Source: Branchiostoma floridae
Lineage: Eukaryota > Chordata > Leptocardii > Amphioxiformes > Branchiostomatidae
Assembly (NCBI RefSeq): GCF_000003815.2
Contig: NC_049984.1
Coordinates: 6,592,715 to 6,656,714 of the forward strand
Length of the DNA: 64,000 nucleotides
Reading direction: 5' to 3'
Position numbers and translations under genes: made by a program. Each line of letters starts with the position of its first letter. Position 1 is the stretch's first letter. The notes below the pieces were generated by a model. The model was not told the DNA's origin, searched no databases, and saw only the letters and a program-made list of their open reading frames with translations. Of the stretch, positions 1 through 64,000 are shown in pieces.

Positions 1-165
1 GGCTGGGATGAGCCAGTCGCTCAGGAAGGTCATGCCATCGCCACGGAAACGGTTCTCCACAATCTGGCACACCTGGCCGAGGAGGAGGGGCGCGGTGGCG
101 TGGTACGGCGGGAACAGCGTCGACAAGGTGCGCTGGATGGAGCTGTCAAGGTCGTGCAGGAAACT
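1..165 (-). CDS. PLEKHG4/KIAA1755-family protein, second coding exon (runs off the window start)
   Basis: The minus-strand exon opens after a good acceptor (ttttccag) at about 166 and stays open to the window edge in phase 0. It encodes SFLHDLDSSIQRTLSTLFPP, then HATAPLLLGQV and FRGDGMTFLSDWLIPA. This is the N-terminal signature of the vertebrate PLEKHG4, PLEKHG4B and KIAA1755 proteins (LD..IQ..L..LYPPFEATAP..LGQV, then GDGL.FL.DFLIPAK). PLEKHG4-type members carry spectrin-like repeats and a DH-PH Rho guanine-nucleotide-exchange module further on, which would lie outside this window. Which paralogue this is cannot be decided from 55 residues. The upstream coding exon is probably at 37,008-37,064. 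Family assignment is by remembered similarity. Confidence 0.8.
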
Positions 166-2709
166 CTGGAAAACACAAGGTCAAGTTTAGATTATTCATT
201 TGGAACAATAGAATGATGCACTTAGTATTTTGTTATCTACATGAGTACATTTACAATGAAGGTATCTTTCTTCAATCATATCAGTGCTTATGGATAAACT
301 AAACTTTAATAAACCAACACTAACTTAATTAGGACTTACCCCAAATTTAGTGTGGTCAGTCAAAGTTTAGTTTATCCATAATGTCATTTACCAACACAGA
401 TGAACTTTCATGCTAACATATCAGTACTTATTGGTCATCTGCAATCTCTGTTGAAAGGTTTACTCAATAAAAAATTAATTTCTATTGTAACAACGTTATC
501 ATCCATACTTGGGCGAAACTTCACTATTCATTGCAACAATTTTGGTAACAAAATTTCAGCTTAAAAACCCTTCTAACTGAGAGAATGAGAGAAGAATGAA
601 TGATTTATTTGTAAAACATTGCAGCTTGTGCACTTGCCTAGATGTCTAGACACCCCTTACATGAATTTTTGACATAGTATAATAAATCAAAGGCAGTAAA
701 AAGTAGAATATAGACTTAAATTTCTTTATTTTTCACAGAAGAAATGGCTGTCAGAGACACATCAATGGCACTGTAATCCAGTAAATCAATCATGATGTCT
801 TCAAAAAACACACAGTATAATTTGACAACATGTGAAGAGCTGTAACAAGTTGAGGTCATAACCAGGGCACATGTGGGGGATCACTCTGACATATCACATG
901 TATATATAGAACATGACAGTGCTACTGGGCACGTAGGGAATCATACCACACAGAAACATACTGTTAACTTCATTATACTGCTGCATGATTCCAAAATTGT
1001 ACTCAGTACTGCAAATATTCAATCATCATATTTGTACATACAACTTATTTGTACAAACAAAAATTTCAATCTCTTCTTGTGAATTTAACTCAACACAAAA
1101 TTACAACAGACTTAAAAGCAAACCTGTACACTTGTACAATGTTTTAACTTTTAACTACGGAATTTCAAGATATTTAATGGCTTGGTTTTGACCTTCTTGT
1201 GAATTTAACCCAACAGCATTTTACTGTTTATACAGCAAATAGATTAAAAATTAATTTTTCTTTCAATGTTTGGTTACACCTACAAATTGAAGTTTAATCT
1301 GATGACTGACATTTTAAACAGATACATCCTTTCCAGATGTACGAAAGCCATTATAGTAACAAAGAAGAAAATACCAAAATAGAAAAGTCAACATGGACCA
1401 GTGACAGGGCCAACAGTTTCCGACCACGAGGCCATCAAACAACAAAACAGGAAACAGTCCAAATATTGGCACAGGTGAGGAGGTATTGGCCCGCACGTGT
1501 GAAACGTCGTGACTTCCCAACTTTACAACTTCCCTGGCAACTAACTTGGGAAAGCACACAGTGTCATGACATGTCAGAAGAACAACGTACTGTCAGAACC
1601 AGGCAGTGACAGATGTTAAGGCCAGGAGAAAAGCAGCCCACTCAGCAAGTGCATGAACTTCACGGCAACTGAACCATCTGTCTTCACTCCTCATGTTATT
1701 GCGAGCTGCGCCTCTCGTGTAACCTTTCCGTGAGGAAACCATAATTGAGGTGTTACCTTATTTTCCTTCAGGTGAGACGAACCTGAGTTTCCCATCCTGC
1801 CGGGCCCTGCCCGGGAACGCTAGCATCCGTGGTGGGAACTCACTGTGAGAATCTGTGAACCAAAGCGGTTCTCTGATCCAAAAATAGTTTACAGACAGAC
1901 GGGGACAAGCTCGGTGCTCCTGAATGGTTCCTAACGTGAGATGAAAGCCGCCCCGGCTGTGTGTATGTCAGGTAACACATTAACTCGCCTCTCAATGGGC
2001 GACTCTTGAGCTGTGTTAACAAGATGTAAACTACATTTGTACGGCTTTCCGTGCAGGCTGCAGGCCTTGTTCATATCCAGGCACCCGACAACACTAAAGA
2101 GAATTTATTGGCTCAAAAACAGCACACGAAACAATGTGAATATATTCTGATACCGCAGGAATTTCGTCCTTTGAATTAGGGCGAGGGAAAAAAGAGCAGG
2201 AGAAAGACACGATCAACACGAGATATGTGGAAAACTGATTCTGGAGTGCTTGGTCAACATTAGGACTTGAATTAATGGTCGGACAATGATGATGCGTTAA
2301 GTGTTGAGTAAACTAAGGAAACAAAGGCGAGAAAAAAGCGAGGAAGAGTCTTTGTAAAGCTTCGGACAGGCTTTCACGGCTAGCTTTATAACTATGCTGA
2401 CAAATGTGGCTAAAAATATGGGGATATAAATTATTGTGATTGATAATAAGAGCAACAACACGGTTATGAGATAAGGACTAGAAAAGAGGGCGGGTTGGAG
2501 GTGTGGTGGTCAGAAGGTCACGGGCAGACACAGAAGGGGTAAGTCTTAGTTAAACTTGAAAGGAACTGCTGTACTTCTTTAAGACAGAAGGGCAGAGTCA
2601 ATAAATGTAGAGCACATGAAATAGACATATATTGTAAGCATTTCCTCTATGCTACCTTTAATATCCTCTTTAAAAAAGCTATCCACTGCTACTGTCATCT
2701 ATCTCCTTG

Positions 2710-2795
2710 ATTAAAAAAGTTCAGAGTTCGATACTTGCCATGCCCCGACCTAGTACCCTTGGGAAAGGCACTTTACATGATATACCCACCATGAT
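2710..2795 (+). repeat. SINE fragment
   Basis: A B-box-like 'gagttcgata' is followed by 'cccttgggaaaggcacttta' and a short tail. This combination is typical of tRNA-derived SINEs of invertebrate chordates. Only the centre and 3' part can be seen. Confidence 0.45.
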
Positions 2796-4545
2796 GGTGG
2801 AGTGACCAGCTAATATGTCAAAAGGGGAGCCAAAAACAAGTGCGGATTTGGTGTGCCAGTGTGCCAACATCTGCGCATTTGCCACTAAGAGCCATAATTT
2901 TTTTTAATGCGTCTGCATTGCAGGTAAAAGAGTATACCTGTACATGTGCTCCATACCACCAACCAACAGACTGCCTACATGGGTCTACAGGTAACATTGC
3001 CCGGGGCAGGGGTTAATTCGTGGGGCCATGTTTACACAATAAGGTGACTTCACTCCTGTATTTCACACAGACATCGTCAAAATTCTTCAGCTTTCAAACG
3101 TTAAGCATGGCGGTTACATGGCCAAGTGAGCTTGTATGAGAAGAGCGCAAGCTGGATATACAGGTGATGCAGAGACATTCAAGACTCCAAATTTTCAAGT
3201 CTTACCAAATTCAAGGTCTTAAATTTCAAGGCCCTCCTGTTACGCTAATGTTAAACCCAAAAAGTCATAGTTATAATGACAGATGCTTCTTCCTTTTCAG
3301 ATGTTGGCATTCAAAATGTATTTAATATGGTGTTATAAAAATACACTTTGCCTTGACTTTGACATCTCACTGGGAAGTACAAGAGCATGGAAACTGACTT
3401 GTTACAGCCTTACCCTAAAGGGGAAGATTTGCCATAAGATATTCTTCCACAAGGTTGTTTCCTATCAACAGACGTCCATTGTTCGGCATGGCTTACAGTA
3501 GCGGAAGGTAAAAATGCGGCAGGCTTAGCCAACCTCCACGCGTTGATGTTATCCAGACGCCACTGTAGCCATCGCTTTTGTCCACAATCACCGAGCAGTC
3601 GAACAGACTTTCTACACAATCTACTGGATATTTTGCTTGATTCCCTACTTTAGATAAACACCTTAAACTGACGACACAAAGGGTCTTTTTTATTTGGATT
3701 GACAACGTGTCATCTTGGTATTTTACAGAGTATTCTCTACGCAAGTGCTGTTGAAGTCAGTGTTACAAGAAAGACTACCCAACAAAAGGAGACAATACAG
3801 GGGGAGGGGCAGAAAATAAACTCCTCCCCCCTTAATCAGAAGAGGATCCCCCCCCCCCCAGATGACAACTCATGGGGGGCAGTTTTTCATAATTCAGAAC
3901 AAGAAAAAAACTCTATCTTTTACATCATTGTAGCCTAAACAAGAACAAAGAGGGACAAAGTACAATGAAATCAATCAGTCCAGATAAGATTAGTATCAAT
4001 ACTTTCCTTGAAATGCTAGGCTGATCTCTGCTGGCTATTAAACAGTTCCTAGGAATGCAGGGTCAGGGAAAACGTACATGTGATACCGCTGTTTCCTCTG
4101 ATGTATGTATGACATGTAAAACTATCCATCACTTTACATTCTGGGGAAAATATTGTCATCAGCTCAATTACAAAGGCATCTCCATTATTTTGGGTACAAA
4201 ACCTCACCATCCACACTCACTTCCTGAGGAACAAGGGACATATCAAAGTTATCTTCAAGATATAGATCAGGTTCCTTTGAATACACCTGATATTATTATT
4301 TTCTCAAGAAATTCAAGAAGCCAACAGGAAGCTGGGATAGAGAGGACCCTTAGTTTATACAGCCAGTATCATTTTCAATTACTGTATTTTGTGAAGATAA
4401 AATATGCCATCATTCCTAATGTTGACTGATGAAAAGTTAACCTTTATTTTATCATAATTATCAATGTAATCTACCAGTAACTCAAAGATTGAAATTTATT
4501 AATATGGTAGTACTACCTGTATTAATTTTCTATAGCTTACTTGCT

Positions 4546-4563
4546 TGTTGTTGTTGTTGTTGT
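4546..4563 (+). repeat. (GTT)n microsatellite
   Basis: Six uninterrupted GTT units. Confidence 0.8.
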
Positions 4564-5765
4564 CCTTGTTTAACGTGTATTATTTTGCAAGACATGGTCT
4601 CTTGGTGAGCCATGGAATATTAGACAAAGTAAATGACTAGAATAGGCTGCAAAGCAATACCCAGACTTGATACAACAATTATAACAATACAGTAGCTGTA
4701 AAAATTCTACATATAATCTGTGCTGAAAAAGTCTATGCGTAACGACTTGTTCTACCACACACTAGATTATATTTCCAGTCTAGAGAGGCCATAAAATTCT
4801 CTAAAGCACCTGCTTGTTCCACTTGTTCCTACATCAAACCTCAATTAGCACAATAAAAGGGTCCTAAGTAACAGAAAGGGTCCACTTTAGGCCCTCCATT
4901 GTTTCTCCTGTGTACCACACTTAAGGGCCTTTATACAACAACCCTCTTATGAAAAGTGTACAACATTCTGCACTTTCATTTAATGGGATATATTCCGGTC
5001 TATGAGGAAAACGACACTTTTACTAATGGTAGGCAAGGTTATGATACTCTCAGTTACAGAAGCATTCTCAACTGAGCATCAAATCATAATACTATCAGAA
5101 TAACTACTAAGTAAACAACAACTTTTATTAATTACAGTTGGATGCCAAATAGACTTTTCTTGTCTGTATCAAATTTACAAATGCTGATTTTGTTAGGTCT
5201 TAAATGTCAAAATAAAGGTTTACCATATCTAAAAAAGGAGATTTCATGGTGACTCATCAGTGTTGAGTTCACACAAGGTTTCTGTTAACTCTTTCAAGTA
5301 CTTGCCAAGAATGACATCAACTGTTTGGTCCCACAAGAGAGCAGCTTCCTACACTTCCTGTAATGTACTGACAGACATACTGAACTTGTAAAGTTTATAG
5401 GGGAAAATGTTTTTTTTCTACAGTTGGAATGACAATTGACAGTGACTTTTCAAACCCAATGTCTTTTGAGTCCATACATAATTATGAATACAATAAAAAA
5501 AATTGACGCTTTTTCATTTTCAACACACATGAATATACAAAAAATGAAAAGATATTAACAGTGAAACCTGTATAAAGTGGCACAATGAATGGCTGCATAA
5601 TTTACTTGGTTATGTTGGTACCTCAAAATTCAATGCTTTGATCTAATGAACACACAACGGCCCTTAAGTACACAACCTTATCTTGTCAACAAATCACCAA
5701 CTGTAACTTCTCAAGCATCCATGAAAATATTTCATACATCTGGAGACAAGCCCCCAATACCTCAC

Positions 5766-5918
5766 CTTTGGACCTGACATTCTGGACCTCCTTGTGACTG
5801 CTCGGAAGAGAAAATTTGCCCAGAAGACTGGCCGAAGGACAAAACGACCGACCCAACGTACTGCCAACCACGACACGTCCACCAGTGCCCACAGTAATCC
5901 TGCCACTGCCCCGAACAT
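5766..5918 (-). CDS. Candidate alternative first coding exon of the PLEKHG4-like gene (hydrophobic N-terminus)
   Basis: An ATG at 5,918 on the minus strand opens exactly 51 codons that end at a strong donor (CCAAAG|GTGAGG) in phase 0, the phase needed to splice to the exon at 165. The peptide starts MFGAVAGLLWALVDVSWLAV, continues RWVGRFVLRPVFWANFLF and ends with a basic stretch (RAVTRRSRMSGPK). This would place a signal-anchor-like hydrophobic segment on the protein. Its last residues (MSGPK) resemble the start and end of the 37-kb exon (MSG...PPK). No homologue is recognised. A short TTAGG tandem array lies just upstream at 5,925-5,940. It could be a chance open frame beside a chance donor. 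Confidence 0.4.
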
Positions 5919-5924
5919 GTGGGT

Positions 5925-5940
5925 GTTAGGTTAGGTTAGG
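5925..5940 (+). repeat. (TTAGG)3 short array
   Basis: Three TTAGG units. Probably a chance microsatellite rather than an interstitial telomere, since chordate telomeres are TTAGGG. Confidence 0.6.
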
Positions 5941-8900
5941 CTCCCTGTTCTAATGGTGTGTCAGACTCCTCTGGGGTCATACTTGCGCCTTAAGGTCTCC
6001 CCTCCAGGCAACGGAAGCACCAGGAGCTCCTTAAAGACAGTCTCTCATTGTCTTGAAGAGATTCTTGTACAGACTTGTTCCCCCAAATAATTCCTCACGG
6101 ATTTGTGCACTCTGATAAAGTAAATGTTGCCAGTGCATGAGAACTGGGACAAGGTGTGTTGGTTCAGGGCATGCTTTTAAAAGGGGGGGATTCTAAGACA
6201 TTTGACACTTAGGAACAGACAATATAAACAAAGACAATACCCCATACTACATTTTGTACTTCAATATTCTTAAAGATCATGCAAATGAGGAATACCTTCT
6301 TCATATACGCATTATCAAAGTTTGCGTAAATTGCTAGGATGTTCTACTAAATAAATGAATTGCCCTACAAAACAGTGGACTATTCCTAAGCATTGTTCCA
6401 GTGCTAAATCAAGCATGAAGCGTACAAGTAAACGGAAGGTGGGCATGTGGACATGATTGGCCAATTTTACAGCATTGTGATACAGAAGGGAGTGGTGATC
6501 TCAAATGGAGCAGAAAGAAAGCAACACTATTCAATTAGCTGTGATTCAGTAAAATGCTTCCAAAGCCTTTGATAAACATGTTACTTATTCTGGCTGATTT
6601 TCACAACTTTCCCACACTATTGAAAAAGTAGGACATTTGGTCTTCGATGGCTTGCAAAAAAGTTAGTCGCTAGTCGAACACTACAAACCAAGTTTTAAGC
6701 AATTGTCACGAAGAGACAGAGCAGATACTTCCTTACGCTCTCTTTATTCATTGTAATTAACAGCTTACGAACAATCAGCCCTTAGGCCAAAACTTCTAAT
6801 TGTCTACAAATGATCTAATGAACAACTCACATCTGTCGAATCTCATCTACATACTGAAGAGCTGAGACTATCTATATAGAAAGATCGACCAGCAAAATAC
6901 TGTAAAATTTATAAACATGACAAGGGTATACTTTTAACATATCTGAACTCAACTCCGAAGTTCCCAGAGAACATTGATCATCAATTTCTGCACTGAAGTG
7001 TAAAATCACACTTTAAGCCACCTACGCAGGGATGGTCGGATCTTCCCTTGTGACTCACAACTTGTTGGACTTGTACGTATATATAGGATTTGGTGAGAAG
7101 GGAAGGGCTAGCAAGATAAAACAAACCAGAAGTACAAAGATTGACACACCCACACAGACAAAATCACACCAAAACAGAAAACAAGTTTTAAGTTTTCTTA
7201 ATTATGGTCCTTACTTTTCAGGTGAGTTTCACAAATTGTGTTTTGATAGGCGCAAGACGAAACCTCAAGTCCTTCATTCATTGATCTGTTTGTCAAAACA
7301 TGGAAAAATAAACAAACAAACCACTCCAAACACATTAACCTGGCAAACAACTATTAACAGATTGGAGTTGAACAATATTCCAACTAGTTACAGCAAAGGA
7401 TCACAGGAAAAGCCTGTAACAGGCAAAGCATGACATAAATGTAAGAGGATATAACTGGTCGCATTAAGTTGGCTTAGGGAAAAAATCTGCGCTACTTCTC
7501 CTTGCGCAATCCTCTTATTTCTGCTCTAGTTCCCCCATACCCCTCTTGACTGGTACACAACCCTATACTGCCTCTCTTTATGCCCATTAACACACTTCCT
7601 ACTGGCTTGAATCAAAGTTCCTTACTTTCTCATGCAGGACTGGAAAGACTTCAAGTCTCAAGAGCTTCAAAAACTTGGCACATAATATAGTTATAAGGAT
7701 TAGCAGAAATACATAGGGTTTCTGGCTTTTCAGGCATAGCTTTTAGTTGGCTTCAAATTCTTGGCACGTCATGCCACTGTGAACAGTTAATTAGTTGGGA
7801 AAATAGCAGAAATTCCTGGAGATTTACCCGATTTGTACATTTCAGCACCGAGCCAAATAACAGGATTGGGACTACCTGGGAAACCTAGAAACTTAAGAAT
7901 CTTATAAACCCACCTTTAAGTTTCATGCGAGTACAAAACAGCTCAAAACTTGGCGCCTTTCGGTACACCTTTTATTTCATTCTGTAGTCTTGTTTTGCGA
8001 CCTTGCCTACCTGAAGGTCAAGTTCTGCTTGAAGGTCAAGTAGGTGATGAAGTATTATTTGTTCTAAAGTTCAAACATGTCGAACTTCTCTTAAGTAACC
8101 ATCTACGGACGAAATATGAGGTTCGCAGTTAACACGATTACTTTACTTTGTGGGTATTTATAGCCAAAAGGTTTGACACATACACATATTATCGCTGATT
8201 GAAAAATTATTCATCAATAATATATTTGCATCTGTTTGACACTACCTGTCATTCAAGGTCCAAATTAGCGATATATAAAAGTGTAGCCTGGGTACCGTTC
8301 TCCATAATAACTGAAAGGTCAATTTTTTCACTTGTACTATTTTCTATAGTAATGATGGCTCAAACTTTTTTTCACATGGTAAGCAATCTGCAGAAAGATT
8401 CATCCAGCAGTCATTACATCTAGGATGGTACCTACTAACCTAAGCTAATATAAGTTACCCAACACTCAGAAATACCTGCTCTGGGAAATCCGTGAATTAC
8501 TACTCCACAATTACCATCCATGCCTGTTCAAGTGTTAAACCCTGTCACCCAGACTCAGAACAAAGTAGATATTTATTGGCCTTCACACTTTGGAGGTTGA
8601 TTGTTTAGGATTTGTGCAGTTGACTTGGAAAAGACAAATTGACCTGTTTCTATGGCTATAACCTACAAAAACAGACAAGTTTGTTCTAAAAATAAGCGAC
8701 TAGATTAAATTGTTAACAAAATACTTCCGAGCTGAGTGATCACTGTGCTAGTAAGTTATTTTGTGGCTACCACACAGTCAGCTCTATGTCATTTAGCAAA
8801 CCCTCCATTCACTTCTTCGTTTGTTCACAACCATTTGTCAATTTAATTATTCGGTCTAGGTTTCCAATAATTGAAACTTTAATAGCCACAACAATATTAA

Positions 8901-10157
8901 GTGTTTGCTTGTAGGATAATTCAACATAGAGTGCTAATCTGATCCTAGAAGTAATATAATCTATATATAGCGTTATCGTCATGCGGCAAAGTTTATTATA
9001 GTCTTGACTGAACTTGTTTGATGTTTGCAAATCATTACAGACGTAGATGTCAGTTCCTAGATCAAGGAAACTGAAATGTTGCTGTGAAATTGGGACACCT
9101 TTTTACCTACTTAATAGCTTTTACATTCAGTACTACAGTTACTGATAAAAGGTATTCTCTAATTAGTTCTACATACTTGACATAACTTTTGCTCATCAAT
9201 TCTACAACCCTTCAAATATGGGATTTCCCATAATCTGGCCACACAGTGACATCAGCACTTCAAAGCTGCATCGATAACCGACGTTCTCATTTTTGTTTGG
9301 TTTCCGTAGCTACCCCGACATTCTCTGCCCACGTTCTGTTTGTTCGTAAACGCCGACCTCGCGAAGTTTTCAAACATGGATTAAAAAGCGGGGCTGGACA
9401 TAAAGACTAATCTGACCAGTGTGTACAGGGGCTCTTAAGAAAGTCGGAGCTTTTAAGTTGTTTGTTCCTTGTGCCCCAGAGGTCACCTGGTCTGAATACA
9501 CCTGGTAAGAGGTGTTTACCTGACAATGTGGAGCGGGTCACGGGTTCAAGGAGCAAGTTTGCACTAATGTTGCCCTCACAGAAAATCAATTTGTGTCGGG
9601 TGAACGACTGGACTTTTAACCCTATTGTAAGAGGTATTTTTGCAAAAACAATTTAGAAGACAAAAAGCTTCAAGGCTATAATTATCTAGCTCACTAATTA
9701 CACCAGAAGGAGTAAAAAAAGAACTGTAAGATTCACACAAAATAGAGATTTCAAGTAAATTCTCTAAGTGCTTGTGAGTCCTTGTGACACTAACCACCAA
9801 GAAATGTATAAAAACTTCAAGGTTGTGTTTCTACATCATTCACAGCCTTCTTTGTTATTCTTAGAAGAAATTCAAGAATGCAGTAAAAATACCTAATAAG
9901 ACTAGATTAGATTCATCTAAACTAAAGATGAGACCAATCAGATCCAGTGGAAGCACAACAGGAGTAGTTGCTAGGGGATACACGAGTTCGACACAGGCAG
10001 GGCATGTCTGGACCTGATACTGTTGGTGAGAAACAAGACTGGCCGTCAGCTATGCTTTCATGGACACTACCAGATAGTAAAACCCTTGTAAACTTCATAT
10101 ACCAAATAAAAAAACTCATAATATCCAAACGCTTCCTTCCCATTCTGTTCCTGTGGA

Positions 10158-10250
10158 AAATGAATGAATGAACATATTATGTGGAATGAATGAATGAATG
10201 AACGAACAAATGAACGAACGAACAAATGAACGAACGAATGACCATACAAA
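10158..10250 (+). repeat. (AATG/AACG)n tetranucleotide array
   Basis: Interleaved gaatgaatgaat, gaacgaac and aaatgaacg units form an imperfect tetranucleotide array of about 90 bp. Confidence 0.8.
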
Positions 10251-11026
10251 GGAACAGATTCATATTTGTATACCCAAACAAATAGTGTTAGTATCTTGAA
10301 TGTATGGGACATAGAAATCCATACAGTCACACACTAACTTATTTACAAAAACACTTTCAAATTACTCTTTTTCAAGCCCTGGATAGGACAGCACAAGATG
10401 GTGTGCCTTCAAACACCTCGTTCTATTTTTAACAACATACAAACCTTGATAAAATATTTGTGGATGTCAGACTTTTGCACAGGTCCATTAAAGAGTCCAC
10501 CTGTTCTGCTTGGTACTTCTCTTTAGTATGTCTGGACATAATTAGGTCAAATCATTCAACAGCACAAGTGGGAAGAGGGCAAAAAAACACATCATCCTTT
10601 TTCCTCCTCTTTTCATCCATTGTTTACAGAATTCTTCATCTAACTGGCGTACCATTTGGTTGTGCATAACCTTTACCAACTGCTAACTAACCGTGTCTGT
10701 TCAAACCCTCTACTTCCTAACATCATCTATCACTCTTCTGACTCCTAGAACATGTCTGTTGACACCTGTGATGGACCTCTTAGCACTACTTTTTGTAGGC
10801 AACACTCTTGAAATTTCTCTCTCTTTTTAATGATGGGAAAAATCATCCTAATGCACATCAATACTTTAAAAAAGGAAGTAATTATTAAGATAAATTAAGG
10901 TGGTTTTACTCACTGGTCTTAATCATTTAGAAGTCTACTATCTCCATCTTTTCTTGTGTAAACATGTACTGTAGTTGTTTATCACACCCATACAGTAGTT
11001 GTTAGTCACACACATGCAATTCTTTG

Positions 11027-11089
11027 TCACACCTGTAATACTTTATCACACCTGCAGTTATTTGTCACACCTGTACTTTTGTCACACCT
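11027..11089 (+). promoter_or_regulatory. Array of T-box half-sites / CACCTG boxes
   Basis: TCACACCT occurs at 11,027, 11,046, 11,065 and 11,082, with near-matches on both sides (TCACACCC at 10,982, GCACACCT at 11,104). TCACACCT is the reverse complement of the T-box half-site AGGTGTGA. Three of the four are followed by GTA, the other by GCA, so each also contains CACCTG, the Snail/ZEB E-box. The 17-19 bp spacing indicates a decayed tandem repeat. Regulatory function is inferred only. Confidence 0.4.
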
Positions 11090-11470
11090 GTAGTTTTGCC
11101 ATGGCACACCTGTGGTCATTAGTCATACCTATACATGTCAATGGATATGAATGAATATGTACATGAATATAAATATGTATGTCAGACCCAGTCTGTACCC
11201 CACTGTTGTTTATAGCATCTACAGGTGTTTACCAAAACTAAGAAAGTTCCTCCAAGATGCTCCACTTTTTAAGACGTCTTAGCCTTTCACTCCAGTCAAG
11301 GCATGACCATCTCCAGGGCCATGTGGGTCTGTAACCTTCCTCTATCTAATCCCTTCACAAAGCAAGACCTTTAAGACAAACAGGCGCTCTCCTAAGACAC
11401 CTGAGATGGGGGCACACATCACTTAAAGGATCTGGTTCAAACCTTCCCAGTGTTCTCCCGACCTTGAGCT

Positions 11471-11494
11471 CCTTGGTTGCCATGGCAACCAAGG
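11471..11494. promoter_or_regulatory. RFX X-box in a perfect 24-bp palindrome
   Basis: The central 14 bases, GTTGCCATGGCAAC (11,476-11,489), are the ideal palindromic binding site of RFX transcription factors. The palindrome extends perfectly by five more bases on each side (CCTTG / CAAGG). It lies deep in the giant intron. Function is inferred from motif identity. Confidence 0.55.
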
Positions 11495-11834
11495 AAACTT
11501 GCTGAGTCAGGTAAGCCGAGCCCCTGTTGCTTCTTTTCTGTCTTGCACAAACAAATTAAAGAAAAGGCGCTAATACACTCTGGAATGGTAATCCAAGCAA
11601 CTTTCACATACCCTACGTCTTACACAAAATAAAGGAAGGGAAAGTGTTCTGACAAGATAACAGGGAAGTTACAAGGGATCCTTAAAAATTCCAAAAATCT
11701 ATTTCAGTACAGACTAAACTAAAAACAAGTACTGGTGGCAAGCAAAGAAATAAATGGATATGGTATAGAACATTTTCACTTGAATTGAAACCTAAAAACA
11801 CATCCAATAACTGTACATCCAACATAAACACACA

Positions 11835-12340
11835 GAGGTGTAGTTTGTTGCAGCTGCCAATCATACTGACATCTGATGACATGATTTTACAAAACCGATC
11901 CCTAATTAATTCCCTTAGCATACAAATGACTGCTCACCCTTAAACCAATACCTGCCAGGTAAGAAACATCTGCCTTATGGTTCCTTTATCAGATGGGAGT
12001 ACAGCACTCACATGGTACACAAGAAGCTTTCTGTGGATTATTAGATAATTAGAACCTACAAGGAGAATTCCTTAAAATCCATTAAATGACTTTTCAAGAA
12101 ACCAGCAAAACAAACAAGGAAACAAAACAGTTGACACAACATGGCCAGGAAAACTTGAACACTAAGGTATAGTTTGCTGCAGGTGTCCATCATTTTGATA
12201 TCTTATGACATAATTTTCAAAACAGATCTATGACTGATCCATTTTGTACACAAACCACTGCTCACCCTGAACCATGCCTCCAGCCTATCACACCCTCAGC
12301 GTGCTGCTCCTTTGCTCAGGTGGAATGACTACAGCACTCA
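11835..12340 (+). repeat. Diverged tandem duplication, period about 326 bp
   Basis: The first copy begins near 11,838 with 'ggtgtagtttgttgcagctg' and runs through 'actgctcaccctt' to 'agtacagcactcac'. The second copy begins near 12,168 with 'ggtatagtttgctgcaggtg' and runs through 'actgctcaccctg' to 'actacagcactcag'. Both copies are non-coding. Confidence 0.6.
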
Positions 12341-12459
12341 GGGCAGCCACCCAGAGAAATGGGTCAGTGGTAAATAGGTGTAAGGTGTCTCAAGCCGCTT
12401 TTACCCCGCACACGTTATGTCTCAAGAATGCGAGGGTGGTGGGGAGGTAAGGGGCCACG

Positions 12460-12650
12460 GCTTCAAGGAGTTGTTGCACCAAGGTGCAGAGTGACCTTGT
12501 TCACATGTAGACCGGAGAATTCTGTCCAGGTCCTTCAAGGAGTCCTTCTCCAGGTCTTTCAAGGAGTCGCACGGAGGTGCAGGGTGACATGGCCGGTGTA
12601 TACACATACATGCACATGTCTGAGAATTCTGGCTGGAGTCTTTGGCAAGG
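12460..12650 (+). repeat. Short diverged tandem repeat
   Basis: Two units each hold 'cttcaaggagt', then 'aggtgcag.gtgac', then 'gagaattctg'. The first starts near 12,459 and the second near 12,558. The long open frames here on both strands have no recognisable domain. Confidence 0.4.
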
Positions 12651-15387
12651 TCTGACAACAGGGTGCAAGAACAGGGCAGCAGAGTAGCCTACCCAGCAGG
12701 CTCCATGGCCAGTGCTTCATATTACTGTTTCGGGGCTGAAGATAATCTTATGCTCTTATGTCTGTCATGAAGGACAGGTCATACTGGAAGAGCTAGATCT
12801 AAATGTACCTCACAGGTGCATTCCAGGTGATCATGATGATTTTCTGATCTGATAGCTCTCATTTTCTACATAATTGGCCACCAATAATCTCAGTTACAAT
12901 GTACATGTTGAACTGTTTCATTGTTCGGTCATCAGCCCCAAATAAAGCCCATATCAAACCAGCCGCCTGGGAAGGCTATTCTGGAGGCGAAGCAAGACGG
13001 AAGGATCACAGCTCCATGGAATTTCAAGAATTGGTTTCAAAGACAAACGTGGCCCGCAACCTTGGAGCCATGTAAGATATCTGTCCAGAGGATGTATTTA
13101 GGAGTGGTTCCAGTACATTAGCCTGGCTTGGTGCACCGCACAATGCCAACAGGCTTACTGCCAGGACTAACAGGGTACGCTTCAGGTACTTCCACAAAAA
13201 TGATGTAAATCGTTGAGTTTTGGTTTTAAAAAAATAAAGATTCTAAAATCTGTGACCAGCGATATTTGTTTTGTTTTCTTACAAAATTCCCTAATGATAT
13301 CCACATTGTCTTCAATCAAATACGGAGGTTTTAATTATGAATGAATGAGCACCAAAAACACTTCATTGCATCTTCCTCATATTATTGGGTCTATCTAACA
13401 ACAAACTTAAATGGACAATGTACTTGTAAACATAGCAATTCAAAGAATGCAAGAACTTTTAATCTTTTTATGCTTGCATGATAGTACAGGTGAAATTTTA
13501 AGTACAGCTGAGATTTTCCCCAAGTGTTCTTAGTTTTGATAAGCATGGGTCAGTTATTTCGACCCATACATCACCTAACCCAACAATCATTTATCCTGTT
13601 ATATCTCGTCAATGGACCGCAACTTTCCACAAATCGGCCAACAAAAACGACTGTCACTTCCCATGACAGAGCGTGTCTCTATAACGCCGCCACAAAATCA
13701 TAACTATGCAGCAAGCGCACACACCGTCATCCTCCGGGAAAATCGCTTCTTTTCTCCTCCCTATAAAAACATTACAGTCATTCCTGGGATGGTGTGCACA
13801 AAGGCAGCCGAGTTCACTTTGAGTTCGGGCGCATTCTTTTTTTATGACACCATCACACAGTTACATTGTACCGTTATATGAACTTCCGGAATGCAAAGAA
13901 AAGATTTCCTTTAACCATTAGCGACAACATTTGCCATGACTGGAAATCAAATTTTTCTTCCTTTGGGGGGGAAATTTTTGTCTTAAGACAGTTACAATTT
14001 GGACTAAGCAACCAGAAAAGCTGGCTTTAAACCAAGGATACTGTCAAAAAAATGTTCTTATCTTATACAAACAAACAGATAAAGCTAGTCTAAAACTTGG
14101 GCTTTTTCATAGTAACTGCTATAATCTAAAGCAAACTGGAAAAAATACTATGAATCTAAGGCACTACCAAGCACCCCAAAATTAGAGAGAGATTTTAAAA
14201 AAGAAATATCTGACAGGTGACACACCTGTGCACACCTGTAACTGGCTTGTAACGAACAGGTGTGCTTTCAGTATCCCACTAGCAGCAGCATACTGTCCCC
14301 TATCGTCTACCAATAAAATGACATCCTTTTCACGATAATGATATCCACACGGGAAAACTTGTACAATGAATACTGATACTGTCATCATGTGACTTCTACA
14401 TTTCACTTTGTTTTTCCAAGAAACTGGCTCGTCCTTGATTACAATCGCAGCTTTAATGGCCATTACAAGACCTCACAGGTACAAGATGCAAACTGATACA
14501 ACGAGGTACAAGAACAATAAAAACACAACAAACAATATGTTTTCCAGTTCCAAACAAACAAATACTCAATAGAAGAGGCATACCAATTTCCTCTTTCTTG
14601 AGTTAAAGCAACAGATAAGTACATCTTACCACAAGATCTGTACAGGTGTATTCGCCTTAAAGAGAACAATAGGCTATTAAGTCCCCGTTATCTCTATATT
14701 TCACCCCAGGATTAAAACAAAAATAACAGGTAAACAGACAACATTGTTTCTTCTCCAAGACGATTCCCAAGAAAGGGGACATCTTCTTATCAAAGACTTG
14801 AAGAAAGATTGTTCAAGGCGGGAAGGAATAACTCCGGCAATTAAGTACATGTACTTTGTTTATCAATATGATTTCCTAGGATCAAACAATTGGCAAACAG
14901 AGGATAGGTTCATTCCAAGATGTCAGTCAAGAAAGAAGATAATATTATGGCTAGTTACTTATGGCCTTTCTATACATCTTTGTGGGAGGGAGCCTTGGAA
15001 GTTGGAAGGACAAACTCGGTGTGCATTTCAACAATGGGTTCAGACTAGAAGTGACCCGAATACGTGGGGCGTCCATACAACAATGGTCTTCCTGTAACCA
15101 AGTCCAACGTCCAAACTCCCCCGCATAAGAGTCAGGTGTTTCTATCAATAAATGTACGTCAATATGCAAACCATGGTCAATATCAGCCCTTTGCATTTAC
15201 TCAACTCATAGCTGACCCCAAAACCCACGGCCCCCCACCTTACCTAAACTTGTGCATTCTTCGACTGTATGTCCCAGGTTATTTACCAAATAGAGCCTTG
15301 AAATACAACAACAAACACAAACACCACCACACTGTACGCGGACTCTCTTACCTCCAGTCAAACCTGTGAAAGAAGGAAAATGCTCAC

Positions 15388-15900
15388 CTTGTCCAAGACT
15401 CCTGTTTGAAGGATTCTGCAGCTCTGTGCAAGTTTGTAGACGTTACCCCTAACAAGCTCGCGACGTGTCTGTTGTCACCTTGGTGCAAGTTTGCCTGAAT
15501 AACACGTCCTAAGCTCTGCTCTAAGCTTGAGAAATCGCAGAACACACCTCTGTACACTTCCTCGATATGCAGATCCGTACAGACTAAACTGAGCCGAACA
15601 AAGCTGGATAACGGTGCTCGAAACGTGGCCGGAGAGCGCTGCAAGCTCGCTCTCGAGAAGATTACCCGGCTGTGAGGGGACCTATTAGCCAGGTGAAGTG
15701 GCAGCATTCACTTACCGGCTTCTTTGTTCGGCAAACATTTGTAAACCAATCAAACGCTTTCTCCCGACAGTGGATCGCCTTTCCGATGTCCACTTACGTG
15801 TCACAGTACCCCTGTGTGTGTATTGCTACCATTTACTTTGTCACTCTAGCCCGGGGTGGAAGAATACCCGGCCGAAACGTGCTCGATGACCAGAACCCTT
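15388..15900 (-). promoter_or_regulatory. CpG-rich candidate alternative 5' exon / promoter
   Basis: Two good minus-strand donors lie in a GC-rich block inside the AT-rich intron: ACAAG|GTGAGC ending an exon at 15,388, and AGCCG|GTAAGTG ending one at 15,716. An inverted CCAAT box (ATTGG on the minus strand) sits near 15,745. In the frame that would reach the exon at 165 in phase 0, the sequence reads GNVYKLAQSCRILQTGVLDK, but it has no ATG and a stop lies just upstream, so any such exon would be untranslated or need an unseen acceptor. The 107-codon frame here ends in the wrong phase. Exon limits are unresolved. Confidence 0.3.
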
Positions 15901-16863
15901 CCGAGACACAGTCCGGCACCTTAATGGCACCCTAACTCCTCCCTGTCACAAAAACTGACAACTTTGTACAACAAAGACAAGATAAGAAGGAGGGTATACA
16001 TCCACGTGTGCATTGTCATGATTTACTTAGTTATTCTAGCCTTGTAGGATAGAACCTCGCCAAAAAGTCTACACCCATTCAACAGTTGGCCTCTGCAGCT
16101 TGACTAGCAGCTTAACTCTCCAACAAAAAAACTTGACATCTCCAACAACAAAGCAGCGATAGTGGGAGGAGGGATATCAAAACAGGTATGACAAAACCAT
16201 GTGAGACTGTTTGGAGAGGGCTGTTTCATGCTCTGAATGGTGGCGCTGAAGGATAAGGGAGAGCAAAAACAGACAAGGAACAAAACATCATAATGACATC
16301 AAATTCTGCTGTTGGTCAGATTTCCCTGCCTACAAAATATACCAAGAGGATCATTCCCCTGTGCTAAGATGAACAGCAATAGAAATTTAAAGGAATTAAG
16401 GCAAGGTGGTTGCTATCAAAGGTTGCTGTAATAAATGTCAAGATCTCTCCACAAAATGTACCTAAAGGATCATTTCCTTGTGCTAAGATAAACAACAACA
16501 GAAAAGGAAACAAACATCTACTGCCATGTGGTGTACATACTTCAAAGGTTGCCGTAGTAAATGTTTGTGAAGATTTCACCACAAAAAAATAATTCAAACT
16601 ATCAACAACAACAGAGGAGTATCGTTTCCTGGCGCTAAGCACCTCCGCCTTGAAATGTGCTTTGATCTGAGGGGCACTGTTTTGTCGGATTAAATATTGC
16701 GATGAAAGATAGCGAGGCAATAGCCAATCAAGTGCTTATCGCTCCACTTAGAGGGTATCAGTTAGATACTGCCGACAATGTTTAGTAAACACGGCAAGTT
16801 GTAAACAATCAACAATCAAACATTTGTCCAAGACAAACTTCTTCCTTTGCATGCCTTTGCACG

Positions 16864-17220
16864 ATCTACACACAGTTTTTCCCGATATCGGCGAGCCTAC
16901 AACCATTCGCCGACAGCTTTTTTTCATCGTCTAGATGGAACTGCTATATCGCCATTACGATATCGGGAAAATTTCTCCCGAAAGGTCCGGACCATTCGTA
17001 CGAAAGCTTAGCAGGGGTCCCCGATAGCTTAGCAAGGGTCCCCGACAGCTTCCGCGCGCGTGTAGATGTGTCCCGACTTCGGGAAGGCTCATTAGCATAC
17101 AACGCGGGCTCATTAGGCTATATAGCTGTTTATGACTGCAAGCGCCACGGGTGTCCCGCGGCCAGCGTTCCAGATCCCTCCCGACACATCTACCGATATC
17201 GGTAAAAACTGTGTATAGAT
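16864..17220. mobile_element. MITE with 28-bp terminal inverted repeats
   Basis: The left end, ATCTACACACAGTTTTTCCC then GATATCGG, is matched in inverted orientation by the right end at 17,193-17,220 with about two mismatches in 28. The 357-bp interior holds a tandem 'agcttagca.gggtccccga' pair near 17,005-17,050 and no transposase. A target-site duplication is not clear. The superfamily cannot be assigned. Confidence 0.7.
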
Positions 17221-17404
17221 TGGGCCTAAGTCTTGTTGTTACAGTGCATGTGCCATTGAACAATGCTTGGAAGGATTTCACCATAGATTACATTTACCTT
17301 TTATGACATCTTCTTCAAATAAAATGCTACATTTGATTATTCAACAAATATCAAGCCTATTCTCCTGCACATATTTTTTAACACCAAAATGTCAACAACT
17401 GAAA

Positions 17405-17530
17405 GGTAGTCACTAGAACAGGTTTGACTGTTAATCAATGGCCAGGTGGTCCTCATGTAGAGGTGGTCACAACTAGTACAAGTTTCACTGTTAATCAGTG
17501 GCCAGGTGGTCCTCTTGTAGAAGTTGTCAC
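17405..17530 (+). repeat. Dispersed repeat, two tandem units of about 62 bp
   Basis: Each unit contains 'ggtttgactgttaatca' (or 'gtttcactgttaatca'), then 'tggccaggtggtcct', then a 'gtag' block and 'gtcac'. Related segments occur at about 30,160-30,195 and 44,560-44,705, so this is a dispersed minisatellite-like family. Confidence 0.5.
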
Positions 17531-19079
17531 AGGTTAAAATGTCATTTACCCAGTACAGTACTGACTGATATTACTATTATTAGCATAGAAAAACAACACA
17601 GGTACCTTTTGTAACTGAAGCTGGCAGGTAGTTTAGCCCAGGTGTGTAATTTATACATGGAGTAAGGTACTCAGACTTCACTATAAACTACATGTAAGAC
17701 GACCCTCCAGTAGTTAGCTATCCCCTCCCTCCCCATTGTTCACACCCTTCACTGAAGTACAGTCAGAGGAGTGACAAATGTTCACTTTTGATCCTCAAGC
17801 TGGGTCCCATTCTATTTATAACATAGAAAGGTTAAGGCACTTTGTCTTGAACTTTCTCACTGTAAGGCAGCTTTTTGTACTATTAGTGTAAAGAGTTAGG
17901 TACCAGTAGGTAAGGTAAACAATTGAATATACTTGGACAATTGTCCCAAATGACAGGCAGGTCGCCTACCACATTTGTTCCATTCTAATTCTAAACGGAC
18001 AAAGGTTACATTACAAATTCACTGTACTTCCTTACTGCTAGGGCAGCCTTTGGATAATTCTGAATCTGTGCAAATAAAAAGGGCTTCAATGAGGCTACAA
18101 TGAAACTAATATTTGCAATCAAGACTGGGGTATGAACCAGCTTGCAATATAAACATTCCTGCAAGGTGGCATGATTGAGTTCAGTTACCAAAGCACAACC
18201 TTGCAAACCTGTTCAAACTGACAAGCCTCGAAGCACACAAAACATTTCTTTACTATGTACTAAACAACCTTGACTTTATAGCTTTGCTGGCTTGATTACT
18301 TCCCAAAATAGCTCTTCTCTAAAGCTGCATTGCCAATTCTTTCAGCCATAGAACTTGGCAACCTCTAACGACTTGTTTCCATGTAATTAAGCTAATTAGT
18401 GGCGGGCACTTCAAACTCATAAATCCGAACAGCCAGTCATTTTGTGCAATTACCTGTTTACATTCCAAACTCCACTTCAACCTACAGACCTTTAAACATG
18501 TCACATTCTATTCACATTCATTTCAAGAAGGTTCGGAAGAAACAACAACTACTTCTCAAAGCCCTCTCTTAACACAAGTATTAACACAGACACATGAACA
18601 TAAGAACTTAAAGGTCCAAATAAAATAGTTTATTGGGTCACAAGAAGGACAAGAAAAAAATCACATGTCTAATTCTGCAAGCATTCTAAGGCCCATTATT
18701 TAGACTCCAATCAAGTTTGTTTGTGGTTCCTGTATAAATCCTTCAAACAACCCGATAGTAAACCTGATAAGACTGGGACCATACAGACTTATTAGACCCA
18801 GGTTCAAAGCAGTGTTAAGTAGAACTAACAGCTCCAGGTCCTTGTCTTAGCATTGAAAGCTGTGATTCTGAAACTGTCAGGGAATGATCCTGGGTTGGGG
18901 TAACTAATATTAGTAATAAGCCTAAGTTGGTTTAGTTTGGTTTGATTTAGATCTCCATTACTGACTAATATCACTATTTTTCCTGGAGTCCATGTAAATC
19001 ACTGTATGGCTGATACAAGACAGAGGTTTGCCATGTCTGCGTTCACGTGATTTGAAGTGAAACACCAACTACAGGTAGA

Positions 19080-19330
19080 AGGATTTGCACCATCGCACAC
19101 CAGGGCATGCCCCTACTCTTTTTCGAAAGGTGTGATGGGTTCTTTAACATGCGTGGGGTTTGCGTCTCCCCAGACATGGGACCTCCATTTAACGCCCTAT
19201 CCAAGGGACATCCCTAGCCGAAACTAGGTACTCTTTTTCACCTGAGTGAAGTGGGAAAGAACTTGTTAGGTGCCTTTGCCAAGGGCTCAAGATCGGTGAC
19301 ACAATGCCATTTCGCAATGTGGTCTCACTA
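19080..19330 (+). repeat. Dispersed conserved repeat
   Basis: The block contains 'gggacctccatttaacgccc', 'tatccaagggac', 'ctagccgaaactaggtactc' and 'ttaggtgcctttgccaaggg'. I recognise this as a common dispersed repeat of amphioxus and other marine invertebrate genomes. Open frames over it are not genes. Confidence 0.5.
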
Positions 19331-19879
19331 CAGTTGTAGCTTCTCTGACATGGTTGTTGTTTTATGTCTGTGGACATCAGTGCATATATCGATCTGTTGC
19401 CTTGGTCTAGAAGCTAGAAGTGCCCAGGGCAAGGTGACAAACGTGCAGCATTTCCATGAGCAAAGATCCGACCCCAATTTCAGGAATGTGAGCGCTGCCC
19501 CACCTGCATACTGAGGTGTATGTTCCACTGGGTTGACTGACCGGAAGTTTGGCCAGGATTATCAGTGAGCAGAACAGCAAATATTGGACCATAGATGTTT
19601 ATCTGGGACTCTTGTCACTCAGTAGACCGACATGCTAGGATAGATCTACATTTGGTGGCAAGAAGAAGAGAAAAAGGAAGAGTGACAACCAAAGCTAATG
19701 AAAGCTAAGACAGAGACACCTGCTACAAAGAACATTGTCCACCTAACCTCAAAAGACCAGAAGCCCTGGCCCAAACTGCCTATAGTGGAAAAAGCTTGCT
19801 TTCCAGATCTCAAGACCTTTGAAAAAAGTGTAAGTAATTCTTGTTACTAAGGCACTACAGGATTTGCTAAAAGTAAAAG

Positions 19880-20105
19880 GCGCACTGCTCTGGTGGTCAG
19901 CAATCGTACAAATTGTACCTCAGGATTACAGTGCTCTACAGGGCTGTAGGTTCAAATCCCTTACTAGGCCCTTAGAGTTTTCTACAATGATTTGCATGCT
20001 GCTGGTATTATGAGTTCTAGAGTCTTATTCCTTTTGAAAGGGATGTTGCACTGCCAGAGCAGTCCCATGTATAAAGAAACTTAGACGGCCATAGCACAGA
20101 GGTTC
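19880..20105 (+). repeat. Degenerate tRNA-derived SINE
   Basis: A perfect pol III B-box-like 'ggttcaaatccc' at about 19,950 sits in a tRNA-like context. It is followed by a body with 'gaaagggatgttgcactgcc' and 'atgtataaagaaacttagac'. The A box is poor. Confidence 0.35.
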
Positions 20106-22295
20106 AGTCAGTCAGCATTCAGTGTATACTGACATAGCAGCGCCTCCTTGTGATCAGCATAATTATTGCAGCCAATCTTCCACTGCCTTTTTGGTCTTTT
20201 TTGTCCGACTTCAATGATAGCAAGGTTACATTTTAACTTTTCAAAGAAGTTTTGGATGCCTCAAGCATAAGGAGTTAAATCAGTACAATCAGATTCTTAA
20301 AAAAACGGTATTTTGAATAAAAAGACATAATTTTGAAAGAAGATTGGACACAGCACCCATCATTTCCTCCCTATCACATGTTTTTGCTTTGTGATGAAGT
20401 CTCTACAAACAAGTCTGTTTGAAGTTCTCATCTGTCTGACCACAGATTTCCTGTGAAACAGGAGTAGTAAGATAAGCACTAAACACTTCCAACTCTGCAG
20501 TACATGGTCCACTAACACAACACTGCCTGGGGCATGGGGCTGCTACTGACATCAGGCGCCAAGTTTAGAACTGTTGCTTGGGCAAGAACAATGCATCTAT
20601 TTGGTTATCAGACAAGATCTAGGCATATACTACAACTATGTCATATGATCGTCATACTATTGCAAACCGAGGACATTCTTTGGAAAGTCACAAACATGTC
20701 CTGCAAACTTTAGCTTTCGTATATATGGAAAGGACTGTCTTAAATCCTAGTCGGCAGCTAGTTGTCACAGCCTGCCTGAAAATTCTACAGCATCTAAATC
20801 GTATGACATACTATGACAAATGTGGCAAATCTATTTTTCTTTGCGGGACTCTATTTGTTACAAGATAAAACACATTATATACATTATGTGCAAAACCACA
20901 AATATTCTCATGTTCTGTTTGGACTCTACTTTTATCACAAGGCAAAAATCAGAACTATTTCCTGTACTATAAATTCAACATAATAATCACCCTATAAATT
21001 CACACTTTGCCATGTGAAATAGTTTATCCCAGGTGATAGTATTCCAAACTGGACAGCATTAATAAAGCACAGCCATTGCCAAGGTAACATAGTTTGTTCC
21101 TATCTCTCTTTCCGCCCACTACTTATCTTGGCAGTAGGACTTACATACCACCAGTCAACCAGACACAAGTGAGGTGACGCTTGGATTGCCCTATTTTCGA
21201 ATAGTACAGAATTGGAAAATAAGGGAACTTCTAGTCTGTGTAACACAAACTCTGCTGTCCAGGGCTGTAACTGGCCCCTCTAGGAGGCCCGGGTGGAGGT
21301 TGGGCTGGCTGCTGTAAGCGAGATTTAATCAGGCTAGGGAATTTCAAAATCCTGAACCTTTTATAAGAAGTTATAGCTTTTCAGGCTAACCTATTTCCAA
21401 AGGTGATCACATGAAAATTAATGTTAAGATATTCTCTCAATAAACAAACTAAGTATACATAACAACCTCCTTTATTATGTACAGTTGGCCAAGTAGAGGA
21501 TCCACCTACAGCAAAGCATCTGTAACTCAATATCAGTAGTTGGGAAATCCAGTAAATTTGTATGGAGGACCTTTTACCATGGGTCATGGTGTAGCAAAAT
21601 ACACAACCGACTTACAGGTCATACTTCCCTTCCCATCCCCATCCTGTTCTGTATCTTTCATGATGTGAAATCAAAGCATTCTTTGAGACATTTTACTGCA
21701 ACAGACTTTCAAGTTCTTTTTTTTAATTAAACAGCCAAAAAGTACCAAAACATCACACATTCCTCTCAAATGTTAAAGCCGAAGGTCACAGCCACCCACA
21801 GAACAAGCCTGTCTTCCCTCTGAGTTGACATCTGCCACACTCTGCCACCATTCACAACGTCCTCCTTCCCCTTTTGGACCAGAGGCACTCCAATGCCATT
21901 CCATCACGACTACATGGTCAAGTAACACTCTCCCACCATCCAAGCCCTGTATTTTAACCTTCACCCTACTTTGCTACCCTTTAGGCATCCAATCTGTATG
22001 GGTTATAGGGTCAGGAAGCAGGGAGGGGGTTAAACTGTGGAAGCTTCTGTTTTGTGTAAGGCACAATGCTGGCCTTTGTGTCTTGCACAGGCAGTCACTG
22101 CCTAGTAATGAGCCTGGACTTACAACTGTTACTGGTAATAGGCAGAAGTGGGGATTCCAGAAAAAAGCATTTGAGAGGATTTTGTGTCCAAAAGTTAGAC
22201 AGATCTGGCAACCATTATTCAGTGAGTGCTTAAGGATCCCCAAGGTTACCAAATCATCTATCAAATCATCTATCAACTAGAGTTCGGCGACCTCA

Positions 22296-23351
22296 TACCT
22301 CCATGAAAATTTAGAGCTTTTGTAAATTTCATGCAATTGACTACCACATTAACATAATTCATGCGTGGTGTTGTTCATCATGGACTAACGTACACATGTC
22401 ACAAGTATAAAATTCCAATCATCAGACATAAAGCGGCTTTGCAATTTTAACATATACTATGCAAATAAGTTCCTCATTACCATATTTGGTATCTGCTTAT
22501 ATTCAATCTATCATAATTAATAAGTGTTACATTTATTGAAGTCCATTTATTGCTAATAATGGTATTATACAATTTCCTCATTTATTATGCAAATAAGGTC
22601 CTCATTTGCATAACATGTATATCATTATGAACACCTTTGCCTAAGCTACCTGCACCGGGGCCCCTAAAATGATGCCAATCCGTCAATCCTTTCTGCAGTT
22701 ATCCTCTTTGGAATGTCTTGACAAAAACGCCCCTGCAGTTCCGAAATTACATGTTAGGGAGCTGAAATCTGCCCCACATTGTCATGACGCTAACAGCTAT
22801 CTACCGCCCAAATGTCAAGACTATATCATGTCCGGGACAAGAGATACATTGAAAAAACTGCTATGATAGAATATTCTCATTAATTATGCAAATGTACTCC
22901 TATTTTGCATAATTAGTATCTTATCTTGTACAACATTGTCTAAGGTACCTACATACCAAAAATCATGAAAATCCATTGTTCCCTTCTTGAGTTATCCTCT
23001 TCAGAAGTTTTTGACAAAAATGCCCCTGCTATCCCAAACCTAGTCGGTAGGGGGCCAAAACTTATGTCACTTATTCCTGAGCACAAGAGCTATCTAACAC
23101 TCAAAAATCGTGACCATAGCGTGTTCAGAACACAAGATAGCAAAACCGGAAGTTGCGTTGCAGTACCAAGGGAAGCCGCTAGGGGGCCCAAAATCTAATC
23201 ACTTCTAGCTTTCATCGCACCCCACCAACACACCAAGTATGAAACCAATCCATCCAGCCGTTCTTGAGTTATCTTGTTGACAGACAGACACACACACACA
23301 CACACACAAACGCTGGGTAAAATATAACCTCCATGACATTTCATGGAGGTA
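22296..23351 (+). repeat. Dispersed inverted-repeat element with internal 293-bp tandem repeats
   Basis: The ends are inverted: 'tacctccatgaaa' at 22,296 and 'tttcatggaggta' at about 23,339-23,351; a second 'acctccatga' makes a hairpin at the right end. Inside, two and a partial third copy of a unit recur; 'acaaaaacgcccctgc' at 22,721 matches 'acaaaaatgcccctgc' at 23,014. The related peptides read from 22,669-22,866 and 22,965-23,198 reflect this duplication, not a gene. A (CA)n tract lies at about 23,287-23,308. The unit carries POU octamers and a CTCF-like core (see findings). Confidence 0.6.
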
Positions 23352-26300
23352 ATCATTGTTCATTGATCTTTCAATGGTTACCTAGGTCATGGTCAACGAA
23401 AATGGGCACACATTGACCCTTGTTGCTGGTTGGTTCCTTTATAGTCTCGTTGAAAATCCTATGACAAAAAAATGAACTTAAGCTGTAACCTGCCTAAGAA
23501 GTTATCGGTTGGTTTTGATATTCATCTGTGATGATGATGATTTATCTGTACGCAATTCAACCTAAGACTGCAAAAACTTTTTCACCTGATTGCAATGATC
23601 TAATTCATTCATTCAACTTGACTTGTGATGTTTCATCTTCTATGACCCCAATATCTACCTTGTAAACATGACCTGTTTAACTAGCATCCAAGTAAACTTG
23701 ACCTCCAACCCCTGGTAACTTGACATGCACATCAGAAAGTCTGGAAGAGTAAAGTTTACCCTCCTAAATGTGTTTATCTCAGCAAGTACACTGACTTGTT
23801 AGGGCAGTACAAATAAATCACAGAGGCTAGAGAAGTTCCACCTGCACCTAAACACAGCTGTAGGGGATTAGCATGTTGACAATTGGACTTTACAACTTTG
23901 TAGACAGACAGTTGGTTAGTCCCTCTGTTTACAAGTTTGTGTCTCCAGAAAAACAATGATTGTAAAATGATTAGATCTTCAACTAAGAAGTTCAAGCATG
24001 CATACTAAGGATTCTGCTCATTCTCCGTGTTTTATGGCTGTTTTTGCAGAATTGTTACTCATGTCTGGTATTATGTGCTTTAACAAGAAATACTAGATAC
24101 AGTATCAGAAGAGTACAAATGTTACAAAGACATGTTTAAAACACAGAGGCACTGAGAATGCACTGGATGCTTACATCTCATTGGTGATTAGGAGACAGAG
24201 AAGGCTTGACAGCTACAGGCAAGGGAAAACACCTGCTTTATGAAGTTCACTTTTCAAATCCCCAGTTAATCAAATTCCTGGACATGTAGGGTTTACAGTG
24301 CAAGAAATAAGTCCTGTTGTTTAAGCTTGAGTCTAGTTTAGGCTGTCAGCCATAAAAGACTGCAGCAAGCTGGATGGTCTGGTGATAACCTAGTTATAAA
24401 TATACTTACTTCCCCATTACTTTTATCAAATTCCTGAGCTTCAGTGCAAGAAACAATCCCCACTGTGTTAGCTTCAAGTTCAGTCCATCATTGGTGATGA
24501 GATAGACATAAGACTACAGTTACCTCAGCAGGCTGGGAGGTTTAATGATAACCTTGTTATCAGCAATGGCAGCGAGGATACAGAAGGTCAAAACCTGTCA
24601 AACACTGTTGGACAAATATCTGGCAGTCAGACAACAAGAGACAGACTGGGATAGTAGATGTGGCATGGTAGTGCTGTGGTCTTGGACAGAGTTCAAGTTC
24701 TGGTTGTTTGTGTTCCAATTTGTTGCAAAAAATCTTCAAGTGCATTAACAAGGTAAATAACAAGTTCATATGAGCAATTATTGTGACACGACCCTACAGT
24801 AAGGCAAAGATGGCATAGCTTATACATGTCCATATACAGCAAAAAGCCCACATAACAATACAGTATGAACAATTACCTCATCATTTAACACCCCTGTGCA
24901 CAATTGGCACCTTCCATAAACAAGTACATGAGCCACTAAACAACTCCATGTGAATAATTATCTCATCATTAGCACCCCTGTGAACAGATGGCACATTCCA
25001 TAAATGTCCATGTGCAATACACATGCCACTGAATGAATCATTCTGAACCAAAAGCAAATATATTTCATGAACACCAACTTCCCGGGAGGAACCATAGATT
25101 TAAACATAGGGGCTACATAATTGTAACCTGCAATCTAAATAGAGAAGTAACATCTGGATATAAAATTTATGGGAGGCCTAAAATATATTGACCAGGACAT
25201 AGGCCACTCATATATATATCAGTTTATCAAAGAATCTTGATTAGGAATCTCATAATGTCATATAAAACTTCTTGACCTATCTTGATTTCCTAACAAAATG
25301 AATGCTTGTGAAAACAAAACCTCCTTTAGGGATAAATGAAATTCAATGTAGAACATTGACTCTAGTGTAGTTAGCTTGGAAGCCTGACTGTAGCAAGCTT
25401 CTCTTGAAGTCTCAGCTCCAAAGTCCAAGGCCAACATGCCCCCAAGGAAACTTTGCCAGCCCCTGGCCTCAGCCGATGGCCCTAGGGTTCTGTGTAGGTC
25501 CTGGTAACAGTTTGGCCTCTTGATTGAAGTGAGGTCTGCTTTGACAGGTACAACACGTCCCACAGACATAATCTTCTCCAGAAACTTCTGCAGCCTTACA
25601 AAACCCATTTAGCCCCACTGGGCAGTACACAGTCACACCACGAACCTGTCACCTCCAATAGGAACTGACTACTCCCAGAAACATTGCTACAACTATTTCT
25701 CTTCAATACAGATGGGGACAGCTCATCCTCTTCATCCCTTGTGAGACAAAAGGCCGTGACTTACAGATGGAGTTGACTTATATCTATATGTACATATAGA
25801 AGAATCTATATATAGAGTAGAAGAGTCTTGGCCAGGGATTCAACAAGTCCTCTTTGTTATGTTGGCAACATGTAAGGATTGGTGTATAAACTCTAGATCT
25901 ACCATATTCCAGTTCATCCTGATGCCCCAAATCAATCCACTCTCAGGACAGCCAGTTTATTGCAATGTTACAGACAAGAAACATACAGTTCTGGTGAAAT
26001 TGTCAGACATGAGGGATAAATAGATCTCTTCTTTTGCTTCAATTGTCATCTTCCTGTCTGGAAAGCTCTCAAATCTCCAAGCAGATGTTGGGAGTAAGAC
26101 TGTATATCATCCATATATAGCTCTTGATAAACTACCGTGCTGCTATAATTTTTTCCCTTTAATAGCTCCCAAAGTTCTATCTTACAGGTCAGCTTGTCAC
26201 CACCCTGAAAAGCAGCCATCCCACAGAAGCTTGGAATGTTGTGGGGTCATGACCTCTGGATCCTCCTTGTGCACCTCTAATGCACACCAGACTAGATCAT

Positions 26301-26822
26301 CAATTTCCAAGCAGATATTTAGAGTAGAGTATGGTACATACAGTAGAGTATTTTGGTATTTCCTCCATGTAAGAATTATGGGTTCCAGTATGGGCTGCTC
26401 CTTCGATTCACTGTCTGGTCTGTGCGGATCAGATCACAGAATATCTTTCCATATGCTTCGTCAATATTGCTTTGAATGTGTCCACCTTTAGTTACAATGA
26501 CAGATACTAGATGCCTTAATGTTTTCTGAATACCCCCATTTCTTTGTCAATCAATCAAGTTGTGATTTTTGTTAGCTGTCCCCTTTCGAAAGATTAAGGG
26601 CAGGTTATACCTTACCAACCCAAGTTACCGACCTAATTAGGCAGACCTAGTTACAGCCTTCACTCGCAATAACTTGTAGAACAGTTGTCAGGAAAAAAAC
26701 AAGGCAGTCGGAAACTGAGTTACGATATTCCTCTCCAACATCTATACATACTGTATTTGCAATACTGTCTCGCAAAACTGAAAGGGTAGCAGAAACTACA
26801 ATCTTTCCCCCCTAGAATCTTA

Positions 26823-26915
26823 GCCTGGTATCCAGCCGTAATATAGCTCCCGAGTCTCTTCTCTCCAAAGAAGAGAGAGGAGACTCGGGAGTTATATTAC
26901 GGCTGGATACCAGGC
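26823..26915. mobile_element. Foldback MITE (near-perfect hairpin)
   Basis: The left arm starts GCCTGGTATCCAGCCGTAAT and the right arm is its inverted copy with essentially one G/A difference over about 37 bp. The arms continue into a pyrimidine/purine match around an AAA loop. It codes for nothing. No clear target-site duplication was found. Confidence 0.75.
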
Positions 26916-27077
26916 AACTAAAATCTAATGAGAGCAACCTGTAGACCCAACAATTGCAGGGCAGTCTACAGCAGTTAAAGTCTTCCCTCACGATATCTGT
27001 TTGAAGTTTGCAGACCACTTCATTTCCCATCATTGAATCAACATGGTTCCAATTCTGCCAACAGCAGGAGCACCAAG

Positions 27078-27091
27078 GTTGCCATGGCAAC
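27078..27091. promoter_or_regulatory. RFX X-box (perfect)
   Basis: GTTGCCATGGCAAC is an exact copy of the ideal RFX site also found at 11,476. A half-site-like GTTTCCATGG follows at 27,093-27,102. Confidence 0.5.
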
Positions 27092-30000
27092 AGTTTCCAT
27101 GGGGAGGAATGCCCAGGACCAGGCACTTCTCTTCCTTTGTTGGTATCAATTTGAGAGAATGACGCAACCTGCCAAATCAAATGAGGTGGGTGGGTTCTAG
27201 GACAAGAGACAACAATTAACTATCATCTATTGTCCTGAAAAATCTTGCTATAAACTTTAAAAAGTTGCAAACAGCTGCTCCAAACGATAAATCTATGTAT
27301 ACTTGGCATGAAATACCATTGCCTAGACACAGTAGGGGGTACAAAATATTCCAAATATTTCTGTCATCTCTAGAATTACAGGTTGCAGGAATTATGACCC
27401 ATAATTTTGTGAGTAGTCTACAAGGAGGACCAAAATTACAGGCCAGAAAAGGTCCTATATGGTGGAACTAAATTATAGCAATTTTGAGTGGTCGGCACAT
27501 AGTCAGCTTGCTATTGATTTGGAGACTAGCTGTGATGTGTGTCCAAGCTCTCTCTATCAACATGGAAGTGGACGTGTTAGCCAAGCATGTAGACGCTTCA
27601 GTTTCCTTATTGGAACAACCAATAGAATGTAGTACAACAGTGAAATGCAAGGGACATCATCAGCTATAACATTAGCTATATTTATTGTTATAGTATGTCT
27701 CAGCATCTGCATTCCAGAATTTCACTAAATAGTGATTCATGACAATGCTACATTTACGTCAAACTTAATTACAGACATTTTTTTTTGTTTTAGTCTGGAA
27801 ATTGCAGGATGCAAGTGAGCATCTCGAAATCGAACATACATGTAGTTACTAGTACCAACTAGCAAAGAGTAGGACTGTTATCAGGGCTGTCAATAGGATT
27901 TGTCCCAAGAAAACCATTTAGGAAACAGAGGTTCAAAATATATAGCTGGTCACCGGTACCGGTTTGACTGTACATTGTATGTTCAATATCACCACAGTAC
28001 AGGAAGAGAGGAACACTGTCTGGAACACTTGCCAATATAAACAGGAACCTTGATCAGAATGGAGTAAGTACAGCCCTCTTGGTTTCCACCCTCCTTGCCC
28101 TAACTACTTCCAGATTGAAGTACAGTACTTGGACCATTTGAACCAGGCCATAAACCCTACTCCACATTCTCCAGGTTCCATGGACCAGAAAACTACCCAG
28201 AGCTGAGTTCCCTCCAAGGTTAAACTTCATAAATCAAGGGCCTGTCAGGGACTGGGGTGCTTGCTAACAGTTTTAGAGAAATGCCAACTTTTTCCTAAAC
28301 TTTCACTTCTGTCTTTCATGCCATTTTCATGGCATCTTCTGCAGAAAGCCACCATAAAAGGCAGTGATCAGAAGAAACATCAAAACACCTGCTAAGGAGA
28401 CTAGAATTTAGTAGAAATAAATGCAAACATGGCAAAATAAAATCTGTACTTTCCATAGGCCAACAAGGAAATAAATCAACGAACATGGAAATAAACGCTG
28501 ACAGTGACAGTCAGTTCACAATTTAGTCTTGGACATTTTATATTCAGCTTAAGACTTTATTGGTCAACTGTGACCAAAAATAAAATGTCCCCTGAATATA
28601 AAACCCAACAATCTCTAATGGCTTTAACAGAGACTCTTCTCGGCCATGTAATGTGAATTACAAAGGTCAAGGGCAACTCTACAATCCTAACTTTATCACA
28701 TGTACTTTATTTTACATGCAACAACTCCTCGACTTCAGAAGCTAGGAGAAACACACCATATTCCAGGTGCTGCATGAATCAAATTTGTCCAAATTAACAG
28801 CCCCAAAAGTGGATATCTCTACCAGCATTCCCAAAGTTTTTCCCAACGATCAGAGATTTGAGGCATTTAATCAGCCAGAGTTATCAGACCAAGCTTCCCT
28901 CCTGCCATCCTCCCTGCCCCTATCACTCAGCCAGACAGCTTCTCCCCACTTCAGATCATTTGTTGTACCTTTCAAGTTGGACACATCAGTCCCCCACATC
29001 TGTGCAGGCCATCCTGGCTGGTGCCACCCCCTGTCAGCAAGTCTGCCTTCAGGTGCATTTATGGTCTGTTACAGTGGTATACTTGAGGCCATGCTGATTT
29101 AATAGTTTGTGGCTTCCCTGATATCAAAAAATGCTTATCATAAGCTGGAAGATCAATATAAAAACTGAGCCTGATGAGAAAGTCTACCACGTCTTTCAGG
29201 ACATCATCATGGGAAGGTTGAGTTGACAGTCTTACCTTGACTTGAATGTTATCTATCAGGAAGTAAATGTAGTCATAGCATTCTATTTGCATGGTGTCAA
29301 AGGTTGAACCTACTTAGATTTTACTTTATAAAGTCCAAGAACCAAAGAAATAAATTGATGTGGCATTACATTCAAGAAATATGATTTTTTTTAAATATGA
29401 TTAAATTTTTAACTGTAAATGTTGTCAAAGAAATACATAAGATGTGTAATATCAATTGGATAAATCATCCATAATAGACACTGCCAAGCCAGGAGCCTAT
29501 AGTACAACGGATGTCTACCAAGATGATAAAAGCCAAAGATCAATATCATAGGAATCACAAAGAGTCAGACACAAAGAGTTAGTTTTGATATAATATTATA
29601 AAGGAAGCACAACAGACTACATGGCAGCAAGACTGACTGAGAGAACCTAAAATTGGCAGACTCCTCGTTAATCTGTTGTATACATGTTTTTCATAATCGC
29701 CCTGACCTGACCAGGGTTAGTCCAAATCCTCATGATAAGTGAAAAGTGCAGCCAATGTCAGAACTTCCCATAGCATAAACAGTTTACATTCTAACTAAAA
29801 GCAGGTTAGAGTTACATTTAAAAGGGACAACGAGTTCAGGGTCCCGAGGAACTGGTCAGCAATACAAGCAGAGATGGCAAACCTAATCCACCCCCCCCCC
29901 TCCCGCTCCCCTCGCTCCTCAAAGTCAATCATGAATGTATTATGGCCCTTCCATTCTTAAAAACAAACAGGTGTACTAAGGATGTTGGTAACATTGGTTT

Positions 30001-30382
30001 ATCACAATCTAACCTTGTGTTCATACACAAAACTGCCCAAGAAGATAATGCGTTTAGGTGACCAGCAAAATCTGGTCTATGTATGTGGACAAGTATGGTT
30101 ATGATAGATTACTTTCTCATAACATTGACTATCAAATGACCACCAAAAAGTCATTGATATTAGCCAGGTGGTCCTTATGTACAAGTGGGTCACTTCAACA
30201 AGCTGCACTATACATGTATAATAGTGTGGCTTGTACATTGACCCCTCGAACTGGCCAAAAATCCATCAGGCCAACGCCTCACCACCACATGAGTGTCCGC
30301 TGCCCTTTATTTGTCACCCTATTAAACATCAAAGCCTCCTGGTGCCACTTGGCCTAATTGTGTTCTGCTGGGATTCAGGGCA

Positions 30383-30840
30383 CTTCAAAGAGCAGGACCA
30401 TCTCCAAGCAGATGTTAAGAGGAGAGATATGATGATTTCCTGACTGCTCCCATTTCTGACCAGTGGAGGATATCCAGTACATGACTATAAAATGCTATAA
30501 TATTACTGCCAATCATCTGCTTGGTGGTTAACTTCAAAGTGCAGGGCCATCTCCAAGCAGACATTAGGAGACATCTGAAGATTTCCTGACTGCTCCCATG
30601 TTCTTCCTAGTGGAGGGTACCCAGTAAATGAAGTCATAAAATGCTATAATGTTACTGCCTAACATCTGCTTGGTGGTTAACTTCAAAGTGCAGGACCATA
30701 TCAAAGCAGATGTTAGGAGGAGAGATCTGAAGATTTCCTGATTGATCCCATTTTCTTACCAGTGGAGAGTAAATTACAAAGGAAGCCGTAAAATGGTATG
30801 ATGATACATCCGAACACCTGCTTAGTGGTTAACTTCAAAG
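30383..30840 (+). repeat. 149-bp tandem repeat, about three copies
   Basis: 'cttcaaag' starts units at 30,383, 30,532, 30,681 and 30,833. Each unit contains 'ccaagcagatgtta' (or a variant), 'gatttcctga', 'ccagtggag' (or 'ctagtggag') and an 'aaaatgctataat' block. The core 'atctccaagcagatgtt' also occurs alone near 26,072, so the family is dispersed. Confidence 0.7.
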
Positions 30841-32829
30841 AGAAAGCTTAGTGCACTGACTCATTTTATCTATTCCAGAGATTAATCATTAAAAGATTCT
30901 TTGGGCTAATTCAATTTAGTTTTCTATTCTATATCAATATCTGTTCCAAATATCGTCTTATTTTTGTATTGGTTCTCATACGAAGCAATACATATGTATT
31001 GTTTCCTTGCAGAAGATTCTTAAACTCTGAGAACGTTCAACAATGTATGCAAAGGGTATTCTTAGTTTGACAAATACTTATTATGCGCTAAATAGATTTA
31101 ATGTTTTTTCCATAACAGCTGCAGAACAGTGTTTTATCAATACGAATGTAAACAAGCATGTAGTAAGAACAGTAATCAGGCTTACCATACACATATAGCA
31201 ACAAATCTAAAAGAACACTTCGGATCACTCCAAGAAGCTAATTAAGCCAATGCAAAGATTCCTATCACAAACATCAGCCCTGCCTGTATGTGAGTCATGT
31301 GAACAGTGAGATCCTGACCCTCCCCCTGTATGCCTGGAACCTGGCCTAGTCAACTCACTTCTCACGATCACATTACCAACTCCACTTATCATCACAATGT
31401 ACCTTAAATTCCCACTTACTAGTTTGCCAAGAGGCATCTTCCTAACAGCACTTTTGGTTATTAAAAGATTTTGGACTTTCTGCAAAGGAATTTATTTTAA
31501 ATTTTTATTCAAAGGAAGGTAAACTGATAATGCTTTCCTTTCATCACTTCCCTGGGTCATATTACCAAATACATACATTACTGATATCTTAAATATCTAC
31601 TTTGCCAATGGGCATCTTTACAGAACAACCGTATCAAGCAAAAATCTCAATTACTGGTTTTGTTCGACATTTCTTTCAACATCAGGAGATAACACACGAT
31701 TTCCTTCATTTTGGAATTTAAAAAAAAGGCTGACCAGTGTTATTTCACTTCCACATTTCACTCCTATCTAATCTCCACACCCTGCTTTTGCTGGTAGGTC
31801 TTAAATCTTGCTTTAAACTTAAGTATAGGTAAACGATGAATTTACGTTTTGTAAGGAACTGCTGTTGTTTCACATTCATCCAGCGATTTTGCGATTTTCC
31901 CACGCCAGCCGGCTAGCGGGCAGACCTCTCCACGGGGGATTATCCCTCCATAGAGATGGGGAAAGCAGCTGACTGGGGTGGAAGAAAGGACCCTTCAACT
32001 GTAACACTGACACTGTGGCCCGGACTGCTCATATTCAACCATGTAAACACTGTAGTCTGACTACCCTCCAAACAGAGATTGGTAGGGAAAAGAGCAGCCA
32101 GGGCAAGTTGTTTTCTGCCAGGAGCAGGGATAAAAAACGGTGCATATTATAGGAAGATCACAATTTTCCCCACCAACCTCTGTTCGAAGAACAGAAGGGC
32201 AACTATTTTTCGTTGCTATTCTATTAAACTTTGCAGAAACTTTCACTGCTGTCTCAAAAGAAAAGACTAAAATATGAACTGTGATACTGGCACTGTTGGT
32301 TATATTCAATATGACTAGACTGCTCATTTTCAAACATATAAACATTGCAAGGAGGATGGACCAGTTTCTCTTTTGATCCATTCCTGATTGCGTTGAGAAC
32401 AATTGGTCTCAAAGCACAACACTCTTGTACAGTCCCAGTGGTTACCATTTGCTTTCAGTAAAATGTCTCACCGTGGTCTTTGGGGATGCTCAAATTCACT
32501 CATGTAAACATTGTATAATGAGTACACTGCTTTCCTTTTTAACCCTAATCCACCCCTCAAGCTCTGTTTTGACTGAAAGGCCTTTGTTTACATACATGTG
32601 TATATTCAATAATTATATCATTCTCATGATTTTTCAGATAATTCTTGTCTTGTGTTATACCTGTATGCCCTAGGATCTAGGATCATAATACTGAAGGGCC
32701 ACCCTCAAGTTCAAAGAGACGAACACTGAATCATTATGCTTTACAACTTGTAATTTGTTCCAGTACATGTGGCAGTAGTTACCTTTGCTTATAGGAAACT
32801 GACCACTGAAAATTACTTGTCTACGGCAT

Positions 32830-33117
32830 ACTGGTGAAATGGCCAAGTGAGCGGAGTGTTTGCCTTGCTTTTGGCAGGTTGTGAGCTCGATCGCTAGCTG
32901 ACATACCAAAGACTTTTAATATCGTACATACTGCTTTCTCTCCTGAGCACTCAGCATTTGGGAAAGAGTATGGTAATTTAACACACTCCACAACCAGTGG
33001 ACTAGCCCCCTGCTGAAGTGATTGTATAAAGTTGTGTGGCCCAAGGTTGAAGGGCTAATGAAACGGAGATGGGCAACACCCTGTGCTGCATTAGTTGTAG
33101 GGACTTTACAAAACTGC
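32830..33117 (+). repeat. tRNA-derived SINE, near full length
   Basis: An A-box-like 'tggccaagtgagcggagtg' and a B-box-like 'gagctcgatcgc' are followed by 'gcatttgggaaagagta', 'tggactagccccctgctgaa' and 'ggcccaaggttgaagg', and the element ends at 'agttgtagggactttac'. This is the usual order of a composite amphioxus-type SINE. It ends a few bases from the splice donor of the candidate exon at 33,122. Confidence 0.55.
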
Positions 33118-33121
33118 CTAC

Positions 33122-33256
33122 CTGGTCATCACTAGTAGGGCGGAACGGTTTCAGGAACAAACTGCCATCCTCGTTCCAACTCAGCTGAAAGCCTCCAATC
33201 TCATTGGACGGCTGTTTCCATAGCAACTCCAGGGACATCCTTGCTCCCTGCTCCAT
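33122..33256 (-). CDS. Candidate alternative first coding exon of the PLEKHG4-like gene
   Basis: An ATG at 33,256 (good context, GGG before it) opens 45 codons ending at a donor (GACCAG|GTAGGC) in phase 0, compatible with the exon at 165. The peptide includes MEQGARMSLELLWKQPSNEI and SWNEDGSLFLKPFRPTSDDQ, fairly coding-like in composition. An RFX X-box lies within it at 33,214-33,227. No homologue is recognised and no transcript is available. The donor borders a SINE, so this may be an exonised or chance frame. Confidence 0.3.
33214..33227. promoter_or_regulatory. RFX X-box
   Basis: GTTTCCATAGCAAC fits the RFX consensus GYYNYYATRRNRAC at every position except C for R at position 12. CCAAT (33,194) and ATTGG (33,204) boxes lie just to the left. 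X-box plus CCAAT spacing is typical of RFX/NF-Y promoters. Confidence 0.45.
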
Positions 33257-34547
33257 CCCACAGACATGTCATTCCTCAAAAATGCCAACTTTCCACTGTC
33301 TGGTTTTTGAAACATTCTGACGCACGAAGTTGTCACAGGGTATTTCTCAAGTAATGATTTATTGATTCATGCCCACTTTAAATCCTCTTACCACCAGCTA
33401 TTGAAACCTAGCCTAAAGCTGGAGAGCAGACCAGTAAGCATCAAAGAGGAGGGGGGATGAAAGTTGGAAAACATAAAAAAACAGTTCATGCCAGACAAAT
33501 AACAATAACATCAAAAGATCTCATTTGTAGCAGAGTTACAAAACAGAAAAAAGATGCTTCAAATTGGATCTTTTTTTAAATGGCAAGACCAAAAGGATGT
33601 TCTGAACATTTGACACCCCCTCCCATCACCAATCCTTCTTCCTAACCACCCATCCATCCTGCTTCAAAGGCACTTCATACAAGAGCTCCTTGCAGAGGCA
33701 TGAAGTGGAAAAGAGGGGCTCCACCCTGCCAACTTACATGTAAAACACAATTTATAGAGTTTCTTGCCCTCAAATCTTGTATTGGAGCAAAGAGAAAGGG
33801 GGTGGCATTTTTTATTACCCTTGGTAAGCTAGTGCACTAAACCATTTAATTTTTTCACATATTAACAATAGGAGAAGAACAACAACAAAATGATACTAAT
33901 CACTTCAATGGTAGAAATTGAACCACTTCTTTACACACCAAGGAGGACACTGATTACTTTACAAGACCCGAGAGTGTTCACATCATCATACCCCTCCCTG
34001 CTAGCTATTCCAAACCTTTTCACATGGAAAATACCTTGCCTGGGATTGTTACTCCCTGTCAATCAAATTTTACCCAATATAAACCATATGTTACCACTAG
34101 GGTGGAGTCAGACTGAGGGCATGGCTCTTTCTGAACACCAGTTGATTTGTTTGCACCCCTGAGTGCGGACCACTTGAAAAATCCTTTCCCCTTGCAGAAA
34201 AATTAGTGAGTCTGGTTCCTGTGGGGTGGCCAGTCTGCTGTTTGTTTATGGAGGGTGACAGGGATGGGGATGGGAAGGTGGGGATGCTTTGATGTCAGGA
34301 AAAATGTCTGGATGCCCATGGGACCTGTCACATTCTGATGGATATGCTGAGTGGTGCTGCCACCCAGGAAATATGGGAGCAAAGATTTTATCAAAAATCA
34401 AATTTACAACTCTTCAAAATCAAATGAAATAATGACACAACAGGCATAAATCATATAATCAAAATAAAGTTTGATTTTGCTAAATATTTCATAAAATCAT
34501 ACCAAGGGGAGTGACAAGAAAAAGTGCAGCATACTTGGGATTTTCTC

Positions 34548-35635
34548 TAACGGCACTGAACTTTAATCCAACGCAACTTTAATCCAACACTTTTCGGAAC
34601 CCATCTGTCAGTCAAAAACTAGCTCCGGTTTGCAAATTCTTTTGAGTGCTTTACAAGACCAGTAAGGTATACGACTTAAAGCCTTGTAAGTTTGAGCTCA
34701 CAAAGATCGCATGTTGCAGTGACAAGTTAATCAATCTTCTGGTATGTTTTCATCTGTTAATCAAGCCGTGGGAAGAGGGCAGCGATTGTAATTTCAAGCA
34801 ACACTACTCTTCGTCCTCACATTACACAATCATCATCACAGTAAATATAGTGAAATATCAATAAACTGTCCATCCAACACAACCAACATGCCTTGAAGTA
34901 TCCCTCTTTAAGTACAGGGCCAGGCTTTGTTACACAAATTCAGTGGAAATCCGAACACGCGCCATTTTGAATCATATTTCAGCACGCCCCTTCACCCCTA
35001 TTTTTGAAAGTGATCACATCCAAAGGCCAGTAGGACGGATCTCACTGGCGATACCATTACAGCCCCACATGGGGGACGTGTTGTAGGGAGTTTGTACTGT
35101 GTTTTGCGGGGATATTTTTTGGGAACCATTCACAAACAACGTATTTTGCCACCATTTGCTGACCAAACAACGGATGAAAAGTTTCATAGAACGTCATAAC
35201 TGTGTAGTGGAACAGCAGAACGGATTTGCCGCTGGTTGATGTATTTTCGGGCCGTGTTTTGATCGCTGCTATCAGCAGTTTACTGACATGCCGATTTGCC
35301 AATTTATCCTTGAGTAAGTGCCTGCCGATTGATACAAATTTGTCGTTGTAAATATGAAAACCATAGATAAACAGCCTTATTATATTATTGTGTTGGATTA
35401 AAGTTCCACTGGGAATAGAATCCCAAAGGACTTGCTATCAGTTACACTGTCTTTGAAATGTTATTTTCTCGCGACACAACAGAAAGTGGCAGACCAATGC
35501 ATGTGTAGCAATGGCCGGGGAAACATAGTAAACAATGCACTTAACAGTTTCCAGAATGCGCTAAAGCCCGCTTGTTTATTTATGGTTCAGTTTAGAATTT
35601 GTTGGAATGTGTTGGATTAAAGTTCAGTGCCGTTA
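34548..35635. mobile_element. Non-autonomous Tc/mariner-like element, 1.09 kb
   Basis: The left end, TAACGGCACTGAACTTTAAT then CCAAC, is repeated exactly inverted at 35,611-35,635. If the outer TA on each side is the target duplication, the element is TA-flanked as in Tc1/mariner. The subterminal motif 'ctttaatccaac' recurs inside the left end (34,577-34,588) and inverted near 35,393-35,404. Open frames inside are short, and no transposase motifs are seen. Confidence 0.75.
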
Positions 35636-37007
35636 ATAATGACATGTAAATCCTCCAATCCATTTTAGTAGGGAAAGACTTGTCATCGACACCTCTTTAG
35701 TTTTAGCGGATTAGCAATGCAGATCACAAGTCTCTGTTATCATCACAAAAACAACAAATTTTATCCAATTTAGAAGAACAAAACGATCTAAATCTACTTC
35801 AAGTGGGTGTGATTTCATGGAATTTGCAACACAACAGACAGGAGTTTGAAAGTTTACCCAAGCCGTGAAAACAGCGGAAACTCCGGCACGATTTGAGCGG
35901 CGTGTCGCTATTTGCAGGCTTGTCTGACACAAGTAAAGTGTAAACCGGACACCAAAACACACGGGAACATCGGCGGATACAACAGGATAAACACCGAGAC
36001 AAGTAGGGACACAGGGCCAGACTGTGGGGGTGTTTGCAGGAGTGTTACTACTCGCAAAATTGTCAACACCGGACTCCTCTTGGGGCAGAAAAAAATGGGG
36101 AAAATTCGCCAACAAAATTGGGTCAAAAATGTGTCCGAAGAAACAACCGAGCTTTCTCAAACAAAGTAGCATTTCTGACATATCATGAACCCAATTTTGG
36201 ACAATTTTCTACATCAATTCGGTCCCCAAAAAGGGTTTGGCAAAGACATGTTGCAAACTCTAGCTCTTTGGATCGATCTGTTGTGAAACCGAACATTTCA
36301 CAATTCCCCCGCGGCACAACAACACTGCCGGGGGTGCAAGCCGGGGCATGTTTTCAAACCCGTCTGGTCGGTAAAAACTCGGCTAGAAAAACTTGCCAGC
36401 CTTCCAAATCTACAGTTTACATAATCTATGATACAATCCATCTTCTAAAGACGGTGTTAAGTGGACCTGGAAAAGTCGAATCGCTTTTGACAAAACAGAC
36501 CCCGTAATTTGAGGACAAGGAAAGTATTTATGGCACCTTTCCAACGCGTTCGTCGTTTGCCAGTTTAAATCTTGTCTGACTTCCAAACCATAGCAATAGA
36601 CTTTCTTGCTATTTTACGGAGATTGAAATGTAAAAATTGAATTCAGAGATGATTTGGATACTATGATTTATAGGAAACATTTTGCCCAAACTTCAGCTCG
36701 TCACGTCCGTCCTGACCCTGCCCCGACCCGCCCATCAGCTGGCTATCTGCAGAAATTCCTGCACGAGATCTGAGTAGATTTCATCCACAAAGTGTTCCTT
36801 ACAACAACCGTCTGTTTCAGAAATACACCCGGCAAGCTTACAGCACACAAAAGCCGGCCTGTTCGGCGATCAGATGATTGAAATTCAATGAATGCAGACG
36901 AATTATCGCGTTCTGCATAAGAGTAGAGCACAGTTCGTGCCGGCGGTCAATCTCTGGTCTTGGAACACCACCAAAATGTAGTCCTAAAATAACGTCTTAG
37001 CCCTCAC

Positions 37008-37064
37008 CTTGGGGGGTTTCTTCTGCTTCTCTCGCCCCGAAGACGTCTTCCCGGCTCCAGACAT
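37008..37064 (-). CDS. Probable first coding exon of the PLEKHG4/KIAA1755-like gene
   Basis: On the minus strand an ATG at 37,064 opens a 19-codon lysine-rich peptide, MSGAGKTSSGREKQKKPPK, ending at a strong donor (AAG|GTGAGG) in phase 0. The next supported minus-strand coding exon downstream (1-165) also begins in phase 0, so the two join in frame with residue 20 at SFLHDLD. About 80 bases upstream is a YY1-like start-region motif (AAGATGGCGCC at roughly 37,145-37,156), common near animal transcription starts. The intron would be about 36.8 kb. Assigning this exon to that gene is inference from phase and from the lack of another acceptor exon between them; transcript data would settle it. 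Confidence 0.55.
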
Positions 37065-39656
37065 CTTCAGATCGTCTCAAATCCGCCTGTAGAACTAGAA
37101 AAGGGCAACTTTCCGAGGAGGGAACTCCGACTGGGACTTCATGCATGGCGCCATCTTGTTTAATTCCGAATTTTGGTAAAGTTTCTCGGGCATGCGTGGT
37201 GTAAATCATACTAAATGGCCCCTGAGGCGAAAAAAAAGACACAGAACTCCGAAGCCTTGCAGTCTTCACTAGACCGAAACAAGTTTGTCAGCTCAAGAAG
37301 CCGACTTAAACATCCGGGAAATAAACAAAACAACAAGTAGCTCACGCATTGTGATCAAAGTCTTCTTTGCAATTTAAATCACCGCCCACTGGTTTTGCTT
37401 CTGCAGTCCTGTTACAAATCAATAGATGTCGCTATTGAAAGCTGGGTACTCATCACTTCGACATTCAACTGTTCATTTCATCCCGAGAGATGACACTAGT
37501 TTCTCCAGACTCCACCCTAATTTTAGTAACAACGCTGTCTAAAAAATAATAAGCGCAGTAATTCTTAAAGATTACCATGGTGAAGATTGATGGTTACCTA
37601 ATTTGCATGATTCATATATGACACGTAACAAATATGAAATCCACCGGCGTACTATATTTTTCATACAAAGTGGTCCACTGGTCCTCATTCATAGATTGCA
37701 AGTTTTTTAATACTAACGCCAATCTATACACAACGACTTTCACACTTTTGACAACATCACACAAGATATTGTGACATTTTCTCATCAATTGTGCAGAAGT
37801 CTATTTTCATTTGCTAACTTGAAATCAAAGTTCCTAAGTTGTCTATAACGTTACATAAAACAAGTCACATGTTTTAAAGTTCAATCATAGTAAGGAGCAC
37901 GTTTATAAGATTGCCTCATTGGTAATGAAAATTATGCCATTATTGATACGATCAGCATATACAGCATCGTCAATGTCAATTTTCACATCGGCTGCTTACT
38001 AACAAAATATGAACACCTTGATATATTCCTTTTGAACGTCTCTATGAAGTTCTACAAAATATGGTAACGTTAACGTTATACCACTTATTCCCTAGACCAA
38101 AAGCGACTACAAACCCAAAACCTATTACAGTAAGGTCTAATGCAGTACCATAAAATCCGCTAGTTGAACAATACTTTCTTTCACTTACTAACCACATAAC
38201 TTGTTACTTACATACTTGACACCACTTGATACATCCACAGTATTTTCGATTCGCAAGCAAATTAACAATGCCGCATTAAGGTAATGAAGGGAAGTGAATT
38301 TTAATACATTTAAATGCAAGGCAAGTATACTATCATAATCACTTCAGCTACAATATGCAACATGAAGATGGTCGAAATCTAAATAAGTTAATTTGGATTT
38401 TCTTAACTTTTCAGGTCGCTGTGAAATTAAACTACATGTATGGTTTCAAATGCTTGTTCAGGTTGGGATTCTCAAACCTTAATTTCAGCACCAAGAGGCC
38501 ACGTATAGCTTAATAATAGACGTAAAACGAGGACAACAACAACAACAGTTAATCTTGAAACTTGAATCAATACTGTAACGGTTACATGTACAGTCAGGCA
38601 AAAGAATTACATCTCCAACGAGCTACGAGTATTTCCCCACAAAAGACGCTATGTATGAGCGAATCTAATCGCCAACAAACGGCCAGTTACCTTTTCGCAT
38701 ATTTTTCTTAACTCGTCTATGCATGAACGAATTTAATTGCCAACAAACGGCCAGTTACCTTTCAATCCAGACAATCCCATTTGTTGTTTCTTAACTCGTT
38801 GACTATGTATGAACGAATCTAATCGTTTATCGATTGACGTCATTAGACAATCATCGCTGAGCCTGCGCAGTCGTGGTTGGTTCGTATAGAGGCGGCTGCT
38901 GGTGCTAACGTTTTGTTCTTGTTTTCATTCTTTTTTTTGTGTGTGTGTGTTCAGACTAATGCATATTGCATATGTCACAAGAGTTTTTTGCTGTCGTGCC
39001 AAATGCGTGTGTGATACTTTTAGTACATTGAAACGTGAAAAGATCATATAGAAAAACTCACTCATAGTCCAGGTGGATCGGGGTTTGTTGTTGTTTTCAT
39101 TCAAAAGAGTGGAAAAGTAAAATTAAACGTATTTCTATCAGCTTTTTTTACTTCTTTTTTTTTTTTGCTTTCACTAACTCACCACTTATCATATCATGAA
39201 ATCCATCCACATACAAGTTTACTTTTATTCGTTCAGCCCATCCTAACTCTAAGAAAAACTCAACCAAATATCTTGCCAACAGAAAGGCACAATTTGAAAA
39301 GATGCTTGATCATCAAAACTGCAAGTGGAGTTTTCCTTCCAAAAACAATGCTCACGGATAGATAAGCTACAAGTTAGTTTTTGCGCGTCGATTTTTTACA
39401 ATCGTCTGGATTCAAAGAACGTCTAACCGGCTTTTCGTTTTTGGCGACGCCTCAGGGGCTAGCCAAACAGTATAGTAAATGTCCGATTGGCAAAAAAGGG
39501 TTGACGGATCGTCATATTTGAATCTCATCATCTTACATATACTTAGTATTTATATTACCATCAATTGCACAAAGAAAGAAAAAATACATAAAGTATGTGT
39601 CTTGCCACTGAGCAGTATGGCCACAAAAAAATTCTTGCCTCTAATGCTGAATTCTA
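37065..39656. other. Intergenic region with promoter-like and duplicated sequence
   Basis: Between the PLEKHG4-like start and the NHL gene stop. The left 200 bases hold the presumed PLEKHG4-like promoter. The rest to 38,630 is AT-rich with nothing recognised. 38,640-38,890 holds a duplicated, promoter-like block described separately. 38,936-38,950 is a short (GT)n and 39,157-39,167 a poly-T tract. Confidence 0.5.
38640..38890. repeat. Tandem/dispersed duplication carrying a CRE and NRF1-like site
   Basis: About two and a half units of roughly 80 bp share 'aacggccagttacctttt' (or 'cctttc'), 'tcttaactcgt' and 'atgaacgaat'. The same block recurs diverged at 43,500-43,590, upstream of the NHL gene. 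Beside it are a perfect cAMP-response element, TGACGTCA (38,835-38,842), and an NRF1-like CCTGCGCAG (about 38,862-38,870). This looks like a duplicated promoter region. Confidence 0.5.
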
Positions 39657-42600
39657 TTACAAGTGAAAGATGGTGACCGTGTTGTTGCTGGGGTTTGTCA
39701 CCACCAGTTGTCCCTGCGGCCCCACAGCGACGCCCCACGGGTAGTCGATGCCCCCGATGGTGCGGAGAAACTTCCCGCGGGTCGAAAACATGTCCAGCCG
39801 CCCACCTTCGGCGTCAGCTACGATGATGCGACCCCGCCGGCCCGACACGACCGTGCAGTCGCCGCGGGGAGCGCCGAGAGGCTTCCCGAACTTGAACAAG
39901 TGGCGACCGACGCGGACGACGCTTAGTTCAGTGCCCGTGACGAGGATGTCCCCGGCTAGATCCGATGCGACCTGCGAGTCCGCCAGTTCGACTTTCTTCT
40001 AAAAAATGGAATGAAGACCTTTAGTGTACATTTTTTGCCACGTGTACAGTGGGCTGTGTGCAGGTCACAACAAAAGATGTTGAACAGATGCAATTAACAC
40101 ACAAAATGAAAATAACTATCATTATAATTAGATAAACTAAACTTCTCCTTATAGTGGGGATAAAAGATCATGTTACTATGGCTAGCCAAAAGGTAATGCA
40201 AGTGGTTTTATAGCATGACGATTATCTTTATGTAATGATTTGGAATTTGGCACAAAGGTAAAGGCATGTATTTTCTTGTAATTTTTTGAGACTGAAATAT
40301 CTCAAGTATGTTTAACGACGAAAGGTTCATCGTATTGTAGCAGGATTATGAATTTTTATACTGTACTAAATTGTATGAAATAAGGAAGACTGACGAACGA
40401 ACCTTGCCGTCTGGCAGGAGCTGGATAATATCTGTCTGGCCAGCCAAGACGACGCCTTTGCGCCTGTGGACGGCAATGGCAGAACATCGCGACTGTAGGG
40501 TGGCGTATGGTGGGCGTCGGGGAAGCGAGGTCGCTGGCACACCCTGCTGGTTGTACTCTGCTACGTAAGCAGACCCGGGATTGGCGAGACGATCCGTTCC
40601 CAAGACTCTGAGACGGCCATCCTGGGCAATGGTGACATCGCAAGGGAACATTCCCTTTCCTCCGAAAGGTGACACAAACACCGGGAAAACACGGAGAAAA
40701 GCCCCACTCATGTTGAAGACTTGGATTCGTTGGTTTTTGCGATCAGCCACAAAGATCTCGCCGTCGGTAGACACAACGACTCCGAGACTGTCCTTGAACT
40801 TCCCGCGTCCTGATCCCTCTCCACCGAAAACGGTCGTCTGCGTGCCCCCATTTCCACCCTTTGGGCTTTCTGTTGAAGACATCTGCACCTCTCCAGTGGT
40901 GTAGGTAGCATGCCCTGCTGACTGACCAGGACTCACGGTGTAGGTAGCGTACAATGCTGACTGAACAGGAGTGTAGGTTGTGTCAAAAGCCGGCTGACCA
41001 GTGTTGATGGTACTATTCACCGCTTGGTGACCAATGATGTGGGTAGTGTCGGTACCTGATTGCGGCTGTGGATTATATGGAATGTACATTATAATTATTA
41101 CATCTATATACCCCACAAGCATACGTATCGCCTGATATTTTGAGAATACCAACTACAGAACATAACTGAAAATTTGGCCTTTAAATCTGGCCTTTAAAAA
41201 GGTTGGTTCATGATACATGTGATGCGATGTCGTATTTAAAAGTATTTAAGACAACCTTTGGTGTTAAAGATCACCAAAAATATATCTCTTTAGTTGAATA
41301 TTCGTCATGTCGATTCGTCATTAATCATATTCATGTTATGCTGAATAGGTGATAGGTGACAGTTTTGTAGATGTAAATATAGATATAGATATATAGATAT
41401 ATGATTTCCTCCAAAATCTGGATCATATCTTAGAGGTCTCATCGTTGACCTCATCTGATTATCAAGGTCTAACAATAATTGTTTTCTGATATTAATCATG
41501 TTTAAGAGGTCTCAATGATATCTTAAAATTGTCTTCAATGTCTATTAGGGATCCCGTCATAATCTTTCTTCTGGTGATCTCGATAGGCGCCTTTAGATTG
41601 CCAAGCATCCTGTTTCCTGTTGGAATGGTGTCCAATAAACACGCATGGTGACAGAAAGCATGTGCTTACCTTTTTATTGCGGTTAAAGCCGGTAGAAAAG
41701 TAGACGCCGATACAGGCCCAACCGGCGATGAACAACACCAGGAAAACGGTAATCGTGAGACATCCGTATTCTAGACAAAACAAAACACACAAAAGACACA
41801 TTGTGATGAGCATGACCAAAGGTGTTTACGATGTAAACAAACAACTCGTTAACTCAAAGTCAAGGAAAATCAATACATGATGTCATAATACCGTAACTAC
41901 TTGAGAGCACTAAAACCTTCTAAAAAGAATTATGTAAAGCAAAACTACAGACGGCCAAGAACGAAAAATAAACAAGGATACTCATTGGAAGTTTAACAGA
42001 TTAGATACAATGTGATAGTAATAGGCACAAAAGTGCCGCACAATGCCCTTTTAACTTTGTGGCAATACATATTTTGAAAATGTTGAGAGTTAGACGGGCG
42101 TCATATCCATTCAAAAACATCTATACAATCATAATCATGACAGAACCCCTGTTGCAAAAGAAATAAAACTAATCCTTTAAAACAGTTTTACACACTGAAC
42201 TACACCTTACCTTTGTTCTGACCGTACATCGGATTGTCGTGCACCATGACCGGAGGGTGTCCAACATCTTTTGTGGCACTGTTCCCGTCTGAGCGACCTG
42301 GTGCAGGAATGTCATCGCCGATATTTGGAGCCGCTGGAGCTTCTTCATTGCACTGCATTGCTGCCGTATGGCCCGTATCACTCTGTTCCATGTATGCAAC
42401 AGCATAAGGTTGGATATCGACATCGGCGTTGGTGACGATGTCGACCGTTTGTCCGTTCCAAGCTGCAGCGCCGCTGTTTGGGGACATGTTGTCGCCGTTG
42501 CTGCCCCCAAGCTGAGCAGTGCACCGTGGCTGACTGCAGTCGTCGTCGTCAGTTCCCTTATACCGAACAGCGTACGGCTGTATGCAGTCTTCGTTGCCGT

Positions 42601-43249
42601 TTCCCCTATACCGTAAATTATACGACTGGCCGCTGTCGCCGCTGTCGTCGCCATTGCCTCCGTACCGAACAGCGTATGACTGGATGCTGCACGTGTCGTC
42701 ATCACAGTACGCTGTTGGTCCGCAAGCTGGGAGAACATCCTCCATGTCCTCCTGGTGTTGTGTGTCACTGTGGGTTGGACAGGTGACAGTGGAGTCATCT
42801 TCGTCATGTTCTTCCACTTGTGGCTGAATGCTGCAGCCATCGTCCTCACCGCTAGCTGGTTTACAAAGTTTAGGGCCGACACTAACCGGTTTCATCCCAC
42901 TGGTGATGTCGTCATCATCCAGACTCCGGGGTTCCTCGTCTGTGGAGCTTGATTTGTACATCGGATTCGGGTTCTGTTCGTTTCGAGGTCTAGCGGATTC
43001 TGTCGCGGAAAAGTAAGTCGGATTCCTGTTCCGAACGAATTTTCGGTCTGGATGAAACGTGTTGCAGAGGTGGCGAGGGTTATGCGGGATTTCGATCGTT
43101 TCGGCTGCAGGACTACTAATATTTGCGTGCATGTCGCGACTGTCGTAGTCGGCGTCGAGGGTGCCGTCTTCTCTGTTCTCAACAGCAAGCATGCTGCAGG
43201 AGTCATTCTCAGTGTTTGCTTGAAGTTGTGCAGAGTCTTGGTCTTCCAT
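39657..43249 (-). CDS. Type II membrane protein with C-terminal NHL beta-propeller, four exons, 714 aa
   Basis: Exons: 43249-42211, 41770-41670, 41065-40403, 39998-39657. Phases agree and total 2,145 coding bases. Residues 1-346 form an acidic, Asp/Ser-rich tail with three NPxY motifs (NPTY 76, NPMY 95 and 339) and four related motifs (YAVRY 192, YNLRY 210, YAVRY 226, YAVAY 282). A hydrophobic segment follows (about 350-371, LTITVFLVLFIAGWACIGVY), then a Thr/Tyr/Gln-rich stalk with 'ATYT' repeats. From about residue 490 there are roughly six NHL-type blades (GKFKDSLGVVVSTDGEIFVA; YPWGVAVGPQGQLVV). With no signal peptide, the propeller should be extracellular or lumenal. Exon 3 ends at an atypical donor (AAG|GTTCGT); reading through would cut the propeller short. 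NHL repeats usually bind proteins or RNA; the partner here is unknown. Confidence 0.8.
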
Positions 43250-43599
43250 TTTAGCGTCTGGGCGTATCTCACGGTGCCACTCCGTGTGGACAGTCTGAGG
43301 TTCCGCCTGTTGTAACTAAAGCTTGTGTATCACTTCGTCATACATACATATTGATTCAGCATAATTGCAATGCGAGAAGAGAAAGCAGACAATTCCACTA
43401 ATTTCAACATTCAACATAATTGGTTTTTTTAAACAGACACTTGCAATCAGGAACCAAGACTCCCGAAATGAAAATCTAAATGGAAAGATAGAAAAATCCA
43501 ATAAACTGGCCAGTCACCTTTCGACATCAGACAATCGCATTTGTTTCTACTTAACACGTTGAATATGTTTGTCAGTCTGAACGAGTCTAATTAATAACT

Positions 43600-43740
43600 G
43601 AAGCGAGATTTGGATAGTTTCTGCGGCAGGACTATTTTCGTGCATGTCGCAACCATCGTAGTCATCAACTGCGGCGTCTTCTCTGTCCTCATCAGCAAAC
43701 GACTTGTTGCAGGGTCTGTCTTCAACATTGCCGTTAGCTT
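43600..43740 (-). pseudogene. Decayed partial duplicate of NHL-gene exon 1
   Basis: The plus-strand sequence parallels 43,085-43,230, the N-terminal coding part of the intact gene. Shared blocks include 'tttctgcggcaggacta' against 'tttcggctgcaggacta', 'cgtgcatgtcgc', 'tcgtagtc' and 'gtcttctctgt.ctca.cagcaa'. Small indels break the frame. It sits a few hundred bases upstream of the intact gene, next to the duplicated block at 43,500-43,590. Confidence 0.65.
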
Positions 43741-44559
43741 TTGATACTGTCTTATGCTACCGTAGGATCTGCATGGAGATTAGCTCCAACGGGGTCACTT
43801 TTCGTGGAGATCGAGTCACATATTATTAGCTTTCTAACATTAATCAAATGAAAGGATAATCCAGCAGAAAGAAGAAGCCCAAACGACACGACTGTTGCCA
43901 ATATTATTTGTAGCAGAACTGAAAAAAGACAAGGCTTTGAAAGTGAAAGTAAAAGTCAAATATATACTATTGCATGTGTGTTATTATGCCTTTATTTCAG
44001 AAGGAACATTTGGACCAAACACCACACACATCTTCCAGTCGAACACTCTATTAACATTATTGCTTCCAAGAAGATATCTTTCTTCCACTTTTTTACATTC
44101 AAGCACAATCCTTTTTCTAGCTGCAAGGATTTTCTTGCACATACAAGATGAAAACACGGATAGCATTTTACACATAAGCATTGGCACATTAATTACAGCA
44201 ACATCACAAGGGTATGATCTTTCACTTTCATACATTCAAGTAATTGCAGAAACACAGCTTATGAGCAGCACATGTAGACAGGACAGTAACATATACATAT
44301 GCAGGTGAAACACACACTATATTCACATTGCTTTCAGGCAACAAGAAATAAATCAACAGAATACAGTATTTCCACATTTCCTGTACCAAGGAGTTTTTTT
44401 TTACCTCCTTGCCTGTACATACAGGTTTCAAAATGATAAAGTCTTCTTAAGTTTGTTTTTGTCTGAATACAGTCACTGAAGTAAAGAGGCCATTGCAAGG
44501 AATGTTAAGTCAAAACTGGCCAAGAAGACCACTACAGTAACCAATAAAACCTGCCCTAT

Positions 44560-44705
44560 GTGGACAGGTGGTCACATTAGACAGGATTCTTAAGTTAATG
44601 CTTGTGTCAAAGGGAAATATTATCTATGGGGCCACCAACAAGTGATAACATTGGACAAGTGGTTCTCATGTAGAGTCAGTCACTAGTACAGATTTGACTG
44701 GATCT
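44560..44705 (+). repeat. Dispersed repeat related to the 17.4-kb units
   Basis: Contains 'gacaggtggtcaca', 'ggttctcatgtagag' and 'cagatttgactgg', the same order of motifs as at 17,405-17,530. Confidence 0.4.
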
Positions 44706-45721
44706 GTACTTCTTTGTGACTTTTCTGTTGTGAAATTTTTCTGGTTTCACCCCCACCCCCTCCCCGATGGAAAATATCCTCTGAATTCCCTGTTGTACAC
44801 TTTTGTTGATAGCCAGAGACTATCTTTAAAGTGCAGTCAGACCACCCTCAACCCTCCCCATCGAACAAATCCCTATAAAAACTTTCAAATCCTCCGCCAC
44901 AATTGGAAACAGCATTCATGCTTCCTGTCTGCATAGTCCATAACTATAATGCACAAAGAACACATGAAAATATAGCATTGTCGTAGCAACTGTGTCACAT
45001 CTACCCAGTGGGGCAAAAAGGAAGTTTATCCTGAACTTTTATTTGGCAACCTGGAGATTTTCTTTATCTACAGAGAAAAGACTTCAATCTGGCATTATTT
45101 ATAATAATAATTATACAATTTAAGCCTAACATGACTTTTGCTAGTACATGTATACACAAAAGGTACAGCCATTAAATGTACCTCTCAAAAGGAGCATGAA
45201 GAGTCCTTAAAATGACATGCTGGATAGTAAATAAAAGTCTCAATATCAAAGATCTAGAAAAACAAAACTCTATCACTCAGTATTCAACAAAAAGTGTGTT
45301 TATCAGTACAAATGAACCTCCCAAATTTGGTTTGATTTTTTTCATTCTCTGTATTGTCAAGGACAGCAATGATTGCATTTTGGGAAAAAATCTGGACCCA
45401 AATCCAGGAATGACAATTTTTCACCATTGCAAAATTTGGTAAAACCCTGTCGTCTTCTTAGGACACATTGATTTATACTCACTCCCTGAAACTGTGCGTA
45501 ACAAAGTGCAGACTTATGTTTTCTCTCATCATGTACAAACTACCATCATTATTATTATATAACTTTCAGGCCAGTTTAGGCATGGTTTATTCAAATTTGG
45601 ATGCTTCTGTATCTTTAACCATCCACTCTTTTGCATCAAGGTTGATGGAATGGTCTTGAATTTTTTCTGTCATATGCAGCAAAATTCTGTCAAAATGACA
45701 GGTACAAGTTAGAGCCCTGGT

Positions 45722-45926
45722 TAGGGCTGGGTACCGGTACAGAATGTTCAGGTCCAGGTACGGTTCAGGTCCAGAGGACCAGGTCCAGGTCCGGACCTGT
45801 GATCTGTTAATTTTCCAATAGGTCCAACATCTGGTGCACTGAATTTTTTCAGGTCTGTTTTTTTGGACCCGTCCAATAAGAAAAAAACGGTTTTGTACCA
45901 GTACACTGTACCGATACCCACCCCTA
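45722..45926. mobile_element. hAT-like MITE (205 bp) with 8-bp target duplication
   Basis: The left end TAGGGCTGGGTACCGGTACA is mirrored by the right end, which read inverted is TAGGGGTGGGTATCGGTACA (two mismatches in 20). The identical octamer GCCCTGGT flanks both sides (45,714-45,721 and 45,927-45,934), an 8-bp duplication as made by hAT transposases. The interior is 'ggtccagg'-rich and non-coding. The insertion lies 13 bases past the METTL9 stop codon, in its 3'UTR. Confidence 0.85.
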
Positions 45927-45947
45927 GCCCTGGTAGACACCATCCCC

Positions 45948-48900
45948 TCAGACTCTGTTTTCTTGTTGAGTTTCTACTTCTGTAGGTCTGAGCACGAACA
46001 CAGCATCGTGCAGGATGTAGTACGGGTGGTACAAGTCTCCCTCGCAGAGGTACGGCAGGCGCGAGAAGGTCTCCACCTCGAAGCCGCTGGGCGTGAGCAC
46101 CTGCTCCACAAAACTGTTGGCCTGCAGCTCCCAGCCCTTCCCCTCCACAGGCAGCACTTCCGACGGGTCCACCAGCTTAGATCCTGTAAAATAACATTCA
46201 CATTACGTGTGTATATCATATACAGATTTGATTTTGCGGTAGTGGGAAAACGGAGTAAACGTTCATACCCTGTATATATCATATACATGTAGATATATAA
46301 AATCCACATAAGTTTCTGAAAAAGGAACATAAGTCGTTCCTTTCAAGAAGTAAATGAAGAAGTCTCAATGAGTCATCTTATCAGCAAGTCCTTCATAGGA
46401 CTAGGAAAAAATGAGAAATGATGTCTATACTCCTATCAATAAGTGTGGTGGGTTCTCACATATACATACAGTTTGTATACAAAGTATATAAAATAAGAAA
46501 TGATGTCCATACTACTGGTGTGACTCTTCTAAAATACAGGACCTCCAGCTTTATGGTCTGAGAGTATAATGTATCTCTTATCAAAGCTAGGTACTCATTT
46601 TCACCAAGTGCCTTTCCAAAATGCGTGTCTCACTAGCGCCCCCTACCTGACTCCACACACGGACTGAACGGCAGCACCACAGCGAGGATCAGGTGTCCGT
46701 CTGGCGAGAGTGAGCGTCGGATGTCCTCCAGGACCGAACGCGGTTTGTCGCACCTGTCCAGCAGGTTCAGACAACTGATGAGGTCGTAGGTTAAACCGGA
46801 CTGCGGTGTCGGCCACTCCTCTATGTCGAGTAACCTGGGATTGGGGGACAATAGAAGTCAGTTTCTCACCGTAGAATAAGTTTGCTGGAAAACAACAAGA
46901 TCCTTTATACAAGAATTTAAACAAAATATACACACTACTACAGTTCAAAGCTTGGGAAGCTTTTAAAACGCTCTCTGTCCCTTTATCAACCTGGTAGATC
47001 TCATCTTGGATTTTCATTGTCAACTGACTGATGATAGACATTGTCACGTGACAAGACACAGTCATAAACAGATTCTTCATGAAAACAACAAATAAAAAAA
47101 TGTACCCAACTGCAGCAAACCCCCATTTCAAAAGATGAATGTCATGCCAAAGACTTAAAGAAATACAATTTAGTACATTTTGCTTAGCATCCAGCACTTA
47201 TTTTAGAAGAAAGAGTATAGTATGAAGTAGAGCACACACCACTAACCCTGCAGACAAAAAGATGTTGAACGGATTTCAATTTTGTCCAGATATATGATAG
47301 ATATATATATACTGATATATGACCTGGTTCTCATATAGATCTCATGACACTTGCCTGGTACAAAGAAGCATTGCAGTCCATATTGATCAAGAGACCATGA
47401 TCATGTCTCTCCCCCAGTAAACAACTTACCTGTACCCCCTCTCCTGTAACCTTTCTCGCATGGGGGGAGACTGCTCCGTAACAAAAACCTCCTGGAAGTG
47501 GCCTGACATGATCCTCGTGACATTACCGTCCCCCGCACCCAGGTCCAGAAGCCGCTCGGCCTGCAAAATAAAAAGAATTTAAGAAAAAAATATTTTCCCA
47601 TCTTTACAACGCTTTCATCTGCCCCAGTTCCCTGTAGCAGTGCCTCCTAGCAGAGAGGGAAGTACTGCTGTGTCTTTATTTAAAGTTGGAGACAGCCCGG
47701 CATGTTTAGTTTATACCATGTATTAAAGTGTAGCGGGGTCTGGGTTGGTTAGGTATGTTACAAGACTTGCACTAGTTAGACTAGCAAACCAAGTCATGCA
47801 CAGGTGGACTCTAGATGAACTACAGGTAGACCATCAAGAGGGACCTCCAAGCAGTCAACATTAACTGGAAGGATGTGAAGAGGATGGCTGTCGACAGTGC
47901 TAGCTCTGCCAACCTGACCGCCCCAAATGCCGGTAACACAGGAGCTCCTAATATTGTAACTCTAAGCCATAGAAATAAGCTTGCAGTTGCTGCCTACCTG
48001 CCAGCCAGGTGCGATCCTCATGAGTTTGTAGAAATGTTGTTGTGAGAAGACGAACATGGAACCCCGCCCCAGCCAGCTGAAGGGAGAAACGTGGATCTCA
48101 TCACTGCACAGTAAAAACCAGAGTGCTACTGTAACAGTGGGGGGTTGAAGTAGTGCTAACTGACCATGCCAAACGCCTGTCAGGCTTTTGGCTCAGTCAT
48201 TTAGGCTGCTGGTCTTGTGATCTTGAGGACCCGGGTTCGATCTCCGGGTCTGTCAGGATATTTGTATATAGTTTATTTCTGTTCTACTCGCCCCTCTGAC
48301 TTCTTACACTACAAGCATATATGTTACTGTTAGGATAGACATTTGTTGTCTTTTGTATGATATCCTCCTGACATTATACAGCTAGTTAACTGAGAAAAAA
48401 TTACAGAAAATGATTTTGTTTGTTTTGTCCTTTTTGGGGCTAAAAAAAGGAAAAGAAATATGGATTTTATTGTAAACAATGATACGTCTAGTTTGCAATA
48501 CATCAAGCTACACAGACCAAAAAAAGTCATCCCTTTAAGAACCTGGCACCCATAGGGTATCAACATATGTAGCAACCTCAATATTAAAGATCAAATTTGA
48601 TTCTCATAATAACTGCAGTTCCACATACAATACTACCCTACAAAACAAAACATAAAAAAAATAAGCATGTCAGATGCTGTATCATTTTCCATGCATCCTC
48701 TCCCTGGATTTTGTCCCATCCCCCTACTCACCCATTGATGGAAGTGACAGACACAAACATGCTGAGCAGGGTGGAGACCACAGAGTGGAAGATCTGGGTG
48801 AAGACCCAGTCTGACTTCTCACGACTGCCCTGCAGGAATTCCTCTGTCTCTGTGTCGAAGTGCAGCGGGAGGTACTTGGGCTGGAGGGTCTCACTGAGAA

Positions 48901-49865
48901 GGCTCACATCACAGGTATACCACTGGAAGAGAATTACATGATTTCTGTGTGTCAGAGTGCAGCAGGCTGAAATTGGCTGGGTAGTTTCACTTTAATATGA
49001 AATGGTTCATATCACAAGAATACCACTGAAAAGAGAAACACATGTTTTATTCTTCCTTGTTTTCTTTCTTTTGCTTTTTTTCTTTCTCTGACTAGAGATT
49101 TCATCCTCTTCTTCCTTCCTGATGACTTTCTCATTCCATCCTTCCTGACATTTCTGTTTCTGTGTCACCTGTAGTAGAAGGAACTTGGGCTAGAAGATCT
49201 TGCTCAGCAAACTGAATTCCATCATTGTGACATTCTACAATAACATCTCACTATTGTTATGCCAATCTCGACACTGTTAGAGACACGAAATGTTTACAAG
49301 TCAGCGGCCTTCATCTTTGACATATAATTCACAATTCCTGTTTGTGCACAAGTGTACTCGGAAGTGTGAAAGAGCTTATACTGGAAGGGGGAGGGGGGCT
49401 CACCCATAAACTCTCACGTCATCTTTCTTCAACAAGAAGAAGACTTGGTCTTCAAAAGCATGGAAAGCTGCAACTAGAAGGTCCTTCCATAATATGTGGG
49501 GAGCGTAGTATATATTTTGCATGTGTCAAAAACGAAAATGGGAGGGGCACACCCTGCAAAGTTCTATAAACCTCCTTGCTGGAACTTTTAACTCATCTAA
49601 CTCTCTTTTTGCCACATTTTCTGCAATAAGCAAACTTAGTATTGAAATTAAAATGATAAAAAGGAGCCCCAACACAGCTTTTCAAATACTTTCAGTAAGG
49701 AGTAGTTTTTTAAAAGGTGCTTGTGTAAAAAGACTGAGGGGGAGGGGGGCAGCTCACCTCCTCGTAACGCGTGTCCCTCAGCTCCTCCTCTATCTCGGCC
49801 TGCCTGACGGCCTGCATGTACAGGGAGCGCGCCAGCGGGTTGCGGATGTGGCTACTGGACCACAT
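45948..49865 (-). CDS. METTL9: METTL9 (DREV) protein-histidine N1-methyltransferase, complete, six exons, 319 aa
   Basis: Exons: 49865-49758, 48922-48732, 48103-47998, 47560-47430, 46834-46647, 46183-45948; total 960 bases, all with GT-AG borders and matching phases. The protein runs MWSSSHIRNPLARSLYMQAV, then EKSDWVFTQIFHSVVSTLLS, GRGSMFVFSQQHFYKLM, the SAM-binding motif I RLLDLGAGDGNVTRIMS, the post-I segment VFVTEQS, YDLISCLNLLDRCDKPRSVL and a C-terminus FSRLPYLCEGDLYHPYYIL. It parallels human METTL9 (318 aa) throughout, including the DREV region. METTL9 is a seven-beta-strand enzyme that makes 1-methylhistidine in His-x-His motifs, in vertebrates on zinc-transporter, mitochondrial and other proteins. 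The start is the first ATG after an in-frame TAG. Introns 3 and 4 (counted from the 5' end, with intron 2 at 48,104-48,731) are short; 47,561-47,997 holds a LINE tail. Confidence 0.95.
47836..47940 (+). mobile_element. Non-LTR retrotransposon fragment (C-terminal end of ORF2)
   Basis: The plus strand, antisense within a METTL9 intron, encodes KRDLQAVNINWKDVKRMAVD then SASSANLTAPNA. This is the common extreme C-terminus of LINE reverse-transcriptase ORFs (DL.A..I.W.D.K.MA.DRASWR.LTA). The expected RASW is degenerate and the flanks are out of frame, so it is an inactive remnant. Confidence 0.75.
48187..48257 (+). repeat. tRNA-like sequence (SINE head or decayed tRNA)
   Basis: An A-box-like 'tggctcagtcatttaggc' and a B-box-like 'gggttcgatctcc' are spaced as in a tRNA. 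The T arm pairs (gacccgg / ccgggtc), and the anticodon region is 'ggtcttgtgatct'. The acceptor stem ends are not complementary, so a functional tRNA is unlikely. It lies in METTL9 intron 48,104-48,731. Confidence 0.55.
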
Positions 49866-50100
49866 CCTAGCAGCAGAGAGCGGGTCTGGCCAGTACAAAA
49901 CCGAAGACTACGCCCAGGTGCGGGCACGAAAATTTCTGTGGCAAACAAAAAACTGTGTAAATACGGAAGTGGCCGAGCGGGGAATACCTGCGCGGGGCAC
50001 GCTGGGTAGGGATGACGTAATGGAGAGTCCCAGCGGGAACACTTTCACTTTTTTGATCGGGCCTGTAGATCTACAAGCAGATGTCGCGAGTGAGTACTGT
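49866..50100 (-). promoter_or_regulatory. Presumed METTL9 promoter
   Basis: GC-rich sequence directly upstream of the METTL9 start codon contains a CRE/ATF-type TGACGTAA (50,013-50,020), about 150 bases from the ATG. No TATA box is apparent. Position and motif only. Confidence 0.45.
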
Positions 50101-53100
50101 AACTTGTTTCGACAGTAACGTTTTATGCGTTTGCCTGACAGGCTATCCCTCAAATGGGTCAGTCAGCTCAGAACACGTTGATTTTTTGTTGCTGTTTGGG
50201 CGTTGATTAAAAGATTGATCGATGTCTACTGTATGTCACTATTTTCTGAAAGCCATAATTTCATAACACTTCATCGTTCATAGCGTTATCAGACAAAAAG
50301 TTCAATTATACTGCTTATATTCTACAGTCCGGGACCCAAAAAATGCCATTGCAGGACTGTAGGTGCTGTAAGGTTAGCCCGGACAGCCAGATGCCCCCAC
50401 TATCTAGTGGCCATATATCTGTAACAAACCGAATATTTAGCGCTTTACAAGCGACTACAACTTCCCATTCAAAAGTAAATTATGATGAGTATTTTACCCA
50501 AATGGATTTACAAAAGTTAGAAGCTTGGACGCTTCGAAAATTAAATTTAAAACCGTGAGGGTGCACACGTGGGGTACAAAACTGTTTATAGCTGAGTTCG
50601 GCGTGCAATCCACTATGGTATATATCAAAATCAGCGAAGGTTTGCTGGCTTGCTCCGTAGTAAAACCAAAACTCTGTCTTTTAGTTTTACATGACGCTCA
50701 GCGGAGGCAATGTAAACTGCAGCCGACGCACAGCAGTTTGGGGGACCATGTCATAACGTTTCACCACATTTTCGGGAGCAAACCAGTGCGAACGAGCGAA
50801 CACCGCAAATCAAAGTCATTCAGTCTTCATAACTGACTTATTCCTCCGCCATTTACCAAATTTTTGCGCCTGACGCAAATCTGTTTCAAATATTGTGAGG
50901 CACTACTGTAACAGTACTTTCTTTTTCTTGAAGAAAGTTCTTGCATATACATTGTTGAAGTGTATTGCCGAATTCAGTTGAAGAAGAGGAAATGGTGATC
51001 TTCGCAAAAGATTCTTTTTCTTGTTGCAGTGAAAATCAGTTTGTCTCGCCTCTTTTCTATTCAGTCCGTTTGTTTACACTAAACTTAACAACCTCGATAT
51101 TTACGTAGTGAAGGGACAAAGTTCAAACGACGCCATACTTATAATTGAAAATAAAAACAAATCTCAAATCTTCTCCCCCTTTCCATTGCGATTTCTCAAA
51201 GACCGTTTTACAATTCAACTACATATCATACTTAACATTTTTCTGGCCTCTTCATATAGTACGAGTTATATTAAATTTCTATCAACAAAAATCTCTTTTA
51301 AAGTTTTTACCCTTTTCCCGGGAGTAATCGGTGGCGGTTCCTCTCGCTCCTGAGCACAAGCACAGCAGGCCATGGTTCGCTCTTGCTCTTCAAACTTGCC
51401 TCACTCAAGGTTAGGTGGCTTGTGATCTCGCTTCAAGTCAGAATCACAACGGACCGTAGGTTTGTATCACGGCTGCTCTGAACTATCTTTTACTCACTAG
51501 ATTGTCATCCGTTTGGATGGGAATCCAAACTGTTTGTGCAGTGTTTAAGGAAAGCCACCACACACTAGCTGTATTAAAGCTTTTTAACCTCCTTGATTAA
51601 AGGGTAGGGACAGGCCCAAGTCGCCCAAGTATGAGCGGATCAAAAGGTTCAAAATCCCTGCCCTGTGGTCCCACCTAGGGTGTTACATGTACCTGACCCG
51701 CTGTACAACTATGTACCGAGGCAGCCGCAACAATTGAAAGCTTCCTAGCTGCCAAGAGAGCGCGTTAGCCCCACCCAAATGTCAAATACAAACTTGGACA
51801 CCGGCCAAAAAAAAGTGTAACGCTACTCCCAGCGTTCTTGGTTACGTTCTCCTAAGAAACCAAGATGATTGTCACGTTTTATCAATTACTATCAAGGATT
51901 GACATATTTACTGCTTAGATATTAGTAGGCTCAGTAGTTAAGGTTCGGTCAGGTAAACGTTGTCATATATTCCCCCCAGCGATAAGTGGTGGTAGTGCAG
52001 ATTATGCTACGCCTATGGTAATTAGTACTACGTGAAGATGGAAAACCTTTCCTAGCACTAGTATTACAATTTCTGGTACCTATACCATCGGTAGGACACT
52101 ATTCGTTGACTGTTAACTAAATTATTTTAAATAGCTAAAGACACATAAAGGATTTCGCAATTTTCTTTCACTTGTTGGCAGGTCTTGACCGGATGGAACA
52201 AACGGTTATCTTTGGGTGGATTCAGAACACTTCCCAAGATCCCCCCCCCAATCCTTCCGGGCCTTGCGTCTTTCTCCCAAACTGCAGATGGCAGCCATAT
52301 GAAACCTTGTAAAGTGCACGCAACCTTCTAAAGTGCATTCAAGGTTTTTCGTCATACCCATGCACACAAACGGTAATGAAGCAGTAATGATTTTTCCAAG
52401 AAAGAAACAGTGGCCTTTCTGGGAAAGAACAATGGGAGGCTGACTGTATTTATTCTTTGCACACCCATGTAATGGTCAATCAGATACGCCACACTTTACT
52501 GATATTCCTTAGATTGCAGTATGACACCCCCACCCCACCCCGAAGCCTTAAATACTTCTTGTATGTGGGTTTAATACTTGATTTTAATGGCAGTTTTACT
52601 ATATGTTAAATCCCATTCTAAAATTGATGTTACAAGATGACAAAGAGTCCTGAACAGGTTTTTCTCTGCCTATACAGTACTTACATGTACACAATTACAA
52701 CACAGTATGCAAGGTGACTATAAAGTACTTGTTATGCTCAGTACAACACTTTTCTGTATGTTTAGTCATGTGTTCTTGTCTTTCCTTTCCTGTGTCTGTT
52801 ACAATAGACATCTACCTAGTCCTGGAGGCATGAATGTACAGTACAATATAGGTCTTGCCTAATATTTTGTAAGCAATAGACTGTCAACTGTTCTCGTGTC
52901 TACCCTTCACTATCACCACTACAGGTAATGGTATTTACATAATCTTTGATTTAATGGTATTCAATTAAGCTCAGTGGGCAAGAACATGCAAATGAAGATA
53001 ATTTCATTAATTCTGTAATAATCTTAAAAATTCAAGACTCCATAAAGCACAAACACCAGATGTAGTTAAGAACGTGTAGTTTTTATTTTTACTGACATTG

Positions 53101-56100
53101 TCATCATACTATTGATCAGTGTGATAGCTCCAAGGCCAGGGAGAAGCTTGGTTCTCTCTCTCTTTTTTCGTACAACCTCTACACGTACAAGTTATGTATA
53201 CAAACATCTACGGACAACAAACAAATGTTCAGTCAGAATCGATTGTGAGGTATTGCAAGCAACAGTCAGTGTTAAAGCTATCGTTGAGTGGCGTACAAGA
53301 CGGATTATTGGGAGACTTGTACGTTAAGAGTTAGGTTCAAACGGCACCAGTGGTTAGTGCATAAAGAGTGCAGCAGCAAAGAGTCGCTGCAGAGTAGCAG
53401 AAGATTTGGATTGTTAGCTTGTGCTGGATTCGGTAGCGAGCCAGGACAGGAGGTGCAAGGTGCGCCACCTAGCGGTCAACTTGCAGAGTGCAGTGTCAGG
53501 GACTCAAATGGTGAAAGTTCAGGACAAATTTTCCAATTGTACCATTTATTGGCGACAAAACACATTTTTTTTACCCTCCCAAAAAATCATCCCTTCTGTG
53601 TATGTAAAAGTAAACAAAAGTTTTCTCAGGCTTCAAATCAACCTTGGTTGGTCATTGGTGACAGCTACTCTCAGTAATTAGAGTTTGTAGCCATTTGAAT
53701 GATCAATTTGAAAACAGATTGACATGATGGTGTGAGACCACCATGCTACACCGGTGAGAGACCAGGCACCCTCTATCCCAGCTCAGAGTCACATTTTCTC
53801 TAGGCTATAATTATTCGTTCCTTCCTTTGGGACAATCTGTATTACTCCATGTTACATTCACAACATTCCCATAAATACTGGTGGACTCGGAATGCGAGTC
53901 TCGGAGAAGATAATGCACTGTATAGGTGTGGATTTGGTTTGGTTTTGGTTTCAGAGCTGCTACGACGAAAGGCCCACGGACTTCGGAAACAATCGTCACC
54001 CTCTTTATGTCTATCCATGTCAAGCTTTACTCAATCAAGAGGGCTGTAGACTGCTCGTAACTTTATAGTATTGCTGTACACTAATATTGCGGTGACATTG
54101 CTTGGAAACAAATGCATTTGGAAGCTATAAAAGTGCAGTCTTAATAAGATTCAATACACAATCTTGTGTAAGTATAATTTAAAAGTGGCCAACGATAATT
54201 TTTCAAGGGGTGGGTTAGGAATTTTTACAGTTGATAATACAGTGAGTACAAGACGCTGTGTCTTGTTGCATACATTGCACACGATCTACTTCCAACCCCT
54301 TGAGTCTGAATTTTTGTCGGTTGTTTGTGAGTCCGTGGGTCTCCCGTTTACAGGCATGTGGTGTCCTGAGGTCAGGAAAAGTTCATTTACGGTCGCCCAG
54401 CGCCGACCGCCCCGCCTTCCACGCGATGATCCCCCAGTCAACCACAATAAAATCCACATGTCGACACCTTCCCAGGCCTTGGCCTCCTCTCCAGGAAAAT
54501 TTACATTATATTTATTTAAGGCCAAACCGTGGGAAGATGTGAAAGTGGTGATGGGGGAACCGGAAGGAGAGACAGGCGGTGCTGGTAAGTTTGATAAAGT
54601 CAGTAATATCTGTTATTAAAAATCTAAAAACGACGCTAAAAGCTTCTTGAAATGCAGTGCAAAAGTGCAAAGAAGCGATGACAACAATAGAAAATGAACT
54701 TTTACGTCAAAAACAGTAAGAAAACATCATAATGTTACACGTAATACTATCAAGGGAATAAAACAGAAAAAGGTAACTCTCACATATCCATGCAATGGAT
54801 GTCGTTCTTCCAAGACAGACCAAACCGTTGTGCTTCAAACACGTCAATCTCACTAGAGAGTAATTTGGGAGTTTACATCAAGATCTCCCATTCAAACCTT
54901 TTCTATTGCAAAATCATAAAATATATACATCAACTTTATGATTCTAAATCATAACAACATCTGATAACTTTCGTAACAATTACTGTGATATCTTAATAAT
55001 AAGATAATATCAACGAACATCTACTAAACAACTAATTTAAAAGTAGTAATGTATTAATGCGCTTAGTCATCAAGTTACAGGCAATTCTGAAGACCACATG
55101 ATCAAAAATATGTATATCCAAGACTGTAAGGAAAAATAACATTAGACTTTAAATACACTCACAATCTACTGTTACATGGTGAGTCGGTTTGTGGTTATGG
55201 TGCCTACAGACTATAGAATTCTGCTCATGAGTAAATACAATCTAGCATGACTAACTGTTAATGAATTCCCATTTCTTCAGGCTTCACGTGAGGTATACGT
55301 GGTGGGGAGACAATATGTCGTGGTCCAAACTCTCGCGGACACAAGATCGGACCTTTACACTGCACCTCAAGATCAGCAGATTTCATCCGACTATGCACAG
55401 GAATAACACACGTACGCACCAACAGCTCGGCGAAACGTCCTTCCATTACACAGCTTTAGAGATAATTACTGCAGTCTACTGCAGTTCTTTGGTTAGCGGG
55501 ATGCACTGTCAAAAACGACCCTCGTTTTGTAAGAAAAACAAGCGAGGTCCCTCATTACAATTTCCATCATTCACGGTACTAAAATGCCACGGTACATGCA
55601 AGTATTTTGACACGGTGCACCACAAGACGACGAAATGCTTCACAGAAAAATAGACAAAGTTCACAGCTTTCGAACTGTCCCTCTTTTTGAGCAATCTACT
55701 TGGGGACGTAGCTCTATTTTGATAGAGGCTTCTTCCCCCATGATGAATAAATATGGAGTGATAGCACGCGTTTGTAGCAGGCCTTTCATAAAGGCTTGCC
55801 TCGTCCGATAGACACGACGATTCCTCCCCAACTTGTAGGTTTGGCTACCTTGTGCATGTGTGGTTGCTTTGCAATCTGACATCTCACCAAAAAATAACAA
55901 ATATTCACAACACTCGCTCTTTCTTCTTCTTATCTTTTTTTGCGACATTTGGTTGTTGGAATTTTTGTCTGCCAGACTGATCTTGTTACATATCAAAATA
56001 GAGCACTTCTGAAACAAAGCCAAGATGAGATTTTATTCCTCTAAAGATTAGGGAACTAAAAGGGACATAATTGATGACTTAATTGGTATTTCAGCTTAGC

Positions 56101-56444
56101 TGTTCTTGTCATATTACATCTAAATCTATATCCTCTATAGTTATGATTTTGTAAATCAGATCTACGATTTCAAGAACAAGACATCTGCATGTTAACTGCA
56201 GATAGAAACGCACTACTATACCAGACCTTGTCATTACGTGTCATTGGACACAATTCTCTCGACAAGAAGTCACTATAGAAACACATATAGACCACAACTA
56301 CACAGAACGTCAGCTTCCTCTCGTGAGCCAGAATAAAGTCACAGTGTGTGCTTAGCACAACAACAACAACAACACGGACATCCTCACCAATTTTAAAGCT
56401 TCAAATATTTGGCTTTTGCTTTTTTCCTAGGGCTGCTGTTATCC
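50101..56444. other. Intergenic region between the zfhx 3' end and METTL9
   Basis: No convincing gene on either strand. Two moderately GC-rich open frames on the plus strand (50,343-50,836), divergent from METTL9, have no recognisable domains. The right end up to 56,444 is probably zfhx 3'UTR: a minus-strand AATAAA (TTTATT at about 56,032) is available some 410 bases past the stop. A CTCF-like motif lies at 53,461. The remainder is AT-rich with nothing seen; a (CAA)n run is at 56,357-56,373. Confidence 0.45.
53461..53480 (-). promoter_or_regulatory. CTCF-like binding motif
   Basis: Read on the minus strand, TTGACCGCTAGGTGGCGCA fits the long CTCF consensus (YGRCCASYAGRKGGCRSYR) at nearly all positions, including the core CTAGGTGGCGC. 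It lies between METTL9 and the zfhx gene. Motif evidence only. Confidence 0.5.
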
Positions 56445-59400
56445 TCAGCTCCCTTCCACTCGGGGTCTCTTCTCCTCCGGCGGTCCATTTTCGTTATCGC
56501 CTAGCAACGGTCCTATGGACGGACCGTCTGTTTTCCTACTGTCTGTTGCTTCGCTGCTCTTCTCTGCTGCTTCCTGACTCGCCGCGGAGTGGGGTAAAGT
56601 AGAAGTACTTGGCTTTGGTGTGCTAGTAGAAGTAGTATTAGAAGTGTTTGCATGTCCGGCGGCCGCCGCTACGGGGGCGGCGCCTTTTGCCTCTCTAGAC
56701 TTTGCTGTACCATTGTCGATGCTACGTTCTCTTCCGTCTTTTTCGCTCTGCTTTTCTGGTGGAGTGTATTTGGCTGCGTTGGTCTTGTGGGCGGGCGAAC
56801 GCAGGTGGCCGTCAAGCTGCTCCTCCCCAGTGAAGCGCTCGGAGCACGCCGCGCAACGGTACTCGTCCTCGTAGACGCGTACCAGGGTTTCCTCGCTATC
56901 GAACGTGCGGCCGAAGTAACAGAAGGTCTGCTGGTGACCGATGGCGGATTCCTCGTCGGGGAACACCATCTGACATTTCTTACAGATGAATTTGCAACGA
57001 TGGCACTTGGTTACGCACGGGTGGCCGGGCAGGGCAGACACGGACCCCGCTTTATGACCCTCCTGTTTCTTATCTTCCTTCTCGGCCGAAGACGTCTTAC
57101 AGGAGAGGTCCTTGGGAGCGTGTGGCGACATGAGTTCTTGCAGGGCCTGGGCAGAGTACTGTTGGAGCATGGGAGAAGTGATGTCCCCGAGAGCGGTACC
57201 CTGAAGGGACACGGGGATGTCGTAAGGGAAGAAACTCTGGGCCCCGGCGGCCCCGGCCCCGTACATCTGGTGCAGGTAGGCCCCCTGCATGCTGGCCAGC
57301 TGCTGCAGGTAGTACGGAGGCAGCGTGCCCATGTAGTACGGCAAGAAGGCGGAACTGCCTGCCGACAGAGAGTCGTGAGCACTGATGGGGCTCTGTCCGA
57401 AGCCCGGGAGGGGCATGCTAGATTCGGATGTCTCCACTTTCTCCTCTTTCACCTTCACCTCCTTCTCTTTGCTTTGGTTTTCGGTGCTCGGGCTGCTGAG
57501 TTTGGGCGAGGTGCTCTCGCTGGTGCCTGTCTGCTGCCCCAGCCCCATGAAGGCCATGGGGCTGAGCGGGTGGAGGGTGTGAAACGCAGATCCCGGCATC
57601 TGCATCATGGGTGAGGCGCCCATCATCGCGGCCTGCTGGTGCACGGCTAGTGCTTCATTCGCCTGGCGCAGGCGCTCAAGGCCCTGCTGCTGGAACATGC
57701 GCTGCATCGCCGTGGGGTCTACGTACTCCTTCTCCTTGGCCAACTGCTCGGAGTAGTAGCTCTTCAGCTTTCCGATGTGCTGCTGGGTGAAGATGTGGTC
57801 GCGGACAGACAGCTTGGCGGAGTATTTCACCCCGCAGAGCGTGCACTCTTCCTTGGGTTTGTCGAACTGTCCGGGGGGATAGTGTTTCCCAAGTGCCAGC
57901 TTGGACTTCTTGTCTTTGGCACGTGCATTTTGGAACCAGACCTGGACCACACGCTTCGGCAGTCCGATTTCGTTGCCCAGGATTTCGCACTCTTGCATGG
58001 TCGGGGTCTTGTACTCGGTGAAGGCGGACTTCAGCATTTTCAGCTGCAGGTTGGACATCTGCGTGCGGTAGCGCTTGCCCGGCAGGTGCTTGTTGCTAGG
58101 AGACTGGGGATCGCAGGTGGACGACTCCTCACTCCTCCCAACACTCCCAGCATCCGAGTGTATGTCTTCCTCTAAAGTGTAGCTGAAGTTGTGAGAACCG
58201 TCTTCGTCTGAGTTGATGCTCTCTGCCACGTCATGTTGGGACATGCCTTCTATCGAGGGGGAGATCAGCTCCTTATTAGAGCCCATTGTGTCGTCCCCCA
58301 TGCTACTGCAGGAGGCTGTGGACTCGTTGAGAAGGCCTGGCAGCTCTACTTTAACCTTATTCAGCGATTGCGACTCCATGTCTTCGGACTGAGCATGATT
58401 GCTCATCAGGGAGTTTTCTCCGTTCTGCTGTTGAGCGGAGGTGGACGGCTGGTCATTTTTGTCGTCGTCTTTCTCCTTTTTGATGGCTGCGAACCGAGCC
58501 AGCATCTTCTCAGCCGAAGGGAAGCTGTTGTCCCGAGGGCTGGACTGGTTCTCTGGCTTCTTGCTGTGATGATGGTGGTCGGAGTGGGAGTCGTCTGGGT
58601 GGTGAGACATTGAGGCCGCTTTTGCAAGCTCTGCGTCTGTGACTGTCTCGGAGCTCTGGATGATTGCCTCGACAGACTTGTTACTGCTGATGAGCTCGAC
58701 CCAGTGGCGGGATTTGATGTGGGCGTCGAGCGCCGTCTTCGCTTTGAACATGGCGCGACAGAAGGGACAACGCTTGTGTGTCAGGGAGGGTCCCGTGACC
58801 CGAAACTGCCCCTTGCGCTCGCGTGCCCGTGTATTCTGGAACCAGACCTGCACCACTCGCTTCTTCAGCCCGACCTCCCTCGCGATCAGGTCCAGCATCT
58901 TCCTGGTTGGGTTGCAGTCGATCTGGTACTTCTGGTACAGGATCTCCAGCTGCTCGGGCGTGATCGTCGTGCGGAGACGCTTGTTGCCCTCGCGCGGAGA
59001 ATCCTGGTCGGGAGAGCTCAGAGACAGCTGCCCGTCCTGGGACAAACCTTTCCCGTCCTCCATCTCCGAGTGTTTACGCTTCGAGGAGGACGTTTCCCCG
59101 AGAGACTGGGGTAAGAGCGGGCTCGCCCCAGCGGCTGCCATCATCTGATGAGCCGCGAGCTGGTCGAGTGCGTAGGGCATGTACATCATGTAGGGGCTGT
59201 CCATGAGCGGCGAGGGGAAGAAGGGAGCGTACGGAGACAGGAAGTGAACCTTCTGGTGCTCCCTCCACAGGTCGAAGGTTGGGAAAGCCAGGTTGCACTT
59301 GTCGCACTGGTAGTGCATGAGGTGTTGGGAGGGGGGCGGCGGCGGTGGCATGGCAGCCGGGAACTTGATTTCCTTTTTGTCGGATTTTGCCTCTTTCCCC

Positions 59401-60200
59401 TCCAGCCTTTCCTTCAGGTCTGTGGGTGTCTTACTGTCGTTGCTGCTGGTGCTCTCCGCGCCGCTGCTCTCTGCAGCATAACACTCCTGCTTCTGGTGTT
59501 TCATCAGGTCGAAGAAGCGAGGAAAGACGGACTGGCACTTCTTGCACTGGTAGTTCAGGCCGGGCGTGCGCTGATAGCGACTCTCGTCCACACTGTCAGT
59601 GGTGCGAGGGCTGGTCGGCTGATTCTCGAAGCTCTTTCGAGCCTTCTGGCGGGCATTCTGGAACCAGACCACAATGACACGCGGGCTGAGGTTGAGGATC
59701 TTGGAGAGATGCTCCAAGTCGTCATCTTTAGGGTAGGCGTTCTGTTCGAAGAACTCCTGCAGGACTTTGATCTGGTAGTCGGTGAATCGGGTTCTCCCTG
59801 CTCGTCGGGCCGTGCGCTCCGCTTCTGCCTTACGCTGCTCCTCCTGTATCTGCGCCTGGGTCGCGGTTGCCGCGGTGACGGGCGGATTCACGACAGGCGT
59901 CGTCATCGGTGCCACCTTCTCAGCAGACGACGGCGCTGGAGACTTCATGGCGGTCAGGTTTTTGGCGTCCTCGGGGAGCGGCGTGGACGGGGGATTGTTG
60001 AAGTTGTAGGGCGAGTCCTTGTTGCGCTGGCGCTCCTTGAACAGGGTGTTGCGGAACCAGTGCTTGATGACCTTGGTGGGAAGGCCGGACTTCTCCGACA
60101 TCTCCAGGATCTGGTCCTCGCTCGGGGAGTTGTTGATGTCGAAGTGAGCGCGCAGGATCTTCAGCTGCTCATCCGTGATGCGGGTGCGAGGACGCTTGCC
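56445..60200 (-). CDS. zfhx: zfhx3/4-like zinc-finger homeobox protein, terminal exon with four homeodomains (1,251 residues)
   Basis: Acceptor ttgtccttctcag at 60,201; open in phase 0 to a stop at 56,445. By exon residue: homeodomain 1 at 1-60 (GKRPRTRITDEQLKILR; WFRN), homeodomain 2 at 132-190 (GRTRFTDYQIKVL; WFQN), C2H2 fingers at 217-240 and 297-320, homeodomain 3 at 406-465 (RLRTTITPEQLEILYQKY), a finger at 477-499 (CPFCRAMFKAKTALDAHI), homeodomain 4 at 708-767 (RYRTQMSNLQLKMLKSAF), a finger near 783-808 (CTLCGVKYSAKLSVRDHI), and two C-terminal fingers near CKKCQMVFPDEES and CAACSERFTGEEQ. Order and sequence match vertebrate ZFHX3 (ATBF1) and ZFHX4, nuclear transcription factors of neurons and muscle. 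Acidic/Ser linkers include a sumoylation-type VKVE. One gene here suggests the pre-duplication state. Confidence 0.95.
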   Translation of the reverse strand, partial: GKRPRTRITDEQLKILRAHFDINNSPSEDQILEMSEKSGLPTKVIKHWFRNTLFKERQRNKDSPYNFNNPPSTPLPEDAKNLTAMKSPAPSSAEKVAPMTTPVVNPPVTAATATQAQIQEEQRKAEAERTARRAGRTRFTDYQIKVLQEFFEQNAYPKDDDLEHLSKILNLSPRVIVVWFQNARQKARKSFENQPTSPRTTDSVDESRYQRTPGLNYQCKKCQSVFPRFFDLMKHQKQECYAAESSGAESTSSNDSKTPTDLKERLEGKEAKSDKKEIKFPAAMPPPPPPSQHLMHYQCDKCNLAFPTFDLWREHQKVHFLSPYAPFFPSPLMDSPYMMYMPYALDQLAAHQMMAAAGASPLLPQSLGETSSSKRKHSEMEDGKGLSQDGQLSLSSPDQDSPREGNKRLRTTITPEQLEILYQKYQIDCNPTRKMLDLIAREVGLKKRVVQVWFQNTRARERKGQFRVTGPSLTHKRCPFCRAMFKAKTALDAHIKSRHWVELISSNKSVEAIIQSSETVTDAELAKAASMSHHPDDSHSDHHHHSKKPENQSSPRDNSFPSAEKMLARFAAIKKEKDDDKNDQPSTSAQQQNGENSLMSNHAQSEDMESQSLNKVKVELPGLLNESTASCSSMGDDTMGSNKELISPSIEGMSQHDVAESINSDEDGSHNFSYTLEEDIHSDAGSVGRSEESSTCDPQSPSNKHLPGKRYRTQMSNLQLKMLKSAFTEYKTPTMQECEILGNEIGLPKRVVQVWFQNARAKDKKSKLALGKHYPPGQFDKPKEECTLCGVKYSAKLSVRDHIFTQQHIGKLKSYYSEQLAKEKEYVDPTAMQRMFQQQGLERLRQANEALAVHQQAAMMGASPMMQMPGSAFHTLHPLSPMAFMGLGQQTGTSESTSPKLSSPSTENQSKEKEVKVKEEKVETSESSMPLPGFGQSPISAHDSLSAGSSAFLPYYMGTLPPYYLQQLASMQGAYLHQMYGAGAAGAQSFFPYDIPVSLQGTALGDITSPMLQQYSAQALQELMSPHAPKDLSCKTSSAEKEDKKQEGHKAGSVSALPGHPCVTKCHRCKFICKKCQMVFPDEESAIGHQQTFCYFGRTFDSEETLVRVYEDEYRCAACSERFTGEEQLDGHLRSPAHKTNAAKYTPPEKQSEKDGRERSIDNGTAKSREAKGAAPVAAAAGHANTSNTTSTSTPKPSTSTLPHSAASQEAAEKSSEATDSRKTDGPSIGPLLGDNENGPPEEKRPRVEGS

Positions 60201-61366
60201 CTGAGAAGGACAAAAAAAAGACTGTGAGCAACTGAAGGCTGAACGAGTTAAAGACATTTCTGAAAACACCTGACAATAAAAAAACCTAACACTCACTCAC
60301 ACACTCACTCTCCGGTTTAACGTCTAACAATTAACGTCCAACAACTAACAATTCTAAGGATGTCTGCCATGAGAAGGACAAAAAAAACATTTATTAATAA
60401 CATTTCTGAAAAACCTGTAGAGACTTGTAAATAAGCCAAAAGAAAAAAAAGGCTTGTAAAGTTGAATCTAGTCAATCATATCTCTGCCGTGTACAATATG
60501 AATTGCAATGTATTTGTAATTGTCAAGCTTCAATGTCATTTGCCATTGTCATTGTATTATGTATCATTGGAATGCTTGTACATTATCCTTGACAATGGTA
60601 CTTATTTTGGGACATCAATAATCACTGACAATTCTTAACAGCTAATAACCTAAGTCTCCTATTCATACAACCTATGACAGTATGCCATAGTGTAAGTTAC
60701 TTCAACCAAGCTTTCATAAAAGGTCCTGGGCACAACCCACACCAGCAATAAAATAGTTAAAAGCACCAATATATCTATACACAAAACTGTAAGTAAATGA
60801 GTAAAAGAAAATGGCATTTCTTTCTTCTAACACAAATCTACGAAATGAATAGAATTTAAAAAAAAATCTTTGAAGCAACCCCTCTCCCAACCTCCACCTA
60901 ATATTTAAAGGTGGTGCTGTAACCTTATATAATACAAGGGTGGATGAAATTTTGCTCAAACTGAGCAAATTTTCTGGGGATTACAATTCCATTATGCCTT
61001 ATGTCTAGGAAAAAGTTAGCATGCCAACCTTATCAGAAACCTGACAACCCTCACATTATTTTTTTTTGGTCGCCCACCAGTCTGGTCTTACTTGCTGTAC
61101 ACAACTGGTGTGTTACACCTAAAGGCAGTTTACCAGTTATGCAAAGCAAATAAAAAAGCATTACGCCAAGTAGCAATTACTCAAACAGCTGAATATGATT
61201 TTGGAAACGATCAGACATTTCAGGTAGAATGCAGTGATGAAAGGTAGTGGATGTTTCCAAAATCATATCCAATTGTTTAAGTGACTGCTATTTGTCATAT
61301 CTTATAACCCCCTGGATGTCTAACCTAACGTAAACAAGCATCATTCCATTGCAAGGCTGTGCCTAC
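60201..61366 (-). other. zfhx intron before the homeodomain exon
   Basis: AT-rich; a short (CACT)n-like tract at about 60,289-60,310. Nothing else recognised. Confidence 0.6.
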
Positions 61367-61465
61367 CTGGAAGTGTATTTTCTGGTGCTCTCGCCACATG
61401 TCGAGCGAGGGGAACATCAGGCTGCACTTATCGCACTGATACAGCTGGGGCGGCGCCTCCATCAC
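61367..61465 (-). CDS. zfhx: zfhx exon encoding an extra C2H2 zinc finger
   Basis: Acceptor tctgttttccag and donor TTCCAG|GTAGGC bound 99 bases, phase 0 at both ends: [14 protein letters not shown], then [19 protein letters not shown]. It joins directly to GKRPRTR of homeodomain 1. The finger (C-x2-C...H-x4-H) is 18/24 identical to the finger at residues 297-320 of the next exon. Because the exon is symmetric, skipping it keeps the frame. In remembered human ZFHX3 the residues just before homeodomain 1 (SQ-FKRPRTR) lack such a finger. Confidence 0.88.
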
Positions 61466-63141
61466 CTGGAAAACAGACGTGATGATGGGCATTACAGGTG
61501 CGACAGGTGCAACAGGTGAGACAACAGGTGGGCCGTACCTCACCACGAAACTTTCGGCTAGAGCTTCGGCCATCATTTTACGTTTGCTTTGCCGCGAGAG
61601 CATCTCATGAGCTCCCCAAACAAAAGTTGAAGGCAGTGGTCTGAATTGCCGTACAAACAAAGGGTATGCATGGGGTTTGCCAGTACAATGTGAGGAGAAA
61701 ATAACCAAACATTACGAACAAGTTGAAAGCAATTGTGGAAAATGTTTGTGGTAACAGCTTGACTAAATACTGATTCCCTTTGCCTGAGTGTGTCGTAGCT
61801 TGGAAAATTGTAAACTTTAAATTTCCTCTTCCTAAAACCCCATGCAGAGCTTCAATAAAAGTGTTCCTAGCCTTGTACTGAGGCAGGTTTCCCGCCGATA
61901 ACTCCGGTATTTAATGCTTGAATTATTAATGACCTGCTTAACTCCACCTTTTTATTGTGCACAGACCAAAGACTGTCCCTTTGACAAAGTGACACTCAGC
62001 CTGTTTCTGACATGCTGCTGAATGTTTTCTTGATTAAGATCAACATTTTCAACAATTTTGATGTCAATGTTGACATCAAAGTTGCACAAAGGATTAATTT
62101 CCACAAGAGCAGTCGGCTTTCAACATCTCTTTGTAAACGTGTGCCCAAAAATAACTGCATACAAAAAGAAATATTCCCAGATTGCAATATGCTTGATTGG
62201 AATTTTGTGAATAGTCCTTCACAGCTTTCAAGGACTTAAAAACATCAAAATAGACAGAGGGTGAAGGAACCTTTTAGAAGAAAAAGGACAGCAGACAACA
62301 GAGAAGAGAAAAATGTACAGAAAATCAAGAAATTAAAGTGTAAGTCAATGACTAACAAATAAACTGCCTCGTAACAAATCAATGTGTTAGGAACAAGTGC
62401 ATGTGAAACGGACAACCTTGTATGCTTTTCTTTTCCTCACTTCTGAGTTCATTTCTCTTCTTCTAGAGTGCATCTCCGCTTAGAGTCTAATTGTTTTACG
62501 TTCTACTCAATAAACTGCACACTTTAACATTTTAAACACCTCAGCAGTACGTTTGCATGACAAACGGACACGCCTTTGTGCTTGTCTTCCCTTGACTTCT
62601 TGCTTTCCTTCTTCTAGATTGCATCTTCTTTCATTGCTCAATGAGCCACACAATTAAACATGGTGAGTGGTGCACACACATCAAAGTATAAAGGTAGACA
62701 GAGGAAGGGGTTAAAGAACTCCAAATTAGATGGAAGAGGTTGATGCCTGATCGCTTAACAAAGACTTGAACTGAATGGTCAAAACTTTGGATAAGTTCAA
62801 TGTTTGTGTTGGAAATTACATTCAACTTTGCCTCAGGGGAATAGAAACATAACCTGGGTGCCAGTCTTTTTAACTTTCCTCCAAGTGAGGCTGGCACTCA
62901 AATTACATTCACACGTTAGGAGAGTGGAGCAAACCTAGGCATTACTGGAAATGTCCAACTGCGTAGAAATGATGGACTACTCTTCCCTTGAAAGATTGGA
63001 CTTGGACAGTCAAAAATTTGAGTCCATTGTGTTCAAATTTGCCTCATAGAATGGAAACGTAACCTAAGTGTCATCTTTTAAAGCTTTACTCCCTAGAACA
63101 GTGTTACACAATAAAGGTGTTACTAGGAACATCCATCTCAC
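61466..63141 (-). other. zfhx intron upstream of the extra-finger exon
   Basis: Mostly AT-rich with nothing recognised beyond a cluster of four ACAGGTG motifs between 61,494 and 61,530, close to the acceptor. The frame that continues from the zinc-finger exon back to 61,708 passes through the acceptor and is probably not translated. Confidence 0.55.
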
Positions 63142-63375
63142 CTGTGAGGGTATAGGCTCCAGGGGGAGCAGAGGCTGGTCAGTGCTCAGCGTCGGTACGA
63201 GCGGTGTTACGGGCGGAGGCGGTGGTGCGGGTACCGGTGTGTGTGGCGGCTGCGCGGGCGGCTCCTCCGGTTTCTCCTGCTGGTGCTTCTTGTTGTACTC
63301 GTCGCGGTAGTCCTTGGCAAGCTTCTCCACCTGAGCCAGTGGCAGCTGCAGCTTGTGGATCTGCTCCTCGTGCGT
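63142..63375 (-). CDS. zfhx: zfhx exon encoding a coiled, proline-rich linker
   Basis: Acceptor ttttttccatcag, donor CACAG|GTGAGA, 234 bases, phase 0 at both ends. It encodes THEEQIHKLQLPLAQVEKLA, then KDYRDEYNKKHQQEKPEEPP, a proline run and LPLEPIPSQ. Vertebrate ZFHX3/4 have a matching QVEKLA..YRDE segment followed by long polyproline before homeodomain 1. Upstream exons, with most of the N-terminal zinc fingers, are outside the window. Confidence 0.88.
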
Positions 63376-63615
63376 CTGATGGAAAAAACAAACTTCAACT
63401 TTAGGTCACAGCAACAATTGGCAATCATATGGTAGCAAAGAAGCTAGCCTGACTAAAATTGCGCTCCTAGCAGCCGGCCCTACAGTTGCCACCTCCTATA
63501 TACATGTAGGAGGAGGGGGTTGTTAACCCCAGCCAGTGAGAGATTGTGTAAACAGAAGCCATCTACATCAGAGCATTACAACGTTCTCTAAACAGAGACA
63601 GAGGGCGCCATTTAC

Positions 63616-63651
63616 TTTCTGCAACTGTTGGTGGATCTGCTCCCCGTGTGT
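63616..63651 (-). CDS. zfhx: Candidate zfhx 36-bp microexon, duplicate of the next exon's start
   Basis: A pyrimidine-rich acceptor (cttttttctccgtcag) and a donor (CAGAAA|GTAAAT) bound exactly 12 codons, THGEQIHQQLQK, phase 0 at both ends. The first codons copy those opening the exon at 63,375 (THEEQIHKLQ). The adjoining intron is also duplicated ('tcaactttaggtcaca' at both sites). So acceptor and exon start were tandemly duplicated and remain splice-competent in frame. It could be an unused by-product. Confidence 0.45.
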
Positions 63652-63730
63652 CTGACGGAGAAAAAAGAAAATCAACTTTAGGTCACATCAACAATCTACA
63701 ACTATATCATAGCACTTAACAGCATTATTA

Positions 63731-63949
63731 CAGGGGACACGTAGAAGATCAAGTGACTGCATTAACACCATCACCAAACTGAAAGTGTCAGGCAACAGGG
63801 GTCGTGGTAGATCGAGAAAAACTTGGATGGACTGTGTTAGGAGAGACATCAAGGTGTGCGGTGTAACGGGTCGACCCACTGGACTGCGCAGTGTGAAGAC
63901 TAGCCGACTGCTGCCTACCCCTGCGTCAGGGATCCCAGCAGCAGTATGA
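63731..63949 (+). mobile_element. LINE (non-LTR retrotransposon) 3' end, ORF2 C-terminus with stop
   Basis: 73 plus-strand codons ending in TGA include SSDCINTITKLKVSGNRGRG then RSRKTWMDCVRRDIKVCGV and end RLLPTPASGIPAAV. The GRG.SRKTW.DCVR.D pattern is the standard C-terminus of LINE reverse-transcriptase proteins in many animals. It lies antisense in the zfhx intron. The 5' part is missing, so it is truncated. Confidence 0.8.
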
Positions 63950-64000
63950 TCAAACAATGGATAGTGAGTGTGTTAAATTATGGAATACTCTCCCCCAGAA

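Follow-up and report, generated by a model that had tools for sequence, protein, structure and literature searches.

Organization of the locus

The window, a stretch of 64,000 nucleotides, carries on its minus strand a gene whose four exons (43249-42211, 41770-41670, 41065-40403, and 39998-39657) yield an open protein of 714 residues in the spliced model. Exon phases match (1/1, 0/0, and 0/0), the introns are GT-AG, and the frame is free of stops. Exon 1 (42211..43249, minus strand) provides the start codon and an acidic tail of 346 residues and is open from the ATG to a GT donor (AAAG/GTAAGG), so that the interval in which the first-pass annotation had seen a tyrosine-rich tail proves to be exactly one coding exon. 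Exon 2 (41670..41770, minus strand), entered in phase 1 and left in phase 0, holds the membrane span, which hydropathy places at about 41697-41759. Exon 3 (40403..41065, minus strand) encodes a Ser/Thr stalk (41065-40844) and the first half of an NHL region, and exon 4 (39657..39998, minus strand) encodes the second half and the stop codon. The order of domains is acidic tail (346 residues), span (residues 351-371), Ser/Thr stalk, and NHL region, with a net charge of -41 over residues 1-347 and of +11 in the propeller. The span is the sole hydrophobic segment, its best Kyte-Doolittle 19-mer scoring 2.43, compared with 1.32 for the best elsewhere and -0.27 for the best near the N-terminus. AATAAA or ATTAAA occurs twice on the gene strand from 43300 to 38900, once in coding exon 2 and once about 430 bases past the stop. 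The assembled sequence supports the four exons as one gene with one span.

Just upstream of the gene lies a decayed duplicate of the beginning of the tail exon (43607..43744, minus strand), with 49% protein identity to that exon (49 columns) and 75% DNA identity (105 columns), the DNA alignment having gaps of 3 and 6 bases. We rejected 43744-43607 as an alternative first exon, because it lacks an in-frame ATG and an in-frame stop is present downstream. Beside the gene are DREV/METTL9-type methyltransferase exons (46633-48991, minus strand; Pfam DREV), and farther along, at 56445-60296 on the minus strand, a single long frame combines four homeodomain stretches with C2H2 zinc fingers, which we take to resemble ZFHX3/4. 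At 38670-38785 and 43495-43545 on the minus strand, short stretches that resemble each other and contain ACTGGCC and TTGG were noticed by eye; they are perhaps a mobile repeat.

The NHL region

In the C-terminal 368 residues, Pfam NHL matches in three stretches with an E value of 2e-15 and 56.4 bits against a cut-off of 20, and six blades can be parsed by eye. Single-sequence AlphaFold models of exons 3 and 4, made apart, were poor (mean pLDDT 35 and 55) and consisted mostly of strands. By sequence, the closest solved domains are those of Thin (E 1.8e-39) and TRIM71 (E 1.2e-32), scores that add up over repeats, while against teneurin-like PDB chains the window propeller reaches only 4e-4 to 6e-4. 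With E values up to 10, Pfam found NHL, DUF5128, and KOW alone in the C-terminal 368 residues and no EGF, FN-plug, or YD shell; as the 714-residue model also leaves no room for it, the EGF/FN-plug/YD shell of teneurins appears to be absent. Neither the tail nor the rest of the protein has a Pfam match to RING or B-box, and membership in the TRIM proteins was rejected for this reason. On the features tested, the window protein belongs with neither the teneurins nor the TRIM proteins.

Tyrosine motifs in the tail

Seven tyrosine motifs are spread along the tail, all on the minus strand. Two NPxY motifs, NPTY (residues 76-79; 43013..43024) and NPMY (residues 95-98; 42956..42967), are followed by four YxxxY units, namely, YAVRY (residues 192-196; 42662..42676), a degenerate YNLRY (residues 210-214; 42608..42622), a second YAVRY (residues 226-230; 42560..42574), and YAVAY (residues 282-286; 42392..42406), and by a membrane-proximal NPMY (residues 339-342; 42224..42235). 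The tyrosines of all seven motifs are kept in the closest paralog, and the last NPMY before the donor recurs in the paralog tails L015, L017, L019-L021, and L023-L025. Among 20,000 composition-preserving shuffles of the tail, none reached three NPxY, 12 reached four YxxxY, and none reached four Y[AN][VL]xY. Together with the spliced model and hydropathy, these counts bear out the claim of the first-pass annotation that three NPxY and four YxxxY motifs lie in an acidic tail N-terminal to one span. Between the four window units, synonymous differences exceed nonsynonymous ones (pS 0.68, pN 0.24, from six non-independent pairs).

The further suggestion that such a tail recruits PTB-domain or clathrin adaptors fared less well. 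Apart from (F/Y)XNPX(Y/F), the motif names and consensus forms against which we compared it, YxxPhi, ITAM, and ITIM, are those in general use. The window tail contains no (F/Y)xNPx(Y/F); its three NPxY motifs all lack that aromatic residue, and position Y-5 is hydrophobic in none of them. It likewise has no YxxPhi, ITAM, or ITIM consensus.

A multigene family

With the tail as query, the 513-Mb genome gave 14 matches, comprising the window gene, three matches that form a single gene on C4, and ten others; viral contigs gave none. Besides the window gene, the genome thus has 11 paralog loci. An NHL region lies downstream on the same strand in ten of the 11, as identified by Pfam in four (L015, L019/L026, L020, and L024, all of which match) and by tblastn only in the other six. 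A span exon entered in phase 1 and left in phase 0 was modelled in ten as well, L023 having only a weak hydrophobic match. The combination of motif tail, span, and NHL repeats, for which the first-pass annotation had proposed a genome search, therefore does recur. The NHL link is weakest for L019, since about 9.5 kb separate its tail exon from the downstream NHL region, which falls in the adjoining piece L026, and at L021 no NHL region was matched within the 30 kb read. Two tail exons in tandem, of about 670 residues, are present at L021, where N[TS]TY..GQS repeats form the stalk. Pfam TEN_NHL appears below cut-off in two paralogs (L020, E 0.008; L045, E 5e-4). As far as sequence comparison goes, the window gene belongs to a multigene family with conserved motifs.

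The closest paralog, L015, encodes 832 residues and has the same exon phases as the window gene. Between the two, motif tyrosines are kept in 11 of 11 cases and other tail tyrosines in none of two, and identity is 35/40 for motif residues and 160/306 for the rest of the tail (Fisher p 1.3e-5), in an alignment that repeats make ambiguous in part, the NPxY sites less so. The dN/dS ratio is only moderately low for the tail, at 0.64, and is 0.51 for the propeller.

Across 13 tails (the window gene and the 11 loci, with L021 entered twice), 65 units give the consensus I-[Q/E]-P-Y-A-V-x-Y, in a scan that counts tyrosines towards the match. When the scan did not require the first tyrosine, it was present in 59 of 60 units; the second tyrosine is found in 48 of 59, the alanine in 48 of 48, and the proline in 56 of 59. 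As the other positions are equally well kept, the unit appears to be conserved as a whole and not for its tyrosine alone. Such uniformity would suit a fast-spreading disordered repeat without a reader, kept alike by recent duplication and gene conversion, as would the variation in unit number, from two to eight per tail, and the His that replaces Tyr in several units of the LRR proteins described below. We nevertheless regard this explanation as very unlikely, given the synonymous excess between the window units and the contrast between motif and non-motif residues and tyrosines in the L015 pair.

The same tails bear on whether the tyrosine motifs are clathrin-adaptor endocytic signals, and the protein a scavenger-type uptake receptor, with no part in phosphosignaling. 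The three NPxY motifs of the window tail fit such a role, as does the occurrence of at least one NPxY in ten of the 13 tails (L016, L018, and L022 have none). The form (F/Y)xNPx(Y/F), on the other hand, occurs in none of the 13. In each of the 65 units, the +3 position counted from the first tyrosine is occupied by Arg, Ala, Ser, Lys, Gly, Thr, or Gln, and since this residue is never bulky and hydrophobic, the units are not YxxPhi signals; YxxPhi outside the units is limited to two of the 13 tails. An endocytic role thus seems to us distinctly unlikely. The ITIM pattern [SVIL]xYxx[VIL] is present in one of the 13 tails (L015).

The unit in type I LRR proteins

Genome-wide, the PYAVxY codon pattern occurs at 734 places, compared with 104 for the reversed control. 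One hundred of the 734 places were listed, and 53 of those listed fall into 16 clusters, defined by same strand and neighbors within 2 kb. Among the places listed, ten clusters are LRR-type (L029, L030, L031, L035, L036, L038, L042, L043, L046, and L047), four are NHL by Pfam (L015, L019, L039, and L040, the NHL of the last two being in L044 and L045), and two are unclear (L037 and L041). Pfam LRR_8 was found in eight of the LRR-type clusters (L029-L031, L035, L036, L038, L042, and L046); L043, which is partly masked, is a putative LRR-type cluster, and L047, a piece that starts late and has no Pfam match, resembles L031 by eye in its span and tail. For nine of the ten LRR-type clusters, the motif follows a span within one reading frame, and a start that by eye is like a signal peptide was present in all three LRR genes read further upstream (L029, L030, and L031). 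These comparisons show I-[Q/E]-P-Y-A-V-x-Y to be common to the NHL proteins and to the C-terminal tails of what we predict to be type I LRR proteins.

Some copies of the motif are irregular. L030 is a disrupted LRR-type gene with PYAV units, its tail running by eye into a retroelement-like frame and its span being unclear. In the LRR tails L042 and L046, many units read QPHAVTH or QPYSVTH instead of QPYAVxY, and the His in place of Tyr makes strict constraint in these arrays doubtful. An identical 18-mer, CCCTACGCCGTCCGGTAT, makes up ten of the 100 places listed, with single copies on several contigs, and is possibly a repeated element.

Topology

The first-pass annotation had the NHL propeller facing outward, an orientation that we favor on balance. 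In the window copy, flanking charges run opposite to that orientation (N15 -1, C10 +2), with the positive charges on the propeller side. In the paralogs with a modelled span exon, by contrast, the N side of the span is the more positive in eight of ten, the exceptions being L019 and L022, in a table where some C flanks end early at an exon border. The tandem array in the L021 stalk holds 8 N-glycosylation sequons in 127 residues against 3.4 expected, the maximum of 2,000 shuffles also being 8; the propellers of 11 sequences contain 26 sequons where 18.5 are expected, only a mild enrichment, and the window tail itself has three.

Taken the other way, with the N-terminus out, the tail would face the lumen or the cell exterior, and the NHL propeller, like that of TRIM-NHL proteins, would lie in the cytosol as a membrane-tethered RNA- or protein-binding propeller. 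The charges of the window copy speak for this orientation, as do those of two of the ten paralogs, the propeller's net charge, and its best solved relatives, which are of TRIM-NHL type by scores that add over repeats. We consider it unlikely, since a hydrophobic N-terminus is absent, eight of ten paralogs have the opposite charge pattern, the L021 stalk has its sequon array, and the motif is C-terminal to the span in the LRR proteins. The signal-peptide-like starts of L029, L030, and L031 make it most likely that the LRR motif tails are inside, and if they are, the common motif favors the same placement for the NHL tails. A tail inside and an NHL region outside is therefore the best reading, from which we infer both topology and surface location. 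The gene product is thus probably displayed at the cell surface, with the propeller on the outside and a tail bearing a repeated tyrosine motif on the inside.

Discussion

What is new here is a conserved tyrosine unit common to predicted receptor classes of opposite orientation. Taken as a whole, the data make it reasonably probable, in our judgment, that the window protein is a type II phosphotyrosine-signaling receptor of a multigene family. In such a receptor, the tail would be cytoplasmic, and the stalk and NHL propeller would lie outside; binding or clustering of the propeller would lead to phosphorylation of tyrosines in the I-[Q/E]-P-Y-A-V-x-Y units and NPxY motifs, and the phosphorylated tyrosines would recruit SH2- or PTB-type readers. 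We infer the phosphorylation, the reader, and the ligand of the NHL receptor. Several observations weaken the proposal, among them that the window tail has no standard phosphotyrosine consensus and that the tyrosine is no better kept than its neighbors in the unit. The three tails devoid of NPxY, the LRR units with His, the only moderately low dN/dS of the tail, and the absence of an NHL match at L021 weigh on the same side.

The type I LRR receptors would use the same I-[Q/E]-P-Y-A-V-x-Y unit, and because the unit is common to both, the NHL and LRR classes may feed one reader. Its presence in a second, unrelated receptor class of the same genome suggests a private signaling code. More tentatively, and with somewhat less than even confidence, we propose that the unit is a lineage-specific immunoreceptor-like motif, used by many genes in the N-terminal tails of type II NHL proteins and the C-terminal tails of type I LRR proteins, that it has a dedicated phosphotyrosine-binding partner, and that it forms the lineage's own counterpart of ITAM and ITIM. 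If this is true, a tyrosine code common to two unrelated invertebrate receptor classes would be a separate case of the role that ITAM and ITIM play in vertebrate immunity. The eight-residue peptide would then be a direct handle on the reader and, through the reader, on what the orphan NHL and LRR receptors bind as ligands.

In the open-access literature, no paper contains IQPYAV, PYAVAY, YAVAYM, or QPYAVR, and no title joining Branchiostoma or amphioxus with NHL concerns such a receptor. The accessible parts of PMC3503706, PMC5851990, and PMC3137616 likewise describe none.

Comparison with known receptors places the window protein beside several systems without merging it with any tested here. 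ITAM and ITIM receptors set a precedent, in that unrelated ectodomains draw on one short tyrosine motif, but unlike them the window tail has neither consensus. Amphioxus C-type lectins may carry similar tails. APMAP-type proteins have a type II span, a six-bladed propeller, and a short tail without tyrosine arrays; set beside them on these general features, the window protein is alike in its putative type II span and its predicted propeller and differs in its tyrosine-rich tail. Of the NHL domains with solved structures, those nearest in sequence are of the TRIM-NHL type (Thin, TRIM71, TRIM2/3, and Brat), yet the window protein, unlike these, combines a span with a tyrosine tail and shows no match to RING or B-box. 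LDLR/LRP1 and CED-1 are type I proteins. According to PMC11228867, the NPxY tails of LDLR/LRP1 and CED-1 bind PTB adaptors, with (F/Y)XNPX(Y/F) as the form, and carry (F/Y)xNPxY and YxxPhi signals; the window tail, which likewise has NPxY motifs, differs from these in lacking both signals.

The nearest precedent for the arrangement is found in teneurins, which, according to PMC5851990, are type II single-pass proteins with an intracellular N-terminal domain and an exposed extracellular six-bladed NHL propeller. A tail inside and an NHL propeller outside are hence not unprecedented, and the assertion in the first-pass annotation that no receptor of this arrangement had been described was too strong. 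Like teneurins, the window protein has the order N-terminal tail, span, and NHL, in what we take to be the same topology; unlike them, its stalk and NHL region make up the whole of its C-terminal part.
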